Source of the DNA: Polytrichum commune
Lineage: Eukaryota; Streptophyta; Polytrichopsida; Polytrichales; Polytrichaceae
Length of the DNA: 64,000 bases
Direction: 5' to 3'
Assembly (NCBI GenBank): GCA_950295325.1
Contig: OX485803.1
Span: 38,641,554-38,705,553, forward strand
Part shown: in pieces, positions 1 to 64,000 of the stretch
How positions within the stretch are numbered: position 1 is the first letter of the stretch
How the letters are laid out: each line of letters starts with the position of its first letter
Position numbers and translations under genes: made by a program
Notes under the pieces: model-generated
The model's input: the letters and a program-made list of their open reading frames with translations, nothing else
Told to the model about the DNA's origin: nothing
The model's database searches: none

Positions 1-30
1 TTGACTCATTGTGAATGATAAGACTCACAA

Positions 31-424
31 TTACACTAAATATGATATTTCATGTCACCAATTCTAATTGTCTTGCTCAAGTACTAATTGTAAACCGCGG
101 TATAGTGTCACCAACACTAAATGTTAACCCAACAGTATTTATCATTCCTTGTAAAAAAAAATTTAAAAGAACAATTGGGGGGATTATAGATTCACATTGT
201 TGCAATTACTGTCACTTACCAAGTGATTTTTCATCCCAATTTCAATCATCCATGACAATATTTCATCACAGGTTTGTTAGGATACAAATTATACCAAACT
301 TTGTTTCAATAAGTGGCATTTGGATGAACTGAAAGGGAGTTGGGATGATAGAAAGTGTCACTGAGAAAGCTACCGCAGTGACGTAAAATGTCATATGGCA
401 CTAAATATCATATTTAGTGTAGTG
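31..424. mobile_element. MITE-like element with palindromic ends (copy 1)
   Basis: Both ends carry the palindromic motif ACTAAATATGATATTTAGT or a one- or two-base variant (near 34-53 and 399-420), facing each other as inverted repeats. The interior matches the interior of the element at 52072-52432 on the opposite strand, including the stretches around TTGCAATTACTGTCACTTAC and CCTTGTAA. No coding capacity is visible. I infer a non-autonomous DNA transposon. The target duplication could not be fixed, so the ends are approximate. Confidence 0.5.
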
Positions 425-1656
425 CGTTCATCACATTCATTTCGATTGAACAAGCATTTATTTACATGTCGTCCCTAAACAATCTTATCAGCTTCTAAAT
501 TTTAATGGCACCAAGAAACTCTTTTGCTTAAAACACCCATAGAGTTTCAACACAAAGCCAAAAGTAAACGATATATGAGGAATCTATCATTGTGAAACTA
601 AAAATGTTGACATGGGCTCGTTTCACCAACTTATTTGAGGACACCAACTAGATCGATGCGATCTTTGAATCAATGTCAACAAGTTTTGTCTCACTAATAC
701 TTTATTTCTTAGCTTGAGACTTTATGGGATAATCAAACACCTTTATTTGAGTGGTATTGTACATGGGTCAGGTCTTGTAGTCAAGAACAAACACCAAAAT
801 AACATTTGTTACAATAAGATTCAAATATGTGGTTCAAATACCAACAACACTTTGGCTTCAATAGTTAACAAAATTGGGAGGACAAGTGTGATCAATTAAG
901 GAGAAAGAGAATCTTTACTTTAACCTCTCATAGTTTTTACATCTCAACTCCAACTTATGAGTTCAAAAGCGTAATTGTGCTTATTCACAATTTGTTACTT
1001 GCATGAGGCAATTCCTGAGCCGCTCCAACGGCCAAAATGAAATAAATGTGGAGTTGCAAGTGCCCACAACTAGGTATGCATACCTTATGAGTTCTTCGAC
1101 ATCATGCTATTTATCATAGTAGAGGCGCCTATTCCCCATCATGACCCCATCGGCAACCTACAAGGTACCGTAATTTCGATCAGGTTGGGGTTCAATTTTG
1201 ATCAAGTTGTAACTAATAGTGCCATGACACATTTATTGGTCTTGACTGCTAAAGTGAGGAGGCATGAGAGGTTATGATAGACTCTCGATATTGATAATAT
1301 GTTTGGGCCAACTTTTGGCTTCAAAAATTTACGATAATCCTAATTTAAGGAATAAAAATACCAAAAAATTTGCAGTCCCCTGATTTCTAGCTTCTTACAT
1401 GAACAAATTTACACCGCCTTATACTTCTTCAAACCTGGCATAAAATCTCTTAAGTGATCGGTTATGGCCCTATGGGCGCCTCTACTCCAATGCTATAAAT
1501 AAGCCTCATGTCGTGCCCCTGCACCAAAAGTTATGCAGATCAGTGAACACTTCTCGACCAACCAAAATCAAAAACTAAAGACAGCAAAACGAAGTGTCAG
1601 GCAATTGCCTAAAAAGGCCACCAACTGAACTGGGTTCCAAATGATGCTGCCAGGTA
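425..1656. other. Intergenic, no recognisable gene
   Basis: A/T-rich sequence without a convincing open frame, splice-supported exon or RNA gene on either strand. Short open frames here match no family I recognise. The sequence runs into the TA target site of the pogo-like element at 1655-1656. Confidence 0.5.
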
Positions 1657-2250
1657 CAGTCTACCCTCTATAAATGTTAACCCTCGGGAGTGGATCAAAG
1701 TTAACATTTATAGAGGTGTTAACCGTTAACGATTATAAAATTACTTTTTTGAGCAATATACAAATCTTAACATTTATAAATATAAGCAATTGTGAAGAGT
1801 CCTTGTGAGAGAATACCATTCATAAAATTGCAAACCTAATCAAAACTTTATTCAATATCAAGTTTACAAATCACGGGTGAAGTATAAATCAATGGTTCTT
1901 TGGTGAGATTCATCTGCATGCACAACTTGCAAATATTTCTCAATCTGCACCAACAAACCCACATACTTGGACACATCACATGAACGTGATTCCATGTACC
2001 TTCTAATGGTACCAAAACTAGATTGCAAGTCACTATAAGATGAACTGGATGTGTAGTTTTTATCATCCATATTATGGTTATATTTCATTCGTTAACATTT
2101 ATAGAGTCAAATTTACAAAGAAGGGAGTACCATTTTGTTAATAATTAACACGTTTAACATTTATAGTGTGCAATATGTGGGGAGTAGAAGAAAGTTAACA
2201 TTTAGAGAGGGTTAACACTTATAGGTGTAACATTTATAGAGGGTGGATTA
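1657..2250 (-). mobile_element. Pogo/Tigger-type DNA transposon, internally deleted copy (594 bp)
   Basis: Starts CAGTCTACCCTCTATAAATG after a TA and ends with the inverse of that sequence before another TA. The last three bases are mutated (TTA for the expected CTG). Both subterminal regions carry repeats of a GTTAACATTTATAG motif, probably transposase-binding sites. A minus-strand remnant at about 1864-2088 matches the C-terminal end of the transposase fragment in the longer copy at 50954-51923. This copy lacks a further ~390 bp of that element. It is non-autonomous and coding-dead. Confidence 0.75.
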
Positions 2251-3529
2251 TAGTCAAGGCTCCTTTTGGCATCCCTCACAAGATGAAAAGAATGGCATAA
2301 TCTTGCTTGTGGAAAGAAAATGGCGGAAATATAAAAAAAATGTCCATCAAATGGAAAGGCAAAAAAAAAACCAGCTCGTCAAAAGAAAGGTCCCCTCAAT
2401 TGTTACTCATCAACTAGATGCCATAACTATGGGCAAACAATGGTGTATCCTATGATATACAAGCCAAGCTTCTACATGATAAATACAAGTCAACTTCTAC
2501 ACTTGTAAGTGTCACCTAACTGAACCCAATTTGAGTTTGTGTTGAGTTATCAAAGTACATGCTCTCTTGGTCTGAGTTTACCCTACACTACCGGATGATA
2601 GTGGAAAGGTACCTAAACCGAATGGAATGGTTGGCGGTTCGATCTCCAGCTGTGAAATTGTCTCTCTACTTAATGGAAACTACCCAAGTGGTCAAGCACC
2701 TCACGTGTCCCCCCCCCCCCCCCCCCCAACAAAAAAAAAGTTGTCACATTATGCGGCATCGGCGTCCACGCCACATCTGGAGGGTTTCATCCATTTAGGA
2801 TGGATGAACCCCAGGAGTTGGAAAGATGCTCTTAAGTCAAGCCTTGTGAGTGAGTGTGTGGAGAGAGCTTGTATGAGGTGAAGATTGCATGTTGTTGCAA
2901 TAAAATCTTGAGTTCTTCTCCGCTTACTTACACTCTTGGATTCTCCCGTGGTGGAGTGAGAGATAATTGGACTCATTGTGTGCATTTGAAGAGAGAGTTA
3001 GAGCTCTTGCTAGGGCTTGACTCTCTTCCCTTCTCTGTGAAGGTGTGTTGTATATATGTGCCTTTGCTATGTTTTAGTTTTAGTCGTTAGTGGTGGTTGG
3101 CACTTGAGCTACAATGACACACAATCGCTCTTTACACAACAAGGCTCTTATGCTTGATTGAACTATATCTATTATGACAAAAATCCCAATTTCCAATCTC
3201 AAACTACGTCCGAGAGATTGCCAATGCATGTGATCACAAACATGAGTTGAACAAAAACATTGGTTCACACATAATTAGTTTTTGTTGGAGGTTCTTGATT
3301 GGAATCAAGTGCATTTTTCAAACACAACTTCAGTTCTGCACACTAACACAATAAGTATTGCAATTTTTTGATATTGCAGCAATTGGATCCACTTAAGATT
3401 CATCGATTTCTCTTTTGAACAGACAATTTTTATGTGGCCACAGACGTAACTTTCAACAGATTTAAAAGGCATGCACAGGAGATGCTTCTAGGAAGTGGTT
3501 GGATAGAGCACCCTCCACCTAAGGTAGTG
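2251..3529. other. Intergenic with a poly-C tract
   Basis: Contains a 19-base C run at 2709-2727 followed by an A run. Open frames around 2559-3090 overlap on both strands and show no family resemblance or splice support, so I do not call a gene. Confidence 0.45.
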
Positions 3530-3593
3530 GCCAGTGACACGTAGTGTGCCAAATGGCAAATAAATACCATGTAGTGGCACATGTGTCACTGGC
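3530..3593. repeat. Short hairpin
   Basis: GCCAGTGACAC (3530-3540) followed by TGCCA pairs with TGGCACATGTGTCACTGGC (3575-3593). This gives a stem of about 18 bp with a small bulge and a loop of about 23 bases. It could be a small inverted-repeat element. Nothing in the sequence shows that it is transcribed. Confidence 0.4.
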
Positions 3594-4714
3594 AAATCCG
3601 ACTGACGACTATAAACACTCCCACATTTAGATCTTGCTTGGAGCTCAAGGCCTCCCAGATTCTGAAACCCAAAGGTGTCCCAGTTTAATAGCAGTTTAAT
3701 AACTGCACCTTTCAATACTGGGAGAGCTGCCACATACAAAAGAACTTGCATGCAACTTAGCACAAGGACGCCAGAGTCATCCACTCATTGGCAATAGTTT
3801 GGATGTCTGGGTTGTCTTGTAATCACAGTGAGTACAAATACTGGGGATTGTTGAATCGACCACACACTGGTTAAAATAAGCAATCAATGTGTAAATGTAT
3901 CCTCTGTACTATGAGAATTCAAAATATGTCAGGTCGCGTGACCGCGCGACGTGACTCTGGTCGCTTCAATAAACTACGTGGTCGACTTACCAATTCCCTA
4001 CATACAATCTTTTGCTTTCTACCCTTTCCAAATCCAGTGTGCCACCTGATAAATGTATGTATCCCGAAACTTTTACGTCAAACAATCTGAATTTCACATC
4101 AGTACAATTTATTCTTGAGGTGTCCATGCACTATCCATACCATTGTCACCTCTCACAACAACTATAACACTTCAGCACCAAGGTCCATTTGCATATGGTA
4201 CAAGGACCTCGATACATGAGAGTTTGAACATTACTTGTACGATAACCGCAATTCAGACATCACTGACGCTTTACAATTAATCTGAAAGATGACTAATGTA
4301 GCACGAAATTCCTGAGCAGTTCCTTGAATAGAACACACTTTGTGACGCAAGGCGCCGACGATGGGTGAGCAGCACAACAGCATTAACATTTCAATGACAA
4401 TATTTTCATACCGCATCCAACAAAAAGCAAATAGAAGATGAGGCAAACCAAGGTGACGAAGGCACACAATCCGAGGAAACTATGAGACTCCTTTCAAAGA
4501 CATAAATCTCCTCTTTTCATTAGAAAATTGTGCAGCATTTAATAAATGCTTATTCTCATCTTGTGACCTCACTATCTCTGCGGATGAGAGTAATGTGCGC
4601 AGAGAATGCATTCACAACTTTCAGGTCAAAAATCACAACGCAGTATATTCTTTAGCCACATCAACCAGCCGACTGCAGAAGCTCAAAAGCAGAGGGTTCA
4701 AATGCATAATCTCT
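3594..4714. other. Downstream flank of the porin gene
   Basis: Sequence beyond the VDAC stop codon. It should hold the 3' UTR and polyadenylation region on the minus strand, but no signal could be fixed. No other gene is recognisable. Confidence 0.4.
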
Positions 4715-6583
4715 TCAAGGCTTCAGTGCCAAAGCCAACCCAATCTTGGCAGTCTTATCTAGGGCCTTGGTGTCCACCTCTCCAGAAAATGTGATCAACG
4801 ACTTAGGCCTCCATTCATGCTGGAGCAAAGCCGCCAACTTTCCATGGTTGTTCAACCGTGCCTTCACTGTGGTTAGGACATCCAACTCGTAGAGTCCACC
4901 AACAGTAAAAGTGTTTTCATTCTTTGAGAACTTGTGGGCTATCTCTGCTGCAACAGTTGTCCTTGATACAGGACTCACTGTGTGTAGGTAAGATGCTTTC
5001 AACAAGTCTCCCTTCTCAGCCCTGCGTAGAGAGCAACGAGGTCGCATTAGGTCACAAATATTTTTTATGTTCACAACTTGTGCAAGCTTATGGTGTCCAC
5101 GTATACATCGAGATGCACTTCGTATTAAAGGTGGGATATCTTGCAAAGTAGGCTTACAAGATGAGAGAGGCGTTGAAGTCGGGCTTCACAAAGCCAACAC
5201 CAGCATTGTACTTGATGAGAGACCCAGAGGCAGTGTCAAATGCAAGTTCACCACCCACTGAGAAGCCTTCGCTTCCAATAGCTCCGGTAGCCTCAACAAT
5301 TGGAGCAGGTGTCAATCCAATGCTTCCAGTAATTCCGGCATACTCTTGTCGGTACTGAAGCTCAAGCTGCACAGCACAACCAAAAACTTAAACGGGACAG
5401 CTTTAACTTTTGTGATCCTTTACGTTCAATTACTGCTGTCCACGATGTCAATAGCATGCTGTTCTAATGGAGAGCGCTGCGGTACCTTGCCAGACTTGTG
5501 GTCGGGGATAGTGAAACTGAAGATGCTCTTGGCTCCTGGTGCAAACTCATCAACAGTGACAGTCGCAAAGATCTGTAATGCAATGGAGCCCCAACATTAA
5601 TCGTATGACATTCAAATCAGCTCCGAATTAGATCTTAACCCAGAAATCTTGATATTTGCTTCAGAGAAACGCCACAGGATTCAACAGTAAAATATATTGG
5701 AGAAATAATTCATAAGTGGAGAATATTCTATTGATTCCTACGTTTGACTTGGTGTCAACTTTCACGTCAGCTGTTATGTTTTTGTTTTTGAAAGATGTGT
5801 TCACATCGCCAGAAAATCCCTCTCCCCTCTTGGTTCCAGCAGAGGTGAATGCCTGCCACCAACAAGGATTAAACATTAGAGACTGCGATCACAAAGCAGA
5901 ATAGGGTGTTGAAAGAAGTGAACTAGCAAAGAATTGCGCTCGTTACCACAAGCGCATAATCAAACTCTTTAAAACTATCACATTCCAACAAGAGCTCGAA
6001 CCATCATTCAATAGATAATATGCATAACTCCTAAATCCATCCTAGAGGTGGGGTTAAAACCTCACCAATCCAGATTGGGTATTGGTGGTGATCGTAAACT
6101 TCTGGTCATATGTGTAGTCCTTGGAAAGAAGATCTGTGCACAAAAGAAGAGTAAGGCTGTATGAGCCTCAACCCAAGCTCACACAACTCGAGTATGATAA
6201 GCATATGTAATTCCCCTATTTTAAACTAAAATATACTAAGTCTTTATATACAACTTTGACCCCTGAGAAATGTGAATCACAGTCTTTATGTACAATTTTG
6301 ACCCCTCGCTGAGCACTGGCCCAATACATCTTTGAAATGCACTGTGAATAAAATAATATCAACCCAAGAATGAGTAAAGACTCGTGTCTCGCAAGTAGTG
6401 AGACTGTTAATCTACACTTTCCTCTTTTCACTCTGAAGCCACAAACGTAAGCCAGGGCCACATGCCAACCTAGACAATACGTGATACATATAAGTAGAGC
6501 GTGAGACTTCGTGAGGGCTTTCATTAAAACGAACCTTTGGTCTTCTTGCCAATCTCCGAGTAGAAGCCTGGTCCCTTGCCCAT
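4715..6583 (-). CDS. VDAC: Voltage-dependent anion channel (mitochondrial outer-membrane porin)
   Basis: Six exons on the minus strand join in frame: 6583-6535, 6133-6066, 5852-5742, 5572-5486, 5366-5158 and 5021-4715. They give 831 nt, 276 aa plus stop, which is the usual VDAC length. All introns are GT-AG. The N-terminus MGKGPGFYSEIGKKTKDLL is the plant VDAC N-terminal helix. The C-terminus with LQHEWRPKSL, FSGEVDTKALDKTAKIGLAL and final LALKP is diagnostic. The protein is a 19-strand beta-barrel passing ATP/ADP and other metabolites through the mitochondrial outer membrane. In the family porin signature (YELDVLTTVKARLNN) a V stands where P or S is usual. The start was chosen because it gives the conserved N-terminus; the ORF running in from upstream is out of frame with the family. 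Confidence 0.95.
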
Positions 6584-7700
6584 GGCGATCTGCTCTAACA
6601 ATACTCCTGTGCCGACAGGGCAAAGTAGAAGCAAATCCTGCTTTCTGCAAAAATTGTTTTAGTGCATCCATAAGTATGTGGCGTCCAACAAAATATTATA
6701 TCCTTACGCAAAAATAGAAAAATCGAGCAGGAGCTAGTGTGAAATGCGTTTAGCCCTATGTCCCCGACAGATCAGATCTTGCAGCCACACTCATGGAGGG
6801 CATGGCACCAGACAAAGAGAAAATCCTCCAGATGTTCACATACAGCTCCATTGAGACTCAACAGACAGAAATACGCAACCAACAAAAGACAATAAATGGC
6901 AACAAGAAACGACCCAAAAAAATATTATTTAACCAACCAGATTCATTTCGACCTTTCTCAACAGCCAGGACAGACACCAGCCAAATGGCAAGACTGACTA
7001 CACAACATAACAAAATGGAACCGCTCACAAAAGTAAGCCATCCAAACTAAAGGTCCAGAGAAGATTCCACAACCCTGCAATTCCAGAAGCAACCACTACG
7101 CTCACAACTGAACTTCCATCCCTCTTACGAACGGGAGGCCAAAAAAAAAATGTCCTCGACTACAATGACACATTCAGATAGAGACACACACAGACGATGC
7201 AAACATCGGATGTGGGAATCACATCCTCGCATCCCCCAACATCCTCACTCCGCACAAAGCGCACACAACCGAGAGCAGATAGTCCTTTCCGAAGGTGTTC
7301 CTTTCCCCAACAGTACAAACTAAAACACAGAACAGCCATCATCTACACATCCAAGTCGCTGCCAGAACCAACCTCTGGGCGACAGGCAGCGATGACAACA
7401 AAGGCGGGCAGGCAAGGACACCAAATGGCGACTCCGGAGAAAATAACAAGACGAAACCCTCAAGACGCAAAACTGAACCAAACAGCCACGGCGGCGGCTC
7501 ATTCTCACCACAACCGAAAGCGCACGACGTCACAAGCACAAGGAGGCAGGAAAGAGCGATGGAGAGGTAGTAATGTTGCGGCGACGAGAGCACTCACCCC
7601 AAGCAGGCGAGCGACGAAGGGCAGAGGGAGAGGCGCGCAAGGAGGAAGCAAAGCGAGGGAGGAGTGTTAGGGTTGGGCGGAGAGCCTCAAGGCTGCATCA
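6584..7700 (-). promoter_or_regulatory. VDAC 5' leader, probable leader intron and promoter
   Basis: Upstream of the VDAC start the minus strand shows a good acceptor (TTTTTGCAG, ending at 6645) 62 bases before the ATG, suggesting an intron in the 5' UTR. A more G/C-rich block at about 7340-7700 with C/T-rich stretches on the minus strand is a plausible first non-coding exon and promoter. Overlapping open frames here on both strands (for example 7197-7670) follow base composition and resemble no protein family. The transcription start cannot be read from the sequence. Confidence 0.45.
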
Positions 7701-8106
7701 TGGGATGGCATGGGTATCTATCCTTGCCATGGGTATGGGGATGCATGCATGGATGTACATGATGTGTGAATGGCATGCATGAATGTATGTGGTATGTGTA
7801 TGGCATATATGGATGCGGTTCTTCCAGGCTGCCGGGCTGCCCCCAACGCCCGTTCCTGGCTGCCCGGCTCACGTGGCTGCCCGAAAAGGACTGGTCCCCG
7901 CGCCCTGAACTTTATGTAGGATGTGGGGTTTGGAAAACGCCTAGAATATCCTCTCCTTGGCCACCATTTTTAGCTTAGCATCCAATGAACAACATTTTTA
8001 AAACACTTTAAAAGGTGGGTTTAAAACTAGGGCCCAAAGGAACTCCAAAATCAAGCGTTCCAATTGTAGGTTGAGCATGAATTTGAACCCAAGGAGTTCA
8101 AGTTAA
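7701..8106. other. Intergenic with ATGCATG-rich stretch
   Basis: Positions 7685-7815 are rich in short ATG/GCATG repeats, which create spurious small open frames on both strands. No gene is recognisable. Confidence 0.4.
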
Positions 8107-8253
8107 CATAACATTATTCATATCCATAACAATGTTCTATGGGACTGACAGTATTTCACAAAATATTCCCCACATTCAGTCTCGATGTGGGGAATATTAT
8201 GTGGAATATTGCCTATCCCGCAAAACATTGTTATGGACCTGAATAATGTTATG
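8107..8253. repeat. Long inverted repeat (foldback element)
   Basis: Two arms of about 70 bp face each other. CATAACATTATTCATATCC at the left pairs with GGACCTGAATAATGTTATG at the right, and internal segments around AATATTCCCCACAT also pair. A diverged half of the same unit occurs at 42534-42608. It is probably a MITE; no target duplication was determined. Confidence 0.55.
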
Positions 8254-9399
8254 AAGGTTCGACTCCAAGGTTATAAAATAATGAAGTATGCTATGACTCC
8301 AACATCACTTTCTTGTCAAATCTCAACAGTCCCCTCACAAGAAAATACTCTTCTTAGGTTGAGAAATCAATCTCCAAGGTTGGGTCCAATCTTTTGTCTG
8401 AAAGTAAGGGGCATGAAAGGGGTGATTTGAACCCATACCCTGATGTAAAACCACCCTAAGATGTGTCGTTCTATTGTGGACACTTCTAGCTTCGTAAATG
8501 GACTGGAGGTTGAGTTGACTCGTGACTTGTCTTGTTCATTTAACAGTTACAAATTTTAAAGGAGGATATTTTGAATGTTAGAATTGGTTATGAGATGTTA
8601 AAGTTGGAAGAGGTCAAAGTGAAAATTAGTTTATCTCTTCAAATGATCACATAAGCCGTCTCAATGGTTTTGACTAGTGAGCTTATAATGGTTCTAAAAT
8701 TATGATCAAATAGTTCCATCTCGTCATAATACATGTATTGTTGGTGTTTGTGAAAATATGGTTTAGAAACCAAAAGTATGAAGAAAATTATAACTTTTAG
8801 ACTTGGCAAGGTTCATATTATATAAATTGTGTGTGTGTGGGCGGGGGGGGGATGCATTGAGCCCCTTTAGGGTGAACTACAAGTTGGGTTGTATACCATT
8901 AAGATATACGCGTTTGATGACAAAGGCCCATGTATTTTAGGCACTTATGCTTCAATGCTTTCTTTGTACTACCTTTTGGGCTTAAAATAGTGATGAAGTT
9001 TTTGGTTTGGGGAAAGAGGGTTTGGCCATCACAAAGTTGTTGGGCAATATGAAGAGGGTCGGAGGGGAGTGTGTATTGGACAAGTGGGGATTCATGTAAG
9101 GGCCGGTTCACGTGGAATCCCAAGTCCCGACATGGAGGCAATATCCCAACTTCTAAGCCTCAAAGGAACCATTAAAATATGGGTAATTATTATTAAAGTT
9201 GGATCTTTATTATTTTATGCAATAACATTGCGGGATTTGTGTTGAGCGTTGGGTCTAGCTATTGGCTTGATCCAACTCTTAACAAAAGTCCCAAGCTTCC
9301 TCTTCAAAAAGTGTTGTCATGCAGGCATTCATGTCATACTTGGGGATTTTGATTTAAGATCCCATGTGAACCAGCCTTGAGATAGCAATGTGTATTTTA
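8254..9399. other. Intergenic
   Basis: Contains a short GT/G tract near 8830-8851. No supported gene. A minus-strand B-box-like sequence near 8425-8440 is too weak to call as a SINE. Confidence 0.4.
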
Positions 9400-9786
9400 G
9401 GGCCACTTCACACATGAGATCGAGAGCCCGTGACCAATATACCTCAAGCACTCTTATTGGTGGAAAAAATGGAGTCAGTCCAAGTTTGCTTCATACTACG
9501 CTTGAGGGACCAACAAAGAATGTGAATGCAAGATGGATGTAAAGTCTACATGGATTCCTACATGGCATCGAATCAATCATGTGTTCATGGTCACGTGGAT
9601 TATTTTCAAAAACCCACCTCTTAAAGGTAGGCCTGACACAAAACCGGGAGATCATGCCACTCCGAACGCTCACAACCATTGATTAATTCTATTCTAACAT
9701 GCGCGAGGACCCGCATAAATAGAAATTCGTTGAAATAGCATTTGATTGAGGGCCGGTAACATATGACTTCACATACTCAATACATA

Positions 9787-10197
9787 GCTCTTGTGTCTAC
9801 TCCATTACTGTTTTTTGCTTTTGTGATCTGTTATAAATTATTTCTAAGTATGTTTTTTGCAAAAACCGTTATTTATGTAAAAACATTTTACCTTTGAGTA
9901 TGTTTTTTGCAAAAACCGTTATTTATGTAAAATAGTTTACCTCTGAGTATGTTTTTACATAAATAACGTTTTTGCAAAAAATATACTCAGAGGTAAAGTG
10001 TTTTTACATAAATAGCGGTTTTTGTAAAAAAACATAATCAGAGGTAAAATGTTTTTACATAAATAGCGGTTTTTGCAAAAAACATACTTAGAGGTAAAAT
10101 GTTTTTACATAAATAGTAATTTTTGCAAAAAACATACTTAGAAGTAATTTACAACAGATTACAAAAGCAAAAAAAGTAATGGAGTAGACACAAGAGC
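9787..10197. mobile_element. Foldback element with repeated stems
   Basis: Arms starting GCTCTTGTGTCTACTCCATT and ending with its exact inverse can pair over about 200 bp each. Within the arms a ~60-bp unit recurs (GTTTTTACATAAATAGCGG, TTTTTGCAAAAAACATAC). This multiplies the pairing possibilities. No coding capacity; no target duplication was found. Confidence 0.65.
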
Positions 10198-10604
10198 AAA
10201 AGATGCGAAGTCGAATATCACAATAATGAGGTTGAAGAGGCATGTTCCACCCAACCCTAGGGCTTATATATTACATACAACTATGAGTCAAGATTCCTTT
10301 CAACTGGTAGTTCCAAATATCTTAACCATAGTTGTTTAAATTTGGTTTGCTAAAATATTCAATTAATTATAATTATAATTAATTAATTAAAAGTTGAACG
10401 CAACATGTTCATAACTATATATAATTAAAATTTTCAATAATATAGCTCTCAAGCAACTTGGACACCTTTTTTACCTAATAATTAGTAATTAAAGTATAAA
10501 AAGAAATTACGTAACCCAAAAAATAATAAATTTTAAAATTGGCTAGTGATTAAAGAAGTCATTTAAGAAACAAACATACTTGACTAGATACATATAATAT
10601 ATGT

Positions 10605-10862
10605 AACTATAGTTAACATCCACATTAACTTCGAATGGATAACATCCACATTAAAATGGAATGGACCAAAAATTGAAAGAACCAAATAGACCAAGACCTA
10701 GTAACGTATAACTATAGTTAACATCCACATTAAAATAGAATAGAGCCAAAATAGAAAAGACCAAATAGACCAATAACTAGTAACGCATAACTACAGTTAA
10801 CATCCACATTAACATAGAATGGACCAAAGATAGAACCAAATACACCCAAGAACTAGTAACGT
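10605..10862. repeat. Tandem repeat, three diverged units of about 90-100 bp
   Basis: Each unit runs from AACTATAGTTAACATCCACA through a (T)GGAC(C)AAA...CCAAATAGACC-like segment to CTAGTAACG. Units begin near 10605, 10709 and 10790. The repeat lies inside the nested insertion. Confidence 0.55.
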
Positions 10863-11335
10863 TCAAGTGTGAACTCAAAGTAGTTAGAAAATTTGCTCTT
10901 GAAACAACGAACTTGATGCATAGTCTCTGATAACATCCTCCCTCAACCAACGGAGGAAACATGACTTGGCAAACACCAACGCCACAAAATCACACCTTAT
11001 AACACCAACAAAACAACAGTAAACGGCTGCCAGCTGCAGCTAGCTTTCTTTATTCGGTTTCTGACTACTATAGTGTCCATCCTCGAAAGGGGAGAGTAGT
11101 ATAGCCCCAATTTCCCTTTGTCCTGTGGGCATCGGGTTATTGGCATTACGAACGGACACTTTATTCACGCCGGCCCCTACCCCAGGGACTGGAGTTTCTA
11201 TCTATCTGACTTCACACTACACTCGAGGGTCCGTGACCACTTTACGTGATTTTGGGATGGCCTTTGGACACTCTCTTTTGGGCTCTCACAATTTCATGGT
11301 CACGGCTCTTGGCTCGTGTGTGAAGTAAGTGGCCC

Positions 11336-14205
11336 TAAACTTGATACACTAGTTGCAAGTGAAGGGTGGGGTAGGTGATGAAAGGTAGGGGGTGTTTTTC
11401 ACTTTTGGGCAACCGGCAAGTGATGGGCCTTGTACCCAACAAATGAAATTCCCAAAATCCATCCTCTCATACTAAAGGCTAGAAGGTACCCTTCAACATA
11501 GAGGTGGGTACCCTCATTTAGGGTATTTCAAATGCCCTCTCAATATCTCAAGAGAAAGAGAGAGATGACACCATCCACTGGGGTTGGCGTGAATAAGGGA
11601 TGCTTTACCTTGTCATAGCCACAAGCTCATATGTGAACCTGAAGTAGGCTGACTAAGTAGGGTAATATCCAAAGGATCGTGATGGTGAAAGATAGTAATG
11701 TTTAGATTTCATATTTATTTAAATGCTCGTGTTAGTTTAAGCCCTAAACACATGAGGGTGTTCAACAAGTTTGAGGGTAGATATAAATAGATAGTTCCTC
11801 TCTATAAGAAAACATAACGTCTTAAGACAAAGTTGTTTGTAAAGTTTCGATTTGAAAATCTATAGAGTTGGCACTTGGGAGGTGTTTTGAGCAATGCTTG
11901 TGACATTTATCCATGCATTTTAAAAAGAGTTTACATTTGAAAACATCTTGTAAACATGAATTGATTTATTATGGATAGATTTCTTTTTCATAATGTCTTT
12001 GTATATATAAGTATGATGTGTTGAAAAAAGTGGCATGGAAAGAGTTATCATATGTGTTAGAGATTAGCATATGTGCCAATATTCCTTGTTAATGGCAACT
12101 CTCACGTTACACTACAAAAAATTGTGATGTCTCTAACTTTGACAAGCCATTACAAGTAACCATTTGATCACATTTGGGTGTGGGATATGCTCAACTACAT
12201 AGAGTGTTGAGCCTTCACCCTACCCCCAACAAAATTTTCAATTGCATCATAAGTACCCTTGAACCGCCAACCAACTTGCCAAGGTGAGGGAGAGACCAAA
12301 AATGCTCCCTTTATTACAAGGTAAGACCCACTTTGATCCTAAGTGGACATTATGTACATTCCGGCAATAACACATATGAAACCCTTATACAATAGTCATT
12401 GAAAACTTTGCTCTTACATACTTAATAACACTTTGTTACACTTTGTTACACTTTGTTACCCTTTGTGTGTGTGTGTGCGCGCAACATTGCACTTGATATA
12501 CTTAGTCACACATCCATATATATATGTCATGGAACCTACCATGTAGCATTTTTATTTCTTAAGATGTTCATTGGTATTGCATGAACAAAATGAAACTATA
12601 TGGTTTGATCATAACCCACTGAAGAAATATTTTGGCAATCAAATGGCTTGACAATTCAATCATGTGAACCGTGAAGGTAAGCCTAAAGATTACACCGACT
12701 GCAAACTTGAGCATCATCGTCCAATTTCTCTATTATCTTTTAACCCTTGACTTCCTAAGATGCCAGTTTCGGCTTATGAATAACTCTTGAAGGCAAGTTC
12801 ATCCAGAAGGAAGGTGCTAGGAAGTTCACAATAGATATTGTTGTGTTCCTCGTGAATTGTTTTTGAAGGCATTTGTAGGCATTCGTAGGCGAGTTTTGAA
12901 GTGAAGTATAAGAATATCTATATGATATTTAATAATTTATAGTGTTTCATGAATATCACCGTTGTGGGCTTTCCCCCAAAAAACTAGGGATACAAAATCC
13001 TCTCTCTTTGTCTAAATTGACTGCCAATCGTTCCTAAATGATTTTGTGCAAGATAATTCAAAGTGGACAATCATCTTTCATTTTTCTTTCCCACACTCAA
13101 GAGGTTGCTTTGCATGCTCTAGAAGTCACCACTTTGCTTTGCAAAAATGTCAACTCTCTGCATATAGAATATTATAAAATGTATTCAAAAGCCAAGCAAA
13201 TATGCTCCATTGCACCAATTTGCTTGGAAGACAAGCCGGCTCCCTATACACATAGAATATAAAGCATCCTCGCCAATGATTTTAAAACATGGCGATCTAT
13301 CTCTAAATTGTGATTTTGAATGATTGTTTTTATGATTTTATTGCCAATTTTTTTAAAGCACATATTTGCATGAAATTGTCAAATTTGAGATGAATATGTA
13401 CAATTTTGGGTGAAATTGCACAAATTTCATTCATATGTGGTTTCGTCACTCCAATGATTATAGCCAATGCTCCTCTATTGAAAATTTGAAAACATAAGCA
13501 AATGATCCTCAAGGTGGGTACGAGCAATAATCGGGGAATAATCGGGGAATAATAATATATTCTCATGTCCAAATGTCACTTTCCAAAAGGAAAACAAGGT
13601 ATAAATATGTTTTTTATAAATGCCACATGTAAAAAGACATGCATGGCTCAAACCCTTTGCACCCCCAAATCCGTTTAAAATATATTTAAAACAAGTTACA
13701 TGCACATAATTGAAGGAAATGCATATTATTCATCAACATTTATCATCATCATGTATCTTACATAATATGAAAACCTAATTTGATCACTCATCTTAGTTGG
13801 ACTCCTATATTTGAGTGGTGTATGGTTAGTTGTGGATTTGAAAGCAATGACCTAAAAGACACATATTTAAAAAGAGATTGGACTACATAATCAAATTTTG
13901 TTAGTAATACTAGTCTTGGTATATGTATGAAATGGGTATTTTTTTTAATCCGCCATGTGGAAACCTAAAGGTTCAACAAGCTTGTCCATACATGGATATT
14001 GTCAAGGTCTTTTTTGAATCGACGTGATGCCCATTTCCAAATTACATGTAAAATTAGACCATAATTCACGTAGGTGGCAACATTGGAGTCGTCTCCTTCT
14101 CTTTGATTTATAATAAACGCCACACACAACATTTTGCTCGAGTTTAAAACATGTGAATGAACCTTACATTGATGGGGCATTGATGAAATACAAAGAGATG
14201 ACGCC
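11336..14205. other. Intergenic, A/T-rich
   Basis: No gene found. Small features are an 11-bp unit (ACACTTTGTTA) repeated about three times at 12430-12460 followed by a (GT)n run, and short A/T-rich stretches. Open frames at 13330-13705 and 13965-14207 lack family resemblance. Confidence 0.45.
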
Positions 14206-14413
14206 AACTACACTAAATATGATATTTAGTGTGACTTATTGTTTGGAGTTACATGTTCATGTATTTTTTTACCAAGTAAAGATGTTAATGTTCTATAGTG
14301 TCCAAACAACCAATTCGACCATAGTTGGTAGAAAATTGAGATGCACAATAGACAACTAAACATTGCGTAATTCCAAATAGTAAGTCACACTAAATGTCAT
14401 ATTTAGTGTAGTT
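14206..14413. mobile_element. Short MITE with palindromic terminal repeats
   Basis: Ends are AACTACACTAAATATGATAT (left) and its near-exact inverse (right). The inverted match extends over about 45 bp. Each end is also a palindrome in itself (ACTAAATATGATATTTAGT). It belongs to the same terminal-sequence family as 31-424 and 52072-52432 but has a different interior. No coding. Confidence 0.6.
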
Positions 14414-14854
14414 GTGTTGGGTTATGAAAGATGATTCGCCTTGGTCACAACCTCAATCAAGCTCATATGTGAACATAGGACGAGTTTACGAAGGAAAGCT
14501 ACATGGCAAGTGCTACTACATCATGTTGAAGGTGATCCTTTGTTAACGAAATAAATAATATATGCAATTGTATTAAAACAACCAAACCTCGATCAAACAA
14601 CTTCAAGTGCGATAGCTTTTGCAACATACCTCAACTTTTGAAATATGTAATGTGGGATTCTTGTATTCATGTGTTTCTCCCTAGCACAAGAATTCATCTA
14701 AGCGATTGTGTCCAATTTTAAGGTGCATAAATTCACATCCCAAAATCCCCTAGCATAGGACTAGAAGACTATCTTACCTACTCACTTTCGGTTCACATAG
14801 TTTCTAACACATTTAAATATTCTACATGCATCGGTGATAGATTGGGCATTTTGA

Positions 14855-15356
14855 GGGCCACTTCACACACACATGAGACTGAGAGCCCGTGTCCATTACA
14901 CTTAAGTACTCTCATTGGTGGAAAAGGCGGAGCCGGTCCACGTTCGCTTCACACTACGCTTGAGGGACCAACGGAGTATGTGAATGCAAGATGGATGTAA
15001 AGTCCACATGGATTCCTACATGGCATTGAATGGATCATGTTTCATGGTCATTTGGATTGTTTTCAAAAACCACCTCTTATAGATAGGCCTAACACAAAAC
15101 CGGGAGACCAAGGCACTCCAAATGGTCACAACTGTTGGTTTATTCTATTTTATCATGTGTGAGGACCCGCATGCATAGAAATTTATTGAAATAACATTTG
15201 GTCGAGGGCCCGGTCACATGTGACTTCACACTACACTTGAGGATCCATGACCACACTGCATGATTTTGGAGGTCCCTTGGGACGACCTTTAAACAATTTC
15301 TTTTGGGCTCTCACAATTTCATGGTCACGGCTCTTAGCTCGTGTGTGAAGTGGCCC
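14855..15356. mobile_element. MITE with GGGCC ends (intact reference copy)
   Basis: 502 bp. Left end GGGCCACTTCACACACACAT, right end CTCGTGTGTGAAGTGGCCC. Flanks are TGA and TAA, so the 3-bp target duplication is degraded or uncertain. The interior is homologous to the split copy at 9400-11335 and partly to 47486-47960. No open frame of note. Confidence 0.65.
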
Positions 15357-16488
15357 TAAAGCCCTTGAACCCCTAAAGGTTGAACGACATATATTTTTGT
15401 GCAGGCAATCACCATTGCTTGATCATACTAACGCCCACGTTTATGGCCGGAATCATTTGTGAATGATCTTGAATATACAAAGATGCCAGAAGAAGAACTC
15501 CGGTCTCAAAATGAGGCCGAAATGAATAGAATGTTTGTTCGTAAAACATCCTTGGCCACACCCTAACAAAGATGCCATCTGTATATTTTGCTTTGCCACA
15601 AGAAGTGTCATCGACTTTCTTTCATATGATGTTGAATTGGACTTAACCTTTTTTGACGGTTTTGGAAAGCTTCCGCCCTTCAGCCTTAAGGGGCTAATTT
15701 GATACTTTGATTGCGAATCGAATGAGTAGTGATCATAGTCTTTTGACAATAAAACCCCAAATAAGTCAAACTATACAAAAGCTCAATGAAAAGATGCACA
15801 AAAAACGAGTCTTCAACTAAAGAATATTTGTATTGTGCCATGTAGGTGAGTTCGACTCTAATTGTAATATTTTCTAGAATTCCCAAATCGGAAGGTTTAA
15901 GTGTTGGAAAACAATGATGAACTTCAAAGTTATGGAAAAATAACGGTATTGTCCATGTTGGATATTATAATCGATGTATATATTTGGTGCATTTTTGTCG
16001 AATTGGCTTATGTTGTATGACATTTGTTTTTCTCCATTGGCCATGTGCAACCGAGGGACGTGATTTTAGAACACACTTCCCATTTGACACGGGTGGTCAT
16101 TTGAACATGACCTCAAGTACAAGTGGTGAGGTTGATTTGCCACTTGTCATGGTTTGCATTTGAATATTGTCAGTGGGGTCAAGTGCAAATGACAACACGT
16201 GTTAAATGAAAAGTGTGTTCTAGGACCATGTTTCCTAGTACTATCCCACTAGATTTCGTGTTGCTCATTGCTACCAAAATCATTGAAAGTGCAATCCAAC
16301 ATAAGATACATTTCTTATTCGAGTATATAGCGTAGATTACCATTTGGAGTAACATGTTTTTACAAGTTTAGAGTTGTGTTCCAAGGTTACATGTTGGTTG
16401 GAGTTAACCATATTTAAATTATGAAGACATGGATGACCTAGACACTCCATTTGCAAATTCAAAAACTTTAGGAACGTGAACCTAGAAG
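15357..16488. other. Intergenic 5' of the retrotransposon
   Basis: No supported gene. Overlapping minus-strand frames at 15453-15886 show no recognised domain. It ends at the retrotransposon's target site. Confidence 0.4.
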
Positions 16489-16500
16489 TTGTTTTGCACC
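16489..16500. repeat. Left target-site duplication of the retrotransposon
   Basis: TTGTTTTGCACC is repeated exactly at 24585-24596, directly after the element's 3' tail. A perfect 12-bp duplication is typical of target-primed reverse transcription and fixes both ends of the 16501-24584 element. Confidence 0.8.
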
Positions 16501-16578
16501 AAAAGCAATAACAAAACAATAAAAACTCCCTTGAATAAACATACCAAATACCCTATCAAGCACAACAAAGAACACCAT

Positions 16579-16890
16579 ATGGCCTCGGCCTACCGGTCTC
16601 GCCATAAAATAGAACTAACAAGATATATACACTACCACTCCTTCAACCCCATCATCTACCCAATTACAAAACCTATACACCAACATACCAAACCCATACA
16701 CTACCTCTCCAAATACGCACAAAAAACAATACTTGCCCTACCCAATCTATTCACCACAAGTAAATATACCTTAATAAAGTATTATAAAATGATAAAGAGA
16801 AAACCAAAAGTAAAAAAATACCTATGATATCACTTCATCAATAAATTAACTCTATTACAATGTGGAGATATTGAATTTAATCCGGGACCG
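16579..16890 (+). pseudogene. Retrotransposon leader peptide with a 2A-like motif
   Basis: The frame from the ATG at 16579 (MASAYRSRHKIELTRY...) runs ~82 codons rich in K, H and Y, hits one TGA at 16825-16827 and continues in the same frame to LTLLQCGDIEFNPGP. The stop may be a mutated TGG. Residues D-I-E-F-N-P-G-P at 16867-16890 fit the 2A consensus DxExNPGP exactly, with the usual leucine-rich lead-in and a G before the D. 2A sequences cause the ribosome to skip the final G-P bond, so the leader would be released from the downstream polyprotein. Function of the leader is unknown. Confidence 0.7.
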
Positions 16891-17131
16891 ATGCCAAATA
16901 TACTACACACACACCCAACATACATACAAACGCATAACCACCCACCCCCACCCCATATGATATATGCCATCATTGTAACCATAAATCCCTCAATAAACAT
17001 ATGCAACAATATATTGGCTCAACCTAACGCCTATCACTTTAACATAGAAAGGACTAACACACTAATTAACAAGTTGGCTCACCTCACCAACCCTCCCGAA
17101 AAGGCATATCCTAACGCAACATCCATACACT

Positions 17132-18825
17132 AGAGTTATTGAAACCTACCAAGACATAATAGAACCTCCGAATTCAATACATAAAGAATTATACACTTTC
17201 ATATATAGTTTCGAAACACTCCCAACTCCAACTGTAATCCAAAGAAAATTTCCATTTTTACCAAATAAATTAATACACGAATCCCTCAGATGTTTTGAAA
17301 CACTAAATGGATATGCCCATCCACCCCCACTCCTAAATATACCCACCCAAACAACTCGAATAAATAACAACACCAATCAGGAAACAAACACAATAACCTG
17401 GAATGCTTCATCACTTAATACAACCTTACCTAACTTACAAAGCCTCATTACCTACACTCAAATAAATACAACAATCATCACCATCCAAGAAACCAAGCTC
17501 ACAGCAACAAAATTCACGAAATATATCCAAAACTTATTTCTACAATACAAACTCATATTTAACAACACACACGCACTCACAAAATGTATCCATCAACAAA
17601 TGCCCTATACATCTGGAAGGGGCGGGTTGCTCACACTTATACACAACAAATATGCATTCCCCGGTAATATCACCAAAATCCCCACACCAGTAAACATTTC
17701 ACCGTACCTCCAAATAATACAAATAAACAACCAACCATTATAATCATGGCTAATCATCCACATGTACATGCCCACACACTTAGGGCCGCTTTACACCTAG
17801 AGGCCGGGCCAATTTCCCTTGAGGCCGATTGCACAAAATTTCAGCCTTTTTTGGGTTGGAGGCCGGCCTCTACTACACATTATAATAAGATTATACCGGG
17901 GGCCAATTTTCCCATATGTAAAGGCCCTCGGGCCAAGAAGCCAAGCTGATTCAAAAAAATTAGCCTAATCCAACGGATGTAGCATAATCTAAGATAGAGC
18001 CTTTAGATTCCACATAATCCAATGGATCTAGTTCACTTTAAAAAATTATACTTTATTTAAGAATATTTTTTTAGTGGAATATGACATTGGCCTCTAGGCC
18101 AAGAATTGGCCTTCCATTTTGGGTGCACCCAATTCAACGAGCTCGGGCCGTGTCATAACATACATTTTTTAATTTAAAAAATCATACCACCAAATCGGCC
18201 CGGCCTCTAGATGTAAAGGGGTTGGGGCCGATTTGAGCCTTTTGACCAATCACAAATGAGGATTTCAAGCCTCTTACACAACGAATTGGCCCGGCCTCTA
18301 AGTGTAAAGCGGCCCTTAGAAGATATTTGATTCATCCTTAACATAAAAACGACAATGACCAGTTAAATCAATGTACACCCATAACACATATACATCATGT
18401 GCAAAGACTTTAACCGAGACATTGCACTTATTGGTAGACAAAACGATAACCTCCACACACCACCACAAGAAGAAGATATACAATGGAGGACCTTTACTAC
18501 ATTCATGAATTTAGAATATATCCCAACAAACACCACATTCTCAAAACAAGGTGGTAATAACTATACTTCCACCAGCTTGATTGATGGTTTTTACATCAAC
18601 TCGCCATATAACAATAAATATTCTTCTACAACGAACACCCATATAGACCTAAATTCAGACCACTATCCAATTACCCTACATATACCATACAACACATTAC
18701 TAACAAGACTCATACTTCCCAACAACATTACACAAACTAGGATCCTAAACCCAATACCACCTGAAAACCTCGAACAATTTAATATTAATTTTTCTGAAAA
18801 AACTCCATACAAATCAACGATTTAA
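17132..18825 (+). pseudogene. APE-type endonuclease domain of the retrotransposon (interrupted)
   Basis: Motifs of the exonuclease-endonuclease-phosphatase fold appear in order. TWNASSL is at about 17396-17416, and IQETKL, with the catalytic glutamate, at about 17483-17500. SGRGGLL is near 17615 and HMYMP near 17760. DFNRDIALIG follows the MITE at about 18406-18435, then LIDGFYI near 18580 and NSDHYPI, with the catalytic D-H pair, near 18655. The usual GDFN motif reads KDFN here. The domain is broken by a frameshift near 17131, a stop near 17743 and the 533-bp MITE at 17783-18315. In an active element it would nick the target DNA. Confidence 0.7.
17783..18315. mobile_element. MITE inserted in the retrotransposon's endonuclease domain
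   Basis: 533 bp with ends GGGCCGCTTTACACCTAGAG and its inverse (CTCTAAGTGTAAAGCGGCCC), flanked on both sides by TTA (17780-17782 and 18316-18318). The 3-bp TTA duplication and G/C-rich terminus fit PIF/Harbinger MITEs. The APE reading resumes after it, so it inserted after the retrotransposon. The interior differs from the GGGCC-ended copies at 14855 and 47486, though terminal bases are shared. Confidence 0.75.
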
Positions 18826-21145
18826 TCACTCTTTTTGAAAACTACGATCATCTTATAAATAACCAATGGCAAAATGCATGCGACTCACTTGACATCATAA
18901 TAAGAAAAAATTCACAAAACATAGAAGAAACATGTAGTGCAGCTCCAACACCACAACTTACAAACCATACGGCCCAACAAGGCAGCTTCTTACCACGTAA
19001 ACTAGCTAAACCATGGAAAAAACACCTAGCCACGTATCACCAAATTACGAAAACTATATATATTACCAAAAACGACCCGAACTGGCTTACACATCCAATA
19101 CTAAATGAAATATATAACCACCAACATGTACAAATTCCAACCCACCCACAACAAACACCTTACTAAACGAATGGATAAACGAAATAACAGCCATTGCAAA
19201 AATAGCCAAAAAACAAACATGAGCCATTATTACAAAATACACTAAAGAATGCATACTAAAAGCAATATCAAAATATAAACAACTCTATGAGAAAAGTCCT
19301 AAGAAAGTAAACATGAAAGTCTTCAGAAACTCTGAAACTTCATCCCTAGATTCTATCATTGATAGATAAAATAATATCTTAACTAATTCCGAAGACATCG
19401 CAAAAGAAATACACATACAACAATCCATTAATAACCATCCCACAGTTCTTACATGTGAACATCAAACAACACACCCACAACATTGTACGTGTAATGTACG
19501 ACAATACTCATGGTACGACCTCGATGGCTTCACCATAGACCGGCGTGGAGAACCTCAAATTCCATTATATACATACTTCAATCCGGAAACATATGACTTA
19601 TGTCTAAAAAACCTAGGTAATAACAAAGCCCCTGGCCTAGACAGAATTCCCAATTCAATCCTAAAAAACATGCAACTACGTTTTTACAAACTATTGTTTT
19701 TATTCTTCAAACATCGCTATAAACAAAAATAAATTCCTACATCATAGAAAATGAGCCTCACAGTTTTACTTTCTAAGAAATGTAATCCATCACAACTTAC
19801 GAACCACAAACCTATTGCTCTAGCCAATATCATATATAAACTTTACACAAATACTTTGACATCCATCCTCTCGGCCTATAGAGAAACACACCAAATATTA
19901 CACAATAGCCAAGAATGATTCAGAGCAAAAAGATGAACATTCAGACAACTCCAAATACTTATTGCTGCATTGGAAGATGCAAGATTCACATACTATGATA
20001 TATACATTCTATACATAGACTTCAAAAATGCATTTGGCTCTATTGACCACACTAGACTCCTAGTCATATAGAAGGATCTTGGATACCCAAACGATGTCAT
20101 AAACCTAATTGGTAACATATACTCACAATTCACTATCACATTCATTGGATAACACTTTGGTAAAATACAACTCATTCCCATTCAAAGATGAACAATACAA
20201 GGAGACACCCTAAGCCCATACATATTCATCATATTCTTAGAATCCTTCATTAGGTGGTTACAACAAGGAAATAACGGATACACATTTGGAACATCCAAAG
20301 TACAAATCTCCTCAGCAGCATATGCTGACAACTTAGCAGCAATTGCCAACATATTAAAATCACTACAAGTACAAATCAACAAACTTGACAAATTTTGTGA
20401 ATGGGGTGACATGGATCTTGGAATTCCCAAATGCGTAGTCACTGGATGCCCGAACAAATCCAAAGTGAACCCCCTAGCATTCAAAACTCTAATTCAAGCT
20501 ACAAAAATAAACTACATGAACGAACATATACTAGTCTTGAGTCAAAACGAACCATACACATACCTGGGTATAAACCTCGCCCCCTCACTAAAATGGAAAA
20601 CACAAATACACACCACCACCACCAAAGTCATAAAACAATGCAAGGACCTTGTAGCTTGTCCAGCTCCTATGAAACAAAAAATTAATATGGCAGACACAGT
20701 TATACGTGCTGGAATCGCATACATCTTCTACGTTGTACCGTACTCCCTACCTGCCATAAAAAACCTTGACGAAAAGATTATAGCCCTCCACAAAACAATA
20801 TGTGGGCTACCAAAATGCACGTCAAACATAGCCACGCAACTCCATCATGACTTATTTGGAATAGAAGTTTTTTCACTAAAAAATGCCTACTTACGATGTA
20901 TAGGCGAACAACTACAACATGCCCTTAATGACACATGTAGACTTGGGAAAATCTACAACGGACTACTACAATTTATACTAGCAACATTTGGTGGCGCCCA
21001 AGAAATACCTCGTATCAAATATCACCATTGTGTCCGATCACCTATAACTAGAGCACTATTTCTACTTAAAAAAGAAGCCGGAGTTCACCTAAAAAGTATA
21101 ATGGACAACTTCATATTTAACACCTCCCCCTTTGAGAACGTCTGA
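18826..21145 (+). pseudogene. Reverse transcriptase domain of the retrotransposon
   Basis: Conserved RT blocks can be read. NHKPIALANIIYKLYT lies at about 19801-19850, FKNAFGSIDH (motif A) at about 20020-20050, IQGDTLSPYIF (motif B) near 20196-20228, and AYADNLA (motif C) at 20318-20338. The catalytic YADD box is YADN (second D AAC, one G-to-A step from GAC). Several stops fall where W or G would be expected, for example TAG in the block before the first motif. An open frame of 244 codons (20411-21145) covers the thumb and following region. It would copy the element RNA by target-primed synthesis; this copy cannot. Confidence 0.75.
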
Positions 21146-21163
21146 ATGAAATAAGCGCAAAAC

Positions 21164-22603
21164 ATGCATGGCCTAAATCGTAAAACTTCGCTTAAATTAC
21201 TACAAAAGCTACTATTGCACAATATAACTGAACTAAGGCAAATCACTCTACCCAATGGCCTTAATATGATGTGCCCAAATGATTTTAAAAACTATCATTC
21301 CAACCCTACCAAACTAATCAAAAGCGCACTAAACATTGCTCAACAACTATTATATCACCCCTCTTCCCCCCGGCAATGTCAACAACTATGCATGCACCAT
21401 CACTCCCAAAAAATCCTAAAAGACAACTACATCATAATAAACCACAACATTCTGCCCAGACAACCCGATCCTCCAATTCACCCCCCAAACCCACCTCACC
21501 CACACCACCCACCCCCACCAAGAGAAGTTCCTAAAGACCCTAGACAATTCCCTATCCACACAATCATTGACCATAAAAAACGACAATACACTACCTCCAA
21601 TGGAATAACGAAAAACGACACATCATATCTATGCCAATGGATAATAAGAAATAATAACACCTATAACAAATGGCGAACCCAAAGAGACTTATTCCCTTGG
21701 TACGACGCTAACACTTGTGCACATAATACCGGACTACTAACTCAATACTATACCAAAAGACAACACAAACACTTCTCGAACTTAATAAACGCACACTTTA
21801 CCACATAACAACAATGAGATACAAGATATGTTACCCCTGCAACAAGTATCCCATTGGCACATATTTCTATCGATGAATGTAACCCCGAAAGTTATATAGA
21901 AACCACCACCAATACTATCCAAACACACTTTGATATTGCCCACATATATGAAGACAATGGATGGCACCTCACCACCATCCCTAAAACTATACTACATTGG
22001 CTATGGAAACAATACCAACTCGCAAAAAACACCCCACACGGACTAGAACCACCTACACAATCATTTGAAACTGAAATGGTATGGTTATACCAAAGATACA
22101 AATACCGTATTCCTAAAAATGACCCCCTAAAACTAGCCCAATATACAATACCAACTCCAATATTAAACTTTCTCACTACATCATTCAACATCAGCCATTC
22201 ATATTTTTCATCCCCAATCACATGCCCTACACAACTCAATCAATTTTACTCTCCATTCTCACGAGATAAAATATTTGAATCCTTAGGGAAAGCCTTTGAC
22301 CATAAATGGAAAGGAATAGGCTATGCCCACCCCAATAATGCAACAGACCTACAAGAGGCTATACATTGGGCTCATCTTGCTGCCAAAAACGACTCAAGTA
22401 CCATCGCAATACTCATTTCACTTGATACAAATTGGTACCAAAACTTCAACCCACACTCCAGCCCATTCCCATACACACGTATTATCGCCCACTTTGTTGT
22501 AGATACTATCACATATGAAGAACCTACTATACCACTAGAACTTAACATGCCCATGAAAGAACTCTCTACGCTACAAATACTTTGCATACACCACCAAAAA
22601 TAA
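21164..22603 (+). pseudogene. Linker region between RT and RNase H
   Basis: Two long open frames (21164-21808 and 21854-22603) of A/C-rich, P/H/T/N-rich protein continue the retrotransposon reading after the RT. No domain is recognised. Low complexity is clear around residues rich in P and H near 21470-21520. In related elements this stretch is poorly conserved. It is unlikely to be a separate gene because it lies inside the element and shares its composition. Confidence 0.5.
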
Positions 22604-22799
22604 CTACATAGGAACCTATGAACATCTAAATCAACTCGCCCATATTATAAATAATCTCTCAATACCACAACTATATACACAAATTGCCACACATATCCCC
22701 CCCCCAACACACATGTCAATCCCAGCAAAAAGTGGTCCAAACTAACTTATCCCAATATCCCCACACTCAATGAAACACCTATGCCCCAACTACCGGCCT

Positions 22800-23290
22800 A
22801 CCAAACTAAGTTACCATTAAAATTTTATCCACAATTCAATTATTACACTGATGGTTCATTTTAAAAACCTAAACTAATCTCCCCGGGAGTGTGGAGAAAA
22901 GAAACAGTAGGATATGGCATTTATAGCCCTAAAGGGCTTAGCATAGCCAAAAGACTACATGACTACCAGAATATCCTACGGGCAAAAATGATGGCCATCC
23001 ATAAAACACTATGAATTATCAATACCCTATATCCAAATGAACATGCATACATATTCACCGATAGCCTAAATGTACTATATCTACTAAACACACAAATTAA
23101 ACATCCCATACTACACAATAGTCACCCCGACCAAATCACACTTGCCTCCATGGTACAATTGCTCCAAAACCATTCCCAACCAACCACATTATACAAAGTT
23201 AAAGCACATGTTAACATAGACGGCAACGAACAAGCAAATAAATTAGCAAAAGAAGGACTGGACCTTACCCATAGAAGTGCCATACACATA
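22800..23290 (+). pseudogene. RNase H domain of the retrotransposon
   Basis: YYTDGSF (22841-22861), GYGIYSP, a RAKMMAI segment near 22981, IFTDSLNVLYLL near 23050 and KVKAHVNIDGNEQANKLAKEG near 23196-23260 are the ordered RNase H motifs. Two active-site positions appear lost: E reads K in the AKMMAI segment, and the final acidic residue reads N in QANKLA. Both fit single G-to-A changes. A TAA directly follows DGSF. The domain would degrade the RNA strand of the RNA-DNA hybrid. Confidence 0.7.
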
Positions 23291-23334
23291 TAGTAACACG
23301 CCCATGCCACACCTTACTACTACCAAAAAGACAA

Positions 23335-24346
23335 ATGGCCTCCATGATAGACACGCCAGACAAAGGCCCCGTTAGATTTCTAGAAAAACAAATCAAAAAA
23401 TGTGACATAATAAACAACTTAGAAACTATGGCCATACAAACCCCCAATATTTGTAAATGGACAAGCAATGAAGACATTGACAAAGAACTTTCCAATGAAT
23501 TTTGGAATAACCCTACTATTACGGACAAGCAAAATTCATGCCTTATCAAATTTCGCACTAGAACCTATATGGGCCAAGCCAGAAAACAAACTTTCTTTGG
23601 TAGACAAAGATTCCCTATCATCACATGTCCTATTTGTAATTCATACGAACCTGATACATGGCTACATGTACTACTCACATGTAGGCAACAACATATACAC
23701 TCACTACACGTTAAAAGACATAACAAAGAAGTATGGGAAATCAGAAAATTACTAATTTCTTCCGAAAAATCTCGATGCTACACTCTTATGAACGTTGGTA
23801 CCTTTAATGACAACCCCCAAAAAAACACCGTCCCTAACTGGCTATTACCCTGCACATGTAGAATCCAAAGATGCCACTGTAACTCTCGATTTAGACCCGA
23901 CATCCTTTGCATTAAAAGGGTTACCATATCAAAATGAACCCCCCGCAAACATAGACCAAACACTTACCATACAATTCATTGAATTCACATATTGTAATGA
24001 TAGATTCTCACTAGAAACACTAGAAACTGAAGCCAACAAATACAAACCACTGATAGAAAACATTGTTGCTTTAGGCTGGAAAATTGATATGCTCATTGTT
24101 ATTATAGCAAGCGCCAGAGCCGCAACACACATTCCATCAATGAAACTACTTGAAGACAAATTTAAACTACCTATGTCATCCATCCGAAATACATTCAAAA
24201 ACATCAATACCATTGCCATACAATACGCCATGTCCATCCTCCTCCACAAAAGAAAACTAGAAAACCACCAACCTCTACCTCAAATACAAGACCCCCTAGT
24301 CGTACCAAAGTTATATTTGAAAATCATCATCTCCACACAACACTGA
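23335..24346 (+). pseudogene. Zinc finger and restriction-like endonuclease of the retrotransposon
   Basis: The first frame (to 23937) has CPICNSYEPDTWLHVLLTC (C-x2-C ... H-x4-C), a typical finger of RLE-bearing elements. It also has CHCNSRFRPDILCIK with the R-P-D motif at 23893-23901. A one-base shift in the A run at about 23913-23917 moves the reading to the second frame (to 24346). That frame continues with IEFTYCNDRF (from 23978) and a following NKYKPLIENIVALGW block. PD followed by an acidic residue and a K/KY block is the RLE active-site pattern. The basis is motif reading only; a structure or profile search would settle it. Confidence 0.65.
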
Positions 24347-24446
24347 TGTCTCAACTTCGCACAAAACAAACCTACACCGATTAACCCTTATATATATATA
24401 TGTATATATATGTACTCTATTCTTGTTACTGGTTACTTGTGACTAT

Positions 24447-24584
24447 AGTGTCTACTCTGGAAAGGGGGAAGTAGTTCTTTACTTCTATTCTTATGTCCCG
24501 TGGACATAGAGGTCTAGGGGTGGAATGAACAGACACTTCATTCACGTTGGTCCCTACCCGGGGATCGAAGTTTCTTCTCTTCTC
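24447..24584 (+). repeat. Conserved 3' tail of the retrotransposon
   Basis: Starts ACTATAGTGTCTACTCTGGA and ends GAAGTTTCTTCTCTTCTC before the target duplication. It is almost identical to 50842-50950 (inverted) and clearly related to the tails at 11062-11206, 41440-41588 and 52843-53003. Conserved blocks are GAAAGGGG, a TGTCC..GTGGRCAT pair able to form a small stem, and ACACTTYATTCACG. It is probably recognised by the element's reverse transcriptase. Confidence 0.75.
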
Positions 24585-24596
24585 TTGTTTTGCACC

Positions 24597-25719
24597 TTTC
24601 AACACTTTGGCCATTATTTGAAGATGTTGATACTATGAACATAATGATGTTGGGAGTGTACGAAGGCATGTTTTATATAGCTCAGATGCCATTCCCTCCC
24701 CATTGCATGTTCAATGCATAATTTTCAAGAACTTTATGGATGGTTTTTTCATTTACAAGATTTCATCAATATTAGGAAACCTCGGTCTTTGAAACCTTAG
24801 TTCTTAACAAGAATAAATTCAAAATTTTCAAGAAAATCAAAACATATGAGAAAATATAATTAAGATCCATTTACATTTAATGTGACATGTGCTTGATGGA
24901 TAACAACGTAGGTGATATGCTAGTGGCCATTGGGTGGACTTGGCTATGTGGTCAACCATCAAATGAATATTATCTTTCAATGACGAAAATGATTATACAC
25001 ATCATTGAAGTGTTTTGCAAACAATGTGTTGGACCATAGGACAAATTTAAAATGGGGTGTGTGTGTTGAAATGTGTGGTTTGCAACATAAACTTCCGGTG
25101 GAGGGCATAATACTCATGTTGGAATTTATGGACTGGATGATCAATGAGAGGAGACTAGATGACTCGCCTCTTTTGCAGCTCATCATCCTCCTCCTCGAGT
25201 TGGGTCATAAACGGGCGCTCTGCCAAGAGCAGAAGGAATATTAGAACTCGTCGTTGAATTCCATCCATAGGGGCATAATATCATAAAATATTCCCAAATG
25301 TTGTCCTTGGGCTGATCAATTATGGACTAGATAACTCATCCAAGAGTAGCAGGGCTATGAGAACTTGTCACAAGATTTCATCCATGAAGGCTTGATGCCA
25401 TCCTAATTCAAAGATTATGTTCATGAGCAGATCAACAATGACAGTTGGCCATCTCGAGTAGGTGGATGACTCGCCACTTTTGCAAGTCTATATCAACACA
25501 CCTTTGACTGTTTATCCAGTCCATAAACAATTCCTCATCCAAGAGTATCAGGATTATCATAAATTGGAGATGATTTCTATCCATAGAGGCGTAATGTCAT
25601 CCACACATTTCAGATTCTGTCCAAAAGTTCATCGGTTATGCTCATATCTACGGATCTACGGGTGGTGAACGAAATCCATCTCACAGGTACATCTTTCCAT
25701 GCGTCCTTTGAATAACTAG
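24597..25719. other. Intergenic with a degenerate tandem repeat
   Basis: Three diverged copies of a ~100-bp unit begin CCAAGAG(C/T)A near 25226, 25342 and 25549. They share TTCATCCATRRRGGC and GATCAACAATG-like segments. No reading frame is conserved between the copies, so I do not call a gene. Confidence 0.4.
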
Positions 25720-26032
25720 TTCCCTCCAAAACGCGCGAATTCCCCGCCATCTAGCTCTCACTTCTTCTTCTCCGACGCCATAGCCAGTAAGGGGAATCAC
25801 TTGCAACACCTGCACGAGATCCCCTCTTCCAAAAGACCACTGTAAGCCCCACCCTACTAGCTCCCCAATCATAGAGCTATCCCCTCGAAGTTGTTGCATT
25901 CACTTTGGTGGAGTGTCGGCCCTGTTCGGTCTTCGTGCCGTTGTCCATTGTTCTCTAGCAACTTTATCTACACCCCGCGAAGGGGAGAGATTGTGGCCTA
26001 GGGTTTGAAGCTCTGCGAGCTGAGCTGACGAG
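25720..26032 (+). promoter_or_regulatory. Upstream region and 5' leader of the MCM10-like gene
   Basis: More G/C-rich than its surroundings. Contains AAAACGCGCGAATTCCCCGC at 25727-25746, which resembles but does not exactly match the E2F site TTTSSCGC on either strand. E2F control would suit an S-phase gene. A C/T-rich leader follows. The transcription start is not determined. Confidence 0.35.
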
Positions 26033-29000
26033 ATGGAGAACGAGGATGAAGCGTTGGACTTGCTGCTCTCACTGCAGTCCGAAGAGGCAGTGATTCCAGA
26101 GAGTCCTCGAGGCGCAGCTTTGGAGGACGAATCTGGCGGTACGAGCTCTTCTCCCTACTTCGCGTTTTCACATCTCGTCTCATCCAGAAATTCCGTCTGT
26201 ATATTGACAGAGTCCTTTTGAGGTTGAAGGTTACGGATGAAAGTTGCGAGGTAAGGTTATCTTATCTTACACATATCTATGTGGTTGTTTGTGTTTTGAT
26301 GAGCCACGCTTGCATGCTGATGATTCAGACGGATCAGCGGTGTTGAAAGATACCGAGGAATGCACCGGCATCAGTTTGCACAAGGTCGATGTCATGTCAT
26401 CATCGCCTTTGCTTCCAGCAACGGAAACGGGTTCCAGTTTGCGGCGGCCGCTTTCAATGGAGGTCCTCCCGCAAGTCGGACCTAATATATCTCAGCCGGC
26501 AGAACTCCAGTCAGGTTAATTTTCTTCGCGTCTGAATTATTTCCCGGGAAACAATTTAAGCTAAGAGCTTGTTGGAAGTAATCGTATCGTTGGACATGTC
26601 ATTAAGGTATACCGGTCCGAGATCGGACACTCTTCTGAGGTTTGTATCTACTTTTGGCTGAATTGTAGCACTCACAATTTGAGATACTTGCAAATGTATG
26701 TGGAGAACTCAAAAACAATTGGCGAAGAATTTTTGATTTCATGGATTTTCCCCATACTCAGTAGCTATGTTGCTTAAAATGTGACTCCATGTTGAGCCAT
26801 GCGTTTTGCAATACGGGCACTCAGTCATTCTAAATCCACCATCAAAGAGACATAAAAGTTGGACAACCTTGAGCTGTGTAAAAATAACACTGTCGAAATC
26901 GGATCAAGGGTGGTAGGTGGGGTAACAAGTTTCTTTAACTTATTGGATGCAAAGACTTCCATATTATGAGCACCTCCTTCACAAATACTGCTGTTGAGTC
27001 TCTCTTAATGAAGCATCTTTCTCGGATGATTGTGAACATGGAAGGTCAATGTCACTTTAATGAAATTGTTAGTGCACAACCACCCTAAAGTAAGTAGGTA
27101 TTCACATATTTTCCATGTTGGATTAACACTGGTCTACCTTCCATGCTCGTTAGCCCTGGCTACAATGGGAAGAAGCCACAAGGTGTTCCATGCATAGGAG
27201 GCATTATTGCTTCCAGCTTCTGGCAGCTGTAAAGTAGTGTTTGATGTCAAATTTTCATGAATGTGTGACTTGTGAATCTGTTGCAATTGAATCTTTGGTG
27301 CAGGTTACTGCTCTGACGAGAACTTTGACCTACCTAGACGAAATGTAAGCATGGCAGCCTTCAGGGATGTCGTGAAGGATTCTCTAGAAAAGATTGATAA
27401 CATGGTTCCAGCAAAAGACAATACTACTTCAAGGCCAGGGAGCAAGTTGTTTCCCTGTAACCAGGCAGATGTGGATCAGCATTCGGGTTTGAGAATCAGG
27501 TTAGAATACTTTGTCACTGTGTTTGCCATGTGATGTATGTTTCAGTTATGCTTATAGGTTTTGTCAATTCTCCACAAGGTTTCTTTATGCAAGAAGAAAT
27601 TACCTCCTCATTTGCTGATGAGTACATGGCACAACTGTTTATAGGGATAGGTTGGTTTCGGCTACAACTCTCACCAGCAAGCTCTGTGATCTCAAGTTTG
27701 TGCGGCTGCAGGGCATCAAGTAAGTGATCAAATTTACATCTATTCCCAAATTAGGATCCACAGCAAAATTTGGAGCGAAGCTTCTTGTGTAGAGGATTTT
27801 GTTGATCCCTCTACAAATTGACATCAATACTATTTGAAACTCTGCAGCAACATGTGCACTCATGTTTACATCTTTGTCATCTAAATGTGCTTCCATCCTA
27901 GCAGGCTAGCTGGAATGGTGACCAATTTTAAAGGCTCTTGGGCGACTGTTGGAGTGTTAATTGAGAAAGGCCAGCCCAAAGTGAGTGCCGCAGGCAAGAA
28001 TTTTTCGATTTGGAAATTGGCTTCACTGGATGGTGCTGTCATCAGCATCTTCTTGTTTGGGGCTGCCTACACTCAGCATTGGAAAGAATCAGCAGGAGCA
28101 GTATTTGCTGTATTCAGTGCAAAAGTTCGCCTTGATGAGAGGGTGGGTTTCAACTGATGATCCACAAGATGTTGCACATGGAGTTGTTTTATGCAGCTCA
28201 ATATGTCAGATTTATGAACTTCAGCTTTAAAAGCTGGAACTCTCAGCTGGGTCTTGTGATTTTAAATATAATTCTATTGGAATCAGATCAGACACATTCT
28301 TATCACTTGTGATCTATTTCTAGCTTGCCACCAAAGCATTTGATATGGCACTGATAAGGTTGACTGGACACCCCATATAAGCTGCTGTTTTCATGCCTGC
28401 TATTGATGTTTAATATTTTGCAAGTCCTAATGAGTTTTGCACATAATTATCAGAGCAAGGAGTCGAGCCTCAGTGTCTTCAATGGAGATCAGCTGCTGAA
28501 AATTGGAACCTCAGCAGATTATTTTGTTTGCAAAGGCAATCGTACTGGTGGTGCCCCTTGCACCATGGTTGTGAACAAGTAAGTGACAGATAACTTAGTT
28601 AATGTGAAGGTCTTATCTCATCATATAGGCATTCATAACTTATTGCTATTCCAGGATATCTGGACCCATGTCCCTTGTTGGGGAGCTTGTCATGTCCATG
28701 CTATAGATTATCAAATTGCCTTGCATCCCACTCTTAAGCAACAGTGTGTTTTGGAACTGCAGGAGGCTGCAAGGAGAGTATTGTCAATATCATCTTGGGG
28801 TAAGTCAATGCAACAATTTGTTGCTGTGGTTTTATTTTAATACTACTGCTGGGTGTCCAAGGGATCTTCAATTGTGATAGAGTTGTATGGATTAGTTTCC
28901 ATCCAAGATACGGCTCATTTTCCTCACCACTTGTGTTGCATGGGCATGGAAAGCATATAGTCTATCTACTTCTGCTGTGCTAGATTAGAACCAGTGCTAT

Positions 29001-30594
29001 TGTGGATGATAAACAGTTGGTTGTTGATATGCACAGGCTGCGTATCAAAAAGTTCGAACAAAGCGGGCTGAAATCAGTGGAGGGTAAGGGTCAAGTACAT
29101 TTCCTGCATTCATATGCACTTTGTTAAGCTGTCCTTTATGCACTAAGGACCATCCCTCACTTGGGATTGCTGTAGGTTATGATCCTTAGAATCTAGCACC
29201 CTCATGTGCTTGAGCATCTATGGTCCAGATATGAAATTGCTGTTTTGCAAACCTAGAAACTGTTTCATCCTGGAAACTTAATTCCTACCCAGTGCATCTG
29301 GACAAGGATAGTTGGAATGAGATATATTGATATAGTAGGGCATAATTGCGTTTTTGATACTATCATATGATGTTTTGGTTAATAACACATTCCACAACCT
29401 AATGTTTCTGGTGCATGATTCAGGAATTTGGCCACTGCCTTCTCAGGCCCAGGAACCAAAAGAGCACAAACAGTGCATGTGAATGCAGTAAAATCCCCTG
29501 TAAAGCAAATCAAGTATGGCCGACCAGTAAAGCATTTGAACTCTACTGAGTTGAGGAAAGTACTTAGGTAAAGTAACTTGCATCCATGAGTTACTCGAAA
29601 AATAAAAATAAATTGCTTTGTACTTTCAAAAAGATTTATAATTTCTTCTGTGTGGCCCTAACAGTATTTTGAGGACGCTATGTTCTTCAAGTATAGGTAG
29701 CTCTGTTTTCTTGATAGTTGCTGAATGCTTTTACTGGGAATCTGCTATTGAGGCGTTGGTTGAATGAACAGTACTGCAGATAAGGTGACCTCTAATCCAT
29801 ACTCACAAGGAATGCGGTTTCTGGAGACAAGGTCTCAACAACACTATGGTACATTGTCAACTTCATTCATTTTGAAACATTGATCTTCTGTCTATTTATA
29901 TCTTAATGAAGACAACCTTATGAATTAATTGTCTGCTCATTTATGGTGCACACTTGTGCAGATCAAGAGCAAAAATTACTTTCGGTGAAACAAAAGGCCT
30001 CTACAAAACTTGCTGGTGTACAGAAAAAGGCCAGGTATGTGGAAACAAGTCCATCTGTTACATTGTACTGCTTTTAGAAACTGGATCCATCCTTTTCCAG
30101 TATATTCCAACCCTCATTGTGTGGCATAATTTTGAATAAATTAGATTCTCATCTAACATTGACGACCTGGTCTTTGTCTTACAGGATTCCGCTAGCTGAC
30201 CAACCTGTGAACATGAAGAAATTTGATGTAATGGAACTTGAAATTGATGAGCTTGATGATGACATCGTAAGTGTTTTTTCTGATGACCTTTTCTTGTTGC
30301 AACAAAGTCTTCCTCTTGCTTTGGATAGTTACTCAGATGAGGCCAGCATCTTCATATGGAGAGAACCACAATAATATTTTGAATCTTGCTCCTAAAGCCT
30401 ACTGTTCTGTCAGACTATTGATGTTTGTTATCATTGATTTTTTTTGCAGGAGGATGCAAGAATGTTCTTTACATCAAAAGGTAAAACTTCATGAAGGTCT
30501 CGGATAGACTCATCATTTTAGCAAAGCGGAATGTCATCTGATCTTGCAAAGATGTACATGTTTTGCAGGCTCTGAAGTGCTCAAAGCGAAGTAG
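26033..30594 (+). CDS. MCM10: MCM10-like DNA replication initiation factor
   Basis: Fourteen GT-AG exons join in frame: 26033-26138, 26329-26514, 27304-27499, 27645-27719, 27905-28142, 28454-28578, 28763-28799, 29037-29083, 29424-29567, 29772-29848, 29962-30034, 30185-30266, 30450-30480 and 30569-30594. They give 1443 nt, 480 aa. Residues ~163-267 form the MCM10 OB fold (KGSWATVGVLIEKG, NFSIWKLASLDG). Next comes the CCCH zinc finger (C293, C303, C316, H319), completed only when the 37-nt seventh exon is used. A later block IKYGRPVKHLNSTELRKVL is also conserved. MCM10 binds the CMG helicase, DNA and polymerase alpha at replication origins in the nucleus. The acidic N-terminus (MENEDEALDLLLSL) is family-typical. 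Confidence 0.9.
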
Positions 30595-33249
30595 ATACCA
30601 TGGGGGACTGTACATGACAAAAGTAGGCTAGCCCCATCTAAGAGTCATCGACTCTTCTGGAGATTAATTGTACAGCTGGGACCCCAACATGGAAGAATGG
30701 AAGTCCCTTCTTTAGTTTAGGAATGAACTGTCAAAGAGCAGTTCCATTTGTAAGTTTTACCAAGAGTAGAAAATGGTCGACTTGACACCTAGTAAACATG
30801 AGGGTGCATAATAACAAACTTGTGACAGACTCCTTCCCACATGTTCTCCATTTTAAAACTTTTTCTTGCTATGCACTGGTGTTACTGCCAAAGTTGGTTA
30901 CTATTCTCAACATCCAAGTAGATAGACATCATGAATATAAAACTCAAAATGGGTCCTTCTCTATAAATCTCATCCATGAAAATTGTGCACTATGTGTGAC
31001 ATTTATCCAATAAATATGGTTTGTATGGATGTATGCTGAAAGGCTTATCAGTGATGATGACAGATCTATGCAATTCTTTTACATCATAGCTTACACTTGC
31101 AGAAGTGAGAGTTCCCAGATTTGCGTGGAAGAAGATGAGTGGTTGAAAATGCATTTGGGGTTTATAAGACAATTGACATCTGATGTTATCACTATTTGTG
31201 CAATTTCTCATAACGTTTTTCTTAATCAAGAAGAGGCTGATATGGAACTCTTGAATAATGACAATTGAAGTGAAGACGTGGAAGTGGAATCATATGTTGT
31301 GGAAGACGCCGCTTTGAAACTTTAAAAACTAGCTCTGGTGTACTCTTGGAAACTAATCCAAATCTTAATGGTAATTCAATCTTTTACAATTACTATGAAA
31401 TTTGTATTTCACATTGATTCTATTATCTCTTACAAGTATGGCTACTTAAAATTGTGTGTTCTGCCTACATTATTATTATTATTATTATACTTCTTGAAAT
31501 CCTTTTTTGGTAAATGATTGTGGAAAATTCAGACAATCATTTACCAAAAGATACAAACAATGTTCAGATATGAATTTCACTCATTGTTGATTGAATATGC
31601 CTTCTTGTGCAATGCCGTATAATTAGTAAAATAAGGGCTTCAACTGTTATGGGATTCCAATGGAGGAATGATAATTAACAATGCACATGTGGTAGTGGTC
31701 ATTCATGAAGTCCTTTGAATATCATTTAACATGAGAAAATCTTAATAAATCAACCATTTGAGTATATGGAGGACATCCTTGATACAAATTCTCTTGAATT
31801 TGTCTTTCATCATCACCTCAACAACATTTGGAACCCATTCTAATTACTCCCACGACGCGATCATCACCCAAATGGACATTGCATGGAGCAACTATCTCGT
31901 ATGTATCAAATGTGGCCCTATAGAAGTCATGCGTTTCTTTGCTCCCAAACCTATGATCCTCTTACGCTTTGGTATCCTAATATGTTTCACGTTGCATCAC
32001 TTTCTTGAACTCAGATAAACTTTACTATATTTTTGCACCCTAAGTCCACTCAAATCAAATCCTATCAAATGTGTCGTTACACCCACGAACAACTCAAACT
32101 AGTCCCTTTTCAATTCAAATGTGTCATTATACTTTCAAATCATTTAAATCACTTTTAATATCCTCAAGTATATATAATTGTATTCAACCAACTCAAATTA
32201 GCTTTAGATATACTCAATGGAATACTTACAAGCTCCAAATGTATACTTGTATACCTATGATGTTCCGAATCTCCAAACTTCCAAACACCAACCAATGCTA
32301 TAAACTTGCACCAATGCATCTCCAACACAAAAATATTTGAAACGCTCCCAAGCAAAGGTCTATATGTGCATTTATACCTACAATATTTTAAATACTCAAA
32401 CTTCCAAACACCAACCGATGTTTCAAATGTACATCAATGCACCTCCAACATGGAAGTACCCCAAAGGCTCCTCCAAACACTACAATCACTCTAGCTCCAC
32501 TCCCTAATGAACTGGAAACCAAATCTCTAACTCCACAACTTGCATGAGTAGGCCATAACTTAGAACTAGAGATTAGAGTACACAAACATGTACATCTATG
32601 CAAAGACACATGATTAATGCTTAAAGTGAGATGATAACGTTCCTTCCTTGTCTTGTCTTGTCTTTTATTCCAATTCAATTTTTTTGGGTTCATATTGTAC
32701 AATCCATTTGGAATATCTCGACTCCCACTTCCCATAAACCATATGGGATTATGCAAAACCTTATTCACTCATAAAATTTTACCAATCACAACCCTTTGAT
32801 TGAAGAGCAATCTAATGCTCTAACTGCAACATATTGTAATTGTGAAATTGGTACCAATACAACACTAGTACAAATCATGTGTAAAGTGGTTCATATTATA
32901 CTTACTAACTTTTTCATAGACTAGAAAGTACAATATAACAAATGTCATGTTTCTTGACAACTAATTAAAAACTGGTGATTTTTGGAACAATTGTTAAGTG
33001 AATACTGCAAATTAATGTAAAATATTTAGATTAACCTCAACTATCAAACAAACCCTCAAATAGTGTGGATTCCGGGCCCCACAATGGAGAACCAACCTCA
33101 TGAGGCATGTTATGTTACAAAATCTCTCCCTCTCTCTCTATTTATGTTTGATAAATTAACCGTCGTAAACATAGATATACAAAATGTAATAAAAAGGAAA
33201 TTACTTATGTGTTTTAGAGGCGATAAGTAACACTTACCAAAACTGTGGT
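30595..33249. other. 3' flank of the MCM10 gene and intergenic DNA
   Basis: The first few hundred bases are probably MCM10 3' UTR. A (TTA)n microsatellite lies near 31470-31488. A ~120-bp unit with CTTCCAAACACCAACC is duplicated in tandem at about 32270-32470. No supported gene. Confidence 0.4.
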
Positions 33250-34135
33250 GAATAATTAGTGTCAACGAATGACACTAAGCCACGTAGGTGGCTGGTGCGT
33301 ACACTTGGCATGCGTGTGTGCTGGCTATGGCGTCACCGCGGTCGCCATGGCCACCACGATTTCTTCTGCACTTTCGACTTCCCACAATCTTCGATGCAAA
33401 TCAACGCTACAATCCTCAAATATTTATTTATTCTCTCTCTTTCAGTCCATCTTCTTCTTCTCATTCTTCCCACTTTCACAAGGTAGACGTCTCCCACTTC
33501 ATCTTCGTGGCTGTGAAACTTAATTCTGGTGGTGAACATCCGGTTATGAAACAGTCTTAAGCTTCCAGATATCAGACTTCGCGGGGAATCAAGGGAATTA
33601 CTCAGAGAGAATGAGAACGAGACAAATGCTATGTGTATTTCTTAAATCGTAGTGTTGAGAGAAATCGGAAGGATTTTTGGCGCAGCCTGCTGGAGTGGGT
33701 TCTGGACAAATACCATTCCGAGGTGAGAATTGCACTTGTCCAATGCCTTGAATGGTCTCTGTCTGATTTGAATGACTGAATCCTCCATTTGGTATTGTTC
33801 CAAGATTTTTGTGGATTTTGGTTGGGCAAGAAGCTTACAGACGATTTTTCTAGGCGAAGAGTGTAATTGGTAAACACGAGCATATTGCATGCCTGGTGCA
33901 CCGACAGATGCAGTGTAACAAGGTGGGACCTAAGTTAACAAACGTTGGAAATTGGATCACTTTTTCGTGATGTGTCATGTCTCAGATGTCGTAGCAGAAG
34001 GAATTTCAATTATGACCTTCAGGGATATTGATAAACCTCGCGGGGGTTTTGCATCGTTGCTGGAGGACGGGATGACACTCATGCCTTCTTGGGTATGATG
34101 TGGTTGCCTTGTTTTGTCAGGCGAGAAAGGGAAGG
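33250..34135 (+). promoter_or_regulatory. Upstream region and probable spliced leader of the oxidoreductase gene
   Basis: A strong acceptor (TTGTTTTGTCAG, ending at 34120) lies 15 bases before the oxidoreductase ATG, so a 5' leader intron is likely. An open frame from an ATG at 33347 (MATTISSALSTSHNLRCKST) looks like an organelle transit peptide: S/T-rich, basic, few acidic residues. The obvious donor at 33481-33483 does not join it in frame to the next exon. It may be a non-coding exon or an alternative first exon. Confidence 0.35.
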
Positions 34136-37100
34136 ATGGTGAAAGCAGTGCGTGTGCACACAATTGGTGGCCGCCACCATCTCCAACTGGAGGATGTGGA
34201 GCTGCCTCATCCTGGATGCAATGAAGTTGAAGTCAGGCATACTGCCATCGGGTTGAACTCCCCAGACATTGATGCCTGCAAAGGGGGAGGTCACCACCCT
34301 GCACACTCTACATTCACCCCGGGCTTGAGCGCTGTCGGCGTCATCACAGAACTGGGTATTTTTCTCACCTCGTTGTTCAACCCAATTCCGGGATCTTGTC
34401 AACTGTAAGGACATCAGTTGATAGTTTGCATTTGTTCTGTTGCCAAAGAACTGGGTAAGTCGCACACCTCATTGTTTAACCCAATTCCGGGGTCTTGTCA
34501 AAACATAAGAACATCATTTGATGATTTGCATTTGTTCTGTTGCCAAAGAACTAGATCATCATCTCACACCTCATTGTTGAACCCATTATCCGCGCTCTTG
34601 TGAATTATAAGGACTTCAGTTGATGCTTTACTATTGTTCTGTTGCCAAAGAACTGGATTATTCTCAACCCTCATTGTTTAACCCAATTCTGGGCTCTTGT
34701 GAAACATAAGGACATCAGTCGATGTTTTACATTTGCTTTGTTGCCAAGGCCGAATCATCTCTCAATCGTGAGGATAAAGTTTGAAGGGCTATGAGTTCGG
34801 GAGTAAATCTTATGTTACGTCTATTTATACTCTATCTATTATGGCTGCATCCCTCGATAATATTATATATTTCACTCAGCTGTGAAGAGGATTAAACCGT
34901 ACCCTCTTACTGCGAACAGATTTACTACAGCACATTCAAGATTCATAACATTCTTGATTAATTGATGTGGTCTCCTGGCGCAAATGAGGTAATTTTTAGG
35001 TTTTCTGGATAACCTAAGAATGATACCATGTGGAGTACACCTCTTCAATTGAATCTTGATAGACATGAGAAGGCTTCATGTCTAAAGATAGGTAACAATG
35101 AGGTGTCGACTAAGGGGAGCTTGCCACTTGACTATCCTCGGCAAGAAAAAATATGCTGGAACGTCCTGACAAGGCTTAAGAATGTTATGTTTGAGGGTAT
35201 TCGACATGAATTCTTTGTTTGAATTTTTATGTTCCTGGCTGACGCAACATTGGCCAAATTGTGTCTCGACACCTCTGAGCTCAAATCGCTTGTACCGGCT
35301 GGTCAGGGACTGGAGTGATCAACCACCGAATTGGCCAACGGGTGGGCTACGTGAATGCACCCAACATGGGGGCTTTCAGCGAGGCAATCATAATCCCTGT
35401 GACATGCTTGATTCCGCTACCCGACCATGTAACCGATGAAGAAGCTGCTGCTCTCCTTTTCCAAGGTCTCACAACATGGATGCTCTTGAAGAAGGTCTGT
35501 ACACTCCATCGCGCGGACACGATTTTGGTGCACAATGCTGCCAGTGGGGTTGGAGCCCTGATCTCCCAGTGGGCGGACGCTCTGCGAGCCATTGTCATTG
35601 GAACAGTGGGATCAAGAGACGACGTCGAACGAGCCGAAAAGAATGGATGTAAAGAAGTGGTGCTTCGAACGGACAATGGCCCCTCGGGCTTTGTGGATGA
35701 TGTGAGAGAGCTCACTGGTGGGGAGGGTGTTGCCGTCGTGTTTGACATGGTGGGAAAGAGTACTTTTACTGGATCTCTTGATTGTTTGGCTCCGAAAGGC
35801 TTGTTGATCAGTCTTGGCGCAACAGAAGGGGATGCTCCAGTACTCGACTTCAAGGATGTTGCAGGTGATTGTGTGCTTCAACTACTTTATCTTTCCTTAC
35901 TCGTATGGTTGATTGCAATTCTGCAGTCTTGGCTCTTGCTACTGCTCTATATATGTGTCAACCTACATGTCAACCTACAGTCATTGAGTGAACTGGGTGC
36001 TTGAAAACTGGGATTACATGTGGTTGAAGGCTTCAACTACCTCATCTTCCCTTGTATGATGGATTGAAATTCTGCAGTCCTGGCACTTGCGATTTCTCTA
36101 TCTTGTGTCAACTTACATGTCCCTAGAGTCATTGAGTAGACTGGTTGCTTGGAAATCTGGGAATTGCAGGCGATTGATTACGAGAGTCTTGGCACAGTTT
36201 TCTAATACTTTACATCTGATGTCAACTTACCTGTTCTTAGGAGTCATTGAGTAGAGTGGGTGCTTGAAAGTCTTGGATTACAAAGGTCATCAGGTCATTA
36301 AAATTTACATACAGCAATTGAGTTGTAGGAACGTCTATGGTCTGCATATTTTCTGAAAATTACTGTCATCAGCGATTACACCATGACTTCAAAGAAGAAT
36401 ATAGTCGTATGAACAGTTAATGGATCTAGTATATAGCAAAAATCATACTTGTCATGATAATAGGAGCTTGAGGAACGTATCTTAATGTGTTATTTAATCT
36501 AGTGAATCCATTGAACCACCTGGAGCATCCTGGTTCAATTATGTTACTAATTTCTCAGGTCAAGACTGTATACATTCTCTTGGCTTGTATCGAATTCATT
36601 CACATGAGACGGTCAATACAGAGGTCTATGATGTAGTATGGTCAATATACCCTGCTTGAGCGTAGATCAGCTCCGAAGGTTAGATTACTGGTATGGCGTT
36701 TCGCCCCAAATTACACACCCTTGAAAATCAAATGTCACCTTGTTGAGAAAAGCTCCATCGTGAGATGGAACCTAAGTATAAACTGAATCCTTTCAGAATC
36801 AGCTAAGCATCATGCTTCTGCTAAGCACAAATGCACTGTTTAAGGTTTAAGATTTAGGGTTTATCAAGGATATAGCATTTGACTTTGTTGTCTCTTTGTT
36901 TCATGAACTGTATGTGCTCAAGAATATCATGCAAAATGCAAGGTGAAGTCGCATGAACTCGAAATTGGGTACTCATATTAAATCAGTTCACACCAATGCA
37001 ATGTCTGGAAGTCAGGAGAGGAATCAAGAGAATGACATGCTCATTCTGGTCAACCGGTCCATTGAAAATTTCCTTTATTTTTATAACAAGTTTGTCCTTG

Positions 37101-37487
37101 ACTTCAGGAAGAGGGAGTCTGCTTCTTGCATTCCCAGTGTTGGGAGATTATGTAAGACACCAAGAGGACCTTTTAGAAGGTGCACAAGACCTCTTTGAAC
37201 TTCACAAGGCTGGGAATCTCCGAGTGCAAATTGGAAACAAAGTATGTACTAATACACCTTACCTTGCCATTCTGCTTTCATGAATTTTTCTTACAGTATT
37301 AGCCTAAACTAATGGAGAAATATGAACTCTGTTATATTGATGATTTTCTTATATGTTTTCTCCTGTGCAGTATCCTTTGAGTAATATCCGGAAAGCCCTG
37401 GAGGCTGTGGCCGCAGGACAAGTTTTGGGGTCATCTATCCTCATTCCACCAATCCCCGACCCAAAAAACACTCCACATGGTTCTTAG
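34136..37487 (+). CDS. Quinone oxidoreductase-like MDR protein (zeta-crystallin type)
   Basis: Four GT-AG exons, 34136-34355, 35307-35864, 37108-37241 and 37371-37487, give 1029 nt, 342 aa plus stop. This is close to the usual 320-340 aa. MVKAVRVHTIGG starts the GroES-like N-terminal domain. HNAASGVGALISQWA (A151-G156) is the AxxGxxG nucleotide-binding loop of the Rossmann domain. VVFDMVGKSTFTGSLDCL and GLLISLGATEG are family-typical. The C-terminal YPLSNIRKALEAVAAGQVLGSSIL block closes the fold. No structural-zinc cysteine cluster is seen, as expected for NADPH:quinone reductases. Likely reaction: NADPH-dependent reduction of quinones or related carbonyls. Location is unclear because a targeting exon might lie upstream. 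The first intron begins in a four-unit tandem repeat that duplicates the donor site. Confidence 0.9.
34349..34750 (+). repeat. Four ~100-bp tandem repeats at the first donor site of the oxidoreductase gene
   Basis: Units begin at AGAACTGG/AGAACTAG (34349, 34448, 34548, 34650) with spacing 99-102 bp. They share CTCATTGTTTAACCCAATTC and TTTGTTCTGTTGCCAAAG. The first unit starts with the last exonic bases and the used donor (CTGG|GTATTT). The second carries CTGG|GTAAGT, a better match to the donor consensus. Later copies have lost the GT. Confidence 0.75.
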
Positions 37488-39418
37488 TTTGCCTGTCAAC
37501 TTTTTTGTACTCACCTCTCGTGTAAAATGTTATACGGCAATCTCTTAACGTCAACAATATTGTTTTGTGTGATTGGTGTCAGGTAGATGAGAGGAAGTTG
37601 CAAATCATGGTTCTAGAACTTGAATAATGTCCTGCAAGATGTCTGACTTCTAGGATTCAGTGCAATGTTCAATTAGATTGTGCATTGAGTTTGCCCAAAT
37701 TTTCCATTCATGTCGATCAAAGAGGCTTGGTCCAAGGTTTGAGATTGAGTTAAGAGGATTTGGATCTGACGATTGGAGATTTTAATTTTGACACTCTTTG
37801 ATAATCCAAAAGCAGTAATATATGAGGACAGTCATCTGTCTAAAGGTTAAGGCTAGCAAGGTGTCTGTGATTGCACTGTTTATGGTATTTAGATTCACTT
37901 TCTATTTGGGATTATGCAATGGCATAACATCTTACTATAGTTTTTTTCTTTTTTTTGGCAAAGAAATTACAAGTTAGTTTGGACATTACCGAACATAAAA
38001 GACATTATGCAGTAATAACTCATGTTCTAAGGAAAAAGTTATAGCACTGCATACCACTAAATAGTAAGTGACACTAAACACCATGAGTGGTGTAGTTCTC
38101 ATTCTTCCACCACAACCTTCTGGAAGTGATTGTTGCAATGTGAACCTGAGCTATTTTTTGGGAGTCCTCTGAGCTGTCCTAAGAAGAGAATTCCATGCAT
38201 GACTCTATTCAAGAGCACGAATGCAGAAAGAGTACCAACAGACAGCAAATCTGAAGATTTTCATGCTCTTTGCAAGTTGTAAGCAAAATTTTGAACCTCA
38301 TTACATTGAAGCTTGGTAAGACATCAAGGCAAGGAAGAACAGGCTCCTGTTCACGTTGATGTACAAAAATTACCAATGTTATTTGATTTTGTTTTATTTA
38401 TTGAACCTTGTTTCAGTCATGAGAAGTCCCTATTTATCAATTGATGTTCGAAGACCTGTGCACCTAGTACCATATGAGTACAACTATTGAAGCAAAGAGC
38501 CAGTACAAGAGTTTAGTAGTACACATAAGATGTACACACGAGAAGCAACACTCAAGGAAGACACATTGCACAAACACACAGGTGTGCAATGTGCAGAACA
38601 ATCAAGTGTATGTGATCTAACTTACTCAAGAAGTTCCCTGGTGAAGAAAGACATGGAACTTACAGTGCATTTATTCCACAATGTCCATGTTGACACGTCG
38701 TTTACTGTATAACCAAATATCATCGTTGTAGATAACTAAGTAGTCAATTTTAGATAGTAATGAACAAAGAGACTTAGCTTTTGTGCAACCCACCCACAAA
38801 CAAGCTTTCTGTGGTGGCTGTGGCTCTTTAAAATGTCTTCCTTAGGCCTACACATTCCAAAATGAGATATGTAAATTGGAATGATTGAATCTTGCTGAAA
38901 GCACAAGCACTTAACCATAAGAAATCAAAGTTCCACACCATGTTGAAATTGTTTATCACTTCCAATTCCTCAAGAGAGATGGTGATCTTTTATGCAAGTG
39001 TTCACATCTCAAATTGACAGTATTATCATTTCAAAGTCACGATTACGCTTGCAACTTCCCATCAATCTACAGTGTTTGTAATGTTAGCCATCTATATAAA
39101 ATGTCTCGTCAATGTGATGAAGTTTGAAACTTTGTACTCCTACTGTTTATATGAAAGGATCAAAAATACTTTTTAATATTTCTTACTGTATGGATGTGAT
39201 CATTCAATGGGCCTCACTAGGTGCTACTCTTTCATGAGTGTTCTGAAGAAACCCTCCAAATCGTGACTTTATAATACTGTACACCTTAGGAAATGGTTTA
39301 CCCCCATGCCTCAAGGGTCAGCTACGTACAAGTAATGAATAAGTTACTTCCAAGCCACTGTGTATGGAACAAATGGTGATCTCTAGCAATCCAAGTTGGC
39401 ATAACTTCTTACATCTCT
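37488..39418. other. Intergenic between two convergent genes
   Basis: Should hold the 3' UTRs of the oxidoreductase gene (plus) and the IQ-motif gene (minus). A single diverged copy of the ACTAAA...GTGGTGTAGT palindrome end occurs near 38072-38097. No supported gene. Confidence 0.4.
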
Positions 39419-42400
39419 TTATTTCTTCTTCTTCTTTTTGGCCTCAGCTAATCGTTTCTTCTTGAGTTTCTTGAGAACTTTCCTGTAAATCCTGCGAACC
39501 AGATATCCCTTCCATATTCTTTGGATCTTCATCACTGACTTCAAGCTCAACTCCATTTTCCCTTGGTTTGCATAGAAATACTCTAGGTCCTTTCTAGCCT
39601 TCTCTTCTGCTGCAGCTATGTCAGCCATCTCTTTCAAGTATCTGCAAAACTCAAAGAGTGGGCATGAGGTGATGATCAACGATTTGAAAAGACAGGAAAA
39701 GAAACATGGGTGTCTTTACACCGATGTGAATTTGAGCTAGAGTGTACATGGGAGACTTGGGTAGTAGAGTGGCACTATAGGGTTAGTTCTTATTTAATCG
39801 GGGAAGGCGGGCTCAAGTAGACATGTAGGATCATAACAATTATTGCTTCTATAATACACATTTGATGTTCATGTCTCAATTGTGACTTATGCGTTTAGTT
39901 AGGTTTCGTATGGCGGCAATCTACTGGTAGTATTTAGTGAAAGAATATGTCAGGATCAAGTTCCTTCTATCTTCTAGCTAAGATTGGTGGTTTTTATTCT
40001 ATATAATACATAAATTATTCTATGTTGTTATTTGATAGGTGGGCCAAAATCTCTCAAGAGAAAATTAAGAAATTGATGGACACACTGTGGATAAATCCAA
40101 GCAGCAAGTGAGGCTTGTGGTTGCCACCAAAGCTCAATTCCCCCTACCATATTAGTGCATACCCAACTATGGTGGGAATTTCTAGGTAAACTATGCACCC
40201 TAGTTGATCATGTGGGGACGTAAAAGTCACCTTTTTAGGGGAAGATAGGGAAGGCAAGATGTGCTAAAGAAAATGATGGTGTTCACCCCTAACAAAAGTC
40301 ACTACTTGATTAGCCATGTTGTCCAATGAACAAACATTGTTAATACATGTTGGTCCTCAAAGATTTGAATTCTTCTTCTTCTTCTAATTTCAAGTATAGA
40401 TTAAGACATTGCATAACACCAAAAAGATGGTATTCTCATTGAGGTTATTCAAAGTGAAGGCTATGAGACCATACGCGGGTTCAATATTTGCAATCTCCAA
40501 TTGTTTGAGCTTAATTTGAAGCTCCATCCTTTCAATGGACCAATCCAAGCATTGGACATCGTTGTCATGGTTTGTTGTTAAATCCAAAACCTCCTCCCTT
40601 AATGCCATGTTTTGTTTTGCCATGTATTCCATCACTGCAGTATGCACTTTTTTCTCCCTCTACAAACACATTTCCATTCAGTATTTGTTAGCGCATACAT
40701 GGTAGACACAAGGATACGGTCCTCAAACAAACAATGACATTCAATGATTTCTAAAATATAGATACTTATTCAAGTTTACAATGCACCTACTTGGCATGAC
40801 ATCAGTCAAAGTCTATGAGCCCGAGGGGTGGATTCTTCATATAATGTAAAAACTAACGTGAGTGTAAGAAGGGGTCTTATTTGAGGCATTGATGTACATA
40901 GTATACATAAAGGAGAGGTATTTATTTTCTCTAGTGTGTACATTTAGAAAGACTATTATGAATTTTGAAGTAAAGGTAAATGTACAAAATGGGGCCCTAA
41001 GGTTTAGAGAACAATTTCACAATGAATGTGTTAGTTTCATCCAATTCACATTTTCATTCATTATTGTCATATGGTAATAGTCCTTAATGACTACCTTGTT
41101 CATTCTTGTTGGGATTTACATTTGAATTCTAAGTTCTACAAATTGGAGGCTCTTGGAGTGCTCATGAGCTCCCTTGAGTTTTGCTCTTTGGATGGTGACT
41201 AATATATTGTGCTCCTGAGGCACCACGGGCCTTGGCTTGGTGGTTAGGGCTCATGGCCCCCAATGAGGAGGTTGTGGGTTCTATTCCCCATGCCGGCGTG
41301 GTGCTCACCACCTTAGTCCACCCAACTATGGTGGGAGGTCCTTGGACCTTGTTGTATGGGTACCTCAAAGCCCTTTGGGGGGATACCATGTCTGGTATCT
41401 TCAAGGCACTAGTGGCTAGCTAGGAACTAGTATAGTGTGCCACTATAGTGCCCATCCTCGAAAGGGGAGAGTAGTATTGCCCCAATGTCCCCTTGTCCAG
41501 TGGGCATCAGGTCATTGGCATTACGAATGGACACTTTATTCACGCCGGCCCCTTAAAAGGGACTGGAGTTTCTATCTATCTATCTATCTTGTGCTCCTGT
41601 CTTTGTTTGTTTGATGCAATCATTGAGTTACATGTCATGAATGTAAGAACTTTCAATGACTTTCTCATTGGAAAGTGAAAGTGGATTTTATAAGTAATAA
41701 AGACCTATTTAATTCATGATTTTTATCTTGTATTTGTAGTAGATGCATTTATTACACTAAATTCAAAAGTTGAACACAAATACACGAGGCCATTTCCTAG
41801 CATGTTGTTAATATGTATACACTTATTTTTTCTTTATAAACTTCTTGTATGTAAAGGGGTTTAATTTCCTAATGACCCACGCATGTCATTTAGGTTTCCA
41901 ATGAAGTGTCCCCTCCCCGCCCCCCCCCCCCCAAACGCTTGCATGTTTATGAGCACCGCTTCAACAATGCAAAGGATAGTCACCTTGACTCCAACAATAG
42001 CAAGTTAAACCTCGTATTTGCATTTGTTTGTGCCAACATATGCTAACAAGTTTATGAGTAGATGGGCTTAAGCAAAGCAAACCAACATCGATGTCCATTT
42101 GAAGCTAATCCACCTCCAAAAATAGATAAATTGTGTGATTGTGTAAGAACCCATTGGCATGCATACCGCCCATATTGCACCAATTTCAAAGCAAGTAAGG
42201 TACGTATATCCAAAACAATATCATGTATCATAATAACTATGGTTTTGGGAGCTTTGAATGTATGATGGATGATACATATTGTTAGTTATAGGATTTGTGT
42301 TGGTCTTGGATTTGCCTATCTTGGGTCGCATAAGTTATGATCATTTTCTCACATCATGGTATGATTGAATTGAGCATTGGCGGCTCGCTAGAACACTTTT

Positions 42401-45400
42401 GTTTGTTGGGTCATAAGAACTTGCAAATCGAGACTAGTACACTCCCTATTTTCAAAATTCAACTTGTCTACAAATTGGTAGTCATTTACTAGCTACAAAA
42501 TAGTTCACCATAGTTTCACTTCCCCTGTGGATGACATAACATTATTTAGATCCATAAAAATGTTATGTGGACCTGACAATATTCCATGGAATATTCCTCA
42601 CATGCAGACTAAGTCACTTTCAGTGTGAGTAATTGTGTGGCCAAAACCAACACAAGAACATGATCTTACCTCGGAATCCGCCTTCAGCCGGATGTTCTCC
42701 GCTCGAGCAGCTGCAAGTCGCATTTCGCGGTCGCGACGTGCACAATCACCAGTTGCAAGAGCATTGTCCGCCCTACGCTCTCACACCCCCCCCCCCCTTC
42801 ACCCCTTAGTTATTATTCAACAAGGTGCTACCAATGAGTTTATTGATGATTGTTATTTTGTGTAAAAAAACTGCATCAAAGGAGTAGAAATGAGAATCAA
42901 AAGCAAGTAGATGCTAAGTAAATATAGACATATGCATGATATATGTATAACTAGGTCTTCTATCACATAATGTTTTTTATTGTGCTTCAATTCAAATATA
43001 CTTTGGTTCAATACCATCATAGATGATTACATTCCATGTGCATATTCCATCACCTCTGGATATTCCTTGCCGATGATTGATTTAACCATAACTATATTCA
43101 TCAGTATATATATATATATATATAACATGCATGAGCAAACTCACTTGTACTTGTATGCAATCCTTTGTTGCTTTCGCATCTCTTTGAGTTCCTAATGACA
43201 CAAACATGTTGAAGTGTTCTTTGAAATATACATTAATGTCTATTTTCAAGCCAATCGTTAAGAAAGGTTTTTTTATGTTGAATAGATTGCAACATATGTT
43301 GATTGAAATTGAATCATCAAACAAGTAAATGTGTGTGTAGGTGTGTCAACACCTGCTTATGTGTGGTGAGGTTTGTAGCCCATGTTTGGATGGCGTTAAT
43401 ATGAGCATCATCCTCAATCTTAATTTGGATATTTAAATGTTCAGTATTTAATTTAAGAGCTTTGGTGCGCTCAATGGCTGCAGGTAATTCCTTCTCCATG
43501 GCTTCATCCTCTTCCACCACCTACTTGCATCTTAACCCCAACCGCATAAATCATTACAAGTATCACCAAATATCCAAATGTATTTATTAAGAAAGGAATT
43601 CAATCATCAAGCAATGTCATTTAGAATATATGAATGACAATGTTTGCATAGGTTTTTTTGGCTTTTATCAAATGTGCACCCTTGTGAGTATTTTGCTTTG
43701 AAAAGGTAATTAGAGAATGTTTGTGGCATGTAATTTGTTTTACCAGCTATAAACTATAGTTTTTTATGAAATTTGAATGGCTCATGAGTGGTTGCAATTA
43801 TAATAGAGAGTTTAATGATTATCTTCCTGACAAACATTTAAAAAAAATAACAATGAAGTACAAGTTTTCTAACTTTGAATGTGATGTGTAGAAGGTGAGG
43901 TTTGACATACCTTTATCAATGTTTCAAAGGTCCCTTTCTCTTCCATCTGGTCCCTCCATCTTCACCTACAACAAGGTTAGTTGACAAACTCATGCTTCAT
44001 AATTCACAAAAATATACTAAATCTTGAATGAAACATCCTTGCAAGTACTAGGAATTGTTATTGCTTCCCTAGTTGCCATCTTATAACAATGTTGCGATTG
44101 CAAAATTCTCATAATCATAACACTAAACTAATGAGAACCCTATGCAATGTCAATCATATGGAGTGCAAAGATGGTAGTAGATTGTGGGCAAGAATGAGTC
44201 GTCAATGTTTGTAATTGTTTCCTCATGATGCAAGCATTTCATTTAACTAAGATATATGAATATCTTTATAAACCCAAAGGAAGACCTCATGTAGAGTTTT
44301 GGTGAGGACTTCTTCAAGCCATTTTGCCTCAATCTCAAACTTTGATACTTTGATGGGATGGTAGAGGTTGAAGTGGACAAGATTTGCAGCTGCTATGATT
44401 GATTTCTTGGCATGTAACATCTCTTGCTCTTCTGGAATATTCTCAAGGTTTATGCTACTATCAGCCACCTGAATTATTTCAACCTCACCAAGTGAGCCAT
44501 ACCTATATCATTGGTTTTATTTGTAGTGCCATAGGATGCTCCAAGATTTGGGCTTTTCATTATTTAATAAATAGAAAAAAAACTATCTTCTCCAACATAT
44601 GGGTGTCATGATTTGCAAGTGATTCAAACTTCCCACCTCCCAAGTGAGGACATGCCACTAGGCAACACACATGTAAAGTGTTTGCTAGTGCATAGTGAAC
44701 AATTAAATATAAATGCATCAGAATCTCTTGAAATTTAAAGAAAATATCGAACATTCTATTTTTTTAGTATTTTTCCAATCACAAATAGCCGAACCTTGTA
44801 ACACCTTACAATGTGTGATGGTACATACGAAAGACCACAAACTTTACATACCTTACAAGCCTCTGGAAGCGCAATGAGCAATGAAAGGCGTTCAAGAAGG
44901 CCACTCAAGAAACCGATGATTTGGAGCTTATAGAAGGCAACAAGAGACGTGCCATCCGCAAGCTCCCGTAACGACTTGGGACGTTCTCTAACATTCTCAA
45001 GCACAGTCGTAGCACTTGATTCACTGTCATCGGACTCCAATGGGACGGAAGCATTTTGTTCATTGTTGTGTAATTTGATGGCAGTTGCAAGCGCGGGCGT
45101 TGAAGCCCGTGAGCTCCTCGGTGCTTGGGAAATGGAGACACGTGCAAGTTTGAGCTGCACCATAACAAAAAAAAAATTCAACGTAGCTATGCTCATGCTT
45201 GGATGAATGTTGACATGTAACCTAGAACATGTCACCTTGACCAAAGACATTACCACTTTTTACTACAATTTAACCCCGTGTGTCATTTGTACATGAGGCA
45301 TGGGGAATGGCAACAAAATCCAACTTTCTCTCTTTCACATTAGCGAAAGTAAATGTCATCAAACAAATTTGAAGAGCAACTTTGTTGGTGTAAGGATCAA

Positions 45401-46057
45401 TCGACAACGAACTATGACTACAAATGTTTATGGATTAAATGAGATTCAAATGTGGTTGTGATAAAGGGGGAAGTGTCCTATCATTTAAGACAACATTGGG
45501 TTGGCATTGTCCGCCTTTGAGAATCAAAGAGGTGTTGTTGAGCCACAATAAGTGTATGGGATCCAATGTTTCATGTGACCTTATCTACTAGCCTATATTG
45601 TGATGCCAAATTGGAGCCAAACTACACAACATATTTAGAGACATGTGAACATGCCATGAAATTAACAACATTGGGTTCCAACAATCACATATGTAGAACA
45701 ACATTCAAATTTTCCACAAAGCATCCACATCTTTTGGATTTCATGCTTGGCACCAAGTAATTACATAAGTATGTAGAAATCATACATGTATTTATAAAAA
45801 GATGTTATAGAAATAGATAAATAGATAAATAGAAATCATTAAAAGATGTTCCAAAAGAAAGAAAAGAAAAGAAAAACATTCTTTTGCACAACACATATGA
45901 CTTGTTTAAAACACCAAATGATTTTGGTGCATGTAATAGTCACCATAGAGAGTCGAATTTCAGGTGACACCATCGATGAGGTGGTCGCTTTGCGATTGTT
46001 CTCCTTGATATTGTCATCTTCGGTCGAGTCAATATTCGAACCCGTAGGTGTAGCCAT
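39419..46057 (-). CDS. IQ-motif coiled-coil protein, DRC10/IQCD-like flagellar subunit
   Basis: Minus-strand exons, 5' to 3': 46057 to about 45969 (MATPTGSNIDSTEDD...), 45154-44852, 44468-44286, about 43959-43911, 43520-43353, about 42777-42670, 40659-40475 and 39641-39419. Most junctions are GT-AG and in phase; together about 440 aa, like animal DRC10. The second exon ends in a helix (FLSGLLERLSLLIALPEAC) like the conserved N-terminal helix of DRC10. The middle is coiled coil. The last exon has the IQ motif IQRIWKGYLVRR, nearly the same as in IQCD, then a lysine-rich end. DRC10 is part of the nexin-dynein regulatory complex of motile cilia and would serve sperm flagella. Exons near 43959 and 42777 lack a clean acceptor in the required phase, so a frameshift or wrong boundary is possible. 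Other IQ proteins remain possible. Confidence 0.65.
41218..41588 (+). mobile_element. tRNA-derived SINE with a LINE-type tail
   Basis: 371 bp between perfect 11-bp duplications TTGTGCTCCTG (41207-41217 and 41589-41599). The head has an A box (TGGCTTGGTGG) and a B box (GGTTCTATTCC), marks of a tRNA-derived RNA polymerase III promoter. The last ~150 bp (from ACTATAGTGCCCATCC) match the 3' tail of the retrotransposon at 24447-24584. It ends in a short (TATC)n run. It sits in an intron of the DRC10-like gene, opposite in orientation. Confidence 0.85.
42534..42608. repeat. Half copy of the foldback element at 8107-8253
   Basis: ACATAACATTATTTAGATCC followed by a GTGGACCTGACAATATTCC-like segment matches the left arm of 8107-8253 with substitutions. 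The other arm is absent. It lies next to an exon of the DRC10-like gene. Confidence 0.45.
44575..44670 (-). mobile_element. Possible second tRNA-derived SINE fragment
   Basis: On the minus strand TTGCCTAGTGG (A-box-like) is followed 20-30 bases later by AGTTTGAATC (B-box-like) and further on by a T run. The spacing and motifs fit a tRNA-headed SINE. No target duplication was found and only this copy is present, so the call is weak. It lies in an intron of the DRC10-like gene. Confidence 0.35.
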
Positions 46058-46999
46058 TAGTGTCCAATTCTCTCAAAACCCTAAACCATCAACCAAATGC
46101 ATAGCTAAATAATGGAGACCACGTAACCAAATCCCAAGTATCCTTGATAATCATGGAGATGGAGTAGTCTTATAGGCATATTGTGCCCCCTAACTACAAT
46201 ATCATTTTATTATTTATTTTTGTTGCTATAATGCATCATCTCTTACTGCAACCTTATGCCGGATTTACACATGATTTCATTGAGCTTATTTTTATGGCCA
46301 AGAATTAAACGTTTTATATATACCCCAACCCCCAATTGGTGTCATCTCTTTATTTCAATCATCTCTTACTCTACATTCAAATCTTCGAGTTGCCTTCAAA
46401 TTCCATGACCTAATGCTTTGACTTTACTTGAAATGTGAATGCTATGACAATTTAGACCAACCAAAACCAAGAGCAAGAGCAAAGAGCAAGAGAATATGAA
46501 ATATCATACGAAGGGACATCATTGTTGCTAGTTTATGGCAAAGTGACACCGATTGTTCACGGTAAAAGGAAGGCCAAAGGCCAACACACAACCCAAACCT
46601 CAACCGTGATCCGCTTAACATCTTGGACTTGAGGATGAAAGCTTGGATGTGGGCATAGCTATAGTGAATTTGGATGTAGTAGCACAACAAAGTTATAGAA
46701 ATTGAGGATATTTACCTTATGCTCATGTTGTCATACAAATATGTTAATTTGTGTGCAAATTACCACAATGACACATATCCAAACAAATCGAGTTTAAATC
46801 ATTTAATTTTATTAATTTGTAATTAAGTTATGGATCTCTTAGTTCATTCAATGTTATAGGTGAATATGCTTACCTCTTTTTGTAAACAACACGGGGAGTT
46901 CCTCAATGCTTTCAAAACATGGTTGAATAATCCATTAGTAAGTTTATGATGTACATGAATAGTATAGGTAGACAAGATACTTGCGGCTATGATCAAGGT

Positions 47000-47051
<52 letters not shown>

Positions 47052-47485
47052 AATTTAATTGGAGTTGCTTAAACCCACAGCCTTTGCCATGATTCCATGG
47101 GAACTTCAAGGTCAAGTCGTCTAAAGGTGAAACAATACTTATGTGGATTACCATCCTCACACTTGACGTTTTGGTGCACCTTATCACTATGACACACCCT
47201 ATCACAACAGGGGTTTATTGTCATGCCCTCAATGGGAGTAAATTGACATATTGCTTGTGAGAGTGGACCTTGGGGTGACACCCAAATCCCGCAAGGTGAT
47301 GGCCACCCATATGGAGGGGTGGCTAAGCTAAAGAGGTGTTAAGGGACCACACTAAACCTCGAGAAGTCTAAGTGTAAAGATTGTCCTTTAAGGAGCTCAA
47401 TAGTGGTTATTGGCTCCACTTTGGGGTGGATGCTCCAATTTTTTGACGGTGGGGTGGGGGCCATGGACAAAAGATCTTAAGCTTA
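46058..47485. other. Intergenic with a (CT)n microsatellite
   Basis: Upstream of the DRC10-like start codon; the promoter cannot be fixed. A (CT) run of about 24 units occupies 47002-47050. No gene is supported. Confidence 0.45.
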
Positions 47486-47960
47486 GGGCCACGTTACACT
47501 AGAGCTTGAGGCCCCTTGGCCCATGATATAAAAATTATGTGATTGGTTGAGAAGCCGGGGGCGGTTCAAGTTCACTTTATAAGAGACCTTGAAGGCATGA
47601 GGGACCAAAGCAATTCGAATGGATAAGAAATCTATATGGTGTCTCACATGGGAACAAGTGGATAATGTTTTATGGTGTATTGGATATTGTGCCAGGCCTA
47701 TAAAAAAGAGGTGGGTCTAACGCAAAACTAGGGACCGGGGCAATCAATTAAATTCTCATTGGCTCCTATATATATTACATTGCCATAGTAGGAATCCAAA
47801 GTGGAACATGTGTTGCAATCCCTCAACATGGTCCACTAAGCTCGAGGGCCCATCATTTGCAAAACTAATATTATATTTCTCAAGGAACGGCCTTTGGATG
47901 ATCTTCAAGGTTCCACAGATTTTCATGGTCACGGCTCTCGGTCCATGTGTAAAGCGGGCC
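47486..47960. mobile_element. MITE with GGGCC ends and TTA target duplication
   Basis: 475 bp. Left end GGGCCACGTTACACTAGAG, right end CATGTGTAAAGCGGGCC, flanked by TTA at 47483-47485 and 47961-47963. The right part (CATGGTCACGGCTCT) is shared with 14855-15356 and 9400-11335. No coding capacity. Confidence 0.7.
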
Positions 47961-50841
47961 TTATATGAGTGGGGAAGGGAAGTGAAGTCACAAGGTGGTG
48001 TCCCAAGACTTCCCCCACTCCTAGGACTAGCGTGTCTAGTCCTAGTGAAGCCATTTGGACTCCTTAGCAATCCCAACTGGTAATTAAGGGCATTTCCCAA
48101 ACTCTTGAGAGAGGATCCAAGGCTAGTGAATGGTAATGATAGCTTGCAGGGAGTTCAAGCCACGACCCCAAGACCATGAGTCAAGTGACTCCTCACTCAA
48201 ACCCATATTAGCACTGGGGTCCGAGGTACCTCGTAGCGGAGTGTATTCCACGTGGTTAGGTTTATTGACATAAATGAGATTACTTCATGCGTGGCCTTGG
48301 TTATGCATAGTTTTAGTGGCATCGTGCATCCATTGAATCCTACTTGATGGTTGCCATTGTTACACAACGAGCTACCTTTGAAATAAGTGTATGTTTGGGT
48401 TATGACACTTATCTAAGTGAATTGGAAATTTTACAAGCAACCATCATGGAAACCCAATAGCTCGTCCTCGAGGGAGATAAGTGCATGATGGTTTGCATGT
48501 GTCTGATTAAGATGGTCACCTTTGAAAGGAGGCACTTTGATTTTATGATGCCACACTTTGGAATTATATATAGAGTTAGACCAACTTGAAGATGAAGCAA
48601 CATCGTAGTTGATGTTGGTAAGAACATTGAAGTCCTCTCTCTTTGGAATAGGAAGAATCGCATCATACTATACTCACATTGACATATGTAGTTCTATAAG
48701 TTGAGCAACCCACACAAGTCATGCAAATTCTAGTTGACTAGCTCTACTTTGTTCTTAATCAAGTTTCACAATACAACAATATAATTATCTATTTACATAA
48801 ATAAAACACTTTCAAGTTCTATAACACTAATAAGAATACATTCTATGATCGTCAAACCCACCAAGGAAGGCGTGTGAGAACTCTTAAAGCTCGGTATATA
48901 TGACTTGCATGTGACTCAAAGTGAGAGACAACCAACCTTATGCAATATGATTGTGTCTTGCAAACGAGTGTATTTTGGCATGCATTGTTTGTCCTAACCT
49001 CCATAACCTTCCCATGAGTAGTTGTAAACTAGAAGTTTCTAGTAGTTGAGTATTAAAAAGAACACTTGAGCACAAATTTGGGACACGTTGAAATTAAAAT
49101 TACATGTGATCTATCAGTGGTTCTTCTAATGAAAATGATAGAATAATCACATTCAACATGGAGTGATATCTTTTTGTTGTGGCATGTATGTTGTTGTGTA
49201 ATTTGTGAGAGATACAAATCCACACTAATTCTTGGACCCACATGGCTTCTCAATGTATGTAGAATTAGGGTTCCCATCATAGGATTTTAGCCCTCTCCCC
49301 ATTGAAAGTGGCTTTCAATCTCTCATATGCAACACTTGTTATTTTTGGACAAGTGTTTTTTCTTTAATTAAAGAAATCATCCTAAATCCTAACTTAATTT
49401 GGCTTAGTGGAAATTTTGGTAGTTTTGTGGGAAATCGGTGCTTGATCTTGATTTCATTTTGAGAAGAAAAAAAAAGACTCTTAGCAATATCATTGCATCA
49501 ACCGTTTCTAACAAATTTCATCAAACTATGGACCTATGGTTCAATAACATTCTCATGTAATGGCATCAGAGCTAAACTTTTGCATGGTCAACATATACAT
49601 GAACATGACCTAGTGAACATACCCTTTATCCTTTCAAGTTTGTGATCATGTATAATAGTTTTCTTGGGTACCCCTACGTGTGTTGATGAATTATCTTTGT
49701 TTCTAATTTTGATGTCAAATAATATAGCACCCTAAGAAACGAGATGATTGTCATGCAGTAGTTACACTATTAACACTTATTTGTATGGCTCAATATAGTT
49801 ATGCCATACCATGATGAGACTAGTCAATGTGATTTTGCTTAACCCATGTTGTTTTTAGTATTGTATGTTCAAAAGTAAGACTATGGGATCAATATTTCTT
49901 ACATGAACATGAGATGTTGTGGGTTGAAAATATACAATATCAATAATTGATTCAAAACATCAGTACATCTTTATTTATTTTTATCACATCATCATTTGAT
50001 ATTTGAATATTAATAAGTCGTTGATTCTTAAGCCACTCTAATTTTCAATCCCGCACATAAAAAATACAATGGGCCACCTAGTCCTCAACCCACACTAACT
50101 TCAAACCCACATTAATAGATGTACACGGTGCAATTAGTCTAAGTTATACAATTGAAGATCAAGATTGGGTTGCGTGTTGGATCAAAGGACCATGAACATT
50201 ATAGTTCCACATCATACATATACTGTATTTTTGCATTCCTTTTTATTCCATGTCATTGGCATTCATCCTTCAATCACTAGGATAACATACTATATCATTT
50301 CAAAATGTCTTGGTCTTCCTTGAGCAAGATGTATCTAGCTATATATATGTATTTCCATTCATACCATTGCATATATATACAGAATTTGTGTGTGTGAAAA
50401 AAAAAGAGGCAACACATAGTCAAGACACGATGACCTACCCCACACATTGATCTGTATATCCTTTTATTCGAGGAGGAGGCTTATAAGCCTTTCCCGAAAT
50501 GCAGGCATGTGAGGCGGCCACGTCACTTCAACCACGTTAGGATTAGGGTTAGGGTTAGATTGTGTTTTGGAGATTTTGGAGCCATCAATCTCATTATTTA
50601 TTTATCATGGGTACATGGAACAAGCTAAAAGATAATAAGAGGTGGTGTGGAGAGGTACAAAACATCACTTAGCAATGACATTATGTTTATGGAGCATGGA
50701 AATATAATTTGTAGATTCACAAATATGTGACTCTCTCGATCCGAATCTCATGGTCCACCTACTAAGTTCGGGATACTAATCGACAGTCCAATTGCTTCAT
50801 GGGGACAACTTTGGGGAAAGAGTATGTGCATGCTTTATAAA
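47961..50841. other. Intergenic, transposon debris possible
   Basis: No supported gene. TGGCATCAGAGC at 49561-49572 is one base from the primer-binding site used by many plant LTR elements (TGGTATCAGAGC), but no LTR pair or gag-pol remains accompany it. A TTAGGGTTAGGG stretch near 50543 is too short to call interstitial telomeric repeat. Confidence 0.4.
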
Positions 50842-50950
50842 TGGAGAGAAGAAACTTCGGTCCCTAGAAAGGGACCGACGTGAATGAAGTGTCTGTTCGT
50901 TCCACCCCTAGACCTATGTCCACAGGACATAAGAATAGATAAACGGAAAC
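50842..50950 (-). mobile_element. 3'-tail fragment of the dual-endonuclease retrotransposon
   Basis: Read on the minus strand it matches the element's tail almost base for base (TTCTTATGTCC-GTGGACATA, then AGACACTTCATTCACG, then GAAGTTTCTTCTCT). It is a 5'-truncated copy. A pogo-like element was inserted three bases from its truncated end. Confidence 0.7.
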
Positions 50951-50953
50951 ATA

Positions 50954-51923
50954 CAGTCTACCCTCTATAAATGTTAACCCTCAGGAGTGGATCAAAATTA
51001 ACATTTATAGAGGTGTTAACAATTAACAATTATAAAATTACTTTTTTGAGCAATATACCGTACAAATCTTAACATTTATAAATATAAGCAATTGTGAAGA
51101 GTCCTTGTGAGAGAATACTATTCATAAAATTGCAAACCCAATCCAAACTTTATTCAATATCAAGTTTGCAAATCACGGGTGAAGTATGAATCAATGGTTC
51201 TTTGGTGAGATTCATCTACATGCACAACTTGCAAAAATTTCTCAATCTGCACCAACAAACCCACATACTTGGACACATCACATGAACGTGATTCCATGTA
51301 CCTTCTAATGGTACCAAAACTAGATTGCAAGTCACTATAAGATGGAATGGGTTCCACCTCACACTCCTCTTCCTCACAATCATCATCTGTGACATTAGAA
51401 GTCCCACCAATAGAGCCTAAAACATCCCATACATCCTCTTCGGTGACCTCATATGGATTGTTCAAATCAAAGTCTAATTTGTATTGCACATACTCTTGTG
51501 CCTCCATTCTTGAACTTCCATCACTAGAACTATTAGTAGCCAAACTTAGTCTTTCCAAAAGACTAGTTACCTCCTGCAATTCCACTTGAGGATTTGGAAT
51601 GGAAACTTCATTCAAATCAAGTAGTAGGAGCATACCGGTATGTCTCCAACAATGATAAATCACATTAGATGTGACTTTCAACCTCCACGCACATTCTAGC
51701 ATTTTCACCGCTTCATAAACATCAATCTTTGGGTCCTCATTGCTCATTGCTCATTGCTCATTCGTTAACATTTATAGAGTCAAATTTACAAAGAAGGGAG
51801 TACCATTTTGTTAACAATTAACACATTTAACATTTATAGTGTGCAATATGTGGGGAGTAGAAGAAAGTTAACATTTAGAGAGGGTTAACACTTATAGGTG
51901 TAACATTTATAGAGGGTGGACTG
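50954..51923 (-). mobile_element. Pogo/Tigger-type DNA transposon, deletion derivative (970 bp)
   Basis: Ends CAGTCTACCCTCTATAAATG and its inverse (CATTTATAGAGGGTGGACTG), flanked by TA at 50952-50953 and 51924-51925, the target duplication of Tc1/mariner-type elements. Subterminal GTTAACATTTATAG repeats occur at both ends. Inside is a 195-codon C-terminal transposase fragment. The N-terminal DNA-binding and DDE catalytic parts are missing, so the copy is non-autonomous. Confidence 0.85.
51160..51747 (-). pseudogene. C-terminal fragment of a pogo/Tigger-family transposase
   Basis: The open frame of 195 aa begins MSNEDPKIDVYEAVKMLECAWRLK and continues with VTSNVIYHCWRHTGM. It resembles the segment after the DDE domain of Tigger/CENP-B-related transposases (a helix with 'AW' then a 'CW..TG' block). 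An acidic stretch (DDDCEEEECEVE) and a conserved tail follow; the tail is also present in the copy at 1657-2250. The ATG lies in a short GCTCATT repeat (51738-51763) that probably marks the internal-deletion junction. No catalytic residue remains. Confidence 0.6.
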
Positions 51924-52071
51924 TAACATACCCGATGATTTAAACAAGAGTACATAAGGCACGGGCCACACCACAAACTTGATGAATCCACTTTGTTATA
52001 TCAATATTTGAGCCTCACTAAATTTGGAATTGAAATCCACAGTTGTTATATGTCAATTTGCATGCTCCAAA

Positions 52072-52432
52072 CTGCACTAAATATAATACTTAATGTCATA
52101 TGGTATTTAATGTCGCTATGGTAATTTTTTTTCTTCCTGATGACACTTCTTATGACTAACTATTCTCATGGATGATGGATGAGTTCATCCATTGGCCAAA
52201 ACCCTCCCTTCTCTTGTTAGCAACTTGTGATGATCGGAATTTGAATGAGAAATCACTTGGTAAGTGACAGTAATTGCAACACTGTAAATATACAATCCCC
52301 TGAAATTCTTACAAGGAATGACAAATAATTTTGGGTTAACATATGGTGTTAGTGACACTATGCCGCAGTCTACAATTAGCATTGAGCAAGACGACTAGAA
52401 TGGGTGACACCAAATGTCATATTTAGTGTAGT
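52072..52432. mobile_element. MITE-like element with palindromic ends (copy 2)
   Basis: Ends GCACTAAATATAATACTTAA and its inverse (GTCATATTTAGTGTAGT side). The interior matches 31-424 in inverted orientation across most of its length, including GTGACAGTAATTGCAACA. Non-coding. Confidence 0.55.
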
Positions 52433-52549
52433 TAACTTACTTAACACATTGTGAACTTTTTGGTGGAATACGTACACGAGACTTTCAATCCTACATATAG
52501 GTAGTAATGCTACGCTCCCGCGCCCTATGACATTTTGTATGCAATGACC

Positions 52550-54180
52550 TCTTGGGGGCCCTTTAAACATAGAAAACCCCCTCAGAAAATAATATGGTAC
52601 CAAGGTCACAATAACATCACGTTTCATCTTCTCAATGAGACACACCCTTCCATGTGACAAGGCACCCGCCATGGTGTATTACCCTTATAACTTGTAAGCT
52701 TGCTTTCTCATGTGGTGTAGTGACCTGCTTACGAAAATTGGTCAAAGAACACCCAAAGCTCCCGAGAGAGGCTACTTTAGCTTTGCGAAAATGGTTGATG
52801 ACTTCTCAAACTTGGTAGGGCATTCAATTGGTCACATGAGTTGGTCACTAAAGTGTCTATTCTCGACATGGGAGGGTCATTTTGTTCCAATGACCCTTTG
52901 TTCCATGGGCACTGGGTCACTGGGTCATTAACAACACGAACAAAACATTTTATTCATGCCGGCCTTGAAAGAGGTCCGGAGTTTCTATTTATTTATTTAT
53001 CTTTCACATGAGTTACATATGTTAGCCATCAAAACAAAAACCGGAGGTTTACGAACCCCCTATACATACATGGCCCCTTTGAACACATGCAGTAAAGGTG
53101 GGCAAGGGTGACAAGGTGACATCAAAGTTGTGTTTCTACTTCTCACATAACATCACTAAACTCTGTTTGCCACTTACCCTAGGCAAGAGGAGAATCCAGG
53201 CATGCAAGGGCCAAGGAAAAACATGTTGTGATTGTAAGAACAAAGTCTTTATCTAGTGCTATGGCAAGATCCCATTTGAATAATATTTTTTTAATTTTTT
53301 AATTTAGCATGAAACTTAATAATGTTATGCAATGAGACCACATCCTTACACATGATAGGGGCACTCACCCTAGTGCATTACCCTATAACATATAAGCCTA
53401 TTTTTTTTCCCTTGTGGAAAAACCCACTGCTTTCAAAAGTTGGTCAAACAACACTCAAAACCCAGTCCTGACTCGAGAGACGAGTTTGGGTTTACGAAAA
53501 TAGTTGACGAAATCCTGAAATTGGTAGAATATAACAACCAATTGAAAGTTCATCCATGGACCCCCTAAACATACACACCCACTTTGGAGTAGTTGGTATC
53601 AAGGTGACAACAACAACAATATGCCATTTTGGGATGTCAACGAACACACACCCTTATCACCTTACACATGATAAGGCACTCACCCTAGTGCATTACCCTA
53701 TTATAATGTATAAGCCTACTTTATCGCATGTGATAAAGTGATTGCTTTAAAAAATGGGTCAAACAACACTCAAGGCTCACTCCTGACTCTAGAGAGGCCA
53801 ATTTGGGTTTACGAGAATGGTTGACGCAATCCCAAAATTGGTAGAATATAACAACCAATTGAAAGTTCATCCATGGACCCCCTAAACATACACACCCACT
53901 TTGGAGAAGCTGGTATCAAGGTGACAACAACAACATGCCATTTTGGGGTGTCAACGAACACACACCCTTATCACCTTACACATGATAAGGCACTCACCCT
54001 AGTGCATTACCCTATTATAATGTATAAGCCTACTTTATCGCATGTGATAACGTGATTGCTTTAAAAAATGGGTCAAACAACACTCAAGGCTCACTCCCGA
54101 CTCTAGAGAGGCCAATTTGGGTTTACGAGAATGGTTGACACAATCCCGAAATTGCTAGGATAGAGAGCCATTTGATTGGT
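52550..54180. repeat. Tandem repeat of about 317 bp, four units
   Basis: The two best units start near 53556 and 53873, exactly 317 bp apart, and are nearly identical. Older units are at about 52550-52842 and 53054-53555, the latter with extra sequence. Unit landmarks are ACCCCCTAAACATACACACC, TGATAAGGCACTCACCCTAG and GGTTTACGAGAATGGTTGAC. The first unit is cut by a retroelement tail (52843-53003). Open frames in the units are short and not conserved outside the newest pair. Confidence 0.7.
52843..53003 (+). mobile_element. Tail-only (5'-truncated) SINE/LINE copy
   Basis: 161 bp matching only the shared 3' tail (TTATTCATGCCGGCC, GGAGTTTCTATTTATTTATT). It is flanked by an 11-bp duplication TCACATGAGTT (52832-52842 and 53004-53014). 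This shows that the tail region alone marks the 3' end of retrotransposed copies. Confidence 0.75.
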
Positions 54181-55046
54181 CACACAGGCGGTGGGGGTTG
54201 TGAATGGGGCTCGACATGGGAGCCATCATGGGACTCGATCTTATACAGGTGGCAGCCACGTAGGAAGGGGCGCTGACCTGGCCCGGCGAAATGGCGGGTG
54301 GGGGAGCTCTGTTTTCCTTCCTTCCCCGAACCCTAATTTCCAGGAAGCTCTTCTGGCTATGGCTGCCGGAACCTACTCCGGGATGACCAATGGGCCTTCG
54401 TCGTTGCTTTTCTTGGTCAAGTCCCCACCTGCAACACTACTGTCCTTGCCACATCGCCCGTCACATGCTCCCTCCCGCTATCGCGTGTCATTTCGATGCT
54501 CTGTAACCCTCGTTTGCTTCCTGGTTGGAAGTGTACGATGAGTTTACACAGCTGTCGAGGTTTGAAGCTCGACAAGCCTGCGGGAGAAGAGGCAACCGTA
54601 GTCCGTTCTGTTGTTGCTGCTGCGGTCTTAGGTTTACGAGAATTTTTCCCATTTCAGTAAGTTAGATTGGAGTGGAGTGGAGTGGAGTGGAGTTGGCGTG
54701 AAGAAAATGAGTGTCATGACCCTTGCTTCGGTGGATCTTCTTGTGAGATAACATCATCCGGAGGTTCGGAGGAGAAGGGTATCTACTATCATCGCAGGCG
54801 GATCGTCTCAATGAGTTCTTACTTGGCGTACACCGAAGGGAAATTAACAGTAGAGTAAAATTAGGAGGAGGGGTGAGAAAGAAAAGGGGGGTACTGTTGT
54901 TGTACGTGAGAAGTGTCAGACAACAACCTCCTGCCTCTCAGAGTTCCAGGTCACAAACGTAGAGAGGAGGAAATACGGGAAAAATATATTCCCGGAGCTC
55001 GTCAAGAAAGAAAGTGTGGGGGATAAGCCTTGTACCGAGAAGAAGC
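54181..55046 (+). promoter_or_regulatory. Upstream region of the COV1-like gene
   Basis: G/C-richer block with a (GGAGT)n microsatellite at about 54670-54692. An ATG at 54358 opens a 61-codon frame (MAAGTYSGMTNGPSSLLFLV...) with transit-peptide-like composition. No donor joining it in frame to a recognised exon was found. It may be leader exon sequence or a small uncharacterised gene. Confidence 0.35.
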
Positions 55047-58000
55047 ATGGGGGATGACAAAGCTTCACCATCGCGACCCCCAGGCAGCGACAGGGAGCTG
55101 CTCATGGCGAGCCACGATGAAGATATAGAAGATCCTCCGAAAGCAGGTCCTCCTCCACCTTCGGCGTATCACCAAGGTCGAGTGGTACGAATTCTTGAGT
55201 ACCTATCTTTTTCCCTCCGATTCAATCTAATCTTTCTCTGAACTTCCTCTATGATATGGTCAGTTAGATAGATGATTGTAGTAGTCATATCCTCTCTGTT
55301 TTGCATTTCTTTGATATATTGAGCTTGGATACATGATTTGTTCTACCTTTTTTTCACAAGGGAGAATGAATATCCTCGTTGCACTACTCTTTTGTTCGTT
55401 CCTTTCTATTTGTTGCTCTCAGAAGTTTCTGTTCTGTAAGCTCTCTAGTCTTACTCTAGCGGAAAAAGGCCTTACTGCTCTCGGAAAACCTGCACGTGCT
55501 CGCTGCTGTGTTTTTGATGGCCATGTTTCATTAGAGAGAAACCTTAATGCGAGGGTTTGGTGCAGAGAGAAGTTATTTTGTCACCATTTTTGTTGTTGCC
55601 ATTTGACATAACCTATTGCATAAACAGACTTTTCTTGTGTTCAGTTCCACCGCTTGCTGAATTTTTTGATTACCAGTTTTCATTTGGAGTGGGAGCCCTT
55701 AGTTTATTAGCTCCTTTCTATCCCTATAGAAGACCCTCATGTATATTGGATATTCTGGGTCTTGTGCTTTAGTGAGATATGAAGGATGGTTTTTTGGTAA
55801 CTTCAAACTTGGGAGAGTGCAAGAAGCACTTGATATTCACTTAAGACATGTTGACAAGAAATAAAGCTCTCTCTTCAATAGGTGTGCTGGTTGGTGGAGA
55901 ACGAAGAGTTATTTCTCAATATTCTGTGTAATGCTCTTCGTGAATAACATTATTGCTAATTCAGCTGCCAGACAACGTTACAACAAGTTTCTCAAGTTCT
56001 TAATTCTCAGGAGGGGTTGGTGTTCTGGAGTTGATATGTTGGATTTTCTTAGCAACTGCTGAAAGATTTTGGGTTGCTGTACTTCCAATCAATAAGCTGG
56101 CTAGGACCAGCTGGGGTAATTTAATAAGCTTTCGAATGCTATTTCTTACACAGGTGTAACTTTAGAAGATAGTAACCCTTCACCGAAGATGCTTGCTATC
56201 AGTAAACAAAGCAGAAAGTGGTTGCGCATTTGGCTGTTTATGATCGCGTGGATTGCTGCACTTGATGCAATCTTGATGTCAATAGAAAGAGTTACTTCTC
56301 AATACTTGTATGATTCAATCAAGGAGATGTAGCAAAATACACCTTATGTGTGTATAGATTTTTATAGAGTCTAAGTGGCAAACTAAGAATTAGTAGGCAC
56401 TCTCAAGTGACATTTTCCTCATCTCTAACATCAATCAAGTTTACACGGGAGATAAATTTGAGCATGTAGAATGATGAGAAATTGAAGGAAATCGTTAAAG
56501 TATTTCTGGTAGGAGCTTACGCTTGAGTTAACTGGAGACCTTCAAGATTGAAAGGATGAACAAGAAATCATGTGAAACAACTTATGTGGACATATTTACT
56601 TCACTTGAGACTATTGTTTCAACCATTGACTGGTTGAATATGCTTAACCTTATTACAGCATGGCTGTTAGGGAGAGGGGTGGATTTTCAAGTGGCACCTG
56701 TTATAGCCCTCAGAAGGTGTGCATGTATTTTAAACTCATTCAAATAATATTGACCTCAACCAGTGGGTGATATATGAATAATTGCAAGATAAGGTCGTGT
56801 CACAAGCTTAGAGATCTATCTGAGTTCTTAAACTTGAGTGCTTCTTGGTGGCTGCATCCTTACTTGACTCTTTCATAATATCAATCAGCTGGCCTGTTGA
56901 ACTTTTAATGCTATATTCAAGTATATTGTTATCTGGTCAATTAAATTGTGATAAGCATATTATGGATTATAGAAGGAGCAGAAACGGATTACTTGAAAAG
57001 TATCAGCTAGAATTGCTGAAAACCCAGCTCTTTGAGTGAGGTTCAAACTTGTATAAATTGAAGGTGCATACACTGACAAGTGTTTTGCGTGTGGTCTGTG
57101 TCAGGCTTTCTATGGCTTCCTTTCAAGTTGGGCTTCAAAAAAGTTCATGAGTGGCTGGTAAGTTGTTCCCTATGACTCTGGTCTTCAGAGTGCTTACTTC
57201 ACAACTCCAACAATGCACACACTGACGAAGTTGTAGGATTCTAGTAGAAATGAGAGCCTTCATCATCTTTTCCTTGCTCATGTCCTGTTATGCCACTGGG
57301 TTTTATATTTTAAAATTGTGTGCTGCTCTTGTTGTGCAGTGTAATCCTTCTACCGATTGCAGTCACATTCTATGTCACATGGTGGTTCATCAGATTTTTT
57401 GATGGCTTCTTCTCTCCTATTTACGACTCTCTTGGCATACACGTACTTGGTGAATTATCCAACCACGTACTAAATTTTAGTTGTGATAATAGATGCTATT
57501 TCTCTCCTGCTTTCTTATGTGTATTGCTGGTGCTCTTGGTCATATCCTTTATTTTTTATTGCCATGCTATTTGCAATAAATAATTGTAATGTTACTATGT
57601 CTGTAATGTATGTTTGGCTGCAGGGCTTGGATTTGTAACGTCATTTGTGTTCATCTTTTTGGTGGGAGTATTTGGCTCTTCATGGATTGGATCTTCAGTG
57701 TTACTAGTAGGTGAATGGTTTATCAAGCGTATGCCTCTTGTGAAACATATCTACTCTGCCTCTAAGCAGATCAGTGCAGCTATCTCTCCAGGTACAGGCT
57801 CATTGTGCTGTATGAAGTGGCAAATGCATATTATATTTGAACTATATGAGCATAGAGTTATTTCAGGGACCCACTTGCTTGTTGTCTGGTCTGCTTTGTA
57901 CCCATGATTGCACAATCAGCACTGCATTTTTTTACCTCATTTGGCAGGCAGGGGCGTTTTTGAGCTTTATGACTCAGTTTGCTGCTTGTGGGATTTTTCT

Positions 58001-60128
58001 GGGTCAGCAAACTGAGCTTATTGTTTCTTGCGATAGTGGTGTAATGAATCTCTACATTCAAGAGAGAAGTGTTGGTTTGGAATTCCCTACTGCATGCATC
58101 GTAGGAACAAGTTGAGATCCATAAGTCGAGAATGTTACTGATCTTAAAAGCTGTAAAGTACCAGAAATAGAAGATGTTTTAGAGATGAGCAGGTACACAG
58201 AGGATCAAATTGGTGTTGTCCCTCTTACAGATGTCAAATGTCCTCCATATATGCTCTGTATGATATGTTCGATGTATCTGAGGTGCTGGTGTGTTCGAGA
58301 GACAAACAAGGCATATTATACCACCTGCTAATGTTGTGTGGAGGAGTATGATGGGGATGTAGTGAAGTACAGAGGAGTACCACTGGAGGGAAATGCAACC
58401 TAGATATTACTATCTGTTGCAAATGATGAGCTATTGCAAGTGAAATTTGAACGCACGATTTGGCTCAGGGATGCTCCCCCCACTCCACTCCAGTGGTACT
58501 CCAAATTAATGTTCTTGATGACAATGACCAGGACTGCTTGAGAGGATGCCTTAACAAAGGCCATACCTCTGCATGTATCTGTAGGTCATCACTAGTGTGA
58601 ATCTGTTGTACTATTGCGAAATAGGAAATCCTGAGTTTATGATCCTGCAGGAGTCAACGGCTTTGTCCTTCTTTGAGTAGTTCACCAACCCAGGGTGAAA
58701 GTCGTACTAGTCCACACTATAGCAAGATATTTATGGGTTCAGTTCAAGTCTGGTGAACGCTCAATGCTTTGATGATTGTTGCTTACAAAGACTTTGCCTC
58801 ATTTTGTGTGCAAGTTTTCACTATTCTAGAGGGAATTAGTGATGATGCACTTCCAACATCCCTGAGAGACACTTTGTTAAAATGACTTTCAGAGCAGATT
58901 ATAACAGTCTTGTGAACTATTCTGTTGTGGAGAACACTAGATGAAGTAGTAATTGTAAATGCAGTTTACAAGTTCTCCATTGTGTGGTTTCTACTGGTTT
59001 TTTCCCCGCCCTCCCCTCCCCCTTATTATATATTAAAACAACTATGAGAGCAGCAATCTGAAATGTGGTCTCTTAGCATCTCTAGGTTCCTCCTCACCGG
59101 ATTTGGTACTTATGGTATTCTGCAGACACAATGGCTTGTTGTGAAGTCTTTGGATAAACATCTCCTTCAAGCTTTTGCTTTCCTCTCCTTCCTGGACATG
59201 GGAGTTGGCAGTCTAGGTCTTTGAGTCCTTTTTGTTTTTTTATCTTAATAATTTAAATTCTCCCATATATCCTTTTTCCTATATCAGTGAATTTTTGCTG
59301 CCTAGCTAACTTGTTTGTTTATTTTCTGGATGGTGTAAACAGATCAAAATACACAAGCCTTTCAGGAGGTAGCCATAATTCGGCATCCTCGAGTTGGTGA
59401 ATATGCATTTGGCTTCATCACTTCCACTCTTGTTTTGCAGGTAATTTAAGTTCTCCACACTAAAAATTGTGGGAAATAATTTATGAGTATGGGTTGGTGC
59501 TGTCCTACAAAGTGGAGGTGAATTGGGCAGAGAAGGTGCTGCTGCTATTGTCACAATTTGTTCAAAATGGACATATACTGGCTTCACACAGCACATTGGT
59601 GCTGCTGACACAGGAAATACTGGATTTCAGGATCACTAGATTTGTCCAGATGACTGATTGTTGGATTTCTTCACTGACAGAATGATGTTGGAGAAGAAGA
59701 GCTGTGCAGCATTTATGTGCCTACCAATCACCTTTACATCGGTGACATCTTCCTTGTCAACTCGAAGGATGTTATTCGTCCAAACTTGTCTGTGAGGGAG
59801 GGCATTGGTACGTGTTAGCATTTCTTGTGTTTTTTCATATCAGACTGTCTTGTCATCTCACAGTAAATGTTATTATAGAATTGTACCTATAGCATACCTT
59901 CCCTGCTGATAGGAGTATTCCAGTTCTTGCATTATCAGGTTTCTTGTGTTTATTATGTACTGTAATGTGTATCTAGATTGTCTACATTTTTGCGTTTCTT
60001 GTGGACACCTAACAATAGATTATGCTGTCTGTGCAGAAATTGTGGTCTCTGGGGGAATGTCGATGCCCCAGGTGATTGCACCAAGAGGGATAACATCTCC
60101 AACAAAACAGGCCGTCACATCTATATGA
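55047..60128 (+). CDS. LCV: COV1/LIKE-COV (DUF502) membrane protein
   Basis: Seven GT-AG exons, 55047-55184, 57105-57157, 57340-57449, 57624-57791, 59343-59440, 59681-59807 and 60037-60128, give 786 nt, 261 aa plus stop. Arabidopsis COV1 is about 268 aa. Residues ~65-85 and ~103-130 are two hydrophobic membrane segments (VILLPIAVTFYVTWWFIRFF; GFVTSFVFIFLVGVFGSSW). Family signatures: DGFFSPIY, PLVKHIYSASKQISAAISP, EVAIIRHPRVGEYAFGFITS, EEELCSIYVPTNHLYIGDIF and PNLSVREGIEIVVSGGMSMP. COV1 relatives act at the Golgi/trans-Golgi network and affect vascular patterning and secretion in Arabidopsis; the role in this plant is inferred only. The start gives the expected short acidic, proline-rich N-terminus. 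Confidence 0.92.
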
Positions 60129-62539
60129 AGTATTTCTTGAGGACCCATACATGCATTTTCAATCTAAAATATGCCCAGTTGTTAGTCAACCACAGTGGGG
60201 GATGCTTCCCCATCACTACCCCATCTCAGCCATACCTGGAGTTTTGGGAGCTGCTGAGTGCTCCGCATGTGATTTATGAAGGTACCACCTAGGTGGTCAG
60301 AACTGACCAATTCTATAGCAATAGGCTTAAGGGAAGGGGTTCTTTAGATTTTATGATTACGCCTAGTCGTCCAGAATGTACTCGTCTCCAGATTCCTTGT
60401 ACACAAATCACATTTCTGTTCTCTCTCAAGTTGGTATGCTGTAGGTGAGATAAAGAGACGATTTTGGAACGAGTATGCAGGGTGTTCTACAGTTATTTTT
60501 TCTACCTCTAATTTTATTGAGCAAACATTTTCATTTGCCTGTATGGCCACCACTAGGCCTTAGGTCCTGCACTTCCTCAGGCAATCGGAATTGGTCAGTA
60601 TCTGCATCATGAAAATCCTGGTCATCAGCTTCTGGTGATCTCATCAAGAAGTTGATGCATGCCAGTCTGAGCTTGGGGGCTTTATCAGGCTTAGGTCTTT
60701 GATTGACCATTTTTTTTTGCTGAGAGGGTGTACCTCTTCCAGTGTGAGCAATGTGGGATGTGGCCTAGTTTTTTTGGCACTTCCAGAGTGGTCCTTTAGG
60801 GCCTGTGCAAACATACATCTTGTCCATGCCTTGGATGGTGGAGGGCTTTTTGAGTTGTCTTGATTGGCAACCGAAGGTAGGGACAGGAATATCTTGTCAT
60901 CAAGTAGGCAACCCTTCCGAAATCATATATCAGTGGCTCCTGTTACGGCTGGAAAGGCTCCTTGTCCGTGAATATAACAATTAGGTCATGGGCCCATCCA
61001 ATCTTGACATATGTGTGTCCTATTGTTTTCCAAAAGGTCTGTACAACTTGCAGTTCTAAAATTGATGAATATTAGGAAATCTAGGATATTCTGACATAAC
61101 TTGATAGTGTACTGTCCACTGATGGCCTTGCTTCATGACTATCTCTTGAGATGAATGGAGATTGAACACTCCTTCAAATAGAGTCCAGAAACATGTAGCT
61201 GATGTGTTGCTGAAATACTTTGCGCTTTAGAATGTGTAGAGTCATCATGTATGCACACAAAGATCTCATCATTCTAGAGTTTATATAATTTTGTAGAGCG
61301 GGGGCCTTGCTTACGTGCTGCCCTAAGTGCCGTTTCACATGTCCTGCCCGTGGAGGTTCTTATGGAATGGCATGAGGGGAAAGTAATCAATAATTTGTAA
61401 GCTCTGACCTAAGCCAGCGATAAAAGGTTCATGGTTTTCCAACATGGTGGCTTCCACATTGCTTAAAGAAATTTAAATATTTCCTTCTAGGCGGTCATAT
61501 TTGATGTTCGATACATGCCGTAAACCCTAAACACACCTCATTGGAAACCTGAGTGAGATTGAGCCTAATTTAATTTCTGCTTAGAACTGTTCTGAATTGG
61601 AGTCCTCTGCCTAAGTCAACATCTCTTAGACGTAAACGCCTTTCATCTGATCTAATAGTCGGAGTATATGAGTCGTGGCAACAACATTAGGTGCCGAATA
61701 GCAGAGGAAGCATAAAAGCTTGTGAAAGGAATTGCTGAAGATACAAATATGCTAGGTGAGGTTCTTTCACAGGCTTTTAGTAGAGCTCCTATAGAGAAGA
61801 TTAACCACATAGCTGCAGACAAAATTCTACTTTGGGGTAACTTCAAAATAACGCAGTTTGCCTTCCACCGTGTGAACTGAGGAAATTAGACAAGGTTACA
61901 GATGTTGCTTAAAATGATACGTTTACATGACAACAAAGGGCCAAACTTTGATATGGGACTTGAAAGCAAGAAGGGCATCCCCATCACTTTAGAGCCATGA
62001 AACTAAAGGCACAAAAAGACTAACTACCACCAAAAAAATTCTAATTACGTCCACAAGAGCTGAGATGCAAGTGCAGCTCACGCAAGATTGCAAACATTGT
62101 CCTCAAAATGAGTTGGAGCTCCCTATGCTTATTAAGAGCCACGTGCCATAAGCAAGGCCCAGGAGCCATGATGGATGTCCTTTGAATGAGGATCCATGGC
62201 ATCATCATGTGTATGAAGGTAAGGCTCATCAATGGCTTCCATATAACCTGTGAATTCATGTGATATATTCGATAATAAGTTGACAAATACGAAATGATAG
62301 CTGGGTTGGAGGAGGTCCCAAAAGCACCAGGTGTTTCATTGGTCATTTAACCTTCAAGAAGGGAGCGAGGTGTAGGATAACACTAGCAAATCATGCTTGC
62401 TCGCTTATTGACCATGAATGAACCACTTTAGATGAGATGGACTAATGAGAGGCTAAGTAAAATTTGTCTGAGGCTCAAATGTCTTCAAGAGGCGAGTGTG
62501 ACAACTAGATATCACCAAAGTGTGGCGAGATGAGCACAT
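60129..62539. other. 3' flank of the COV1-like gene and intergenic DNA
   Basis: The first part is probably 3' UTR. Open frames at 60344-60553, 61652-61846 and 62041-62346 (minus) show no recognised domain. No other structure is seen. Confidence 0.4.
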
Positions 62540-62927
62540 AAGGTAGGGGTGGCAATTTCCGTGCGGGTCCTAAAGTCGACCCCTAGGGTCCGAAGCACCT
62601 ATCTAGGTGCTTTTACCTGGGTTTACAAAAGCACCTATCAAGGTGCTTTTACCGTTCACAGCGCTGCCAACATTTCATTGGCTGCCAGCGGTCGGTTTTA
62701 GAAATCCACCCTATGGATATACCACGTACCCTATGTGCGAGTGTTGGTCACTCTACAAGGTTTCTTTTAAAAATTTGTAGGAAATCATAGACATGCTGAA
62801 TTTTTTTGATTTTTTCATAGTTGCTCTTGCACCAACTTTGCGGAGTGCTCAAAATTTATAAAAAAAAAGTTTCAGCATCCCAACTAGGCACATCTGAAAT
62901 TTGGACGGAAATTGCCACCCTTACCTT
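62540..62927. mobile_element. Inverted-repeat element, hAT-like ends
   Basis: Left end AAGGTAGGGGTGGCAATTTC pairs with GAAATTGCCACCCTTACCTT at the right. TAGGGGTGGCAA-type ends resemble hAT elements, but the expected 8-bp duplication is not evident. A second internal palindrome (AAGCACCTATCTAGGTGCTT) lies near 62599-62620. Non-coding. Confidence 0.5.
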
Positions 62928-64000
62928 AATGCATGGAGGGAGGCCTGGATAACAGTGTTAAGGGCTTGACGAAGTTTGGACGAAATGACTCCTCAACCGC
63001 TTGATTAATTCTAGCAGTCTTGGTGATGTGCAACCGAGCTTAGTGAACCGCAAGGGGCTGGCATTGAGGCGGAGCTGCCAAAATCAATGTCAATAAAAGT
63101 GTTGGCAAGGAAGTTGTTGCGATCGAATCATGGCGGAGTTTTTGGGATCAAAGATTGTCGCCGAGAATGGAAGTTGTCATTATTGGGCATGGAGCGCCCA
63201 CAAAACTTCTTGTTCATGAAGTAGGTCCGTCACGCCAACATAGACAAATGTTAGGAGGCAATTGTCTCAATGGATCATGCATTCTGATGTAAGCATGTTC
63301 ATGATGAACTAGCAAGGGGATGCATTCACGTAATTGTTGAAGGAAATAGGAACGTTGAACTCCGGGGGGAGGGCGAGTTGGTAGGGAAGCCTTCTTGCCT
63401 GTTCATGTCTTGCATGATATTGCCCAAGAAGTTGTTGGTAATGTATTCAAGTTGGTCCTAGTGGTTAGCTTCGGCCTCGGCACTTGGGTTTAGGGTGAGT
63501 GTGACATCTATCAAACTTGGATCAATCTTCATTTAAGGTTGTTAGCATGTCAAATCTTCACAAGAGGGACCAAGATCCATTAGAGTCTAGTAGTGTAGTG
63601 GGCAAAGATATGCCAGAGGCCAGTCAAATTTTGATGAAGGTTTGCATCATTTAGACCTTCTTATCATCTTTGTGCTATACTATTTGAAGTTCCTTTTTAG
63701 GCCATGATGTTTGGCCATGATGATGATTATTTTCCATGCATTATACAAAGCCATACGAAAGTTAAAGGCTCTTTTGTAGAGGTCGTGTTCTATGCATTGA
63801 CACCATAGGTTCCACAAGTAGCATGCCCTAAGGATCTTCCGAGGAATTTCTTTGGTAACAACAAGTTTAGAGGCATTGGCCCATTTCAAATCCTCCTCAT
63901 TCTAGGATCTTGTCGGTCTGCAAATACGATCTTGACTAATATCGTTCCAACTTTCATAGACGTAGAGTGGTGTTGTTGTCTAAAGGGCATGCAATATGGT
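62928..64000. other. Intergenic, possible retroelement remnant at the end
   Basis: A 69-codon minus-strand frame (63680-63889, with ILRACYLWNLWCQCIEHDLY) faintly recalls the C-terminal region of plant LINE polyproteins, where an aromatic-rich 'LW..W' block occurs. It is too short and isolated to call. Nothing else is supported. Confidence 0.3.

Follow-up and report, generated by a model that had tools for sequence, protein, structure and literature searches.

A decayed LINE copy in the analysed window

The window, i.e., the whole stretch of 64,000 nucleotides analysed here, carries on its forward strand a decayed copy of a LINE of the dual-endonuclease type, which, counting a nested insert, extends for about 8.1 kb (16506..24591). 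The copy was delimited by blastn against L021, a better-preserved genomic copy, and the comparison returned matches of 82-87% over positions 16506-16930, 16920-17783 and 18317-24591. At the 5' side, a basic leader beginning with MASAYRSRH and showing a pI of about 10 (16579..16845) is interrupted by an in-frame TGA at 16825-16827 and is followed by the 2A/StopGo-like site LTLLQCGDIEFNPGP (16846..16890), in which the predicted break falls between the G and the last P. Translation of positions 16579-17100 gave MASAYRSRH...KKYL, the stop and then YHFINKLTLLQCGDIEFNPGPMPN, with NPGP ending at 16890, and the 2A-like motif that the initial annotation had placed at the start of a LINE is indeed present. 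The TGA within the leader and the interruption of the 2A frame before the APE domain are additional features of this copy that went beyond that annotation.

The region between the 2A-like site and the APE domain (16891..17386) has lost about 150 bp just 3' of the site, after position ~16920, which are present in the copies on C6 and C7, and a frame switch near 17100 separates the tblastn pieces. The first part of the APE domain (17387..17782, tblastn), containing WNASSL and IQETKL, shows one stop in the aligned stretch; the domain is then split by a nested MITE-like insert of 541 bp (17779..18319) bounded by 36-nt terminal inverted repeats that are 94% complementary. Beyond the insert, both blastn and tblastn pick up the LINE match again at 18316-18317, and the second part of the APE domain (18316..18687, tblastn) bears three stops in the aligned stretch. 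The reverse transcriptase (RT; 19568..20605) and the RNase H (22829..23266) were located by tblastn with seven and two stops respectively, the YADD box of the RT being changed to YADN. Between them lies a PCIF1-like domain (21851..22597), recognized by PF12237 with an E value of 4.8e-9 and 36.5 bits versus a cut-off of 31.1. The 3' portion (23608..24295) contains a CCHC knuckle together with RHN, RPD and IEF/KY motifs, which make it REL-like at motif level, and a frameshift near 23900.

The LINE copy in the window is dead. Since the TGA, the deletion, the frameshifts, the stops in RT and RNase H and the insert leave the 2A-like site out of frame with the endonuclease at this locus, the meaning of the site has to be decided on other copies. 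Elsewhere in the window, positions 35279-36004 hold a 241-aa open frame which, by eye, looks like a quinone oxidoreductase/MDR-type gene.

The 2A-like site in other genomic copies

A DNA search with positions 16579-17750 returned at least 75 matches in the genome (40 of 343 candidates scored), while the leader-2A-APE start of L025, used as a protein query, returned at least 119 matches, these being the scored part of 975 candidates. A segment of 480 bp was taken from each of the 119 leader and 2A copies and used for motif scoring; these rows are not independent, as they include near-identical copies, and the C36/C6 and C50/C4 pairs show no difference at all within the fetched segment. The NPGP box was in frame in 109 of the 119 copies and D[VI]ExNPGP occurred in 97, confirming on a genomic scale what had been noticed at a single site. 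The core octapeptide (D/G/C/N)(V/I)ExNPGP was found in 99 copies as well as at the window site. The remaining 20 copies, devoid of the extended motif, comprise ten with K at position 14 of the motif (p14; nine DIK and one DMK), three with HPGP and seven with other changes or an unreadable box. Within the first 20 loci, H was present at p16 in seven, five of which read HPGP, and three (L017-L019) had no motif. On a midpoint-rooted tree the site changed 13 times between canonical and non-canonical forms.

Copies with long frames (at least 1000 aa, with a stop-free matched stretch) were counted by hand and amounted to 26 of the 119 rows, with NPGP in 25, the full motif in 19, DIKPNPGP in six and DIELNLGP in one. 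The succession of leader, 2A and APE proposed in the initial annotation, broken in the window copy, is maintained in one open frame in L021, L024, L025 and L149-L153, and in L151 and L152 the frame also extends through the RT. In L151, 2454 aa of the fetched stretch are stop-free, and the longest open frame among the copies measures 2924 aa. L024 is a full-length element (8270 bp) that ends in a short TATC tail and is flanked by a 12-bp target-site duplication; its identity with L026 is 98.7% over 7.9 kb, which suggests that this LINE family moved recently. Six copies (L119, L121, L125, L127, L137 and L140) form a DIK subfamily that combines GGDIKPNPGP with frames ranging from 1076 to 2924 aa.

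Across the 407.8 Mb of the genome, the exact DNA pattern encoding DIEFNPGP was found a single time and its control never, while the pattern for DIExNPGP returned 267 genome sites (141 and 126 on the two strands) and none in the reversed control. Among the 100 of these 267 sites that were listed, 37 fell inside the set of 119 copies and 63 outside. We read 20 stretches covering 21 of the 63 outside sites, chosen for variety and not at random, and all 20 matched the post-2A region of L151 or of a type D copy (see below) with tblastn E values of 3.1e-8 or lower for the better query; several of them show stops or frame changes. The host is a land plant according to its LEAFY-like loci (three in the genome, one of which was read), in agreement with the plant LINE originally proposed; it may be a moss, and seven large contigs make up about 406 Mb of its assembly. 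The 2A finding stands and is larger in extent than first stated, concerning a conserved in-frame site in an apparently recently active superfamily of land-plant LINEs.

Domain organization of the elements

In the longest frames the order of the domains is leader, 2A, about 200 aa without an assigned role, APE, RT, PCIF1-like, RNase H and finally CCHC plus REL-like. RVT_1, RNase_H and PCIF1_WW scored over the Pfam cut-off and Exo_endo_phos under it in the copies that show a match. The RT of L024 matched RVT_1 with an E value of 8.3e-31, and the best solved relatives of the RT among the matches listed were R2 proteins (E 2e-31), ahead of other chains; the RNase H of L024 matched PF00075 with an E value of 1.7e-13. 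For the APE domain, PF03372 returned an E value of 8.2e-5 in L025, corresponding to 22.9 bits and under the cut-off of 24.5. A match to xth had an E value of 0.01, far below its own cut-off. The APE profile matched solved structures weakly, exonuclease III (E ~0.05) ranking behind an unrelated GTPase (0.039). The motifs WN, QET, GDFN and IDGF, which we read as those of an APE endonuclease, were invariant in eight out of eight copies.

The same invariance in eight out of eight copies was observed for CCHC, RHN, RPD, IEF and NKY in the C-terminal domain, where we take CCHC, RHN, RPD and IEF/KY to be motifs of a restriction-like endonuclease (REL). Comparison of the C-terminal profile with solved structures found no REL, and the assignment is one of motif level, expressed here as REL-like. 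The dual-endonuclease character implied by the initial annotation is supported by the APE domain, and a REL-like second endonuclease is suggested by motifs.

Five sequences matched PCIF1_WW, with scores between 33.5 and 41.6 bits (cut-off 31.1), the domain of L151 being located at 4864-5730. Comparison with solved structures gave a weak PCIF1 match, with E values of 0.37 for the profile and 0.55 for a single sequence. PCIF1_WW matches were found at no fewer than 150 genome places (150 scored of 697 candidates), and 37 of 65 such places (C1, and C2 as far as the last listed 2A site) had an exact 2A site 3-8 kb upstream in the same orientation, as against none in either control. With PCIF1 (Pfam PCIF1_WW) the elements share this over-cut-off match and an aligned FSSP...FGSLG stretch. 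The NPPF catalytic box of PCIF1, presumably to be expected at one site of the element, is replaced there by AHPH, AHPN or AHPK, although the placing is uncertain; the replacement makes methyl transfer by the PCIF1-like domain doubtful. To our knowledge a PCIF1-like domain has not been reported in a LINE, and a literature search for PCIF1 in transposons returned nothing relevant among the matches listed. Viral contigs were also scanned twice, with the REL and the PCIF1-like alignments, and no relatives were found.

Leader groups and tandem 2A modules

The leaders could be sorted by eye into four groups, namely A (ASAYRPRH...), B (Lys-rich, with LLLLSG or LLLLCG), C (LLLAQCG and the like) and D (YYTWNNSTLILLHG). 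The corresponding motif segments are GDIESNPGP and GDIEPNPGP in group A, LLLLSGDIETNPGP in group B and LILLHGDIEQNPGP in group D. The groups are not all unrelated, as L157 of group C has SAYRPR in common with group A. In group D, LSTILKNLP follows the 2A in place of MPNIL, and the two residues right after NPGP in type D copies are LS, LT or SP rather than MP. The type D copy L174 keeps the motif and shows 42-43% identity to L151 from before the APE domain to the C-terminus, in an alignment made of two stop-free pieces with a frame change between them, the C-terminal part of L174 being in another frame.

Some copies carry more than one module. In L169/L174 (G000:C2:36080097-36089199), a single frame of 2131 aa, which begins behind a stop immediately preceding the first module, contains two 2A modules with a duplicated post-2A region and no Met at the junction. 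In L166/L176 (G000:C1:66446714-66451000), four NPGP boxes, three of them without Glu at p14, lie in one open stretch of 591 aa followed by decay. A duplication of the leader unit (ASAYRPRH...LPNLF) was also noticed in L024 (381-1150) and in L009/L010, the first unit of L024 being without a 2A.

Sequence constraint and fit to the 2A rule

Selection was evaluated on 20 stop-free representatives differing by more than 10%; L039, L141 and L147 were dropped from the 119 copies, and indels shift the ungapped blocks in L044 and L115, which slightly inflates the differences. The dN/dS values were 0.33 for the leader, 0.13 for the 12 codons from -20 to -9, about 0.10 for the octamer and about 0.10 for the 36 codons after it. 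As the downstream part is equally constrained, the strength of constraint does not by itself mark out the 2A, whereas its pattern does. All 20 representatives agree in the two Leu, G, D, I, G and the last P, for each of which more than one codon is used; the E and the N are retained in 18 of them, the first P in 19, and the x position is filled by P, S or L. The lead-in upstream of the motif reads LL.CG in 19 representatives and LLKGG in the remaining one. Forms such as LELLKCG and LALLQCG occur, and LLLLSG, LLLLCG or LLLLGG are found among the group B stretches.

This arrangement resembles the Leu-rich classes of viral 2A/StopGo sequences (motifs 2 and 6 of PMC12846837), with which it shares the core (D/G/C/N)(V/I)ExNPGP, a lead-in ending in (A/S/C)G, D at p12 and the H variant at p16; the lead-in was compared by eye with the class given in section 10 of that survey. 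The difference lies in the carrier, here a LINE, and in the host, here a land plant. According to the same source, the p16 H variant retains more than 95% activity and E14Q shows 56% or 26%, while K at p14 is absent from the functional variants listed there. The DIKPNPGP subfamily with long open frames may skip poorly.

Proposed mechanism and alternative explanations

On the basis of the sequences, a large superfamily of land-plant dual-endonuclease LINEs very probably encodes a 2A (StopGo) sequence of functional type, and the site most likely frees the basic leader protein as a working StopGo/2A. In the proposed mechanism, a single long frame would open with a short basic leader, and a ribosome reaching ...CGDIExNPG^P would fail to join Gly to Pro, releasing the leader, and would then continue with the APE-RT-PCIF1-like-RNase H-REL enzyme polyprotein. 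One frame would in this way yield a separate ORF1-like leader, and a second ORF would not be needed. In L024, the ATGs at 441, 846 and 1053 are all in the 2A frame, and the one at 846, in the strong context ACAATGGC / GATACAATGGC, starts a leader of 100 aa with a pI of 9.9; a further ATG at 1118, in another frame, opens only 12 codons. The leader probably binds RNA, as its charge suggests. Skipping, and any advantage it may bring to the element, are what we infer from the motif, its frame, its pattern of conservation and the order of the domains.

The enzyme polyprotein might instead arise by internal initiation or reinitiation at a Met after NPGP, the motif representing nothing but the surroundings of a start codon. 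A Met codon does directly follow the NPGP place in 114 of the 119 copies, but its context is poor (C at -3 in 114 of 114 and C at +4 in 113 of 114), the place is taken by LS, LT or SP in type D copies, and the fixed upstream LL..GDI with its free x would be left without explanation; we consider this origin very unlikely. Given the poor context and the type D copies without Met, separation by the 2A would be the simplest way to free the enzyme. A chance match in decayed DNA, to which the state of the window copy might lend itself, was rejected as having a negligible probability, in view of the 267 sites versus none in the reversed control and of their in-frame position in related elements.

The NPGP box might also be a conserved structural piece of an uncleaved N-terminal domain, a view favoured by the equal constraint on the 36 codons after it and by the spread of the DIK subfamily without Glu. 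By eye, however, quite different leaders precede one common box and downstream region, an arrangement that suits a release junction better, and the substitutions follow the 2A rule, N to H included, so that a purely structural role seems improbable. Somewhat less improbable, yet still unlikely, is that the box was an active 2A in the ancestor but has since become dispensable and begun to drift in some branches of the family. The 13 changes on the tree and the six DIK copies, whose frames measure 1076-2924 aa, would fit such a drift, but the full motif is kept in 19 of the 26 long-frame copies, its loss being the minority state, and H at p16 belongs to the functional variants (PMC12846837).

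If the working 2A is accepted, the findings can be extended tentatively to a natural land-plant StopGo system in a young dual-endonuclease LINE superfamily with a PCIF1-like domain, where the 2A would serve as a junction for the exchange and multiplication of leaders. Several leader groups would then be mounted on one enzyme body, and the two to four leader-2A modules per frame seen in some copies would allow the release of several leaders. We place this extension a little short of an even chance, because two leader groups share SAYRPR and because the tandem modules sit in partly broken copies.

Relation to known systems and implications

The occurrence of 2A sequences in non-LTR elements was reportedly described by Heras in 2006 and by Odon in 2013, and the Dualen/RandI group is said to have been described by Kojima and Fujiwara in 2005. 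In the LINEs known to carry a 2A, it is located between the N-terminal part and the enzyme part of the protein, and the elements studied here likewise have it inside the LINE protein. They differ from the known 2A-bearing elements in their land-plant host, in the combination of APE and REL-like domains with RNase H and a PCIF1-like domain, in their varied leaders and in the tandem 2A modules of some copies. That non-LTR elements of animals and trypanosomes can carry a 2A is established (PMC11512398, PMC4981915). Dualen/RandI elements encode both endonucleases (PMC4640811, PMC3636483) and are recorded from green algae (PMC3747384). As judged by domain content, the present elements resemble them in joining an APE endonuclease with an RNase H in one element, and may share the PD-(D/E)XK-type endonuclease as well, to judge by the REL-like motifs. 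The accessible portions of those descriptions (PMC4640811, PMC3636483, PMC3747384) concern green algae and mention no PCIF1-like domain, whereas the present carriers belong to a land plant and possess one.

In the consulted part of a 2022 review, land-plant LINEs are given as L1 and RTE only (PMC9033089). 2A peptides function in plant cells as tools (PMC4981915), whereas a recent survey, in the sections available, reports no evidence of their natural use by plant viruses, in which 2A motifs are almost absent and six cases are taken as misassigned hosts (PMC12846837). Among the matches listed, the titles and abstract openings of the literature contained no land-plant or Dualen carrier of a 2A, although a prior notice in the survey by Rao (2025) is possible. 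In the literature searched, the presence of a 2A in a non-LTR element is known, and a land-plant, dual-endonuclease carrier was not found.

If the elements skip, StopGo would occur naturally in a land plant, at hundreds of sites in a single genome, and the 2A would replace a layout of two ORFs in an element that has two endonucleases. The natural variants (P, S, L or T at x, N to H and E to K) could be assayed for the tolerance of plant ribosomes, and the leaders would offer a place to ask whether they are swapped as cassettes. The DIK subfamily, which either skips or lives with a fused leader, represents a natural test of the need for Glu at p14; three of its six long-frame copies are identical over 480 bp, and the others share 96.5% (one copy) or about 80% identity (two copies) with those three.
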